Of a stretch of DNA of 64,000 nt, positions 1 through 64,000 are shown one piece after another. The stretch is taken from contig NW_006763147.1 of assembly GCF_000264905.1 (NCBI RefSeq), forward strand, positions 470,272 to 534,271. Reading direction: 5' to 3'. This DNA comes from Stereum hirsutum FP-91666 SS1 (Eukaryota; Basidiomycota; Agaricomycetes; Russulales; Stereaceae). Position 1 is the stretch's first letter; each line of letters starts with the position of its first letter. The translations under genes were made by a program, and so were the position numbers. Below the pieces are notes generated by a model. The model did no database searches and had not been told where the DNA came from. It worked only from the letters and a program-made list of their open reading frames with translations.

Positions 1-420
1 GCCTGAGCACAGAAAGGGTCGAAGTGGAAAGGCATAAGCTTGATAACAAAGCTCTGCATATTCCAATCACAATGGGAGGGAAGGTCCCCACAAGTCCTCG
101 CAGAGTATACGGAAATCTGAGCGGTCTTGGTAGACACGGCGCATTGGGTGGATGTATCGACGAACTTGAGGTCCTTGCACAGTCCCGTAGTTGTCATGCG
201 CTCCACCTACAGATGTCGTAGATAAGTATTGATAAGTGGAGAGGGGAGCTAATAGGGGACGCACGAAGTGGCTGGAAGATCTCCCTGCGTCCCTAAGTGT
301 CGCAGCATGGGCACGAAAGGCGTCATCTGAGGGGATAACTTTCTTCTTAGGCAGCATAAAGTCCTTGTAGAATTGTTGAACGGGCATGGGCCCAATTATA
401 GGAATCTCGGCACGAATCAT
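1..420 (-). CDS. FunK1-type fungal protein kinase, N-terminal part (runs off window)
   Basis: Two exons, complement(1..207) and complement(265..420), join in phase 0 across a 57 bp intron (donor GTGCGT, acceptor TGTAG). The frame stays open to base 1, so the gene continues beyond the left edge. The translation has the phrases IIGPMPVQQF, CKDLKFVDTS and FDPFC, which match what I remember of the segment before the kinase domain in FunK1 proteins (PF17667), a family expanded in mushrooms. No catalytic motifs lie inside the window. The ATG at 418-420 is the first in this exon, but further 5' exons are likely because the family usually has a longer N-terminus. Assignment rests on remembered motifs. 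Confidence 0.5.
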
Positions 421-1335
421 TCCGTAGAAGTGATTCTAAGAGTAAGTCGACGTAGCGAAGGCTGGGAGGAGGAACGACGGAGGTCCACTGAGTGTAGCTA
501 ACAATGTAAGGGAGCGTGAAGAGAGTCAGGACCGTGTCAGTATATACCCTCGGCTGTGAAGCAAGCCTACAAAACAAAGCGCGTCGTACCCGGTTCTGGG
601 CCTTCCTTTGTTGACAGTTCGGTGTCCGTGTCCTTATGTTCTCCCACGTGTCACAAGCACGTCACCAAGACAGTGTCTGTTCAGAATGAGAGCGCAGATG
701 GTGCCGATATAACAAATAGAAAAGGGGACTAGGTGCGTGGTGGTCGACGAGGAATTCGCAGATAGACGTTGACGAGAAAGGGCTGAAGGGCAACTGAAGG
801 GTCAAAGCGAAACCAAAGGCCGATCAATATGGTCTCGGGATTCCCCGGCTTACAAACTGTGTGGCGAGGTGGCGTCACCGAGCGTCCACCCAGCCATGGC
901 TCAATATTGGGGGCTGACTGCTATGGACTTCAGAAGCACAGTAGATCATACGATGCATAGACTTATTTATTGCTCTCTGTTACAATATTCTCTGTAGGAG
1001 CAAAGTTTCTGGCCCAAATGATGGAATCCCACAAGGAATCAACTTCATACAGTACACAAGATGATCCACAACAAATCCATAATCATATAGAGTACACTCC
1101 TCGAATCGAAGGCGGCTTAGAGGTCCACAACTCGTGCAAAGTCATTTATGTCTTGGTATAGGCACTCCGACAGTCTAAGATCCCTAGATAAGCCATAAAT
1201 GAAATGTCAGCGCCACGAGGATCCCGAACGCCACAAGGCCCTTGGAAGGCACGAGCCGTACGTACGATCTCCCATGTACATAGCGAAGTCTCGAAAGGCA
1301 TAGACCTCGTCGTAGTAGATCGGAGGACAATCCCT
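421..1335. other. Intergenic, no gene seen
   Basis: Only short unspliced ORFs without recognisable motifs. It may hold undetected 5' exons of the kinase on the minus strand (347-577 has an open minus frame) and the 3' UTR of the small peptide gene. Confidence 0.4.
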
Positions 1336-1597
1336 TCATCGGGCGACCTCAGTGGCGACGAGTTGCCCTGCGATTTGTGGGGACAGACCGATAGCTTCCG
1401 CTAGAACAGAGAACGATATATGTAAACCACGGGACTTGGGTGCCACGGGTTGCTCCCTAGAGGAAACAATTCGAAGGCCAACTTCGGCGAACTTAGGACT
1501 CACCTTCGGTGGGGTCTGCGGGGATGAAAGCTGCGCTGACTGTGTGTGCGAGTACGAGTGAAACAAGAACCGCGAGAGATGGGATAAAGAATTTCAT
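1336..1597 (-). CDS. Putative small secreted peptide, 52 aa
   Basis: Model complement(join(1336..1400,1504..1597)). The ATG at 1597 opens a classic signal peptide (MKFFIPSLAVLVSLVLAHTV, then SAAF). A canonical GTGAGT donor follows after PADPTE, and an acceptor TTCTAG gives a 103 bp intron. The mature part is only about 30 residues. It starts with an E-A-E-A run and ends in VATEVAR, with no cysteines. A nearer acceptor at about 1457 would give a different short end, so the C-terminus is uncertain. The UstYa-like genes nearby make a peptide precursor imaginable, but there is no repeated core. No family recognised. Confidence 0.35.
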
Positions 1598-2762
1598 GAT
1601 GATAGGAAGACAGGTGGGTCGATGTGGGGAAGATAGAAATGCGGCGGAAACTTTGTGGCGTCGGGTTAGATAAAGTGGAAGAGCCTGGCTAGGATCCAAG
1701 TGGGGCTTAAATAGAGCGGCAAAGGATGAAAAATCGGATGGTTCCGAGAAACGATGCAATGCTTCTGCAAGGAACCTGCATGGCTTGTGTGTGCGTCCGT
1801 CACAGCAAGACTGCGTGGGGATGTGCGTGTAACCCTGTTTCACCCAACAGCTTAGCTCCAGTCGCGCATTGCAGGCGGCCGAGCTTCAGATAAGTGAGGA
1901 GGCGAGTATCTTTTTCCATATTTGGAGTCCTGTCGTGTAGAGTCGTACTGCATTGGATGAGAGATATGGATACCGTCCCGGGTACTAGTTAGGTTCGGCC
2001 AGAATGGAAGAGAAACGCTGTTTGTCGGACGGTATTGGTACCTGCCAACAGAGATGGAGATGGAATCAGAATCTGATCATCAACGACTCTTGAGCTCGTG
2101 CATCCAGGTTGATACGTCTGAAGTAAAGACATTTCGGCGTAGAGTGGAAAACCAGACGTAGGACTGTAGCCATTCACGAGCAGCCACAAGGGCATAAAAC
2201 GATGTGAGCAATGTCAACAAGCTCCGTGATACGCTGGCAGCACATATATTATACTGGAATGTTCGACAGGCAGTATCGGCGGAGCTGCACGATGTACACA
2301 GCTACAAGGTTTAGGTCACACGAGGGATGCTGTCAGGCTTGAGCCGAAGATGTCGCAAGGGCAGGAAAAACGAATTGGCTAGAAGGCAAGATGGTGGTAT
2401 AGTGCAAATGGCGATCCGAGAAGTACGGCTGCACGCTTTGTCGCCGATGACGCGAGTGAGACTGAAAGCACAAAGCCATGCGTCACATACTGCGAAACGC
2501 AGTTTCCTGAGAAAGCCTTGACTCCTATCATATTGAGCATAGCCGCCAGTCTTAACAGAAGAACGGAACCGAGAGCCATATGTTTTCCAGGCGTACCAAA
2601 TCAGGATTGCGCGATATGTATGTAATATTTCTCTTCCGCTGGTTCTTTTGTTCTGTGTGCTCTTGTCCTGAGCCTTCGCCTCACCATACTGCCTGGGCAT
2701 GAGAACATATTCTTCATGAGATTCAATCTCACCAAGTTTTAGCATCTTCACAGCGATCATCC
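1598..2762. other. Intergenic, no gene seen
   Basis: Several overlapping short ORFs on the minus strand (for example 2311-2919) lack homology signatures. Part of this lies beyond the stop of the UstYa-like gene and is probably its 3' UTR. Confidence 0.4.
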
Positions 2763-3507
2763 TCAATGCGTACTCTGGAAGAGTCAACGTGACATAAACA
2801 TAAGCGTCACTAGCGCAAAAACAGAGCCGACCTGGACACGCACCTCTTTCGCCTTCCAGCGAGAATAGTCTTCCACATTTCTCCGAGCCTCCTCGTAAAC
2901 CCTGTTCCAGTCCCTGCACATACTATCATCGCGATATTCCACAACCGTAGCCGGCCTTGGCCTGCCGAACACGGGGTCCAAAGCGGTGGTTGAACGGCAG
3001 AGAACCATCTCTCGAAGATAATTGTAGCAGTGCCTGCTAAGCGGCGTATCGATATCCGTGGTGTTCAGTTTCTCGCGATGAGAGATGAGTTGTTTACGAA
3101 GGACGTCGAGACAGCGCATTTGGTGGAAGTGGGAGATACTGAACGGACGGTAGTTTGGTCCGAGATAGATAACACCATCGTTGGGAGCTAAGGCTTCCCA
3201 TTCGACGTCGGATTGAGAGGTATCGAGTTGGTAATGTGTGGTGGGCTCGAGAGGTATAAGGACATCTTTGAGATCACCTACGTCCCAAGACTGAGGGTAG
3301 TCAGCACCAACATAACCTAGCACAAAATTCGACGATCAGTGTGTATTCAAGCCTCAATACGGAGCATAACGAACTGTGGACTCGTGACGATATAGTAGCA
3401 TTAGGTAGAGAAATGGCGACCCATACGATGCAGCCAACTTTCAGCACAATGAGAAAGCCCAGCAATGGAGAGAGACGAGAGGCATCGACGAGCTGTCCGC
3501 AAAGCAT
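2763..3507 (-). CDS. UstYa-like (DUF3328) protein, 205 aa
   Basis: Exons complement(2763..2774, 2844..3316, 3375..3507), in frame throughout. Residues about 12-32 form an N-terminal membrane anchor. The lumenal part holds the two DUF3328 motifs: FHQMRCL, where the usual second His of HxxHC is Arg, and RHCYNYLREMVLC, intact. UstYa-family proteins act in oxidative cyclisation of ribosomal peptides (ustiloxin type) in ascomycetes. In basidiomycetes their substrates are mostly unknown. The intron positions match those of the second copy at 8188-8981, so the two are paralogs. The gene is divergent from the But2-like gene. The His to Arg change may weaken metal binding (inference). Confidence 0.8.
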
Positions 3508-4302
3508 GTCAACGGTTTGGATGTGCACGAAAGTTGGCCTGCGGTGGTGCACGTCGTGCGTGTTTTGAGGCTGGAAAGGAGTGGGATTTAGTGTTCAAGA
3601 CACTGTACCCAGTCTGCCTATCTGAGTTTGACCGCTAGAGGCTGGGAATCGTGGGTAGACAGTAAGGCGCCATCACTCCGACCAAACGCGGAGAAATGTC
3701 CTGCCAGATGGAGCAGAGAGTCGCACAGCCCACAGATCTTTCGCTACGATCAAATACTCCGTAACAGCCGACCTGAATGGGCGTTACTTTTCCTCAGATG
3801 AGGTCCTTATGACTATTTCATGCATCGTTGAATATCGATTGCAATGCCTGCACCCAGCCATGAGACAAGTGAATGCTTATCACTCGGACCATCGACGCGC
3901 CGTCTTTGTCCACGGTAAACGGCAACCCTTGTGCACCTTCGTAAGCTGAGCTGTGGTCTTTTCGATAGAATAAGAAGTGGTGGCCGTAAAGCAAAGAGGT
4001 GTTGCGAAAGGAAAAGCAAGGAAGGCAGTTGCCGTGAGCGAGAGAAATTTCAAGCGCCGCCTTATCGCACCAGAAATGTGGCGCCACGCTGACGCCGAAC
4101 CGTCTTTGAACCTTCTTCCATTTCCCATGATCAGACTGCTGTGTCGAGGACATGCTAGGCTATACACGTTTCCGTTCCGGGTGACCTGAGGGGAGCACTC
4201 AATAATACAGCAGTGTCTGCTTTTGTCTCGAATCATACTGCGCTCGAGAGACCTAGGTGATATTGACATTTGCTCTACTGGGACTTAATCGTGGCAAAAT
4301 CC
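3508..4302. other. Divergent intergenic region
   Basis: Lies between the UstYa-like gene (minus) and the But2-like gene (plus). Minus-strand ORFs at 3813-4269 overlap each other in different frames and show no motif, so I do not call them genes. Confidence 0.4.
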
Positions 4303-4865
4303 ATGTCTACTAGTCGTGCACCCTACGCTGCCCTTGCACAGGATGCTGACGAGGTCGAGCTGAAGGAGCACTTGCTTGAACCCGACCAGCCAACAGAAGG
4401 TGGGCCATCGACGTTGTCTGATGAATATCGTGCTAAATAATGCTTCCATAGTTTCTTCAGCAGGCTCGCCCCCACCCCAATCATGGCACATCTCGCCATT
4501 CATTCGCTATTCTGTCTACATCATTCTCATCTGCACTCTCTTCGACGCAGTAATTGTCTCCTACATTGCGTTCCAATACGTTCGCCTCCAGAAACAGCCT
4601 ACGGCATCCTCGTCTTCGGATGAGTTCGAACTCCGAAGCACGTACGTTAACTTCGACAAGCTATACGGACTAGACGGAGGCCAACAATCATTGAAACCTG
4701 CCCCTCATGAGCCGATAGTCAATCTTCCTCGGGCATGGGCACAGGTCTCTAGGGCGGAGCCGGATAAGGTGTTTGAGATGTGGCCCGAATCATGGATGAG
4801 TGAGCATGGACTTATTCCGAACGACGAAAGAAGACTTTGGGTCACGACCGAGGTCGGTGCCTTCG

Positions 4866-4899
<34 letters not shown>

Positions 4900-5860
4900 N
4901 NNNNNNNNNNNNNNNNNNNNNNNNNNNNNNNNNNNNNNNNNNNNNNNNNNNNNNNNNNNNNNNNNNNNNNNNNNNNNNNNNNNNNNNNNNNNNNNNNNNN
5001 NNNNNNNNNNNNNNNNNNNNNNNNNNNNNNNNNNNNNNNNNNNNNNNNNNNNNNNNNNNNNNNNNNNNNNNNNNNNNNNNNNNNNNNNNNNNNNNNNNNN
5101 NNNNNNNNNNNNNNNNNNNNNNNNNNNNNNNNNNNNNNNNNNNNNNNNNNNNNNNNNNNNNNNNNNNNNNNNNNNNNNNNNNNNNNNNNNNNNNNNNNNN
5201 NNNNNNNNNNNNNNNNNNNNNNNNNNNNNNNNNNNNNNNNNNNNNNNNNNNNNNNNNNNNNNNNNNNNNNNNNNNNNNNNNNNNNNNNNNTCGTTTTTTT
5301 TTTTTTTTTTTTTTTGATATGGCAACAAAATTGGACGATATCGCCTAATGGGCCTGCTTATTCTTTCTGATCAGGTATCGACGATTTTTCAGTTTCGGGT
5401 CATCGACTACGGCATGGAGAACTGCTCTATAACGGTCGCGATACCAGCTCTCACGTCTTCGTCCATCAAGTCCTTCTCTCCGTCCTCCGCTACGTCCGGC
5501 TCATCCTCCTCACCCAACGTGCACCTCGAGATTTACAGTCTCGATACCACCTCCAAGCTCGACCTCAGCACACTCTCCTGGAAAACAAAACCTGCTCGCT
5601 CAACACATCTCGGAACACTCGTTGCCACGCCGGGTACTACGGCAGAGTTAAGTTCGGCATTTATATGTAAGAGAGGGACGTACGTTACGGTTGAGGTGAC
5701 ATGCCCGGATGAGGACAAAGATTGTACGGTGGAGGTGGTAAACGATGCACCGGAGGCTGTCGGTGAGATATTTTTGATTCTACTCCTAGTGACCTTTACG
5801 CTCACTAATGTCATGATCTGGCTTCCAGGATTGTACATGAAGCAATACCAGACGTTGTGA
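4303..5860 (+). CDS. But2-like type II membrane protein, 305 aa
   Basis: Exons 4303..4399, 4452..4852, 5375..5762 and 5829..5860 are all in phase. The third intron (4853-5374) contains the assembly gap. A short acidic cytoplasmic N-terminus precedes one membrane helix (about residues 50-72). The outer part has phrases that recur in a basidiomycete family annotated as But2 C-terminal-like: EPIVNLPRAWAQVSRAEP, IPNDERR and FRVIDYGMENCS, followed by a beta-rich region. The last intron reads through in frame, so an isoform with an extra hydrophobic C-terminus (ending at the same stop) is possible. Molecular function is unknown. Confidence 0.7.
4867..5315. other. Assembly gap flanked by poly-T
   Basis: 33 T residues, then N from 4900 to 5290, then TCG and a further T tract. 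The gap sits inside an intron of the But2-like gene. The homopolymers probably caused the assembly break, and the true intron length is unknown. Confidence 0.95.
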
Positions 5861-6244
5861 ACCATGCTTCGCACAACTGGTCTCCGGTAGTCTGCACGCC
5901 GAAGTGGCACCCCATTATAGTATGGTGCCTCTGTATGGTGCCTCTGTATGGCGAATGTCTTTCTTTGGATTCACTCTGAATTGGGATCTGTAAGGACTGT
6001 GGGTATAGTTTCGAATCCGAAAAGTGTCAAGCAATGTATAATGATGTTTGTGTTCATCGAGAAACGAATGCAGATACGTATAAAACTAACACAAAGGGAA
6101 GGAGTGATGAGTTTGACGAGACCGACATTGAAATATAACTAAACTCCCCAAAATAAAAAATCATACAACCATCCTGACAACGGCGAGCATCCGAAAACGC
6201 AGATCTCACCCGTTCACCAAGTCTCACCCAGATTCGTCTTATCT
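5861..6244. other. Convergent 3' region
   Basis: Lies between the stops of the But2-like gene (plus) and the seven-helix gene (minus). It has a short direct repeat, TATGGTGCCTCTG, near 5920-5950 and nothing else of note. Confidence 0.5.
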
Positions 6245-7683
6245 CTACGCCATATTCGCCGACCCACCCCCCGAGCGCGACGCAGAATAATCCGACTTCT
6301 CCTCCATGTCCTTCTCATCCCCTTCAGTCCCCAGACTCCTCTCCGATCTCTTTGACTTCGCCACAGTCCCGCTATCCACCGCTGTCGTCCCCCTCCCATC
6401 GCTTCCCACATCCCCCGACCACGTACTTGTCGGATCCGTGGTCTGCGTCTGCCCACCACTTATTGCCCAGGAAATCCCCGTACCGGTTTCCACTGTCTCG
6501 CGCTGACTGCGTCGCATGGGGTTCCTAAGCCGTGATCGTGGTGGCTGGACGTGTGACTCGTCGTCGGGATGCGCGAAGGACATGGTCGTGGTGAATTGGG
6601 CGGCGGTGCCTCTTGTCCAGCCTTGACCCATTGCGATACGGAGGATGATCATTTGCGGGGAGATAGCCTTAAGACGTCATATTGTTAGTTCGTCCATGTC
6701 AGAGAATCGCCCGCTTCCATCAAAGAAGCTATAGAGGATGTAAAACGGAAGATGAACGCACCGTGAAATTCCCCCAAATAAAGCCCCATGCCAAATCCGT
6801 CGGATCATCCAATGCATACGTGACCAAGAACCCGATCCCAAGCACAGTGAACGGCAATGCGCTCTCCACCAAAATCGCCATCAAACCCGTATACGTCTTT
6901 CCCATATCCGCCGCCAAACCTGGCGCCACGAGCACCTGCTTCCTCATCGTGTACAAACGGAAACATATGAGAGACGTGAGGATGACGTTGAGGGAAACGG
7001 TGAGCGCGATCCATGGGACACCGAAACCTGCGACGAAGGAGTCGAGGAGGAAGTTCCCTGGGAGTGCGGATTCGACGACGGTGAGGATATTGAAGACTGT
7101 GGCTGCGAGCCAGAGCAGGAAGGGGACGGCGATTATCCAGAGGCGACATTCCCAGATCATGTAGGCTCTGTAAAGCTATTCGTGGCAATACGGGCCAAAG
7201 TCAGATCAAATCGCAGGCCAGCATCAAGCTTCTACGCACCAACAATGCATCGGCCAAACAGTTGCCTGCGGAATCTGCTGCGCTACCGAGTGTGTTGAAC
7301 CAGATGGTGGTATGGTCGACGAAATAGGTGAAAGGGCCTCCTGGATAGTCTCTGTGTTCGATCCACATCATCTGTCCGATGAGAACATCGCAGCCCATAG
7401 CGAATGAGAGGAGGATGAGAAGAACACCGCCATAGATGATGTAGAACTTTCGGCGTCGTCGTTGTGTAGGTGGTAACTTCCAGATGAGATAGCAAGAGTA
7501 GAAATAGAGGGTACATTCGACGCCTTAGATGAGACGATAGGTTATTGAAGACGTCTTTCAACTGTCGGTAAATAGAGGGAGAAACTGACCATAGAGAATG
7601 AGGCTGAGGCTGTTCCCAAACCAGATCGAGCGTTCGAAAGGCAGCTCGATCGGTCCAATACCAGTACCAGAAGAGTCAGACAT
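6245..7683 (-). CDS. Seven-helix membrane protein (basidiomycete receptor-like), 404 aa
   Basis: Exons complement(6245..6667, 6762..7175, 7240..7523, 7590..7683) give a clean 404 aa frame. The first about 300 residues form roughly seven hydrophobic helices, including NSLSLILYG, LLILLSFAMG, WIIAVPFLLWLAATVF and ALTVSLNVILTSLIC. A hydrophilic, Ser/Thr-rich cytoplasmic tail follows. This layout matches a large uncharacterised 7TM family in Agaricomycetes with LYRAYMIW after the third helix. No classical GPCR signature such as DRY is visible, and receptor function is inference. The start region is divergent from the second UstYa-like gene. Confidence 0.75.
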
Positions 7684-8187
7684 GGCAAGCGGCGAGAACT
7701 ATGGTACAGGACGTCCAGAGCAGCCAGCAGCGACGATCCACCTGAGCGCAAGGTTTATCATCCTTGAAGCGAGATAATCGCTGGTCCATAAGCAGGCTTC
7801 GAAGTACCACGCAGTCCGGGCAGCTTTGCCGTAATAGTGATCCGAGGATCATTCAAAAAGGTCAAGGGACAGTTATCAAAAGGCAGCTGCATGGACACAA
7901 CTCGCGCTGTGGGAAAATGAAGCGAGGGTTCGGTGAGTGCACAGTGCGAGGTCTGCCTCGGGCGGGGCTAAGTCGTGGTCCAAGCGACCCTGAAGTATGT
8001 AGATCGAATCATCCATACTTTCGGAGTTTTTTCCGCTAGCGCCTTGAACATATTGCTGGGAAGAAGCCAAGAAGGAGGCGCTGCAAGGCGTGGTATTCGT
8101 TCTTTAGGTGCATTGCTTGCAGTGGGCCCGTTTGATATGCACAGATCGCTTGCTTGTATAGAGGCTTGTTGCAGGCAGTCGACTAGT
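7684..8187. other. Divergent promoter region
   Basis: Separates the 7TM gene (minus) from UstYa-like gene 2 (plus). Small ORFs are present on both strands. None is convincing. Confidence 0.4.
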
Positions 8188-8981
8188 ATGGCCACGATGA
8201 AAGGCAATTCTGTTGCGGTGTTATTCCCTCTGCTGAGTATTGTGTCCATCGTATGGACGTACTATCTGTTTATTCTCGCTCAGAACATCCACGAGTTCGT
8301 GCCTAAAGTCCCAGTACGACCAAGAGAATACAGTCAGTACCATTGTCTGTGTCCGTCCATCTCGATATTTTGTTCAACGGAGACGAACACACAGCCTATG
8401 CATACGAAGACTTCCCCGAAAGCCTCCCCCTTGAACTCACACAACCCGTCGAACTCCTCACCTCCGAAACACGCCACTATTCCCTGACCCGCGATACTGT
8501 CTCCAACAACGAGTGGTTCTACACCTCTCCGCACGAGCAAGGCGCGGTTCGCATCGGTCCACAGAACCGGACATTCTTCATCACTATGTTTCACGAGATG
8601 CACTGTCTGCGTTACTTCCGCAACATCCTCACGGACCGCACGGATGCGGACTGGCCGCACGTCCAGCACTGTTTCAACATGCTGAGGCAATGGACGCTGT
8701 GCGCACCAGATTTGACGTTGGAGAGTGGGGATTTTATGCAGAGGGATTTCGAGACGGAGAGGGTGGGGGAGAGGCACGTGTGCAGGGACTGGGAGGCGAT
8801 ATATGATTGGGAGACAGGAGAGTGGGCCCATTGGTACAAGTATCTGAAGACGCACAATATTACAGGCAAGTCGCTCCGATTGACTTATCCTTTATGAAGC
8901 TTTTGTTCATGACTACTCGTGTATTTAGGACCAGACTTGCAGATCCAAGCACACAAGTCGGTTGGTATCAATGGCGCATGA
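8188..8981 (+). CDS. UstYa-like (DUF3328) protein, 222 aa
   Basis: Exons 8188..8332, 8395..8865 and 8929..8981. An N-terminal anchor (about residues 8-30) is followed by YAYEDFPESLP and both intact DUF3328 motifs, FHEMHCLRYFR and VQHCFNMLRQWTLC. It has the same three-exon layout as the copy at 2763-3507. The second intron must use a GC donor (ACAG/GCAAGT...TTTAG). Reading through it instead gives a stop nine codons later. The family acts in oxidative modification of ribosomal peptides in ascomycetes. The substrate here is unknown. Start chosen because the ATG begins just before the anchor. Confidence 0.82.
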
Positions 8982-9642
8982 GCCTGAGACCGCCTCAAGT
9001 TTCAGTGTACAAATGGTGTCGTGTACGAAGATATTGATGCAGTCGAGTGATGAGTCGGAAATACTCTGTAATGTTCATCCAGAGCGTAATGCCCAAACGG
9101 GAGACGTGTTCATGGTGGTCGTGAAGAGAGAAATGTCAAGGAAATTCTGGAAAAATGAGGCCAAAAAGATCGTGTGGCACCAAGTGGGCCTGGGAAACTG
9201 GGCCACGCAGGGCCACGCTTGAAGCTCCTTTTGACTTTCGCTCTCACTGCACTCCCGTCTAACCCCAATTGTCAAATGTTTACCACAACACAATGCTTAG
9301 ATATCGATGAAAGAAGAAATTTCCATCTAGACGATGGTCGGAAGATCTGGACGCTTGGGGCTTGAGATGCGAACGCGAACACGCCGGTCCTCCATACTCC
9401 CCGTCCGAGTCCCGAGAAGATTCAGCGTCATGCCCCGAATGTACCGCTCAGGTTCTGCTTCTGGACATTCTCTTCCATCTGATGGCCTTCAGGAAAAACA
9501 TGGTGCTTTGCATATCTCAGGCTCAGGCGCACGCATCATGATCACATCCGAGAACAGCTTGGATCTTTATCGGCCCCTACCTATGAGCGTCTTCGTAACT
9601 GGGCCTCTACCGTGAACGCTTCCAATTACGAGTGACCTAGTT
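8982..9642. other. Intergenic, no gene seen
   Basis: Several ORFs of 60-90 codons without motifs. No repeats recognised. Confidence 0.4.
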
Positions 9643-10815
9643 ATGTCTCACATTATTGTGCGTCAACTTGTCAACCCTACAGGCAAGTAAATGCAAGCAT
9701 TGTTGCTAGTTCTAGAGCCTGAGCTTCTGTCGAGCAGATGCCCAGCTCGAGGAAGCAGTCCAAGTATGCACTCGCTCTTTCCACGACAGTTCGTCCACTT
9801 CTGCTACCCTCTCAGTCTATGACTCTCTTATTGACATATGTACCTCGTAGTAATCCTCACTCGAATCACTTGTGGAACCGACACCGAGCTTGCATCCCTC
9901 CAATGGCGCGGTCTCCTCCGCGCAGGCCTCTACAGTGGTGAAGTCTATGTTGCGAGCGATAGCTCGGTCGAGGCTGGAGAGGACAGGATAATGTCCGTGG
10001 CGATATGGTGGGGTCCTGGAAAGATAGCTATGGGCACGTACGTTCACTTTTCTGTGGAGTCTCTTCACTCCGGACGGGCTTTGGAATAGGGGTCTGAGAG
10101 GTATGCGGGATGTTGATGCGATTTGCCATACGTAGGAGCGAAGACAAGGCGCTTGGATGGAACGAGTTCTGGGAGAAGCTGACCCCAGAAACGCGGGAAT
10201 GGTATGCGAACGTTGTGCGTAGCCTTTCGCCTCCTCCATCGTTATTTCCTAGATACGTTGAAGTAACATACTGTGTTTATGTATACCCAGTACGGCGCTA
10301 AGGCTAAAGAGTCCATGATGACGGCCATGCCTGTCCAGGTATCTCTTCTTCCATTCACGCCCACCATTTCACTTCATCCTTGACTCACTATCACGAAACG
10401 CAACTCCACTGTGATCCGCAGACGCAAATAGATTGTCACTGGGCCCGCGTCCTCGCCACCGATCCTGCGTATCAACGCCGAGGCCTCTGTACCGCCATCA
10501 TCGAGCAAGTAGCAGCGAAGGCGAAAGCGAAGGGGGAGATCTTGGGGTTGGCGACTGTAAATGAAGAGAATGTAAATCCTCCTGATATTCTTCGTTGATC
10601 CCTCCAGCACCAGCCTCATTTTCCCTTTCCTTCGGTCACATCCATTCCATATGCTACGTATCCTGAATGAACGTTGAATACTGACTAGCGAACTTCTTTG
10701 TCGATGGACGGAACAGGCGGCATATTATCGCGGTGTAGGTTTCAGGGAGACGGGAAGGATAGATGTACCGTCCAGCGAGGGAGTTTTTCCGATCATTTGG
10801 ATGTTGCGAGACTGA
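9643..10815 (+). CDS. GNAT-family N-acetyltransferase, 217 aa
   Basis: Seven exons, 9643..9682, 9738..9788, 9851..10037, 10136..10214, 10291..10338, 10422..10571 and 10717..10815, sum to a clean frame. The acetyl-CoA binding motif A is clear: VLATDPAYQRRGLCTAIIEQ (Q-R-R-G-L-C). The GNAT ending AAYYRGVGFRETGRI and IIWMLRD closes the fold. Intron 1 uses a GC donor (ACAG/GCAAGT). The intron positions and phrases such as ALGWNEFWEKLTPETREW match a fungal GNAT family of unknown substrate. It probably acts on a small molecule in the cytosol (inference). Confidence 0.8.
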
Positions 10816-11132
10816 CCGAAGTGGGTTGTGCGGGAGGATGAGACGGTACTAGAAGTGGGACGATTTAGGATTGTAGAAAAATAAAATTGTACGCCCGATC
10901 ATCATGGGAGGATGGATTCATACATATAGTAGAACAGATCAACGTAAATACTGCATATACAGACACACGAGCCGCGGTATACTGGAACGAAGCTAAATTA
11001 ATCGTGAAGGCCGTAATTCACCAAACCAATACCACATACATACAGAGCCGTCAAACGCAGCAATAATCGCATTCGTTACGGAGACTATCATAGCTCTGGG
11101 AGCGCGATCCTGAAAATTAGCACACTTCGTAT
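10816..11132. other. Convergent 3' region
   Basis: Lies between GNAT (plus) and HOS3 (minus), AT-rich. An AATAAAA-like signal (GAAAAATAAAATTG) near 10877 may end the GNAT transcript. Confidence 0.4.
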
Positions 11133-13674
11133 TCAGAGTTCAGGATCAGGACGTGTCCCCAACTTCAATACCACCCTGGGCAATTTCTTCTCTGCGCTGA
11201 CACTGGTAGGGATTGACGTAGCCAGCTCCTTGTCACCCTCACCTTTAACCTCTACGACACTCTCGATTTTCACCTCCGGCACCACACCCCCATCGACATC
11301 AACCTCGGAATCCTCACTGGTACTGAAGCTCGACCCCGTACTCTCACTCATACTCACTACCCGCACCTCCTTGACATCCTTTCTTTTACCTCTCGGACCA
11401 CCAGCGCTCTTGATCCCTTTTGGAGATTGTCCCGGCGACTTCAACTTCGAACCCATCGGATTTGGCGACCTAGTCCTTAGTGTCCTGGTACTTGGCGGGA
11501 CTAACGGTGCTTTGTTCGCACTACTAGACGGGTAGTTGGACGCGGGATCGAAGAGTTCGAGGAGGGCAGCTGTACGGTTGTACCAAGGACTATTGTTCAG
11601 GGCAGAAGAAGAGGCTGCTTTGCCGGTGGAAGAGCGAGGAGCACGTCGGGAGGGCTTCTTGGTGAGTTTGTCGAGCTGGTGAGAAGGTGAGCATGGTTCA
11701 GTGCCGAGCTCGACACGGAAGAAAAAAAAAAAGGGGTAGAAAGAAAGCGAAGGGATGCTAATAAAAACCAACCATTAACACATTATCCTTACTCCACCAT
11801 CTCTCTCTCGATCTCGTCTTCTCCTCCACCGACTCACCCTCTTTCTCAGAATCAACTAACCCTACGATATGGGCCATCCCGCCACTCAACAACGCCCTGC
11901 CGCTGTACCCTCCCTCAAGCACGCTGATGAGTCTGCCTTTGGCGTATTGAGAGGCGAATGCACAGGCATCGAGGGTGAATCGGTGGAAGAAGGAAGTGGG
12001 GACTTTACGAGCGTGGCGGGACATTGAGGGATATTCGTGTTCAGAGGCGTCGAAGCCGCAACTATAGTAATGTCTTAGTCAAACTGCGGGTCAAGCAAGG
12101 GAGGAGTAGGGAGTAGGAGGGACAGTACCTGATGAACACGAGAACATCGTCACTCCCTTCCCCCGTAGTTTCGACGAACTCTCTGGCTTTTGTCAATAGC
12201 CGGCTATAAGCGCCTTTATACAACACGTCAAAGAACTGCGTCTCAGACTCGTAAGGCTCGAGGTGGACATTTTCAATGTATTGTCCGTGAGGACCGTGAA
12301 TGGAAACGGAGGCTGCTTGCACGAGATGTGGTTTGCCGTCCTGGAGTCAAAGCACTCCGGTCAGATCATATTACCACGATCAAGACGTCTGAGAAAATAT
12401 GAAGATATTACCTCGCAGGGATAGGAAAGTATGTCGTGGACGGATCCATAGAAGATCTGGGCGCCGGGAGGTGGTGGTGGCGGAGCGCCCAGTCCTGCTG
12501 CTTCGGTTTCGATCTTAGAGCGATAGGTTTCTTCGTTGATCTGCCAGGCAATCGATTGGGTGCCGTTCCCTGTCAAAGGATGTAGTAGATCAAAGGTGAG
12601 ATGATACGATGACTGTCATGTTCCGTCAAAGGACGGTATGAAGGAGGTGCATACCATGGTGCAGGTCGATATCGAAAATGAGGATGCGCTTGATGTTATG
12701 TTTGAGGTGGGCTACAAGGTGATAATCGAGCAGCACCGAATAAGCGTCCATCGATCTCTATCCCAGACGGGAAATGAAAGTATTGAATTACCATGAGCAG
12801 CCCCGACAGCTACATTGTTCACGAAACAAAACCCGGAAGGCGTGTCTTCCCCGCAATGATGCCCAGGAGGTCGAATCGTAACAAAGGCTCTCTTCGTAGG
12901 ATTGTCGTCACGTATTACAGTATCGACAGCTTCGCAAACTGTCCCAAGGGCACCTTGCATTGCGTCCAGAGATTGCGGGCACACTGTTTCAAACACAAGG
13001 TACGTCATGAATTAGTGCTGCCGCATTCTCAGAGGTTATGTGAATAGTGAGATCATACGGTACAAATCGCCTTGAGACCACTCGTCCGGAATCTCACTCT
13101 GTCCTTGCTTGATCTTTTCTGCACTGTCTCTGGCCAGATCTCGAAGTTTCTCGAGATAGACGTCACCTTCTATATCACCATGAACGTACTTGACAGCTGC
13201 GTTATTGAGGATATCAACCTTGGCCGAGGATCGAAAAATGCGGAGTGGTGGAGGTGTGTCAGAGTTCGAGGAAAGGAGAAGTTCCTCAGAGACTGTGGAT
13301 GGGCTTGAGATCGAGGATGAAGCAATGTTGAGATCTCCCAGGGCCGCGGCGAGATCGTCAGCAGAGTCCGTGGACAAGTTCGTACTGACAGCAGAAACTG
13401 TGGACGCAGTGGAACCGCTGGTAGTCAACACGTTTGGCTTCTCCACCGACGATGGTGAGCTCGAAACCATGTTGTGCTCATCCTCAAGCCGCGCGACAGC
13501 AGCTGCGATACCCAACTTGACGGCTCGAAGCCGTTCTGGGAGCTCGACAATATTAGAAGTATCCCTAGAGCGAATATAACGGTGCTGCAAGCATGCATCT
13601 TGGAGGAAGACTGCAGTGGCTGGCCCTCCGATTCGCGGTTGGGAGATAGGCCCGGAAGTGGACGGTGTCTCCAT
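11133..13674 (-). CDS. HOS3: Class II-type histone deacetylase, HOS3-like, 688 aa
   Basis: Seven exons, complement(11133..11675, 11773..12061, 12129..12340, 12412..12569, 12655..12711, 12792..12983, 13059..13674), sum to 688 codons plus stop. The zinc-hydrolase core is intact: RPPGHHCGEDTPSGFC and NNVAVGAAH (paired His), FDIDLHHGNGTQ (metal ligands), SCGFDASEHE (ligand Asp) and LEGGYS. The insert after DLHHGNGTQSIAW and the long basic/acidic C-tail are typical of HOS3, which deacetylates histones in yeast and locates to the bud neck. A Pro-rich run interrupts the core near residue 320. The gene starts 338 bp from FEN1 in divergent orientation. Confidence 0.9.
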
Positions 13675-14012
13675 GTTGTGGTGAGCGGGATCTACACTAG
13701 GAACGAATTTGTCATGCAGAGTTCAAGGGTGAGAAAAAGGGCCAGGATGGATAGCCTACCTTAAGTTTATATTTGTAGGCAAGATTATAAGGGCACCTAT
13801 TATATATCTTGATGAAGAGGCAGTGGTGTATGATGGTCAGGAGCAACTTGGTTCGGACAAAGACAATCAGGGGCCTCAAACCCTTGTCACGCCAAAACGC
13901 GTTACTGGTGGTGTCAGTCACACAGAGTCACACGTGATGTTTGGTGACGAGTCGCGTCATGCTTGAGCGCGCCGCGTCACAAACACTCACTTTCGTTCCC
14001 CCACAGTCAACG
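13675..14012. promoter_or_regulatory. Bidirectional promoter HOS3/FEN1 with ACGCGT box
   Basis: This 338 bp stretch separates two divergent start codons. It holds ACGCGT at 13897-13902, the MluI cell-cycle box bound by MBF-type factors in fungi, about 110 bp before the FEN1 ATG. Further GCGTCA/CGCGTCAC motifs lie at 13950-13980. Cell-cycle control of a replication gene is expected from yeast. Its action here is inference. Confidence 0.4.
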
Positions 14013-16576
14013 ATGGGTATCAAAGGCCTTACCGCTCTTCTTCTAGAGAACGCACCAAACTCCATCAAAGTATGTCTCATTCTTTGCTTTTGACTGACCT
14101 GAAGATACCTGGACTAAGGGTGAAAATAATAGGAACATGACATAAAGACACTCTTCGGTCGAAAAGTGGCCATCGACGCGTCCATGTCAATATATCAGTT
14201 TCTTATTGCTGTCCGACAGAAGGACGGCGAGATGCTGACGAACGATGCCGGAGAGACGACTAGGTGCGTAGCTACTTTCTCAGCTCTTTGCATCGATGAC
14301 CGATGCACCAGAACGTTCCGATACACAGTCATCTCATGGGATTCTTCTATCGAACGATACGAATCGTCGAGAACGGTATCAAACCTGCATATGTGTTTGA
14401 TGGGAAGCCTCCAGATCTGAAGGCCGGTGTGGTGCGTACATTCCAACTTTCTCAGATGAAGTTTATACCAACCAATCTGGACTATAGCTCGCGAAGCGTT
14501 TCGAGAAGCGTGAAGAGGCCAAGGAGGAGGGAGAGGAGGCTAAAGAGACAGGTGCGTCACTTATTTAGTCTTTTACTAATACATGTGTCTTGTACTGATG
14601 CGTTGTCTGTATTGTGGCGTTCGTATAGGTACGGCGGAGGACGTCGACCGCTTCTCTCGTCGGACAGTTCGTGTCACTCGTGAGCATAACGCAGAGTGTC
14701 AGAGGTTGTTGAGATTGATGGGGATTCCTGTTGTCGTTGTGCGTCCGCCTACTTCGACCATAGTTATATATAGAGCTAACAATAGGTGCTGCCCGTTTTC
14801 TGTTACCGCAGGCTCCATCAGAAGCGGAGGCGCAGTGTGCAGAGCTTGCACGAGGAGGGAAGGTGCGTTTCGTCTGTCTCATTCATCTCCCTTTTCTCGT
14901 ACACTTCGCACAGTCCAGCAAGCACGGCTCGCCAGCTTTGAGCCAAACCTACCGCATATCGTTGCACGCACCTCCGAATATTACGCTTTAGTTCATAGGT
15001 TCCAGTCATTGACGTCACCTTCGTGTCTCGCTGTCTAGGTATACGCAGCTGGTTCTGAAGACATGGACACTCTCACCTTCAGTGCACCTACCCTTTTCCG
15101 CCATCTAACCTTCTCCGAAGCCAAAAAGGCGCCTATCACCGAAGTCACGCTCTCGAAGGCATTAGAGGGATTGGGGATGAAGATGCCGCAGGTGCGATCA
15201 TTTCTTTTTCCTTTGAGCTTATAGTTGTCCACCCCCTTCCTCTCCCATGTTGTCTGGATTTGAGCTGACTATAATTAATCTCTTAATCTCTGTGCTATTG
15301 TGGCGACAGTTCATCGATCTCTGTATTCTCCTCGGCTGTGACTATCTCGAGCCCATCAAAGGTGTAGGGCCGAAAACGGCTCTCAAACTCATCAGGGAAC
15401 ACGGTGGGTTGAAAGAGGTCTTAGAGCACTTGAAAGAGAAGTACGTCCCAACCTGACAATGTTTCCTACCCTTTTCTTCTGTCACTTCCTCCGTCACACC
15501 TTTGCATCATCTACCACGCCCATCTCCGACCCATTGCTTGCCAGACCAATTGACTTCGATTTACGTTCCGTGGAATAGACAAGCAGAAAAGGAAGCCAAA
15601 GACGCAAAGTCGGAACCTAAATCTTCAACATCAAAATCAAAAACGAAAAAGTCGGTATCGAAAAGCGCATCAAAACCGAAAATCGACATCGAATCGGAGG
15701 ACGAGGACGAGGACATTACGCCTCCGCCTGCTACCTCCGACGTTGACCTAGCTGACGACGCTGACTTCAAAGCCGACGCTGATTCGGACGACGACGAGCA
15801 GCCGAAGCCGGCGAAGTCAAAGTCAAAGTCCAAGACGAAAGCTAAGAAGAAGGCGGTCGTAGACGAGGACGAAGACTCGGATGCAGATGTGAAAGAGGGG
15901 GCTGAGAAAGATGGTAAGGAGGCGGAGGCTGAGGTTGAGGAGGAGCAAGAGGAGAAGAAACCGAAGAAGGCAGCGAGTGCACGCAGACAGGGAGGTGTGC
16001 AGATTCCTGAGTTTTGGCCTTGGGAAGAGGCGAAGAAGGTGTTCCAGAAGCCAGATGTGATACCCGCGGATGAGGTCGAGGTACGTCTTTCATCTCGGTC
16101 CTCGTTCAAACTAGTATTAACCGTAGAGCTTGCTGACGTCGGTCATCAATTTTTTTTTTCAATGATAGCTGGATTGGAAAGCTCCGGACGTGGACGGGCT
16201 GGTCCAATTTCTCGTGGTGGAGAAGGGATTCAAGTAAGCCTATGCAGTCTCTCCTGCTCGTCTCAGAGAGTGATGCTGAGACGTATGTCCTTCCTACAGC
16301 GAAGACCGCGTACGCAAGGGTGCTGAGAAACTCTCAAAATTCCTCAATGCGAAACAACAGGGCCGTTTAGACGGGTTTTTCACGGTGCAGCCTAAAGCAA
16401 AGGAATCTCCAGCACCGAAGGGGAAAGGTGCCGCAAAGGGCAAGGATGCGAAGGGTGGCAAGAGGAAGGTGAGCTCTCTTTCAAATCATCTGTCCCTAAC
16501 TACACCCTTACTGACTGAATTGTAGAACGATGCTAAAGAGAGTGGGACGAGTAAGAAGGCAAAGACGAAGAAGTAA
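14013..16576 (+). CDS. RAD27: Flap endonuclease 1 (FEN1/Rad27), 528 aa with large insertion
   Basis: Twelve exons, 14013..14069, 14133..14263, 14329..14431, 14488..14551, 14629..14738, 14812..14862, 15039..15191, 15310..15440, 15579..16080, 16169..16233, 16300..16468 and 16526..16576. The protein starts [15 protein letters not shown] and keeps the XPG-N ([19 protein letters not shown]) and XPG-I ([21 protein letters not shown]) motifs. It also has the helix-hairpin-helix [18 protein letters not shown] and the PCNA box [11 protein letters not shown]1 cuts 5' flaps in Okazaki-fragment maturation and base excision repair. About 140 highly charged residues (about 267-405) sit between LEHLKEK and [10 protein letters not shown], making it much longer than the usual about 380 aa. 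A Lys-rich tail follows. Confidence 0.95.
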
Positions 16577-17500
16577 TGGATGTTCGTGTCGAGCCATCCA
16601 TTAGTTGGTTCATTCGTTGTCTAGGGCCTCGTTTTCTTGTTTTGCTTTGCTTTTTTGTTTCTCCTGATTCTCTGATGTACGTAAGTTTGGTATTACATTG
16701 TACTCTTATCATTTCCAGACCCTCCTGCCTCACTTGGGCTCCTCCGATGGCCCTCAACCATGGGACAGAGCGAATACAGATTCGAAGACCCCGCAAAGCG
16801 CAAGGTGTCTGCCTGCCACTCCCCGGCCGACGTTTCAAGGTTGCATGTTCTTGTCTTTCGTACATGCAATTCACATCAACCCGCGAGGCGAAGTTCGGAA
16901 AACGGAATGTTTCATGGTACATCTTGTGAATCGCGTACTGATGGTTGGATTTCTATCAGAGCACCTGCAAATTTACTGCTGCTGGAGTACACAAAGACAC
17001 AGATAGTCGAGGATGACGACCGCCACGCTCGGCTGCGCCACAAGACCAAAAACCGGCATTCTCCATAATTGCCCGGAGCACGTGTAAGCCACGCGAGGCC
17101 GCGCCCGTCTTTGGACCTCCGAGACGCCGAGAATCTCCTGCCCCTCCTTGAATCTCTCCCTCTTCAAGCTTTCTGTTGACTATCCATGAACCCGGTATAC
17201 TCGCTTTTTATACATATGGCCTCAATAAGTCTTGAACCTAGCTGAGGTCGCTATTATACATGCCGCTGTGGCACGACCGGGTGGCCCCCTCAGTGACAGG
17301 ACCTGTCAAACAGTCTGTCTCGGTCTGGGAGCTTTCGCGATGGCATTTCAACCCAGTGAAATGATCGATGCTGTCTCGCCCGCTCCGAAAAGCTATGTCG
17401 TCATCTTGTCTTGTCCAAAGTTTGTATATCTCTCCGCATTTCCTCCTACGCCCGCCTTCTTCATCCTCACCACACTCGGCAGCGAGCAACTATCTCAAAC
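16577..17500. other. Intergenic, no gene seen
   Basis: Contains the FEN1 3' UTR and the upstream region of the hydrolase gene. Overlapping ORFs at 16576-17070 on both strands have no motif. Confidence 0.4.
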
Positions 17501-18752
17501 ATGTCTACCGAATACAGCTCAAGTTCGGCCAACGCTTCTGGAGCAGATGTGTACAAGCAACCTGCTTCTGCGACTCCTCCTCTCAAAACTAGCTCTTCTA
17601 TCATAGTCACGAAAAGAGACGATCGCGGGTTGCTCATGCATCTTCTCATGCTCCTTCTTCGTCCAATTAGTCGCTTTCTTTTGCGACCCTCCAGTCTTCA
17701 ACCTCCGGGCTCAACGCGTCTCAAACCTCCACGCTCGGTCAGGCGGAAATGTACCGTCACAGAACGCCAAGTCGACGACATCTGGATATACGATCTCACC
17801 ACGCGCGCCACACACGCCACGAAGGAGGAAGCCAGCAAGGGGAAAGAGGTGTGCAGGAAGGGAAGAATTTATTATTTCAATGGAGGGGCATACCAGATGC
17901 TCCCTTCCTCCGAACACTGGTCGCTCGCTCTCCACATGGCCACCCACATCCCGAGGACGACCGTCAGCGTCGTCAGCTACCCCCTCGCACCCAACTCGAC
18001 CGCACCCATATCCTTTCCCATGCTCGTCAAACTCTACCACACCCTGATGAGAGAAGCAGACGAAGCAGGTGAGACCGTCACATTCGCAGGCGACTCAGCC
18101 GGCGGAAACTTTGCCATCTCCGTACCTCTCTACGCTCTTTCCAATCCAGTACAACCAAGCCCGCTCCCTTCTCCAGTACACGAGCCCGGATCAGATTCGT
18201 CAGATTCCACGCATCCACCCCCGCCTCCGCCTCCGGGCAACCGCATCCTCGCGCCGAAGAATATCCTTCTCATATGTCCCTCAGTCGACATGCGCCACGT
18301 TAATCCGCACCCTGAGTCGGCGACGGCTCGTCTGGACCCGATGCTCTCGACGAAGGTTTTAGAGCACACTGCGAGGACGTATGTCGGTGAATGGGACCTG
18401 AGCGATCCTAGGGTGTCTCCTCTGTTGGCCGATTTAGAGCCGCTTGCCAAGTTCGGGGTTGAGGTGCATGGATGTACCGCGGGGTACGTCTTTTTCTTCG
18501 CCTACACCATCTCAAGTCTCTCTGCACCACGGTCCAATATTAATCCTTTTCTATTGATTGTATAGGTATGATAATCTGGGACCAGACGGGATCCTTCTAC
18601 GAGAAAAACTTGAGAAGGCAGGTGTGCGTGGCGAGTGGCTCGAGTGGGACAAGATGATGCATTGTTGGGTCCTCGCTGCGAAATTTGGTATCATTCCTGA
18701 GGCGAGGCAGGGCGTCGAGTGGATTGTAGACCTTTTGAAGCGCAAGGCTTGA
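17501..18752 (+). CDS. Alpha/beta hydrolase (HSL-like esterase/lipase), 389 aa
   Basis: Two exons, 17501..18483 and 18566..18752. The nucleophile elbow GDSAGGN is intact. Other fold landmarks are SYPLAPNSTAPISFP before it and the late segments GYDNLGPDG and MMHCWV, which carry the likely catalytic Asp and His. The oxyanion-hole motif, usually HGGG, reads NGGA (YYFNGGAYQM), so the leading His is replaced. A hydrophobic stretch near residues 45-65 (LLMHLLMLLLRPISRFLL) may anchor it in a membrane. A Pro-rich loop (PPPPPPG) interrupts the cap. Substrate unknown. The ATG at 17501 was preferred over an upstream in-frame start because it begins the hydrophilic N-terminus. Confidence 0.78.
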
Positions 18753-19171
18753 GACTAAATCTTCTTCTACTGCATCCATCTCCGGTTCCCTCATTGCATT
18801 TTCATATTATTGGGTTCTCTCACCGTTGGATTCAACGAAAGCCACGAACACCGCAATAGAGCTTACATACGAGTACCACCTTTCCTTCACCTCACGCAAA
18901 CGAGCTACCTTTGTATCTACTACTATCGACAGTTACACTGTATTAAATAGGCCTTCCATCGATATCGCTTTGTATGGACGATTTACTTTCGTATGCGTTT
19001 GTTTTCTAGAACTGGCTAAGGCAAACAATCTAATGGTGCAGTCGCATCTTGTAGTCTTCTCCACCGTCTGCGTTCGGAGGGAAGAAGGAGGGAAGAAACT
19101 TTTGTGGTTGTGCCAGGAGAGTCGAGACCAAGCCAAAGAAACGATCACGAGGCTCGTCAGAGTTGTCTTTA
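18753..19171. other. Intergenic, no gene seen
   Basis: Low-information spacer between the hydrolase gene and the MITE. Short ORFs only. Confidence 0.4.
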
Positions 19172-19564
19172 CAGTGTAGGCCCACTCCTTGATCCGCCAC
19201 TTTGAAGAAATTCATTTTCTGGCTCCCCTTCCCATATTCATCAAATCTGTTAGCTTAGGGGTTGAGAACATTCATAAAGGTACTCAGAATAAAATACACG
19301 CAGTGCCTAAAGTGAGTGTGCATTATCGGGAGACCAAGATGTGGTGTGGCACCCGAGCGCCACAAAATATGGGTCCTTGATCCAACCCCGCACTGCACGA
19401 TTCCCCCTCATAAAAATAATACATGCTCATTAATAACCTCGATATAACCTTAAATGCACTATATTCACAGTTTTTAAGAGTGACATTGAGGCTGGAGGAG
19501 CTGTAGGCGGCAGATTTGCAGTGGATCAAGGACCGGGGTTGGATCAAGGAGTGGGCCTACACTG
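19172..19564 (+). mobile_element. 393 bp MITE, copy 1, TA target duplication
   Basis: Terminal inverted repeats of 24 bp start CAGTGTAGGCCCACTCC and end in the complement, with TA dinucleotides directly outside (19170-19171 and 19565-19566). A second copy of exactly the same length lies inverted at 45734-46126, with recognisable similarity along the whole length. CAGT ends plus a TA duplication fit a non-autonomous Tc1/mariner-type element. The word GGATCAAGGA and its complement recur inside both ends. No coding capacity. Confidence 0.85.
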
Positions 19565-19803
19565 TATCAGATAAGATTATAGTCGGCCTTGACACGACCC
19601 CGCCTGACTCCGCAAAGCTGATGCAGGTTTGATGCAGGTGCTTTGTTCGACTCACCTGTTTTCGCATATCAACTACCGGTTATGATGCTCTTACCCCCGG
19701 CCCCTTTACTCCTAAAGGCTTCACCACTCTTCTCTTCTGTCGTCCTCGATAGGCTTTTGACTGCTTTTTCGAACTCATAGTGAAACTTTCTGCTTCTTTC
19801 TGG

Positions 19804-21157
19804 ATGTCGTCCTTTCGGAAGGCCATTGCTGTCGAACACTCTGGTAGGAGAACCATCGAGGGAGAAGAGGTATACGTCGGAAACGCAGATCCTTTGTGGA
19901 CAGTCTCTGCGTATGTCATACAATTTTGCATTCAAGGCGCACACGTCTGATATTGTTATGTTATGGCTTTTTGAACCTGCAGAGTCCCACACGGCGGTGA
20001 GTTTCCCAGGCGTCGATACCTAACATTGACTATATATATTTCGAGACTGATACCAGCTTTGATCGCTTTGAAACAAGGATATGTTCTTGCCCTGATAGTG
20101 GAGGCATGTCTACATCACCAGAAGTCTACCCGGCATCCTGATCCGTTTCATCTCACGGCACACTTTCTACGTGCAACATCGGTTGGACCATTCGAAGTGC
20201 GCATCCACACTATTCGATCAGGGAGAGGAATGTCGAATGTTCATGCGGACCTCGTGCAAGATGTATGTCTTCCTCATCCAAACGATATCATCAGAGCCTC
20301 GTACTACGATTCTGACCAGCATCATGTCTGCGCTATCTGTTCAAATTCCTTCATGTGCTTTTCTGTGCATACTACCAACCGCTCATCGCTGCAATGAATT
20401 GATTGGATCACAATAGGAGCAAGTTCGCGTCACGATGCACGCCATCTTCGGATCTCTTTCTTCTTCGACTACGAATGACGCCACCGCCACAGACTCTCAC
20501 GCTTTAGGCACCTCAAATACAGTGAAATCGCTCACACTTGTACCACCACACCCTCTCGCCCGTGTTACACCCTTCGAGACGCACCCGTCAACACTAGGCA
20601 CAACCCCTTTGAGAAGTAGGCTGAACTTCAGAAATCAACTCTCCGGCGCATCTCTTCCTGACGTCCTTCGTCAAACTGCTGGACCTGTTGAGACCGGCAG
20701 ATGGTACACTTTCAATGACCCACACGACCATCTTTCACCTAGCGCTATAGCCTTTTTCGCCGACCTCTTTGGATCAAACCTGGTTGGCAAAGCTTTTCCT
20801 GACCTTCCTACGAGTTGGTTCCCAACCGTCACGCTATCCATCCAATTCTACGCCCCTGTACCTCGCATCACGGACACATCCGCTCTCAGCCCAAGTTCGG
20901 ATAGGAGTGTTGGTGTATGGTCGAGCGGAAGATTCGTTCAGGATCCCCAGGGACGGCATGATGTCTATGTCGAGGTATGGACGGCGCCAGGAGACATTGG
21001 GGCCGCGGTGGGACCAGATGGCACCATCCACAAAGGAGCAGTCAAGGAAGGATGGAGGCAGGAGCAGAGATGTTTGGCGATTGCCCACCAGATGGCCTTG
21101 GTGCTCCCTATGGAGGTAAACACGAGGAAGGGGAACAAAGGAGCGAGTAAACTATGA
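19804..21157 (+). CDS. Thioesterase-superfamily protein (double hot-dog), 348 aa
   Basis: Exons 19804..19910, 19983..19996 (14 nt), 20078..20262 and 20417..21157. The N-terminal hot dog shows VYVGNADPLWTVSAVPHGGY, LIVEACLHHQ, HLTAHFLRATSVGPFEV and RSGRGMSNVHADLVQ, typical of the fungal acyl-CoA thioesterase-like family. The C-terminal hot dog includes FADLFGSNLV, TLSIQFYAPVP and WSSGRFVQDPQGRHDVYVEV. Such proteins hydrolyse acyl thioesters or act in polyketide/fatty-acid metabolism. No specific substrate can be inferred. The P450 pair follows 480 bp downstream on the same strand. Confidence 0.8.
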
Positions 21158-21525
21158 AGCAAGGTCGAGAAGGACGTTAAGTTTGTTTGGGATCATCTTG
21201 TGATCCTTGATACGCTTTTCTAGGTGAGACATAGAATATGCTATCTTTCCTCGCAGGCTCATTGGTTGTTTTTCTAGAACTGTAATAGATACATCTCTAA
21301 ATATGTGCAAACGCCGTTCGTCTCTCACACTGAACACCTAGCGTGTTGCGCCTTTGCGTCTGGTGATGCAAGATGCCAACTCTCTTGGACGGTTAGGTTG
21401 ATCTTGCCGGGGTACCGAACATATTCTTCTCTTGAACTTTATCTATACATACACTCATGGCGGTTGAGAAGCTCCTTTTCGACAAAACCAGTCAGCACTT
21501 CACGATGACGTGGGGCTATCGCCTA

Positions 21526-21595
21526 CATATAACAAGCAATCACTTTTCCAGTATGTCCATCGCATCTTCTTCAGGCTGCGACCTTGTATAAAGTC
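21526..21595 (+). promoter_or_regulatory. Duplicated P450 promoter motifs
   Basis: CCTACATATAACAAGCAA at about 21522-21539 and CGACCTTGTATAAA at about 21581-21594 recur in unit B (24741-24807). The second contains a TATAAA about 45-50 bp before the ATG. Confidence 0.5.
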
Positions 21596-21636
21596 ACTGT
21601 ATTCCACTGTCATCTACCCCGCGTGTCGCACAAGCC

Positions 21637-23983
21637 ATGACCTTAGGGATTACAGACGCCGCAGTGTGCATTCTGACTCTCATCGGCCTGCTGAGCGTCT
21701 ACTACAAGCGTCGTCCTACCCATCGTGACCCTCCAGGACCCAAGCCCTATCCTCTCATCGGCAACGTTCTTGACATTCCCGATCAACACCCTTATCTCCA
21801 GTATGCGCAATGGGCTCGCGAGTACGGTCAGTCTTCCAAGAATTTATTTTCGAAAACTCGAACATATACTCATATCGAGATCGTGCAAGACTCCCCGCTC
21901 ATTAAGTTACAGGTTCTAGGGACGCCGATATATGTCATCAACGATTTAGAAACTGCAGACGATCTTTTCGAGAAGCGGGCTAGTATTTATTCGAACAGGT
22001 ACGCTCATGCGACTGGACCGGTTTCTCACTGTTGACTCCTGGTCGTCATATGCAGGCCGCGTATGCCTATGCTCAACGAAGCGTAAGTTCCTTTTCAATT
22101 CGCTGCCATTACTGACGCTGATTCTCAGCTCATTCAAACAGTGTGGGCATGGGCTGGAGCTTTGCCTTCTGCGAGGACATGGTCCAATGGAAAATCAGTC
22201 GTCGCGAATTTGTCCTGCAGTTCCGTCCAGCTATCACTCGGGAGTACAGGCCTCAGATTCTCACTGTCGTCCACGAGCTCCTTCGAAAGCTCGTCGTCAC
22301 GCCTGACGACTACGTCAAGCATATTCGCCTGTATGTCTGCCGTCCCACGATTTATCTTGACGAAGATTATTGATACAAGTCGTTTTCCGTTGCTGTATTA
22401 ACATGCGTCACGGTAGGATGATGGGCACCTTGATTATGGACATCGGGTATGGGATCAAGGTCAAATCCGCAGACGACAAATATATCAAAATTGCAGAGAA
22501 GACGCAAGAAAGCATGGACCCCGCCACAGACAAAAACATCGTGGATATCTTTCCTTGGAGTACGTACTTCTACTCAGTCAAGGCGCGCTTGCTTACCTCG
22601 ATGTGCGGCTACTACCTAGTCCAACATGTGCCAAGCTGGCTACCAGGTTTGTCTCAATGTTGTGACGTTTTATCGACACTCTATTAACCGACGGAGTCTT
22701 CACTAGGTATGGGATGGAAAAAACAGATAGATGCCTCCAAGATTACGGCGCTTGCAATGTGTGACGTCCCGTACAAGCACGTCCTACAGCAAATGGTAAG
22801 TCTCCGATGACCTTCAAAGGATCATAAATGAATGCCTCCGCCTTGCTATTCTCTTAGAAATCGGGTTCAGCCACACCCTCTCTGACCACCAAACTCATCG
22901 ATCGGTTTGAGGAGAGAAGTGACATGGACAGCGACACAAAGGAATACTATGTAAAGAGCATTTCGGCGTCATTATATAATGGTCAGCAAAGTCATTGGGC
23001 TTGAGTTCTCGTCACTAACATGTAGACTGCATCTCCCCAGCCGGCACGCATACTGTCAGTATCAGATAATCTCTACCGGATCATGAACATTGGGGAAAAA
23101 CTGAGATCGTTTCGCACCACCTAGACCAGCGCCGCCTTCGATTTCCTCTTTTTCGTTCTCGTGGCTTTCCCCGACATCCTTAGAAAGTCACAGGAGGAAA
23201 TTGACAGAGTAGTAGGCACCGACCGGCTTCCTGATTTTACGGACGAGCACAAGCTGCCCTATACAAGCGCGATAGTCAAAGAGATCCTCCGATGGGGCGC
23301 TTTCGTACCTACAGGTATACCTCACACGAACGCCGCAGATGACGTCTATAAAGGCTACTTCATACCGAAAGGATCCTTTATCGTGCCTAACGCGTGGTAC
23401 GTCTTGTTGTCTTTTTCTATTTATATGTGAAATGCACATCCGCTGTTTTTTTTGTTGATCTTTGTTTTGTCGACCAGGGCAATGTTACACGATGCGAATA
23501 TCTATCCGGATCCTGACGATTTCAGGCCAGAACGATTTCTCACAACTGAGGGTAGACTCGACAACAACGTGCAGGATCCAGAGGCGGTATTTGGTTTTTC
23601 TCGGAGACTATGTCCTGTGCGCGTCCCTCGTCTCCGTACATTTTGCGGTCCAGTATTTTTCTCACCAATAGCTTTACGGGTACAGGGCCGTTTTCTGGCA
23701 TTTGACACCATTTTCATGGGTACTGCCTGCATAGTCGCAGCGTTCAACATCGGGAAGGAAGTTGGCCCGGATGGCAGGGAGGTTACTCCTCCACTCGAAT
23801 TTACCTCCGGACTAGTCAGGTGAGTCACTGCTGGACTTCATACTCACACGCGTCACTGACAAACCATTTTTATCGTGGCTTTACTTGGCTAATCTCAGGC
23901 ATCCAAAGTCTTTCAAATGCACAATCAAGCCTCGTTCTGAGAAAGCTCTTGCGCTGATTCACGCTACTTCGACCAATGAATGA
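21637..23983 (+). CDS. Cytochrome P450, copy 1, 513 aa
   Basis: Thirteen exons, 21637..21826, 21890..21998, 22056..22082, 22142..22330, 22417..22559, 22620..22646, 22707..22795, 22858..22981, 23041..23054, 23125..23396, 23478..23616, 23686..23819 and 23899..23983, give one frame. It has an N-terminal anchor (ICILTLIGLLSVYYKRRP-like), PPGPKPYPLIGN, the K-helix KEILR (ExxR), FRPERF and the heme loop FGFSRRLCPGR with the Cys ligand. The I-helix reads NAGTHTT, with His where most P450s have an acidic residue. It belongs to the large fungal CYP64/O-methylsterigmatocystin-oxidoreductase-like group. Substrate unknown. The first intron reads through in frame in this copy, but splicing restores YGDSPLIKL, matching copy 2. 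Confidence 0.88.
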
Positions 23984-24393
23984 GTAGAGGACGTGACCTT
24001 TCTCGATTGATCTTCTCTCGTCGCTGCAGGTAGATTCAACCCATGATTGTTTTTCATCCCATTCGTTCCATGAAGTATGAGTATGCGACTCGACGGCCCA
24101 AACTCTGGCCTCTCGTAGAATAAGTATGTATCATCATTGCGGGTACAGAACATGCGTACAGCTCCATACAACACCAGACCAGAGAAAACATCCTTCGAAA
24201 GGGCCGTAGAACATAGCCGCCCACCAATCTTGGCACAGCTGCCGACGCGGAGGGTTCGCGTTCTGTTTTACCTCCAACAGGAAGACTCTGGGCATCTACA
24301 CTGCCACGCCGATACGTTCTGTGCTGTGGAGTATAGCCGTCACGAGAAAAAAATGCCGGACCCGCACAATATACGGGCAGGGGTTTTTTTTAA
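23984..24393. other. 3' flank of P450 copy 1
   Basis: No gene. The sequence aligns with the 3' flank of copy 2 (27219-27663), so it belongs to the duplicated unit. Confidence 0.6.
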
Positions 24394-24740
24394 GGTGAGA
24401 CACGCGTATGGTGCAGTCTTTCCTAGTGGGCTGATTGGTTCTTTCTCTAGAATTGCAATGGATACATCGTCCAGCTGATAACTAATGCGGTTGTTCCCCG
24501 AACTCTAACTGTCTGTGTCGTTCGTCTCTCACGCCCGGCGCCTCTCTTGTTGTGCCTGCACGTCTGGTGATACAAGCGATGACTTCCTTGGACCATTAGG
24601 TTGATCTCGTTGGTGAAATGAACATCTTTGCCTCCAAAACTCGATCACTACGTGCACTCATTGCGGCTTCGAAGCTTCTCTTCACCGTGCTGTCATCTCG
24701 ACAGAATTAGTTAGCTCTTCATGATGGCGTGGGCCAGTCG

Positions 24741-24807
24741 CCTACATATAACAAGCAACCTGATTTATTTCCGTTGCGACTTCTCTAGACCCCGCGACCT
24801 TGTATAA
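24741..24807 (+). promoter_or_regulatory. Promoter motifs of P450 copy 2
   Basis: CCTACATATAACAAGCAA and CGACCTTGTATAAA are kept from unit A while the sequence between them has diverged, which suggests they are functional core promoter elements. Confidence 0.5.
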
Positions 24808-24863
24808 ACTCACCATCTCCCACTGCCGTCTACCCTTTGTCTGTCCCGCACGTCGCACAAGCC

Positions 24864-27218
24864 ATGACCTTAGGGTTCATAGATGCAGGAGTGTGCCTTC
24901 TGGCCCTCATCGGCCTGCTGAGCGTCTATTACAAGCGTCGTCCTACCCATCGATATCCTCCAGGGCCAAAGCCTTATCCTTTCATCGGCAACGTTCTCGA
25001 TATTCCCGATCAACACCCTTATCTCCAGTATGCGCAATGGGCTCGCGAGTACGGTCAGTCTTCCAAGGATTTCTATCCCAATATCGACATTATACTCATG
25101 TCGAGATCGTGAAAGACTCTCCGATAATCAAGCTACAGGTCTTGGGGACCCCAATGTATGTTATTAACGATTTAGAAACTGCAGAGGATCTTTTCGAGAA
25201 GCGGGCCAGTATCTATTCGAGCAGGTATGCTCATACGACTTGGCCGTTTTCTTACTGCTGACTTGTAGACATCGTGTCCAGGCCACGTATGCCTATGCTC
25301 AACGAAGCGTAAGTTCCGTTTCACTACACTGCCATCATTCTCGGGCGCTGATTCCCGGCATACCCGAGCAGTATTGGATATGACTGGAACTTCGCCTTTT
25401 GCGAGGACATGAATCGATGGAAACTCAGTCGTCGCGAGTTCGAGTTGCAATTCCGTCCAGCTATCACCCGGGAGTACAGGCCTCAGATTCTCACTGCCGT
25501 CCACGACCTACTTCGAAGGCTTGTCGTCACACCTGACAATTTTACCAAACATATTCGCCTGTATGTCTGCCGCGCCACGATTTCCCTTGACTGACGGCAA
25601 TGATTCATAAAAGTCGTTTTCCGTTGTTGTATTAACGGGCGTCACGGTAGGATGGTGGGTGCCTTAATTATGGACATCGGGTATGGGATCAAGGTCAAAT
25701 CCGCAGACGACAAATATATCGAAATTGCAGAGAAGGCGCAAGAAGGGATGGATCCCGCCACAGACAAAAACATCGTGGATATCTTTCCTTGGAGTACGTA
25801 CTTCTACTCCGTCAAGGCACGGTCACTTACGTCGATGTGTGGCTTCTACCTAGTCCAACATGTGCCAAGCTGGGTACCAGGTGCGTCTTATCTTTGTCAT
25901 ATTCCATCGACGCTCTATTTACCGACGTACTCTTTAAATTCACTAGGCATGGGATGGAAGAAACAGATAGATGCCTACAAGACGATGGTGCTTGCAATGT
26001 GTGACGTCCCGTACCAGCACGTCCTACAGCAACTGGTAAGTCTCCGATGACGTTCAAAGAATTCTAAATGAATGGCTCTGCCTTCATATTCTCGTAGAAA
26101 CTGGGTTCAGCCACATCCTCTCTGACCACCAAACTCATCGATCGATTTGAGGAGAGAAGTGGCATGGACAGCGACACGAAGGAATACTATGTGAAGAGCC
26201 TTTCTGCGACGTTATATAATGGTTAGCAAATTCATCGCACTCACGTCTTCGTCACTAACATCTTGACTGCCTTTGCCCAGCCGGTACACATACTGTCAGT
26301 ATCAGATATATCTACCGTTTCATGAAAGCTACAGAGCATGCTGAGATCATTACGCGCCATTCAGACCAGCACCGCCCTTGATTTCCTCTTTTTCGTTCTA
26401 CTGGTTTTCCCTGACATCCTGGAAAAGTCACAGGAAGAAATCGACAGAGCAGTAGGCACCGATCGACTCCCTGATTTCACAGACGAACAGAAGCTGCCAT
26501 ATACAAGTGCGGTCATCAAAGAGATCCTCCGATGGGGCGCTTTCGTACCTACAGGTATAATTCGCACGAACGCGGCGGATGACATCTACAAAGGCTACTT
26601 CATACCGAAGGGATCTCTTCTCGTGCCTAACGCCTGGTACGTCTCGTCGCCCCTTGCCATTCGGACGTTAAGTGCTCATAAGTTTTCTTTATTTTGTTCT
26701 TTCGCTCGACCAGGGCGATGCTACACGATCCGCGTACCTATGCAGAGCCCGAGAAGTTCAGACCAGAACGATTCCTCACAGCTGATGGTAAACTCGACGA
26801 CACAGTGCCCGATCCAGATGCGATATTTGGTTTTGCTCGGAGAATGTGCCCCGTACGTGTCCTTCGTCTCCGTTTTACTTTGCGTTCATATTACTCTTCT
26901 CATCAATACATGAGTACAGGGCCGTTTTCTGGCGTTTGACACCATGTTCATAGGCGCTGCCTGCATCATCGCAGCATTCAATATCGGAAGGGAACTTGGC
27001 CCGGACGGTGAGGAGGTTACTCCTCCGCTCGTATTTACCTCTGGACTAGTCAGGTGAGTCACTGCTAAACCTCATTATTACCACGCGTCACTGACAAAAC
27101 GGGTTTATCCTGGTTTTGCTTCGCAAATCTCAGGCATCCTAAGTCTTTCAGATGCACAATCACGCCTCGTTCTGAGAAAACTCTTGCGCTGATTCACGCC
27201 ACTTCGGCCAGTGAATGA
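24864..27218 (+). CDS. Cytochrome P450, copy 2, 513 aa
   Basis: Exons 24864..25053, 25116..25224, 25282..25308, 25372..25560, 25651..25793, 25854..25880, 25947..26035, 26098..26221, 26281..26294, 26365..26636, 26714..26852, 26920..27053 and 27134..27218 have the same length as their partners in copy 1. Motifs are PPGPKPYPFIGN, KEILR, FRPERF and FGFARRMCPGR. The I-helix is again AGTHT. The first 64 residues differ from copy 1 at only about seven positions. The reading frame is intact, so both copies are probably functional. Same orientation and spacing as copy 1. Confidence 0.88.
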
Positions 27219-28237
27219 GTATAGCATGTGAGGGTTCTCTACCAAACTTCTTTCATCGCTGCGAGTAAATGAAGCCCATAATTGTCTTCCATCCCATCCG
27301 TTCGTTGAAATACTTATGAGCATGCTGCTCGACGCCCCATGTCGCTAGCTTCTCGTGGCAGAATACTTGCGGTATGTTTTTTATGGAACACAACTGTATC
27401 ATTGCCACGGAAACAGAACATGCACCCGGTTCCATAAATCACCAGACGGTAGACAACATTCTTCAGTGGACGGCCCGCATGCTTAAAGTAACATAGACGC
27501 CCTCCCACCTTGGCACCGCTGCCGACACGGGAGGGCCCCGCGTTCTGCTTTCCCTCTGATGGGAAGACTCTGGACGTGTACACTGCCACAGAGAGCTTCC
27601 TCGCCAAAGACTATGCTGAGGAGTACAGCTGTTAACGAGAACAAATATCGGAGCCGAACAACGTGCGGGTACAGTAGATGTAGCAGATGCTTGTTCTGTC
27701 GAGGGCCGCCCTCTTGTCGTCGCATACCGTTGCTTCCGCCGATGTTGGCGATGTTACCATACCTGGAACTCCGTTCGACTCGTAGGTGCTGACGGTGCGT
27801 CATTCTATCTAGATTTCTGACAAAAACCTTTGTCCCCAGGACTCCTTTCACTTTTGACACCCAGATCCTGGTAGAGACCTTGTTGAAGGGTACCTTGTTC
27901 ACTGGGTAAGCTCTCATCGGTTCCTCGTTGCCCAATTCTTATGTTTGACATATTCATACAGAAACGTTCTCAACCCGGAGAAATATTGTCGCCTATCCCC
28001 GGAGAGATGCGCCTTCCGAGCGACTTCGAGCTCGCCCGTGGTACATATCTATATAAATCATGTCATGACTTTGCTGAGGTTAATAACGTTGATTGTAGAC
28101 CACAAGACTGCTTGTCTCTAGCAGGCCATGGTCAACGACCAGACTCGTATGCAAACCCAGTTCAAGGCTGCGATGTCCAAGCTTGAAGTCCTTGGCCAGC
28201 CTAGGAATCTCGTTGACTGCTCAGACGTACGTCCATG

Positions 28238-28505
28238 TGTTGGATTTAGCTAGGTGCAGCTCGACGTCGCGAGAGCTTTCGCGAGCTTTCGACGGACACG
28301 GATGACTCAGCAGCGCAGCTGCTTTGCCAATCTCTCGAGTACTGTAGAATATTCTAGATACATTGTACAGTAGTATAAATACATGATGTGTTTACCTGTG
28401 TAGGGCATCGGTTTGCCCTAACACAAGCCAGCCTCACAGCTCAGTGTGATTGCAAGCCCTCTCTGATTTCTCGTGCTCTTCTCACTCGCTCACGAAAATC
28501 CAACA
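28238..28505 (+). repeat. 5' LTR, 268 bp
   Basis: Starts TGTTGGATTTAGC and ends AAATCCAACA. Contains a TATA-like AGTATAAATACATG near 28370, the likely start region for the element's transcript. Confidence 0.88.
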
Positions 28506-28551
28506 CAAACCGATCTCGGTACCGTCGCCGATAACCCGACGCTCGTCCATC

Positions 28552-29079
28552 ATGTCCAGCTTAACCGCTGCGACTGATCTACCGACGGATCTCCCGACGG
28601 CAGCTCCTCTCGTCGCCTCTGCGCTTTGCCTCACGCGTCGCCACTCCCTTGCACCCATTACCCCTGTGCGCCACACCCGCTCTACCATCCTTCCTCTTCG
28701 TCGCACATCCTCAGTCGACGCCAGCGCACGCACCCCGCCTCTGCCATCACCCTCGCGTTCTCGCGACAGTCATCCCGACTGGAGCAGAGCGATCTGCCGC
28801 CACTGCCGAGAAGTGGGCCACATAGCCCGTGTATGTCCCTCCGCCACTCTCGTCGTTTCGTCCCTGCGTAAGCCGCGAAGTTCAGACGCGCCGCCGTTAC
28901 CCTCTCCATCATCTTTTTTATCCGCCACACCTCCTCCGGCCTCTCCACCCTCCAACCCCGCGTGGCGAAAAGCCATCTGTCGTCGTTGTGGTATTACCGG
29001 CCACATCGCACGCACTTGTCCTCGTTCGAGCTCAGCTCCGAGACACCCATCGTCCGCCACTTCCGTGCTTTGTGCATAG
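28552..29079 (+). CDS. Gag-like protein with two CCHC zinc knuckles, 175 aa
   Basis: Single-exon ORF inside the LTR element. It is Ser/Pro/Arg-rich with two zinc knuckles of the form C-x2-C-x4-H-x4-C, CRHCREVGHIARVC and CRRCGITGHIARTC, spaced about 60 residues apart. Each is preceded by a conserved W-[SR]-[RK]-A-I phrase, so the protein looks like an internal duplication. Zinc knuckles of this kind bind the element RNA in Gag. No capsid domain is evident. The start at 28552 is the first ATG that excludes LTR-derived residues. Confidence 0.7.
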   Translation: MSSLTAATDLPTDLPTAAPLVASALCLTRRHSLAPITPVRHTRSTILPLRRTSSVDASARTPPLPSPSRSRDSHPDWSRAICRHCREVGHIARVCPSATLVVSSLRKPRSSDAPPLPSPSSFLSATPPPASPPSNPAWRKAICRRCGITGHIARTCPRSSSAPRHPSSATSVLCA

Positions 29080-29501
29080 AACGGGTTCGATCCCCGGTCC
29101 GGAATTTGACGTTGACTCTCCGCCGTCCCTTGTCGCCACATCCTCAGCCCCTATTCCGCCACTTCGCCGCCACCCACCGTTCCTCACCATCCCTTGCCAC
29201 CCACACTCCTCGCCACCTTCGCCCCGACTCTCTCTTTTCGGTGTCTCATCCAGGCTGTATTGGGCACGGTTACGGATGCCGTAGCGCCAGGTGAGCCGAT
29301 GCTCACGACGCCTCGACGCGCATCAACCGCTAGGATACGCTGTTCGTCATCGCGAGCAGAACGGAATTGCCATATGAAGGAACGCGCACATGTCCAGGGG
29401 GAGTTCCTGACGACTGCCGTAGGTTCTGACCATAGACGGGTAATTCACTGCATGTCGTAGTTGATCTAGAGGTCTTTCCCGCACGTCTCGCTGAGGGGGA
29501 G

Positions 29502-29769
29502 TGTTGGATTTAGCTAGGTGCAGCTCGACGTCGCGAGAGCTTTCGCGAGCTTTCGACGGACACGGATGACTCAGCAGCGCAGCTGCTTTGCCAATCTCTC
29601 GAGTACTGTAGAATATTCTAGATACATTGTACAGTAGTATAAATACATGATGTGTTTACCCGTGTAGGGCATCGGTTTGCCCTAACACAAGCCAGCCTCA
29701 CAGCTCAGTGTGATTGCAAGCCCTCTCTGATTTCTCGTGCTCTTCTCACTCGCTCACGAAAATCCAACA
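29502..29769 (+). repeat. 3' LTR, 268 bp
   Basis: Same length as the 5' LTR and nearly identical (one C/T difference noticed near 29660). Its last bases form part of the target of the nested hAT-like MITE. Confidence 0.88.
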
Positions 29770-29770
29770 C

Positions 29771-30437
29771 CAGTGTTGTCACTCGACCTTTGACCAGTGG
29801 TCGGGGTCAGGTCAGCCGAGCGACCCGACCCGGCGGGGTCAGACCCGGTCAGACCCAGTCAAGTCTGCGGCGCCACTTGGTGATGTGGCCCCGAAATATA
29901 CCAAAGTAAGGCATTTTCCAGAATGTGCCAGCATTTGGTCCAGAGCCGACGCTGCCGACCACCATAAAAGGTAGGCTGCAGGGGGTCAAGAAAACCTTGA
30001 CCCAAGAGGCGTTCGGGATTGAAATCCAGCACGCCGGATCATGCCTGGATGTGGTACGTCATCTCTCCCTTTTCAGGAAGTTCTGGCACGTGCCAGAGTG
30101 ATCCGAATATCGAGTTATTCTACGCCACATTGCTTTTGCAAAGTTTGGAGGGACAGACCTGTCGGTTATCATGCTAAAAGCATTGAAGCACGAATACAGA
30201 CTTATTCCTGACCTTGTTTTTTACTTTACATCAGAGGTGTGGTCCACGACAAAGGCTGGGGTGGTCGCCACAGCGTACCACAAACTTCCAGATATGGGGT
30301 GATTACGTACCACATCCGTGCACGAAGTTGTTGGCGTGTCGGATGATCCCGACCGCCTCTTGCCTTGACCTGACCCGGCTCGGCCTCTCGACCCGTCAGC
30401 CTGACCCCGGGTCTGGCACGGTCAAGTGCCAACACTG
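29771..30437. mobile_element. hAT-like MITE, 667 bp, nested in the LTR element
   Basis: Flanked by an exact 8 bp duplication TCCAACAC (29763-29770 and 30438-30445), typical of hAT elements. Termini CAGTGTTGTCACTCGACC and its imperfect complement (CAGTGTTGGCACTTGACC read inward) form about 18 bp inverted repeats with two mismatches. Subterminal regions are rich in GACCCGG/CCGGGTC words. No transposase ORF, so it needs an autonomous relative. Confidence 0.85.
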
Positions 30438-30778
30438 TCCAACACCATGCTTCATCATTATGTTACCATTCTGACGACTTGCTACATCTTGGATCTACAG
30501 GTCGTTCCCGTTCCTCCTCCCTTCAGGGGCCAAGCAATGTTTCCTGCGACCTTCTCGCGCAGGGACATCCAGCAAGCCGTGAGTGATTTTGTGTATCATA
30601 ATTCATCCGTTTGGTCAGCCACTGAATCAAGCGTCCGTTAGTGCATCGTGCCCTTCCCCACGTTGGAGACCATTTCTGGTCCGGAGACCTCCGTCCCTCC
30701 CGTGTAAGTACCTCATCCACATACCACACCTTCGTCTCGCCTTTCTAACAACTCTCCTTCCATAGTCCCGGCTCCTGA

Positions 30779-31091
30779 GCGCGAATATATGGATGTACTT
30801 ATTTCCTATTTTCTGTGTGTTTTGTGTTCTTTTTATACTGTTACTGGTGGTTCTGTTGTTCCTCGCAACGAATCAGACACTTTCGTGGACAGAAAGACCG
30901 CAAGCAGAAGCTTACGCGTGATTACGTATTGCGAAACGCACTATCCAATATGCTAACTTTGTATTTCAAACAGTAAATGATGTTTAACATCTAACGGTGT
31001 TCATATAAGTGAATATACATTTCGTGACGCTTGATACATCCAGATTCCATAGATACTGAGTACTGTCCCTCTTTATAGATCGAGCACTTTC
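30779..31091. other. Convergent 3' region
   Basis: Lies between the peroxidase pseudogene (plus) and the gelsolin-type gene (minus), AT-rich. No feature seen. Confidence 0.4.
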
Positions 31092-32559
31092 TCACATACC
31101 CCCAAGCAATTGAACAAACTCCTCACTCTCATACCCCTCTCTCATCTTCACAGTATTTGCACCCACGTGCATTCCCTCGCCTCTCGCCTTCTTTTCATAT
31201 AAGTGGACCTGTGCATACTTCAACGCGAAGCGTTGTTCTTTGAGAGAAGCATCCTTCCCAATCCATACATAAACCGTAGGATGGGTGGCTGTGGCAGTAT
31301 TGTCGAGTAGGAATGCATCGTTAGGGGAAAGGGAGGAGAACGTGGGCGGCGAGACGTGTTCGAATTGTACACTGCCGGAGTCGTCCGTGATGCGGAATAG
31401 AGAAAGGATGACCTCGGAGGATTCAGCAATGTGATGCCGATCAGGAAGGGCCTCGATATTGAATTCGGCGAGGAATACGCCTGCGCCTGATCCACCTTCG
31501 TCTAGCAAGTAGTGAGAAGGAGTAAGTCAGTCAAAATGTATCAAGATAGTGGGTAGTCCAACGATTACCATAGACAATCGAGTTGCACGATCCGCCTCTC
31601 TCATTTACCAACGATTGCACAAACTCAGCCGCCCTGAACTTCTCCTTCCCAACACTGCTGCTCGTGTTGAACTGCAGCACATCCGTACCCTTGTCCAATA
31701 CGAAAACATCACCTTCGACCAGACTTGACGCCTCAGCCTGCACCTGGCGGACCAGGAGACTGGACTTGGTGGGGTGAGCGGAATCGTGACTCACGCCGAT
31801 CCTATACAGACGGTGAAGGTCCAGAGGTGGCGGAGACGAGACGTGATGGAATCCAGTCGCCACTCCGCCTTGAAGTGTAACGAAACGAGGGAAGTACGAG
31901 AGGAAACGTGGAGACTCGTATCCCTGGACCTCACGGTGTTCGACTGGTGCGCCGTGTAGATCTGGAAGGATAACAAGGAATGGTGAGGTATGTCACGGCA
32001 AGCGTCTGTTTCTATAGGAGCACTTACGATCATCGAGCTCGACCGTTTTGTACGCAGCAGTGCCAGCTTCGTCTTGAGTCGTGTCCGAACCTAGCCAGAA
32101 ATGAAGGTCATAGGAAAGAGTCTCAGACTCTGGATGCTTCTTGTATGTCTTTACGCGTGAAACCACTCGACATCAGTATGAGCTGACATAGTAATCGATT
32201 ACAGGGCTGAGGACCTACATGCAGGACGATATACGAATCGCCATCATAGAACGATCCATAGCGCTCCTTGGGCCAGTCCACAACGGTGAACTTCTCGATC
32301 CTCCAGATTTGGAGACCAGAAGTAGTTCCTGCCTTGTCCCAAGCGTGCTCCTTATCTCCCGCATGTTCGTGAACTCGTTTCTCGATCTACAGGAAGAATC
32401 CGTCAAGAGCCGGCGGCCGTCGAAACGAAGTCAAACCTCCATCAAAACTGGTCCTCTGGCTTAAAAGCAAGAGATGAATGCTTCACTTACATCTGAGCCA
32501 AAGAGGGCTATGTTCGAGTCCTCGATGTTATATTTCTCGGGTTTTGTCAGGTGGGCCAT
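31092..32559 (-). CDS. Gelsolin/villin-type actin-binding protein, 386 aa
   Basis: Exons complement(31092..31501, 31569..31961, 32028..32148, 32219..32386, 32491..32559). Three gelsolin-like repeats can be followed. The first has [45 protein letters not shown] and [17 protein letters not shown]. The second has [11 protein letters not shown] (the aspartate of the type-2 calcium site region). The third has DAFLLDN and [17 protein letters not shown]. This three-repeat length resembles severin/fragmin rather than full villin, and no headpiece is present. Such proteins cap and sever actin filaments in the cytoplasm. Confidence 0.9.
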
Positions 32560-32881
32560 GCTTACTTTGCCTCAATACCAGGATACTTGAGATGATGGAT
32601 GCAATGAAGTAGGAATGCTGCACCGAGACGTCGGAAATCACGTCATTTCGCCCGGCAAAGGCCAGTAAAGGATCAAAGTGTGGCGGGGTGGCACCTCAGG
32701 CTTCGAGAACATAAAGTAGGCGTGGATTGGATTTTACGTTAGAGCAAGCAAATGATACAAGGATGGCATAGGTAGGTAGTACAAACATACAGACACATTT
32801 TGTGACGGAGCAGAACAGATTTATCGATGATGGTACAAATGAAGAGCAAGAACAAAGCGCGGCCAAAACAGCTCGAGATCA
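32560..32881. other. Spacer between two minus-strand genes
   Basis: Holds the 3' UTR of Egt1 (read leftward from 32882) and the promoter of the gelsolin-type gene. No other feature seen. Confidence 0.4.
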
Positions 32882-35800
32882 TCACTTCTGTACATCGTAC
32901 ACGATCCTTCCGCCGACCCAGGCGTACGGGTAGCTCTGCTGATAATAGTTGCGCAGAGTCCTCCTCTCGGAAAGACGAGGGATTGTGGCGTAGGAGCCAC
33001 CGATCACGACATTGTGACAACCGTCGAAGAAGTCCGTGGAGTATCTGTGAAATATCAACAGTCATACTTTCAGATACGTGAGGATATGGCGCAGGAAGGA
33101 GAACGTACCCAGGATATAAGATGGATTGAAGGAAACCTTCATGCTTCTCAAACACCGAGCTCGTCCACTCGAACACCCCTCCGTTGTGGCCCTTGCCACC
33201 TCCAGCCTCTCCCACCCCCGTCGTCGCCCTACAAAGCACACGTCCAAATGAATTATGATTAGAGTATTTTGGAAGACAAGAACGGGTGTGACGCACGGAA
33301 CGGGGTGCCAGTTCCTAAAGGCGACATTCTTTCCACCCTCATATCCACACTCGAACTTGTCGTAGAACAGGCGGAGCTCAGGCTCGGTTGGCAAACGACC
33401 GCCCTTGACGCTAGCGTATGTAGAGAGGTTGTTGTACGATGTGACAATGGGCCACTTCCACGCAGTCTTGATCGGGATAGGACCATACATGGTGCGGACC
33501 TGTAAGCAGCAGTTAGCTTGCAACTGAAGGGCTTGGAGAATTATCAGCAGCTAAAATAGATGTACCATAACCTCTCCATTCTCCTCCACCCAGCTCTTCG
33601 GAAACTGGACCATCTCCTTTCCCTCTCCGTTCCAATACTCATAAAACTCGCCGTTCGTGACGGGCCTCCACGATATCTTAAACTCGCCGACGTCAACTTT
33701 TCGAACTGGGTGTTCATTGTCCCAGCCAAAGTCGTGACCCTTGACGTCGGTACGATGTTTGGGGTCCTCATCCAACCGTTCGTCATCATCGTGACCAAGC
33801 GAGATGGTGGTAGGTCCCAGAGTGACTGTCGGCGACTGTGGGACAGGCTGGGCGTCCCAGTTTTTCACGAGTGAAGACCAAGGTGGGGGAGCGAAGCCAG
33901 ATGGTGGGATCGTACCCGTGCCGGCGCGCTGGAGTAACATGTAGAGAAGGGTCTATTTACCAGCAATGAGCATACAACTAGATCAACGGCCGACGAAAGG
34001 AAGTCAGATGCATACCTCAGCGTGGAACCCTTCATGCTCAAGGACCATGAACAGGACACGACCGATCTTCCTCGTCAGCTCGATCTTGCCCGACTCGAGG
34101 TCGTCATACAAGTTTCGAACCCTTTGGCGCACGCGATCTTGGAACTCCAGGATGCTATCAAGAGACGGCCAGTCTTCGTCATTTTGAGGGACTTCGGAGT
34201 GAGGCTGTGGAGAGTATAAGAGGAAAGAAGATACACGGAGGCAGACGAAAGTCGTACGTGGCATTGACTCGGGTCATCAACGTTCGGGTCAATGCCGCGC
34301 TGAAGAAGCGATATGAGTAAATTCGTTCGAGATTATGTCCCAAAGCAAAACGTACTTCGAAAATATACTGAACAAACAAACAAAAGTCAGACCTTGCGTT
34401 CGAGCGAGGGCAGACAACAAGCGAGTAATGCCATACCTTGAACTCCTCAGGTTCCGTATGCTTCCCATCCAACAATCTCGTCAGATGGATATCCAAAAAT
34501 GTAGGTATATGTCCGCAATAAAATAAGCAAATGTGCCTCAAATCGATCGGCTTTTGGAAGAGCATGGACTCGGGGATCATCTTGCGCGTGATGAAATCCC
34601 AGGCGGCCCACATGTCTTGGAAGTCCTGGAAGGACGGGACGCCGAAGGGTGTGTTGCTGAGGGCGGAAGGAGCGGTCGAAGGAGTCGGTAGGAGCGGGAA
34701 TGAGAATGGAGGACGTTCGAGGAGCCAAAGGGAGTAACCGGAAGGGTCGGTCCAGCGTTGAATGGGACGAAGGTGGGCGCTGGTGAAGAGCTTGAATGCA
34801 TCTTCCTCTGAGTACTAGAGACAACAGAAATATTAGACTTCTCCTAGCACCATGCAATGTTGGGACCCTACCTTCGTAGATATCTCGAAGTTAACGTGCT
34901 CGTCGACCACAAATGCAAAATCCTGCCTTGACTGGGGGTCACGTATCGTCTGCGCAATTTTAGAGACGAAGTACGCTTCGTGACGACCTAAAACCATGAC
35001 CTCATTAGTGATGTGCCAAGAAGCAAGGAAGGTGGCACACACGTTCTTCTTCATCGTACTTGCCCACGTATTCCCAGTTCTCCGGATCAAAGAGCTTGGG
35101 GTCTCCAAGCGCCTCACCAGCCGCCTTGAGCCCATTAAACGCAAACTTCCTCGTGATCCCCTTGTCGTCATCATACGCTTTCTCGATCCTCTCCTTGTCA
35201 TTTCCATGGTCCAACCCAAGCAGCAACGTGTCGCCCGAGCCCGGCCTGAGAGGAAGTGCCTTCAAGAACTCTGCGTCGGCTCCACGGGAGAAATTTCCGA
35301 GCGATGAGCCCAAGAAGAGAATATGGAGGGGGGACTTCGAGTCGGACGAAGAGCCGGGGGTAGAAGGCGTGGTCTCGACTGAGTCCCGATCGGTGCCAGT
35401 GATGTATGTGGCGCCTGTGGAGGAGGCGCTGTCGGAGGCGGGGGACCGTTCCCTTGCACGAGTGAGCGAAGGAAGCCTTGGCCGTTCTGGAGAGTTAGGT
35501 CCTGCGGCGATATGTTCCACAGAGCCGTGACCATCGATGCCTCCTTCCTCGATGAACTTCAGACCACCATCGTAGGTGCCCCACATGCCCTTGGTGGTGA
35601 CTTTGCCCTCGAGTTTGGGACCGACGGACGAAGTAGAGAGTTGGTCGAGGGTGCGCTCGAGCTCGCGCTTCTCGAGGTCCAGAGCGTAGTAGGTGATAGG
35701 GGGAGGAGACATGGCGTGAGGGACGAGTCGGGAGAGTGCTGAGAGTACGTGTGATGTCTTGCGGAGCGCGCTTTATAAAGAGTTAAGGTCAATGAGTCTG

Positions 35801-36477
35801 ATCGATATCTCAAGAGAAGGTAAGAGTATCTTTAGAAATGGATAGAGGTAGAGAGGTGAACTTTGTGGCTTCACGGCACCGCAAAGAAGGCAGATATAAC
35901 GAAAAGAATGCCGCGCCGTCAACGGCATCGCGAATGCAAGCCTGTGAGTAGAAGCATGGAGAATAGGGGCAAAACAAAACTCTATCGCCAACAACATGGA
36001 TCACGGCGATCTGAGATATCTGGAGCCGATGATGTGGCGAATACGAGATAAGGCGACAGAGTTTAGATGTGGACAGACAACGGACATCTCATGGCGATCT
36101 TCCAACCTTCGCGGTGTTCGCAACAACGTCTGACATCACACAACAAAGAAGGAGACTCACCCAGCACCGAGCTCAACGACAACCTCATCTCCACCAAGCT
36201 TCCCACCAGATGCGCTATGCATAGTCTGTACTATATCGTCGCCGAAAGTCTTGAGGATGCTTTCCTCCGCGCCGAAGAGATAATACTGCTCCGCATCCGT
36301 TGTGATCTCGTCGTATATCCTGAGACCGGCTTCGTTGTATAGGAGTAGTGTGGGGAGTGTCTTCTGGCCAGTCGGCTGTGCGAGGCCTGCAAGAATTTCG
36401 CGGCGAATATCCTGCTCGCCGTTCTGCGCCTTGTCGTTGACACGGACGTCGATAATCTGGGCTCTAGAAGAAGGCAT
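32882..36477 (-). CDS. EGT1: Ergothioneine biosynthesis protein Egt1 (methyltransferase-DinB-FGE fusion), 884 aa
   Basis: Eleven exons, complement(32882..33044, 33109..33228, 33297..33499, 33566..33952, 34016..34204, 34258..34299, 34356..34367, 34437..34814, 34872..34987, 35043..35770, 36161..36477). The N-terminal EgtD-like half methylates histidine to hercynine: LLYNEAGLRIYDEI, ELGAG, ITYYALDLEKRELERTL, LFLGSSLGNFSR. The middle is DinB-like with iron-ligand pattern HEGFHAE. The C-terminal FGE-sulfatase domain (VTNGEFYEYWNGEG, GGRLPTEPEL, NGGVFEWTSSVF) resembles EgtB and joins cysteine to hercynine. Length matches fungal Egt1. Exon 7 is a 12 nt micro-exon (YIFE). Intron 1 is 390 bp, far longer than the others. 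Confidence 0.95.
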
Positions 36478-38331
36478 GGTCGGAAGATGATATGAGGAAA
36501 TGGTGCTCGAAGAAAGGAGACCGACGCACCTTTATATGCAATGGCTTGATTCATGACATCACGCCCGACCATGATCGCTTAGTCAGCATATCTCGGTCGG
36601 CACTTCGCCGTCCACGTACTCCTCCAACTGCATGCGGGAAGGCGTGGGTCGACTAACCACTGAATCTCTCCCGTAAGCATTTACAATGGTATGTGCGGCA
36701 TTGCAGGAGTCAGGCCATGGTGAAAGGGCTGGCTATGCCGTACACATCAGGAGGTAGAATTTAGTTTTAGCATTGGTGGCCTCCCCACGAAGTTCAACAC
36801 TCAGTCATCCAATGACCCACGACCCTGTCGCAAGCTCCTTGATCTTTCTATAATTGCCACCGTCCTGGACTATTCGCTATGTAGAGCGAAGGACGGAAAT
36901 GACTGAGAAAGTCCAGGGCGACTCCAGTAGCCTCTATCATCCTTAGAACGACCGAAGTCTGAGTAATACAGACACATCTCGTTAACGTTCTCTTCGTTCT
37001 GCTGAGCAAGCCCGAGAAGATCGAGTCATTGTCTCGACCTGGACCCGACGATTCTCTGCGCCCCCGAATCAGAGACACCGTGAGCATCAGCTATCTCCCA
37101 CTTGCTTGATCATAAGATCAGATTGTGCTGCAAGGCCGCCCGATCAGCAAAGAAATCCGGCCGCATCTCGCCACGGGGAGGAGAGGAAATAGAGGTCCCA
37201 GACTTCCATCAGACGAATACGACATTGCGACTGACAAACTCGACGGACGAGCCACCGAGAACAATTACAATTCACCTTAAGAGGAGATATAAAAACCTCA
37301 CGGAAGAGTGACAACGTAACCTTCGGTGGCGATCCAGTCCGACTAAATCGAGGCAGAGAACGGGTCCCTTCGAATTGGAAAACGTTGGCCGTGTGCCATC
37401 ATCGTGTGAGATGCATTTGACGAAAGAGAAGGGGTAGAGTTCACTGAAGATCCGAAAACGTTGGTCAGCTGAAGATGAATGTGCATGCGAAAGCACGTTG
37501 AGGGCAACAATGTACGAGCTGCAATCGAACATGGGGATAGAATTTCACCACGGCCCACTCAGGGGGTGAGACGAGCAGGCTCACTTACGACACGGCAATC
37601 CCTCGCATCTTCTAACCGCCTCCACAGAATCATTACAAGCATCTACTTCATGACGACTCCCAATCCTAGGGACCACACACGTGCGGTCAATCATGAACCC
37701 TACATCCTTAAGATACGTCACGAAAAGCATCCAGAGCCGGTAGTGATGTAATGGGGGAGCGTTAGGATACGGCGACGACATCGAGCACAAGACCATTGTG
37801 CCCTCTATTCCTCTTTCTGCACTCGGTCTCGCCCCACAGCTACGCCTGGGGCGAACCATACGGTCATAGCCGACCAATTTTTGAGAGATGCCATAGTCGA
37901 GACTGGTTCAAAGGTTAAAGGAAGAGCTACGTAGCGTGGATCTGTGGCTACGATTGAGTGTAGTGGCAGCACTCTCCTGGTAGGCCAAAGGATGACGCAG
38001 GCAGGGCAACAGGCAGGATGTCTCTGCCTGTATCACCGTATATATAGGTCCTCGGGGAGTGTGTCGCAATGAAGTCGCAATCGAACGAGTTACTGTCGCA
38101 CAACAAGCACCTGTGATGACGACTATTGGCCACTTAACAAGTCACGTCCGCTGATCATCTTACGGCGTAGACATGTAAGTAATGTTATGGTACCTCCTAA
38201 GCCGAGCGATGAGCCTTTCCAGTCGTCGTGCGGTAGAACGGGGACTTGTAGGCGTGAGAGATGCGGAAGAACATGATCGTGAGAGCAAAGGATGGACAGC
38301 ACAAAAGTGGCCGCGACCCGTACTATATTTG
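36478..38331. other. Gene-poor 1.85 kb region
   Basis: Short ORFs on both strands, the longest at 37581-37877 on the minus strand. None has a motif or a convincing splice model. It separates Egt1 from the RecQ/DUF6589 element. Confidence 0.4.
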
Positions 38332-38354
38332 CAGCGGAGTTCGAAGTTCGACTC
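38332..38354 (+). repeat. Outer direct repeat, left copy
   Basis: CAGCGGAGTTCGAAGTTC then GACTC. The same 23 bp with one change (T for G) occurs in the same orientation at 45449-45471, outside the other end of the RecQ/DUF6589 element. Confidence 0.7.
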
Positions 38355-38381
38355 ATTTTCTTTTCATTTATTTATTTATTC

Positions 38382-38710
38382 CAGCTGCTTTCACAACTCT
38401 AGACAGGGTACGAAATCTTCTCGGTGTGCCAAACATCAATTTTGACGGACCAAACACACAGCCTCTGCATTCATTCTCTGCCCGAATGGGGCATCCGCAT
38501 AGTCTCGAAACCAGCCGTTAGAGGGGTGCTCTCTCCAGGCGCTGAGTGAGAGGACGGGAGGGAACCGGGAACAAGGCTGAGTGGCTGAAAATATGCGGAG
38601 TGAAAAAAACACGTGGCAAATTGAAAGTCAGAAAGTTGGGAATCGCACCCCTCTAACGTCTGGTGCATTTCGTATAGAGACGGCCCCATCGGTGACAGAG
38701 TGACACCGTG
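38382..38710 (+). repeat. Left terminal inverted repeat
   Basis: About 330 bp. Strong matches to the right repeat at both its outer (27 bp) and inner (AACGTCTGGTGCATTTCG...) ends, with gapped similarity between. It forms the promoter region of the RecQ gene. Confidence 0.75.
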
Positions 38711-38868
38711 GGAACGGCACATGTCTGGTGTCGCGACGCACATGATCCGGCGCGTCTTTCATCCGTGACACGAAGTCTTCCTTGCGAAAACCCCACTACT
38801 CGTCATATTGCTGTCCATCTCACGCTACAGTCTATTACCTTGTACACTACTACATCTAAATTCTACCC

Positions 38869-41800
38869 ATGGTCCTCACTCCCAGCAGCCAGCCCAATTC
38901 TCCCAAGAAAACCCGGCCTGCCCCAACGAAGAATGCTCAGCCTCCCAAGGGTGCAAGAACCCCTGCCAAATTCTCCTCTTCCTCCAAAACAAAGACCTCA
39001 GTTCCACCGAAACAAAAAGGCAGCACCTCTACGACCCGCTCATCAAAACCTTCCTCGAAACCTGCTCCGAATCCCCAGGAACCAATTGATACATCGTCTA
39101 CACAGACTAAGAAGGTGTCGGACCGTGCAGAGCAGGAGAAGCGGGTGCGTGCAGAACTTCACGAGCATCAGCGTCTTCGGTCGTATGCTTTGCTCGATGC
39201 TTCTCGAGAACGGGCTAAGGAGGCGTGGGGCTACGATTCAGTACAGGCTCGTCGTATTATGAAGGAGGAATGTCTTAGTCGCTCGAAAGGCGCTATCACT
39301 CCTCACGAGTGGCAGCTGGACATTGCGGAATGTTTGGTGTTGGGTATTGACTGCGAACTGATCGCGCCAACGGGTTCGGGGAAGACGATTGCGTTCATGC
39401 TGCCGATGTTCTACTGGCAGAGACCTCGCACAGGGAATGAAAGTGGTGAGCATGCGACAGGGAAGACAAACAAACAAGGAAAACCTACGGTTCTGATCAT
39501 CGTCTCACCTCTGAATACCCTCGAAGCCGATCAGGTGCGTATCCAGAATATTCAAGTTGGCTCTTGAGTTCTGACGGAATGTAATCGAAGGCGCGTCGGT
39601 TCACGGAGGTTGGTCTTTCGGCTGTGGGTCTCAATGGGGAAACATATTCAGACAAGACATTGAAGGTGCGTTTGTTACGCTCTCGTATGTTGTACCGTCA
39701 GCGCTGATGCCCTCTCAGGACATAGAGGACGGCCGTATCAGTGTAATCGTCACCTCGCCAAACATGTGCTTGGAGCACGAAAAGTTTCGTGGTCTCCTCA
39801 ATTCAGCCAGTTTCGCTATGCGCATTGGAGCCTTCGTCCTCGACGAAGCTCACTGCATTACACAGTGGGGTGACAAATTCCGCGAGGTCTACTCCAAACT
39901 TGGCACACTTCGCGCTTTCGCATCCCATACCCCATTTCTTGCTACCTCTGCGACACTCACACCGGATGATCTGACCACGATCCGCAAGTCTGTCCATTTC
40001 TCAAAGCCTGATACCTTCCATCTTAACCTCGGGAACGATCGTCCCAACATCACTTGGCACGTTGTGCATATGAATGCTGGCAAGTCGGACCTCGAGTCGC
40101 TCGAGTTCCTTCTCCCGAAGGACTGTAATGCCACACGTCTCGGGAAGGTCATCGTCTTTTTTGACGAAATCCTTCTCTCGATGAAGGCATGGCGTTGGTT
40201 TCGAGAGCGACTTCCAGAACACTTACGGGGACGCATAGCCTACTACAACTCACGTCGCGGCGAAAGCTCCAAGCTCGACGCGGCCACTCAGTTCTGTAAT
40301 GACAAAATTGACATCATGTTTTCAAGTGAAGCTTTAGGCATGGTGAGTGATATGCATCTTTCACTATCAGCCCCAGTACTAACTTCAATATGGAAGGGAT
40401 GTGACTTACCGAACATCGAGTCCGTCGTGCAATTTATGGTCCCAGCCTCCTTGTCAATTTGGCTTCAGCGTGCAGGCCGTGCCGGTCGGACGAGAGGGTC
40501 ACAGGCGCATGCCTACCTACTTGTGCAGCCAACGGTGTTCCAAGAGAAAAATAAAACCAAACGAGCAGAGGGCGATGAGATAGAGTACATGAAGGTGGTC
40601 GAGAAGGACTTACGCCGGTGGATCCAGACATGCGAATGTCGCAGGGATGTGGCGGACGAGCACTTCAACAACCCAGTGAATCGTGAAGGTCAGTTTTGTT
40701 TCATGCGTGCGAAAGAACGGGCCACTCACATTGATGGGTGTAAACAGAGCCTACCGGTGAATGCTGTGATACATGTGGTCAGAAGAAACCACGACAGCTA
40801 GACAAAGAACAAGGCTCGCCTGGACAGGATAATCCAACCCACTCCACCATGGACGACCCTCAATCACCCCCCGACCCAGTGCCTGTAGAACCGACCAACG
40901 ATAAAGAGAAAGGCGCCGTTAAACGTCGCGATCAGCATCTTGAGGAGGCGAGGAAGCTTCTCGTAGGGTGGCGCGCGTCAACCTACCGAGCGAGGTATCC
41001 GTACGCGATCTGGGGCGTGGAGGGGCTGATGCCAGACGTGGTGGTGACGGCACTGGCAACGTACCGTCGATGGCGGAGTCTGGAGGATCTCCAGTATGCT
41101 GCGGCGGATTGGATGTGGAAGGAAAGGCATGCGGACGAGGTCTTGAAGCTCCTGAAGGAACTCGACGAGCGTGTAGACGCGGAGAAAGAATTCGCAAAGC
41201 GAGCGAAGGCGGACGCGCGGAAGGCTGAGACGAAGCGGAAGAGAGAGGCGAAGAAAAGGGCGAGCGAGCACGTCGAGGACTCGTTGTCATCGTCTGATGA
41301 AGAGCCGTTGTTGGCGCTCGTCGAACGCGCCCCTAAGCGCCCTCGTGCTTCGCGTTCTCACGAGACGACGCGACCTTCAACGCCTTCGCCTCCAGCTTCT
41401 CCTCTGCCTCTCACCTCATCTCTGCCATCTACCTCCACGGCAGGCTCGAAACCTCCGAATGAGCCGGTACGTTATTTTCCGCAGCTCACGTCTATCATTA
41501 CTCTGATCGTTTCGTGCCTCATTCACAGCTTCATTCGTCGCGCGAAGCGCCACCCGTGCTGTCGACACGTACAGCTCTACCCACCACTGGCAGTGTGAGG
41601 ACCGTGACAAACGTAGGAACATGCGCAGGCCATTCGATTTCAACGTCTGCTACACGCGCCTCATCGTCGGATTGTCATTCAGCAGGTTCTGGACGTGCGC
41701 AAGCGGGCAGAGTGTCTGAGTCTTCTACAGGCGCGTCCCTTCCCGTGAATCTGTCCAAACATATCTCTAATATAACTTATTACAGCGGCTACAAATATGG

Positions 41801-42039
41801 CTTTGCAGTCGTCTGATCACGAAGCTCAGCAGCTGAACCAGCACGGCCCGCAGCATCTTTATGCACCGCCGCAGTACGGCTACTATACATCCGATCCTCG
41901 ATATCCAGGCGCCCAGTTCTTTGTTCCAATGCCATATCCTCCTTACGGTTATCAACCATATCCCATTTACCAGACATATCCCACCCACGCTGCTCACAAC
42001 CACCCGCAACATCACCCACAGCCTCCTTCAGGATCATGA
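38869..42039 (+). CDS. RecQ-type DNA helicase with long C-terminal extension, 931 aa
   Basis: Exons 38869..39534, 39591..39665, 39719..40342, 40397..40688, 40748..41466, 41529..41694 and 41786..42039. A basic Ser/Pro/Lys-rich N-terminus precedes the helicase core: Walker A APTGSGKT (about 166-173), DEAH (289-292), TSATL, GMGCDLPNIE and motif VI QRAGRAGR (about 479-486). A RecQ-like zinc region has Cys residues in CECRRDV and GECCDTCGQ. The long tail carries a coiled, charged segment and ends in a Tyr/Pro/His-rich stretch (PQYGYYTSDPRYPG, YPPYGYQPYP). RecQ enzymes unwind DNA 3' to 5'. The last intron is the least certain. Core splicing is secure because it restores GMGCDLP. Confidence 0.85.
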
Positions 42040-42112
42040 CCATCCAATACCATTCCAACAAATTCCCTCATAGTGCTACCGTACAGTACTCACATTACTT
42101 TTGCTGTGTCTA

Positions 42113-44867
42113 TCACTCATTCGCTGTATCTGATTCCTCCGCCATTCTCTGCCGCTTAGATTTCTCGCTCACGTCCTCTGCTTTTCGCTTTTTGTCATCC
42201 TCTTTCTGCTTTCTTTCTTCGTCCAACCACCGCTCCGATGTTTCCCTTGGGAATGATCGGTTGTCCCACCACTCCTTAATCGTACGGCTCTGCGCTAAGC
42301 TCGCCATTCCTTCCGTCACAAAGTCCTTCGCACGATTCCCCGCATTTTTGAACGTGCGCCCCCCCTTCGGCCTGAACCACCCTTCCGCTACGGCAATGTC
42401 CCTCCATGTTGCCACATCTTTCTCCTTCGCTGGTGTTGTATGTTTGTCGCCACGCGTACGTACCAGTTTGAACTGTGACTTAACATGATCCTTCACCAGA
42501 TCAACCACGGGGATTGTCTTCGCCTTTTTGCTGTGGTTCTCCATTGTCGCCCCTGGTCCCAGACTGCGGTAAGAATATTTTTCCTTCTTGATATTTTGCT
42601 CTTGAGCTTGATCTATCGGTTTATAGCCGTCGCGTTTTCCGTTGACGTTGACCAGCCAACAATGCTTCACGATGAAGTTTCTAGGTAAATGGTTAGTCCA
42701 TAAGTCATTGTTCTGTTGCTGATCTATCAACTCACTTTACGTCCGACTGCCACTCCCGCTCCAATCCTTGAATCAGCTCTAGGATCTCTTTTGTGTAGTT
42801 GCTATTAGATCCACCTTCAAATTGTAGTAGCATCCACGGAAGAAGATCCTGGATACGTCCGACATCACCTCTCTTGATCGAATCACGAAGATTGAAGTAT
42901 GGCAATAAGTCTGTAAGAAACATGATAGCCTGTGAGTTGATTTCGTCTTGATCCTCTGGGTCCATAGCACGCGTCCGAGCGAGTGTGTCGCGGCTTGCAC
43001 AGTTGTCATATATCTCCTCTGCCAGCGTTGCAAGCGCCTCCGGTGGCCATTCGGCCAGCTCGTCCAATTTCTCGACACCGGCGACCTCCATCCAACACGC
43101 TAAAATCATCGCCTCCCCAACGTGCCATAAAACCTCATCGAGATGATGCCAGAATGGGCCCTTGATTGACGTCGTAAGTAACCCTTTCCTCTTGAGCTTG
43201 TCGAACGCCCTTCTAAGACCAATTCCGCCCGACTCGCCTAAGTATTGCGCGTGTATCGAGTTTGCGACCGCGAACATGATATGGAGAAACCCGTTCGTAC
43301 CAATCAAGTAGTCCATCCTCTCATAGCTGTTGATGTCTTGCCCCTTATATAGTGCTAGGCCCCGTAGTCGGGAGGTTGTGAGTGCATCGCCACCCCATGG
43401 AAAGAACCTTCCTGTCGATGTCTTCTTCATCTCTTCCAGTGAGTCCATCTTCAATTGACGAAACCACTCATGTATAACCTTCTCCACACCCTCATAGCTG
43501 GCCTCATCAATGTCCGCTGTCGAGAACATGAACTGTTCGGGTATATGCTCGGGGCCACATGGAAGTTCATCAACGGGTGCTGGTCGGTCAAATAAGCTGT
43601 TGTTGCGGTCGGAATAATTCTCAAAAGCTGGTGAGTTGATCAAGAAGTCTGTAATCTGCCATATATCTTGAGCGCGCTGGCGGTGCTGGATGTCGGGGTT
43701 GCCTTCGAGGAGTTTTTGATAGTTGAAGCACTGCTTCGCGCCTTCCCGACGACCTTCCTGATATTTCCGGTTCAGATCTGGGTCGAGGGCTACGTGCTTC
43801 GGCAGAACCCATAGTGTACCACCCGTCGCGCTGATGAACATGTTCTGGTTGCTGATACGCTGGGAAAAGACTCTGCGGGGTATGTTCTCGTTGTCAAAGG
43901 TGCCGAATATGGCGCGCTCGCGACTGTACTTGACCATGGCGTTGGTCTCGGATGTGGCAATTTGCACGAGTGCGTCACAAGTCCATTTGTGACTCATGAC
44001 GAGGCCTAGTGCGTGAAGAGTGTCGAACGCGCGAGCTGACAAGCCGCAATGTTTGAGGTAGAGAGCCCAAAACATAGGGAGTCGGTTACGGTGATGTGAG
44101 CGTGTGTATGAAAGTATCGACATGACATTCATGATAACCTTTGAAGTAGGCGAGAGTCAGTGTTGCAGTCAAAAATGAGAATACACTGAGATGGAAGCCA
44201 CTCGTACATTCTCGGGTGTTTTGTGTGTGTTCCGTTCTGCTTGAGATTCACTCCACCCGGCCTTCAGCAATATAGTCCACAATGTTGAGGCTCTCTCCTT
44301 TAACTCCAAGCATATCTTCTTCATATCCAAACTGGTCAATTCCTTGCGGCTGAGAGCATCTTTGCCCGCTGTCATGAGGTCTGCTATAGCCCTGATGTCC
44401 TCCGCTACTAACTGTCCCACAATTTCCGTCGCTATATCCTCCACAACCCCGCGACCACGTTTTGCCTTACCCCCCGGTGGCCTTGCACACCGCAGCAAAG
44501 CCTCTCTAAACTCTGCACTGCCCAACAACCCTGTTCGCTCGTACCTCACCTTTGGGTCGGCCGTGCATTCCTCATCTCCATAGAGCACCAAGCCCACAAA
44601 CCAAGGAAGAGTAAGCCCATTTGACTGTAAGGCATTAAAAATAGCGAGAACAGCATCAAGAGGACGTTTGCCGGCCTTCGCAAGATTGGCCTTGTACGAT
44701 TCGGTGTGAGCATGTTGAATAGGACGGTGGTCAACAGGTTTTCGAGCTTGAGAGGTATCTTGGTCGGATTCGTCAATGTCGCCAACAGGCTCGTCGTCCG
44801 AATCCAGATCGGCTTCCCACTTGTCGTCAAAGAAATTTTCGAACAGGTCATCAGGTATGTTATCCAT
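42113..44867 (-). CDS. DUF6589-domain protein, 876 aa
   Basis: Three exons, complement(42113..42680, 42736..44138, 44208..44867). The middle and C-terminal parts resemble DUF6589 proteins of basidiomycetes as I remember them. Examples are an internal FMFSTADIDEASYEGVEK, GGDALTTSRLRGLALYKG, FLHIMFAVANSIH, RDSIKRGDVGRIQDLLPWML, and KHCWLVNVNGKRDGYKPIDQ followed by KEKYSYRSLGPGA. The N-terminus is acidic. The C-terminus is Lys/Arg-rich and could enter the nucleus or bind DNA. Function is unknown. No DDE triad was identified by eye. Its position inside inverted repeats with a RecQ helicase suggests a mobility-related role (inference). Confidence 0.78.
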
Positions 44868-44980
44868 CAGTCAAGTGTGTAAGTCAAGAGGTACAGGAAT
44901 AAACCGTCGAGTTTGAGATGAGACAAGACACGACGCGACGCGAGTGTCAAGACGCGTCGGTAACGAGGAGTCACAAGGTG

Positions 44981-45260
44981 ACGGTGTGACCGATTGTCAC
45001 CGATGGGCGCGTTACTATACGAAATGCACCAGACGTTCTCGGAGCAACTCTCCCCACACAACCGGCTTCTTGGCTCCGAGAACGGCTGGATCCGAGACTA
45101 GCATCCGCACACGACCAACGTAAGAGTGTGGCGTCGTGAGTGAGAAGAAAAGAAATTGAGATCCGCTCGCAGTGAAATCTAGCTTTGTTTGGTCCATCCT
45201 CGTTTCTGTTTGGTGCAGGCGAAAGATCTTGCCCCCTGTCTAGAGTTGTGAAAGCAGCTG
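44981..45260 (-). repeat. Right terminal inverted repeat
   Basis: Inverted counterpart of 38382-38710 (27/27 at the outer end, 23/23 at 45015-45037). Serves as upstream region of the DUF6589 gene. Confidence 0.75.
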
Positions 45261-45448
45261 TCAACGAATTTATATAGTGCCGGCAAATTGCCAGGGGCGC
45301 TTTGTATGGTAGGTAGATACTTGGTAGATACATACAAGAAGAGCGATTGTCGACTGAGTCCATGAAAGTGTGTACCTACTCAGAATACTGTCTGTTATTT
45401 CGAAAGAGAAGTATCGAACGTTCAAGTGATGTCCGACGGGACGGGGGA

Positions 45449-45471
45449 CAGCGGAGTTCGAAGTTCTACTC
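45449..45471 (+). repeat. Outer direct repeat, right copy
   Basis: Direct copy of 38332-38354 with one mismatch, 188 bp outside the right inverted repeat (the left copy is 27 bp outside). Confidence 0.7.
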
Positions 45472-45620
45472 CCAGCCCAATAAGCTACACATCTCACCAA
45501 CTTCATCGTCCATGTTCTTTGCGACCGAGCTTCGAGTTATGCACATATACCCCTACAGGAAAAAAAGTAGTGGTATCTCACCCTGAGTCTGGATTGCGAT
45601 AGGCTAAATAAGAACGATGC

Positions 45621-45624
45621 AAAA
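45621..45624 (-). terminator. Pol III oligo-T terminator
   Basis: First run of four T on the minus strand, 27 bp after the tRNA 3' end. Confidence 0.45.
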
Positions 45625-45651
45625 TCAATACATCGTCATCGTCTTATTCAT

Positions 45652-45723
45652 TACCGCTGATGGGGATCGAACCCACAACCCCCACCTTAGGAAGGTGATG
45701 CGCTACCATTGCGCCACAACGGC
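45652..45723 (-). tRNA. tRNA-Arg(CCU), 72 nt
   Basis: Cloverleaf folds by eye. Acceptor stem GCCGTTG with CAGCGGT (two G-U pairs), D-arm GCGC-AATGGTA-GCGC, anticodon stem TCACC/GGTGG around loop TTCCTAA with anticodon CCT. The T-arm holds GTTCGATCC (B box), and the discriminator base is A. No intron. Reads the AGG codon. Confidence 0.92.
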
Positions 45724-45733
45724 TTGACATTTA

Positions 45734-46126
45734 CAGTGTAGGCCCACTCCTTGATCCAACCCCGGTCCTTGATCCACTGCAAATCTGCCGCCTACAGCTC
45801 CCCCAGCTTGAAGAACACTCTTAAAAACTGTAGGTACGGGACACTTAAGGCTATATTGAGTACCTGAATGAGCATGCATTACTGTTATGAGGGGGAATTG
45901 TGCAGTGCGGGGTTGGATCAAGGAACCATATTTTGTGGCGCTCGGGTGCCACACCACATCTTGGTCTCCCAAAAATGCTCACTCACCTTGGGCACCGTGT
46001 ATATTTTATTATGAGGTCCTTCGTGGATGATACAAACCTCAGAGTTAACCGTTTGAATGAATACGGGAAGGGGAGCAAGAAAATGAATTGATTCAAAGTG
46101 GCGGATCAAGGAGTGGGCCTACACTG
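45734..46126 (-). mobile_element. 393 bp MITE, copy 2 (inverted relative to copy 1)
   Basis: Same length and same CAGTGTAGGCCC ends as 19172-19564, flanked by TA (45732-45733 and 46127-46128). Its reverse complement aligns along copy 1, with patches such as GGAGACCAAGATGTGGTG shared exactly. It begins 10 bp upstream of the tRNA 5' end. Confidence 0.85.
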
Positions 46127-46482
46127 TACTGAAGTCAACAATATATAATATGGACCCTTGGCAGACATGTCTCCTGAGCTTTCTCTACTTGGTCTCTACG
46201 CTCTCTTACTTCTGACCATCCTTCAGTCTGCAACGCCATCGACGGAACACAGACATACCTGCCTTGCGGGCTCTGAAGCACTCACTTCATGAACCATACG
46301 ATATTATTTCTGTCCTACGTTTAAGACTACTTAGCCTGTTGACGACCACATCGCGCTAGTCTCTCGAGACACCCGTAAGTAACCTTCCTTCCTCGGTCTT
46401 CACTGAATATTTCACGCAGACTAGATGTCTGACTCTGTGCTAAAATTTTAGAGATCGACGATAAACATCGTTCCTGCTTGTC
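46127..46482. other. Upstream region of membrane protein gene
   Basis: Probable promoter and 5' UTR of the following gene, with a TATAATATGG-like motif near 46143. No ORF of note. Confidence 0.4.
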
Positions 46483-48654
46483 ATGAACCGTCAGGAGACA
46501 TGGTTTTGGGTGCTGGGAGTGTTTGCGCTTGGTGTGGCGGCGGCGGATGACTCTACTGAAAGGTATGTGTCCTCTCTGGGTGTTTGTCTGCAGAGATCCA
46601 GGGGATCGTCAATGGCCAGAGGACTGGGCAATATAATCAGAGATATGGTCTCTTCCAGTGGCATGGACAGGCATTTGCCTGGTCTGTTTGCTTCGTAACC
46701 GTTGAGCTCGTTCGGACTGTCTACCTTTCCGCGGGTCTGGACAGTGTTTCCAGGTCCTATGAGAACCGTACTGAAACATATACAGCAGTTTACTGACTCG
46801 ATGTTTCCCGTCTCTAGTGCCTACGATGCGGACCCCATCCTCCGCTACCGCCCGCAATTCGCCCGCTCCCTTCCCATCCAAATCCTCGTCACCGGCATGG
46901 TCCTCACCCTCGTCTCCGTCCTTCTCATCCACCTCATCTTCACCGCAAACTATCACTGGCGGCTCGCCCAAGCCAACTGCGTCCTCCAGATCTCCGCCGC
47001 CACCATTCTCTTCACACAACTCGTCGCGAGCCTCAAGCTCGTGCTCGATAGTGCTATACAGGAGAGCAGGGAGTGGCCGTTCATGTTGACGTATGTGAGC
47101 GTGGATCTGCCCCCGTTGGAGGCGAGCGCGGAGGAGGATGGGTGGGAGACTTCGAATTTGGTGTTGTGGCTCTTGATGAACGCGACGACGTCGGCTTTGA
47201 TCCAAGTACGTGTCGGTCGCAGTTTCATACAATGGCGCTAGCTCAGTGCGCACACAAAACCTGTTCCCAGATAACACACATCCAATTTTTAACCCTCCTA
47301 TATCCTTCCCGTCTCGAAGCGAGACTCATCTTCATCCTTCTCGGTGAGCACACAAAGACCCACCCAAATTCGGATCGTCATTTCCCAGTCATTCTAACCC
47401 CTATCTTATTACATCACATCGTATCACATCACAGGCCCACTCGCCATCGTCGCCGCAATCATGCAGCTCATCCCCATCCAAGACAACTCGACCTCTCTCG
47501 TCATCGCCGACGCGATCCGCAACGTCTGCAACTTCACCCTCTCCCTCCTCTTCACCTTCTCCCTCCTCCTCTGGGGAGGCCTCGTGAACCGCAAACAAGC
47601 ATGGCGCATGGACGGCGGTACCGCCGCCTTCGGCGCCGGAGCCGTCCTCCTCGCCCTCCTTTCCACCGCTCTGACCGCATTCTTCATCCCCTCGAAGAAC
47701 CAGTACGAGTGGATGTTGCCACTTACGTGGGCGGTCATGCTGTGGCAGAGCTTTCTGGGGTGGTGGTGGTGGGTGGGGAGCGGGATGGGGGTGGGGGAGG
47801 TGGATGAGTGGATGGAGAGGGAGGAGAAGAGGAGGGTCAAGAGGAGGGAGAGGGAGAAAAGTAGGAGGGAGAAGAGGGAAAAGTATAAGGAGGTTTGGAA
47901 GGGCGTTCAGGAGAAGGTTATGGGTGGGGGAAAGACGAGACAGGTCGTGGTTGTGGAGGAAGAGGTTATTGATGGGGAAGGAGACGAGGACGGGACGCGT
48001 CAGTTGGCATCGCCGCCACTTTCGAGAACGACTTCGAATGAAAGGTCAGAGTCTGCGTCGACGACCACTATCAACACGGCCACGGGGAGTACACCGGCCT
48101 CGAATAGTAACGCGGCCAACACGAACACTAACTCCCCACTCTGGAGACGCGCGATGTCGGCGTCCTACACCCTGTTCCACAGAGGTTACCTCGGTCTTCG
48201 AACAGCACATATCTTAGCCGCACGCCGCCAGGCCGAAAAACAGGTCGTGATCATCAATGAAGTCTATGGCCGGGAGGGCGAGCATGAGGTGGCGAATCGG
48301 ACGCCACGAGTGCATGGTTGGGGACTCGGTAGCTTTGGACTGAGGGAGAGGGAGGCACATGATAGGGATCGGGAACGGATTGAGAGACGGAGGGAGGGAG
48401 TGGCTCAGATAGAGGAGAGGGAGGAAGGGGTGAGTGGAGATGTTGAGAGTAGTGTGGATATGGAGGGGGTCACGGAGTCGAGGAGGCGGAGAAGGGACCA
48501 TACGCAGACAGAGGATGATGATGGGGATGATGAGGACACGAGAGGAAAGAATAATAACGGTGGTGGTGCCCCAGCCGAGAGAGAAGAGAGGTGGTCGATG
48601 TGGTGGTGGGGTCCGCTTCGACGGTGGAGATTGCAGGATTCGACTGTGTATTGA
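46483..48654 (+). CDS. Conserved multi-pass membrane protein of fungi, 586 aa
   Basis: Exons 46483..46562, 46818..47205, 47271..47343 and 47435..48654. A cleavable signal sequence (FWVLGVFALGVAAA) is followed by about seven membrane helices, including LPIQILVTGMVLTLVSVLL, LLWGGLVNRKQAW and WMLPLTWAVMLWQSFLGWWW. Phrases such as RYRPQFARSLP, ITHIQFLTLLYPSRLEARLIF and DGGTAAFGAGA recur in an uncharacterised Agaricomycete family. The C-terminal 250 residues are cytoplasmic, charged and low-complexity (Arg/Glu runs, then Asn/Thr-rich). Function unknown. A sensor-like role would be a guess. Confidence 0.75.
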
Positions 48655-49276
48655 TTTGTATGAGTATATCGCGAGGGCCTTTGCTTCACTCTTGGTCCTG
48701 TTTTAGTCCTAGCGAGACTTCGGCGTGCTATCGTACTGTAAGGTTTATTTTGCTCGTGCGACCGAGGACTGTTCAATTAGAACGCAGATTGAGGTTTGTA
48801 TACACGTATGACGGTTTGCATATGTTGATGATTTAGTCTATCTTTGCTCTATCACTTTGCACAGAGCCATCGCCCTTTGAGCTCGAGACCGGAAGGGTAG
48901 TTTCTAGGTCAAAGATCAAGTAGAACAGAAAGCGCAATGGAATCCAAGGCATGCCGAAAAGCACAGAAAACCCCCATCTGAATCGTGATGCACTCGACTT
49001 ACCCCCTTTCAGGCACCTTGCTCAGACGCTCTGTCATTCTTCGCGTCCCTCTTCCCAGTCAGTTCGCTGGCACACAGGGCAGGCTATGCAGAAGAACGAG
49101 AATTGTGCACAATCTATTGCCACGAACCAAACACTACACGAAGCGAGAGACATTGACGGTTACAACCCCACGCTCGACGCAGGACACGAAAGCAGGAAGA
49201 CAAAAAAATACACCGGTGTGAATCAAAAACCGAATAAAGAGGGACCAATAATAATGCGGAGGACCGTGCCAGCTTT
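48655..49276. other. Convergent 3' region
   Basis: Between the membrane protein (plus) and the peroxidase (minus). Short ORFs only. Confidence 0.4.
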
Positions 49277-52433
<3,157 letters not shown>

Positions 52434-54542
52434 ATGCCTTTTTCTAATATGGGTGTTCAAGGCTGGCACCCTGGAGAGCTAGCCATCCAGCGAAAGCTGA
52501 ACTTTGACGGCCCAATGAGCATGGTCTGGAGGTCTATCGATCCTTTACTCCCAGAGCAGCACCGAGAATTTCACACCACTCGCCTACCCTTTGTGCCGCT
52601 CACCTCGCTTGACACAGAGGGACGACCGTGGGTCTCTATTCTTGCCGGCGGTGATGGTCGTCCGGGATTTATACAGAGCCCAGCCGAAAATATGATGACT
52701 ATGCGAATTCGTACGTGGGAGGGCGACCCGTTCGAGGAAAATGCTACATCGTGGGTAGACGATCCACAAGATTCTTTCCTGGTGGCGGGCATAGGTGAGT
52801 GTGGCGTTTCCTCTCGGAAGCTATTGCGTTCCGGTACTCATGTCGATCTATCAACAGGAATCGAGTTCTCGACTCGTCGAAGAAACAAATTTGGAGGCAG
52901 GGCTGTCAGTCTTGAGCATCGCGGAGAGCATGATCACTTCGTGGCCCTCGAAGTCAATGAGGCGCTTGGGTATGTACTTTTCTCGTACATCTTGTATTCT
53001 TTGCGACCTCTAACAGCCGAATTATTAGGAACTGCCCAAAGTACATCAACGTGAGAGATCTTATTCCCCAGCCAGTCACACACCCTGTGGTGAAATATCG
53101 TCAGCTCCACATGGGAGAGCAGGAGCGACTGCCCGCCGACATCGCTGCTTTTATCACGGAAGCGGATACCATCTTCATCGGCACAAGCTATGCGGCCAAA
53201 CCAGAGGACGCCCATAAATTTCCCTCTCACGTCGGCGCAAACCAGCGTGGCGGACGTCCTGGCTTTGTGCGCCTCCGTCCTTCCGATGGCAAAACCCTTG
53301 TTCTTCCTGACTATTCTGGTGCGTAAACTGTCCCGTTCTCGCCGCTCGTCTTCTACTGGCATTAATGTCTTGATTCGAACAGGCAATAGATTCATGACCT
53401 CCTTGGGCAACATCGAGTCCACTCCACTCGCGGCCATCACCACCGTCTCCTTCACCACGGGCTCTGTTCTATATCTTACCGGTCATGCGAAAACGATCGT
53501 CGGTTCCGATGCTCAGAAGCTTATGGCCCGTCAAAATGTCCTCACCACTATCTCCGTGACCGGATACACCTTCGTTACCGATGCCTTGCCCGTTCGACAA
53601 CGCCCTGGCAGCGTTCCTGAACGTAGCCCCTACAGCCCTCCTATCAAGCTCCTGAACGAAGAGAAGAGTGCTTCATCTCTCGATCTCGACGAAGTCACGG
53701 TACGACTCAGGAGCATCGAGCTACTCAGCGATTCGCTGGCGACTTTCCAATGGGATATCACTTCATCGCAAGTAATCGACATCAAACCCGGTCAAGCCGC
53801 AATCCTCGATTTCAGCTCACTCGTCGGTATCTCAGCTTACCAGCACATGTCACCTTTCGCTCCTTCCTCCATCAATGACGATCGCATCCGCACCTGGACA
53901 GTGTCGAGCGCGCACGTTCAGCCTGGGGGTACAAAGACGTTTGCTTTGACGATGCGGCAGAAGCCAGGTGGCGTTGTCACAGGTGCCCTGTTCTCCATTG
54001 CGGCGAAACTGCGGGACGTGAGGCCGGAGCTGTTGGTTGACTCGAGAGTGTTATCCCTCGACGTCAAGCTTGTCGGAATTTCTGGAGACTTAGTCATGCC
54101 GCCAATGGAGTCAGGCAAGAGGATGAAGATGATGTGGATTGCAGGTGGCATCGGGGTTACGCCGTTCATGAGCATGCTGGCAGCCCTCAGGGACACCCGC
54201 TCCGACTTCGATGCAATCCTCGCATTGTCGACTCGAGAGCCGGATGTGCTGGTGCCGTTAATTTCGCGCCAGTTCAAGAAGGAGAATGCGCCGAATCAGA
54301 GACTACGAGTTGACGTCTTCACTGAAACTCCATCGAATGCAGATTGGGCTCTTCCTGACGGCGTGGAAATCGTCATGCACCATGGAAGGCCCTCGCTTTC
54401 TTATTGGAAGGGGATAGGTGACTTGATCAGCCGGAAAGCGTACTTGTGTGGCCCAAAATTATTCGAGGAAGGGTCCATAGATGCGCTAAGGTCATGTGGT
54501 GTCAACCCGGCCGATATCGTAAGAGAGGGTTTCGAGTACTGA
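52434..54542 (+). CDS. PNPOx-like / ferredoxin-reductase-like fusion flavoprotein, 640 aa
   Basis: Exons 52434..52794, 52858..52969, 53029..53318 and 53383..54542. The N-terminal half (to about residue 310) resembles the pyridoxamine-phosphate-oxidase FMN fold: FVPLTSLDTEGRPWVSILAG, IGIEFSTRRRNKFGG, NCPKYINVRD and GNRFMTSLGNIESTP. The C-terminal half is an FNR-like reductase with IRTWTVSS (FAD binding), IAGGIGVTPFMSML (nucleotide binding), YLCGP and a terminal aromatic (GFEY). No C-terminal 2Fe-2S cluster motif is seen. The order suggests electron flow from NAD(P)H through FAD to FMN, perhaps for a reductase or detoxifying oxidoreductase (inference). Confidence 0.85.
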
Positions 54543-55069
54543 GCAGGCTGGTCTACGCGTGGTGTTCCTAGATGTAACTGGCCATCGTTATTTTCAGTAT
54601 GTCTTACATTCATGTATTCTATATCTTCAAAGTGCTCACTGTATCCGATATTCTAGATTAGCACTCACTTCGCGCCCCTCTGTTCTCCATTGTTTCGTAT
54701 GTCTATTTTTGTCACATGCCCATGCAATGGCCAATACTCCTTTTGAGTAGTCTCCGAGTCGGAAGTAACCATCGCAAGACCGTCGTACCTTTCAAGCACA
54801 CAAACGTTCAACGTCGCAACTCACCATATATACACCATTTGCTTTTCAGCTTATCCTGCACATGCTATATGTAATGTTTATCAGGTCAGCTGAGGCGCAT
54901 ATTGAACATCGATACCGACGGATCGGGTCAACACGGCTCTAACGTCTGGGCTATTTAATGCACATGTAACTCAGCTGAGCTTCTTCTTGAGCCACGTCCA
55001 CGTCGTCATCCAAGTCGAACGCTCCTCCGCCTTCCCTTCTTGCTCGAGAAGGAAGCTGCCTCCATCGGT
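54543..55069. other. Spacer between two plus-strand genes
   Basis: 3' end of the flavoprotein gene and promoter of the mannosidase. No feature seen. Confidence 0.4.
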
Positions 55070-58000
55070 ATGGCTCCTCGACTAGCTGCCACCGCGACAT
55101 TGGCTTCGCTCGCACTGGGCTTGGCGTCGATCTATCATCTGGCTTTCGTGTCGAATGGTATTCATGAAAGTGTTCTAGAAGCGACGTTAGCTCAAAGCGC
55201 TGGCGACGTCGCTATCGGTCTTGGCGCAACATATCGCAGGCGAAACATATTGACTCGAGCGACGGAAGACTTGTCTGTATATGTCGACCCGTTGATTGTG
55301 GGTGCTTTTGAACTGCGGGCTTTCGTAAGCTCCTGCTAACGATCTTTTCTTCAACTTCGCTCTCGTAGGGGACTACTTCGCCTTCGGTTCCAGGAGTCAG
55401 TTCATATATATCTCACCGTGTTTCTATGTTTGTGACTCACCTTCTTCGAATAGACTATTTCGGGTTCAGGAAATGTGTTCCCCGGCGCCACTCTCCCGTT
55501 CGGGGGTAAGTTCAATCTACTCCGAATCACCGTCTAATTTTTACTAACAGAAGCAACAGTGGTGAAAGTGGGCATCGACACAGCTTTATCTGGTCTGACT
55601 GATAACGTTGAGTGAGTCAGCACCTCATATAATCGCAAATGATGTGATCTGACTTACTTACCTTCATTCGTAGCAATGCCAACGCGGGATACACACCTAA
55701 CGGAAACATGACGGCCGTCAGCCTGACTCACGTCTCTGGGACTGGTGGGCCTCCTAAGTACGGAGTAGTTGCTCAGATGCCGCTCGTTGGATCCCTGGAT
55801 GATGTCAACATCGCCGACAACAGGACATGTTCGTGCTCTGTTTTTCTCTCGTGATCGCCGAAAACTGATGAGGTGCTTGGCGAACAGACTTCCAGAACCG
55901 TTCTAGCGAGTATGCCTCCTTGGGTTACTTCAACACTACTTTATACTCGGGGGCGTCGGTCGAGATGACTGCAGCTAGACACTCCGCGATACTCAAGTAT
56001 ACGTTCCCAGCCAACGAAACCAAGCATGTTCTGGTCGACTTAGCGCACGTTGTATGTATTTCTCCGTTCCAGTTCTCTTCCAGTTGAAACTTACCTTGTG
56101 TTGGCACTAGATTCCTGGTTTCGATCAGCCGCAGGAGGCACAACGTTACAATGGCGGTGCTTTATGGCTTGATCCAAATGGAACGAGTTACTCTGGTTAT
56201 GCACGCTATTCAGTGAGTGTGGCGCTACCTCGAACACGACGACTTACCCATACGCCACACAGAACGGTTGGAACGAGGCACCGCCTTGGACCATCTACTT
56301 CTGCGCCAACTGTAAGTCTCTTACCGTCGTGCCCCTACAGTAACTTCCTGACCGTCGCGCAGTCTCCAGTCCGGCAACGGAGTTTGGCACATTTGGCTAC
56401 GTCTATGATTGTGAGTGCGGAGTTCTGAGCATCGATGATTTATCTTGGTCCAGCTGACTTTCAATCGGCGTCTCGATCAGACATCCAGGCTCCGTCGACG
56501 AAGCCGGTTGTCTACCCTTACTATGAAGTATGAAGTCTTCGGCCCATTCATTCGCCTTTCTCTGCTGATACATTTGGCCAGGTCTCGGCTTTCTATTACT
56601 ACGGCCTCGGCGCTCTTTTCTCGTGGAATGCGTCTGACTCCTCTGAAATCATCGAAAGCCGCATCGGCATCAGCTGGATCGGAAGGGAAGAAGCGTGTGC
56701 ATTTGTGAAGAGCGAGGTCGAGAACCAGACATTCGATGATGTACTGACCGCCGCGAAAACAGAATGGAATGTGCGTGATTCGCTGAACAAGAAAAGCTCA
56801 GATAAATTACTCACACCCATTTCTAACTTTGGGGGCATTATTCGTTTTAGGACGAAGTCCTGAGCGCGATTACGATTCCGGAGGAGAACACGACCAAAAA
56901 CGAGACACTATTAACAATGTTGTACACGGCTTTATACGGAACGGCAGTGGTAGGCCTCGAGTTTTGTAGTGGCTGACTAGGCTCTCACCTTGGACTGCGC
57001 AGATGCCCACGGACAGGACCGGAGAAAATCCAGGCTGGACTTCAGATGAGCCGTACTACGATGACATCTATACCGCTGTGAGCTCGCCTTGTTCTTCTGA
57101 CCATCACGTGTATGCTCAACGAAGTTGCATTAGTGGGATATCTATCATTGTGAGGGAATGTTATCGCCTGCTGTTTACCTCGATGCTCATATTTTTAACA
57201 GGCACGACTCCTCTATACCATCTCATCTACACGAGCCGTTATGTTGACATGATCCGTGCGCTCATCGACATATGGGTCAGTTTGTTCGACTACAGACGAA
57301 AGCGCATACTGACACAAGCTGATGTATCAGAGACACGATGGTTATATGCCTGATGGTCGATCTACCAACTACAACGGCAAGACACAGGGTGGGTCGAATG
57401 CAGACAACATACTAGGAGACGGTGAGTGCCTACGACCATCACACCCTTCTCAAGCTCCAAATATATCGACTCAAATCCGAAAATAGCGTATGCCAAGGGC
57501 CTTGGCAGCGTTTCCTCAATCAACTGGACAGACGGTTTCGAAGCCATGGTGAGAGCTCATTCTTTTCTCGATACGGGGCTCCCATAGTTAAATGGTGCTC
57601 GTGGGTGCGAATCGTTGATATATTTAGAGAACAAACGCGGAGAAGACTCCGTTCCGAGGATTGGATCCCGATGCGTTCGACGGAGGTACAAAGGAAGGCC
57701 GTATCGCGTTACCAGACTGGCACTCTCTAGGATATATTTCACCTACCTATTCTCGGAGCGTTTCTCGCACGGTAGAATACTCCCAGGTGCCGTATATTCT
57801 CTTCGCCTGCGATCGGTATTGTCTTCAATCGACCACACATGCTGACATTATCCTTACGTTTAGAACGACTTTGGGCTATACACGGTGGCGAAAGGTTTAG
57901 GCCTCGTCGATGAAACAGAGCTTTACTTGAATCGATCACAGAACTTCCGGAATCTTTGGAATCCGGATGCTGAGGCCGACTTGACCAAGATCGACTACGG

Positions 58001-59141
58001 TATCATCAAAGGTTTCCTTGCCCCGCGGAACACCGATGGCGCCTGGAACAGTAGCTACAACGTAACTAATTGTGCAGGGTGCAGCTGGGTGCGTTCTCAA
58101 GACCTCTACACATACAGACAAATCCTAGGCGCTGACAGGATTTGATCCGGCCCAGAATGACTTGACCTATGAAGTGAATCTCATTCGTTCAGTGTCTCTG
58201 TCTATATGACGAACTAAAACGTATTCTCCTCGACGTAGGGATTGATCTGGGAGTACAGCTTTGCTGCGCCCCACGATATTGCGGGTATCATCGAACTATC
58301 AGGTGGCGAAGAAGATTTTGTTACCCGTCTCGATGCCTCGTTCGTTCCTGGGTTCTCCGACAGCGCAGGAGGGACGGTTGGCGTATCCAACGGGGCCGGT
58401 ACTACCATATTCAATCCGGTAAGTTGATCTACGTATTTTGCGGTGAGTGCATATACTCACGACTAGTGTAGGGCAACGAGGTTTCGTTCTTGACACCATA
58501 CCTCTACAATTATGTGCCGGGATACCAGTATCGTACGGTTGAAGTCGTGCGCAACATTGTCGTGAGTTATAGGCTTCTGTTTACCACCACGGATGAAGCC
58601 TGACCTCGATATGGGCAGAACTCATTCTATGGCGTTCAAAGTGACAGCTACCCAGGGGTGAGTTGCCTTATCAGTTGACCACTATCAGGTATATGCTCAC
58701 TTTCGTCTCATAGAACACCGATGCCGGAGCGATGCAGTCCTGGCTTCTTTGGGGTCTCCTCGGCCTTTTCCCTGTCAATGGCCAGCCGGTGTACCTCATC
58801 GGCTCTCCTTTCTTCGAAGCGATCGACGTCCGCGTTACGGCTGGCATGGTGGGAGCGAATGCGACCTCTGAGCCAAAGACTCTGAAGATCCGGGCCCCCG
58901 GCTTGAATGCAACACACTATTGTGAGTTCAGGCACATTTTGTCCTCATACATCCAAACTGAGCACGTTCAATAGACGTCCAGGGCGTCCGGCTGAATGGA
59001 GAGAATCTGACCAGAGCATTCTTATGGCATGACGAGATCATATCTGGTGCTACATTGGAATTCGACATCGGGTCGGAGGCGAGTAAGTGGAACTACGGAC
59101 AACTTCCTCCATCTTATTCTTCCGGGAACTACACGATCTAG
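55070..59141 (+). CDS. Secreted GH92 alpha-mannosidase, 865 aa, 24 exons
   Basis: Exons 55070..55297, 55369..55395, 55454..55505, 55560..55611, 55674..55828, 55888..56051, 56111..56212, 56263..56311, 56363..56410, 56481..56527, 56582..56770, 56851..56949, 57003..57077, 57134..57149, 57202..57275, 57331..57421, 57487..57548, 57628..57786, 57864..58088, 58239..58418, 58472..58561, 58619..58657, 58714..58921 and 58975..59141 sum to 866 codons. A signal peptide leads into YVDPLIGT and NVFPGATLPFGVVKVG. GH92 hallmarks are DRTGENPGW, EPYYDDIYTAWDIYH, RHDGYMPDGRS, TQGGSNADN, LYNYVPGYQYRT and GNTDAGAMQSWLLWG. GH92 enzymes release alpha-mannose with calcium, mostly from N- or O-glycans. Confidence 0.93.
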
Positions 59142-59610
59142 TACGGTGGTCGCTCAACTATAGACCCCCACTTAATTATGGATGATTTGCAAATGACATG
59201 TACGGTTTCTCATGCTCACTCAGAGAAGTTTCTCACGAGCACCATTGACAATCGAGCTATTTCTTACATACTTCTCCACTCTCGGAGGAAGGAAGGCCGG
59301 CAAGCTACCTAAGAGGGGCAAACCGGAAGATCTGATCTGTCTGAATGACGAAAAAAAATGCATGTTACACCGCAGTATCACCAAAACAGGTCGAACGTAA
59401 CAGGTGAAAGCAGGATACATGCAACGAATCTGGGTGGACCTCAAGAATTTGGCCATGAGCACTCCGTAAACAGTATCTTGAAAGCGACGCTTCCCAGCTC
59501 CAAGAGTATCGACTCCGAGTCGTCGTTGATGGTGCGCTTGCACAGCTCCACCACTCGAAGTACTCGACGTAGGTCCACATACCGTAGCGCACGCGTGACA
59601 GTGCTGATCT
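59142..59610. other. Convergent 3' region
   Basis: Between the mannosidase and the F-box gene. Short ORFs only. Confidence 0.4.
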
Positions 59611-61679
59611 TCAAAAGTGGTTTTCGACGTCTGGGCTCCGGGTGGTCGATGCTGTATACTGGACAGTTTTAGTGATTCTCCACCCAACGAGACGATATGT
59701 CCGCAGGCCCGGAAGAAGATGAGGATTATTTTCAAGCGCATTTAAGATGCATCTTGGGGCACAGTACCTCACCGAAGTCTTGTCATCTATGGCGAGCGTG
59801 TCGAGCGATCTAGTGAAGCGTTCCAAGACACGTTCGTAACAGTCGGAAGGCTTCAACGGGAACCAGTCTAGGAAGAAAAAATCCTGGGGTGCGGTCCAAT
59901 GAAGCTCTCGAACACAGTTCAGCGAAATATTGTCCAGAAGCGTAAGGAGAGCAGTAGTAGTTGTCTTCCGATCGAGACGTTTACCACCGCGGGACGGGAA
60001 GGAGACCATAACCGAAAACACCGGCTTTTCCTTGTTTAATTCCTCATTCGTTGTGGTTCGGCTGTTTGACCAGGATCTAACGCAAAAGCTGATGTCGTGC
60101 AAGGCATAGTCTTGAGCGCAATAGATCTGTACTATCTTTGCGAGCGGCAGATTTTTTGTCGGAAGCATCAGTTCGGGAAGCACCAAGAACACGTTGGTAT
60201 CCAGATCGTTGGCGATGTCGTCTGGGCGCAAGGAGATGTCGTAGTATACACTGGCCGCGCGAGGTAGGCAAACGTGTCTGGCGACAGCTGTGACGTCCCG
60301 TAAGTGACCGACCAAAGAAATTGCCGATAGTTGATGGAGAGTGACAACCCCTGCGGAAGGGATGGATCCGGGAACAAAATACGATAGATTGGGGATGTGA
60401 ACGGGATATGGACCCATGACGAGGGTGAGTTCTTGGAGCTGCTCCATCTTCTCGAGGGCATAAAGTACGTCGGAAAGGGGCAGACGCTCCGGCCAGCTCG
60501 ATACCAGCTCCGGGTTGTTTTCAGAGCTCACTGCGAGCGTTAACCTGGAGATGTTCCGGAGCACGGGCGCGGTCCACAGTCGTCTGTGGGAAAACGGTCC
60601 TCCGATGGTGACGGTACGCAGCTTTGGAGCGTAACCTCCCAGAATATCGCCTGAAATGGCATCCTGAGCCACAGAAAAGTCAAATTTGCCTTTGGCGTTT
60701 ATTTCGAGCACCTTCAACGATAGCGCCGGTCGATGAAGGCTTTGGATCAGGGTCGAGAAAGCCTTCGCCGACCATGAATACGGCCTAAGCTCCAGGCTGA
60801 GGCGCTCAAGCTGTGTCCTGGGCCCCCGGTTCAGAGATTCAAGAAGGGCAATCGGGAGGCAATTCTTAGTCAGCAGAGAGCCGGGCAAGCTGTCGGACTG
60901 GACCCAGGACACTGGCGTGCCCTTTGACCAGCTGGTCATCTGGTCGGTCCACTGGCTACTGTTGAGCCATAGCGTTCTCCACAGTTTGGAATTGGCCACG
61001 GCAATACCGCGCCAACGACTGCAGGTGTGAGAGGCGGCGACGATGTTTCGCGTCGCGTCGCGTATCTGGTTCGGTGAAGTATTCGGGTCCAGAGGGCGCG
61101 CCTTGGATTGAGTGGTGCCCGTGATGCGGAGATGGTGGCCGGTGGTGACGACTGGGCGGAGGAAACATAGGATGTGAAGAATAAGCTCCGTGGGAAGACG
61201 GCAGGTTGGGGACAGCGTATTGCGACGGTGCACGAGATCGTGAAGATAATCCGTCGCGAGCTTCACTTCTTTCTTGCAGATTTTGCGACACATTTTGGGC
61301 GGTGTTCGAGTATCCGGAGATGCTTGATCGCTGTAGATGCGGAGTAGTGTGAGGGCTCAAGGAAGAGTACCATCAAGGCTGGGACGCTTACGCGGACCGT
61401 GACATGATATCTGGAGGCCGTTGTGCTGGCAGTTGAGCTAAGGCTAAGAACCAGAAGTGGGCCCGGACGATCTCGATTTCTTCGTTATACGCATCGATGG
61501 ATTGAGGACGTCTTCCGCTTGGAGGGAACATTTGTGCTCGGCGATCGGCCCAAAACGCGTCCCTGAGAGGTCAACGATTAGTTATGGGAGACGGACGAGG
61601 TTCGGATTGAAAGCCCTAACCTCCAGTCCATTTCGGACGTGTCAGTACTTGTGTGCGGAATGCCAGTGGTGGAATCCAT
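59611..61679 (-). CDS. F-box protein with leucine-rich C-terminus, 649 aa
   Basis: Exons complement(59611..61330, 61392..61562, 61621..61679). The N-terminus has EEIEIVRAHFWFLALAQ-like helices, then the F-box CRLPTELILHILCFL and SHTCSRWRGIAVANSKLWRTLWLN, typical of the huge mushroom F-box families. The rest alternates short Leu-rich segments (LERLSLELRPYSW, LKVLEINAKG, LQELTLVMGP), consistent with an LRR-like substrate-binding part. F-box proteins link targets to SCF ubiquitin ligases. A possible extra 3' intron after DDKTS (GTGAGG donor near 59780) would shorten the C-terminus. Confidence 0.8.
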
Positions 61680-62560
61680 GACTATCTTGTTCGCTGAAAA
61701 GTTATCTTCTTGCCAGAGACATCGAGACGCGTAAAGTAAAGACAGAGTGAGAGAAGAGAAGAGCAAAGAGAGTCGGGCGTCGATTGTCGCGAAATCAACA
61801 ACCGGCTGAGCTTGAATGACCTCGGGTATCTCCCTAGACAAGGATCCCCACCGTTTGGCCGTGTTGTTCACACGCTCCGGGCTCCTGTATAGCGCGGCTG
61901 GGTAAACCCGAGGTTTGAACTCTTAGCATACATGTCTAGATAGATATTGAACACTAGGCTGACGTCTCGAGCGTGTCATAGGTGTCATTTGTACAGTGTG
62001 TCCATTTTCCCAGCTACCTGCCAGACCAGTACTTAGATACAGCAGACACAGGTCTCATAAAGTCCTGAACCCCAAGCTTCCACAGCGGCAAGCACTAGAA
62101 CACCACAGCACATATATATCCAAGCAAAGATGACGAGGTGACCTATGGGTGACAGGCCGAAGCTAAGTCCTGAAGTACAAGATCAGGAGGGACACGCTAG
62201 TAGATAGTCCAAAGTCTCGAGATTGCAACGCTAAAAGAATGAATTCCACGCTGAGAACGTGTCCCGCTAGGTATCAACCAGTTCTTCGAAGTACATATAC
62301 ACGCACAAATAAACGAGAACTTGAACGCACCACACACATAGATATTGACCTGTGCAGTACCTGCCGTGCCATGCAACTTGTGAGTAACCATCGTCTCGAA
62401 CCCGTTGCGAATGACATCGCTGACCTTTCTTGAACTTCTACCTCGCATCGCGAGGTCATCTACCTCAGGCTCGAGCCCTACGCGTCAAACCTCCAGGTCC
62501 TATCCACCCAAATGTAAAGCAACCATGCGTGAGTGAGCTACTAGGAAGGGTAAGACAGTG
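61680..62560. other. Intergenic, no gene seen
   Basis: Promoter side of the F-box gene and spacer to the repeat array. ORFs of about 60-80 codons without motifs. Confidence 0.4.
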
Positions 62561-64000
62561 AAAGCACCGTGCGCACCATACTCGCCCGTACCAGCGACCG
62601 AAAGTCCGAACTCAAGCCCGTGATAAATAACTCTCCACTGACCCAGATTTCAAGGATTGGGACTGCCGCGGCATCCAACCATAACATCTTCTATGTAGTC
62701 CTGAATATCTTTGGGTCAATGCATGACAGAATCAAATATCAATCACTAATCAACACCGCGACGAAGTGAGGAGCAAAAAGAATGGAAGGAAAGAGACTCA
62801 CGGTAGCAGCTACAGCTCAATGGCATGAAAGCCACCATCTGAGTCGTGATCGTGACCTTCAGTAGCATGCGCGAGTGAGCTACTTACTACGACAGAGAAG
62901 CTGAAAGCAACGCGCGTACCATGTTACAGATGCTCCCATGGCGCTGAATAGAACTCCATTTACCGCTTGGGGAGAAGGCGATCAACAGGCTAGAGTATGA
63001 GGTTAGACATACGTTCGTCCCATCGGTCCCTGTGAGTAGTTCGAAGTCCGAGATCATCAGTCCCACAAATGACGTGGTATCGAACTGGAGAGAACGGCTG
63101 ACTTTGGCGGGCATGAAGCTAAGTAGGTCGACCTTGGGTGAGAATCGGACGTACTACTGTTGATGTCATTACAGACCAGAGCGTACGCATGAACGTCTTC
63201 AACAGTCGGCTTGTATCTGTCGGTACCTCCGAGTCGGGTGTGCTAGAATACCACCGCACCTCAGCTGAAGGAAGGGCATTATGCGGCCCAAGTCCAAACC
63301 CAAGGATCAGGGAGTGCCGCGGCATCCCATCGTAGCATGTTCAATTTACTGGTGCCGGATATCTCGAGGCCCACTAGCTCTGCGCATTAAAAAAGTCAGA
63401 TGTCAATCATCGATCAACACAAAGACAAGGAATGGAATGAAGAAACTTATGTGAGTAGCTGCAGCTTAATGGCATGTCATGATGGAAGCCGCCATCCGAG
63501 CCGTGTTCATGAGCGTTCCCGGTCCTAAAAGTCCATACCCAAGCCCGTGATAACTCTCCACAAGCTCCAAGGACTAAGGACGGCCGCGGCACCCTATCGC
63601 GATATCTTCTACTTAGCCCTGAATGTCTCGAGCCTGATGACCTCCAGACAAGACGGAATGAGATGTCGTTCGCCAATCGACACGAAGACAAAGAATATGG
63701 AAGGAAAAGACTCGCATACAATAGCAGTGCATCCAAATGCCAGTGGAAGTCTTTGAGTGCAAACTCGAAGACCGACATGCACATCCACATAAGCACCTGA
63801 AGGAGGGCAATATATCCATACCAGCGACCCAAAATCCACGCCCAAACTCGTGATGTGTAACTCACCACTGACACAGGCTCCAACTTGAGCAACTAGAGAT
63901 GGCCGCGGCGTCCCATCGTATCATCTTCTGCTTACTAGTCCTGAAGATCTCTAGGTCCATGCATGACAGAATCAGATGTCAATCGCCACGAAGTGAGGAG
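62560..64000 (-). repeat. Degenerate tandem repeats, probably remnants of a repeated exon/intron unit
   Basis: A block containing CCGCGGC recurs at 62666, 63317, 63584 and 63903, each with similar flanks (CATCGTA.CATCTTCT, AGTCCTGAA.ATCT, ATGACAGAATCAGATGTCAATC). A second block CAAGCCCGTGATAACTCTCCAC recurs near 62616, 63538 and 63842. Read on the minus strand, each unit encodes variants of L-E-I-F-R-T-S-K...R-W-D-A-A-A, some broken by stops. No family recognised. The array continues past the window edge. Confidence 0.55.

Follow-up and report, generated by a model that had tools for sequence, protein, structure and literature searches.

What is the mobile unit at this locus, and to which kind of element does it belong? 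Within the 64,000-nucleotide stretch of the genome of the wood-rot mushroom Stereum hirsutum FP-91666 SS1 analyzed here (the window, part of contig C17 in a 46-Mb genome), a gene for a RecQ-like helicase lies beside one for a DUF6589 protein, and inverted repeats enclose the two. The initial annotation read the locus as a candidate undescribed DNA transposon that ends at a perfect 27-bp inverted repeat. We conclude with good confidence that a cut-and-paste DNA transposon, autonomous by its appearance, sits here inside a miniature element (MITE). It belongs to a RecQ/DUF6589 family that is most likely AcademH, and DUF6589 is its likely DDE transposase of RNase H fold.

The gene pair is as first described: the two genes are separate, lie on opposite strands and converge across a 73-bp spacer, and the reading frames of both are intact under our intron models. 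The helicase carries Walker A, DEAH, SATLT and QRAGRAGRT motifs, and one helicase open frame matched human WRN (E=5.4e-16). Pfam family PF20231 matched the DUF6589 gene in its main exon (E=1.8e-83) and in another exon (E=5.6e-13), and comparison of this gene with the copy on contig C9 gave a dN/dS of 0.076.

The outer repeat is real, with a perfect outermost 27 nt by eye within an inverted repeat of 75 nt that is 76% complementary (38382-38456 / 45186-45260), but it is not the end of the element that carries the genes. Elsewhere in the genome it bounds uninterrupted elements of 270 bp that lack the two genes (L010, L011 and L012), with a 2-bp flanking repeat of TC or TA. These MITEs, whose terminal inverted repeat (TIR) is CAGCTGCTTTCACAACTCTAGACAGG, are near-identical, and two further copies, L013 and L014, are more diverged or shortened; judged from its sequences, the family has been recently active. 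In the window, similarity to the MITE ends at 38497-38499 and restarts at 45101, and the interrupted copy is flanked by TC at both ends. Joining 38382-38499 to 45110-45260 yields 269 bp, of which 265, 268 and 267 match in alignments with the three intact MITEs, each containing one gap position, and the uninterrupted target site is present in L010. Since the joined flanks restore a near-identical intact MITE, the insertion was precise and its target young. The inserted element is flanked by a 9-bp duplication, GCATCCGCA.

These findings leave a mobile unit spanning all of 38382-45260 highly improbable. The 27-bp repeat is indeed perfect and symmetric around the gene pair, and TC stands beside both ends of the interrupted MITE, but the repeat also bounds elements that lack these genes, the junction of 38499 with 45110 rebuilds a MITE, and relatives of the gene pair start further in, at TAGTCTC (C9, C15 and C6) or at the similar TAGGCTC/TAGACTC (C7b). 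For the copies seen, such a unit is refuted; the 27-bp repeat on the outside is the host MITE's TIR and has no role in moving the RecQ/DUF6589 element. A local inversion duplication, which had been named as the finding that would undo the transposon reading, is rejected because the repeats recur elsewhere as 270-bp elements. Outside the MITE, a 23-nt direct repeat (96%) lies on both sides at unequal distances (38332-38354 / 45449-45471). Further to the right, a perfect 26-nt inverted repeat (45732-45757 / 46103-46128, 345 nt apart) stands beside a tRNA-Arg(CCT) gene at 45652-45723 and is possibly another small element.

The element's own ends, TAGTCTCG...CCAGCCGTT, lie inside the MITE and are flanked by the 9-bp target site duplication (TSD; Table 1). 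An additional inverted match is found further inward (38655-38697 / 44995-45037). The roughly 300 bp of inverted similarity reported initially has three sources: the TIR of the MITE, the TIR of the element and a subterminal motif further in. In a scan for TIRs with TSDs, in which lower scores are better, the window pair scored 2 and the best of six shuffles of the same sequence 8-9. A first scan of 13 loci and the window detected only the window and C15; in a second, with six shuffles each, a score clearly below the shuffles was obtained only for the window. The gapped loci C23 (with a 2.9-kb gap) and C9b also scored below theirs, but these controls mean little because shuffling moved the N's. 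When longer flanks were included, clear TIR and TSD pairs emerged at C6 and C7b, and C7a, C36 and C31 showed no outstanding pair even then.

Table 1 Coordinates of the features of the RecQ/DUF6589 element and its host MITE in the window.
Feature	Position	Strand	Remarks
Interrupted MITE, left part (including the 27-bp repeat)	38382-38499	+	97-99% identity to L010, L011, L012, L013
Left TSD, 9 bp, GCATCCGCA	38491-38499	+	
RecQ/DUF6589 DNA transposon	38500-45100	.	6601 bp; TIR and TSD; 77% identical full-length relative C9:50511-57120; joined flanks give a MITE 268/269 identical to an intact copy
Left TIR, TAGTCTCGAAACCAGCCGTT	38500-38519	+	90% complementary to 45081-45100
Left subterminal inverted arm (38645-38664) with motif AACGTCTGGTGCATTTCG	38645-38672	+	arm pairs with 38510-38529
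RecQ-like SF2 helicase gene	38869-42039	+	940 aa, six introns, placement by eye
DUF6589 gene	44867-42113	-	876 aa, two introns; likely DDE transposase, D302/D471/E715
Right subterminal inverted arm (45029-45045) with motif AACGTCTGGTGCATTTCG	45020-45045	-	
Right TIR, TAGTCTCGGATCCAGCCGTT (read on the - strand)	45081-45100	-	
Right TSD, 9 bp, GCATCCGCA	45101-45109	+	
Interrupted MITE, right part	45101-45260	+	98-99% identity to L010, L011, L012

The pair recurs across the genome, in line with the initial annotation. We collapsed by hand at least 21 PF20231 hits and at least 18 helicase open-frame hits to 13 and 14 loci, respectively. A helicase locus lies within 10 kb at 11 of the 13 DUF6589 loci found (binomial P ~7e-23 under random placement), leaving two DUF6589 loci without a helicase and three of the 14 helicase loci without DUF6589. 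Nine of the 11 pairs are convergent; at C7b they are divergent, and at C31 both genes are on one strand. That DUF6589 and RecQ are host genes adjacent by chance, with TIR and TSD of other origin, is hardly conceivable: RecQ helicases are normal host genes and some loci of either gene are unpaired, but pairing is far above chance, diverged copies have related ends, the empty site is exact, and the empty MITE copies contradict this reading.

Ends of the TAG type were found for five of the 11 pairs. A full-length relative, C9:50511-57120, has the same TIRs as the window element, and its flanks agree at 0/9 positions. At C15:848519-855919 (DUF6589 identity 41%) the TIR is accompanied by a repeat, CTGGTGGC, that measures 8 bp and extends to 9 bp when one terminal T is counted as shared. 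The 6.7-kb element at C6:1387592-1394291 (L086, L023, L055, L087; DUF6589 identity 25%) scored -0.5 against 5-6 in four shuffles; because its TIRs are identical over 103 bp and its duplication AACCCGCCT is exact, it is probably very young on sequence grounds. C7b (C7:224713-235850; L092, L054, L048, L093, L021, L041, L094), with a DUF6589 identity of 22-29%, has ends TAGGCTCG/TAGACTCG and a duplication GTCCAAACC, and scored 2.5, with the runner-up pair of that stretch at 5.0, in a scan run without shuffles. Exact 9-bp duplications thus mark three of the 11 pairs (window, C6 and C7b) and an 8-bp duplication one. Precise insertion, the 9-bp TSD and related ends in pairs as diverged as C6 and C7b bear out the self-contained mobile unit that had been proposed; the two genes do co-occur elsewhere between terminal inverted repeats.

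Other loci are less complete or differently built. C7b, at 11,138 bp, is a relative that carries extra DNA. A DUF6589/helicase pair at C9:834487-845193 (C9b; L029, L033, L096, L058, L097) lies inside inverted repeats of ~97 bp; the flanking DNA, too, is inverted and palindromic, around ATGTACAT, and for this reason the locus was left out of the element count. C21 has decayed matching ends, seen by eye, at ~445035 / 448958. Solo or partial related ends occur at ten loci (L007, L008, L018, L019, L020, L060 and L067-L070), for which no partner with a duplication was found.

Which of the two proteins would be the recombinase? The initial annotation named DUF6589 as recombinase or accessory factor and proposed a fold prediction. 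The prediction for a DUF6589 homologue, P0003, gave an RNase H-like fold nearest to the Hermes and P-element transposases, with moderate scores, and the homologue has a conserved D-D-E (D309, D478 and E720) with counterparts in the window protein. From this predicted fold and the conserved residues, DUF6589 is most likely a DDE transposase and RecQ an accessory enzyme. hAT (Hermes) and P-element transposases are the best fold matches of the model, which resembles Hermes in its RNase H-like core and in a large helical insertion that precedes the final catalytic residue. hAT and P-element transposases, by contrast, make 8-bp duplications and are not known to come with a helicase gene, and a sequence search of DUF6589 against solved structures returned no match.

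DUF6589 relatives are numerous. Homologue searches for animal, Academ or fused proteins, each scoring ~8000 candidates that shared most words, returned at least 94, 63 and 59 relatives. Among the matches listed, all named relatives are fungal (mushroom-forming fungi in the set of at least 94), none has a helicase domain fused to DUF6589, and PF20231 is present on all except P0127, for which no domain is listed; P0084 has two further domains. Among viral contigs, 146 pattern matches included 0 relatives. Our findings provide a testable function, that of a DDE transposase, for a family with at least 94 relatives. They also caution that a RecQ-like gene found in a mushroom genome may be part of a transposon rather than a host gene; here, 11 of 14 such loci are paired with DUF6589.

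The element jumped into a smaller, unrelated 270-bp MITE. We propose the following mechanism. DUF6589, as an RNase H-fold DDE transposase, would bind the TAGTCTC...CCAGNCG ends, cut at TAGTCTC and join the ends to the target by strand transfer with a 9-bp stagger. The RecQ-like helicase may open or resolve DNA at the ends, at the strand-transfer gap or in a branched product.

The ends themselves may hold a further clue to the helicase. In the window, C9 and C15, a terminal segment with CCAGNCGTT has an inverted copy that begins 64-174 nt in from the end. The motif AACGTCTGGTGCATTTCG has nine matches in the genome at up to two mismatches, six of which are element ends, and its reversed control has two. 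The variable arms differ across ends and families, and in an all-against-all matrix most find their best partner in the inner arm of the same end; the C9 right end pairs better with the window inner arm than with its own (29 vs 19), and C6 and L060 lead over other ends by only 1 point. In a mononucleotide test of 13 ends, six exceeded all 200 shuffles and the C9 right end just missed (9.5 vs 10); the foldbacks of the single or partial ends L008, L067, L068, L069, L070 and L019 did not exceed their 200 shuffles. The foldbacks of the C6 ends were reached by 9/300 and 21/300 shuffles. A dinucleotide test of 10 ends, which omitted those six single or partial ends and added C6 and both C7b ends, left seven of the 10 reached by 0/1000 shuffles, and L060, the C9 right end and C6 reached by 2, 10 and 58, respectively. 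Because the window and C9 form one family and the two ends of C15 are alike, these amount to about five independent strong cases by sequence.

That outer and inner arms remain mostly self-complementary despite their sequence differences suggests maintained foldbacks; the paired arms may reflect a structural need for hairpins or may simply be paired binding sites. The left ends of the window element and C9 agree at 148/150 of their outermost positions although silent coding sites have strongly diverged; the ends may be under strong constraint or may have been exchanged recently. One speculative and rather unlikely extension is that foldbacks are maintained across the group, the outermost ~20 nt pairing with an inverted arm ~50-175 nt inside and complementarity being kept as the arm sequences change, that the helicase unwinds the ends and that DUF6589 reads or processes the resulting hairpins, such that DDE cut-and-paste would proceed via structured single-stranded ends. 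Foldback ends, should they prove important, would help to account for the presence of an element-encoded helicase in some transposons.

Is this kind of element new? According to the available text of the sources, AcademH elements encode a helicase and generate 9- or 10-bp TSDs (PMC10045372, citing Kojima 2020), have low copy numbers in Basidiomycota, Ascomycota and Mucoromycota (PMC10799480), and occur also in animals, as named in a reference title (PMC10799480). The window element encodes a RecQ-like SF2 helicase, and 9-bp TSDs flank it and the C6 and C7b elements. A DDD/E transposase with RNase H fold, as expected for AcademH, is predicted for P0003, at moderate scores. Since a helicase and 9-10-bp duplications are what the description of AcademH comprises, the RecQ/DUF6589 element, judged by these two features, is probably a member of AcademH, a group that has been described but little studied. 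The claim that the element is undescribed is thus probably wrong, given that helicase-bearing DNA transposons with TSDs of this length have been published as AcademH (PMC10045372, available text). The RecQ/DUF6589 pair is not described in the available parts of PMC8290104, PMC12210899, PMC9970103 and PMC12730594, and those of the AcademH descriptions mention neither DUF6589 nor foldback ends. Pfam assigns the family's transposase candidates to DUF6589. Because this name occurs in no paper searched ("PF20231" matched just an unrelated optics paper), the link between DUF6589 and transposases appears unprinted as far as the literature search reaches; Kojima may have described the protein under another name or none.

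It is unlikely that the element represents a superfamily of its own, still unnamed, of DDE transposons with a RecQ helicase that resemble AcademH in TSD length and helicase alone. Such a superfamily would fit the lack of a DUF6589-Academ link in the literature searched, with Academ known here by description, but two unusual features, the helicase and the 9-10-bp TSD, coincide with AcademH, which has been reported from Basidiomycota (PMC10799480, available text). Very unlikely is a KolobokH element, in which a Kolobok transposase is combined with a RecQ helicase and which, in the available text of PMC9587614, is known just from fungi. The RecQ helicase and the fungal host are shared, but Kolobok makes 4-bp TTAA duplications, in contrast to the 9-bp GCATCCGCA, AACCCGCCT and GTCCAAACC without TTAA found here, and the KolobokH helicase lies downstream of the transposase domain (PMC9587614), whereas ours is a separate, convergent gene. 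With both TSD and gene order in disagreement, KolobokH is rejected. AcademH therefore provides the closest known counterpart of the RecQ/DUF6589 element, and what is new here is a likely function for DUF6589 and the mostly self-complementary ends.
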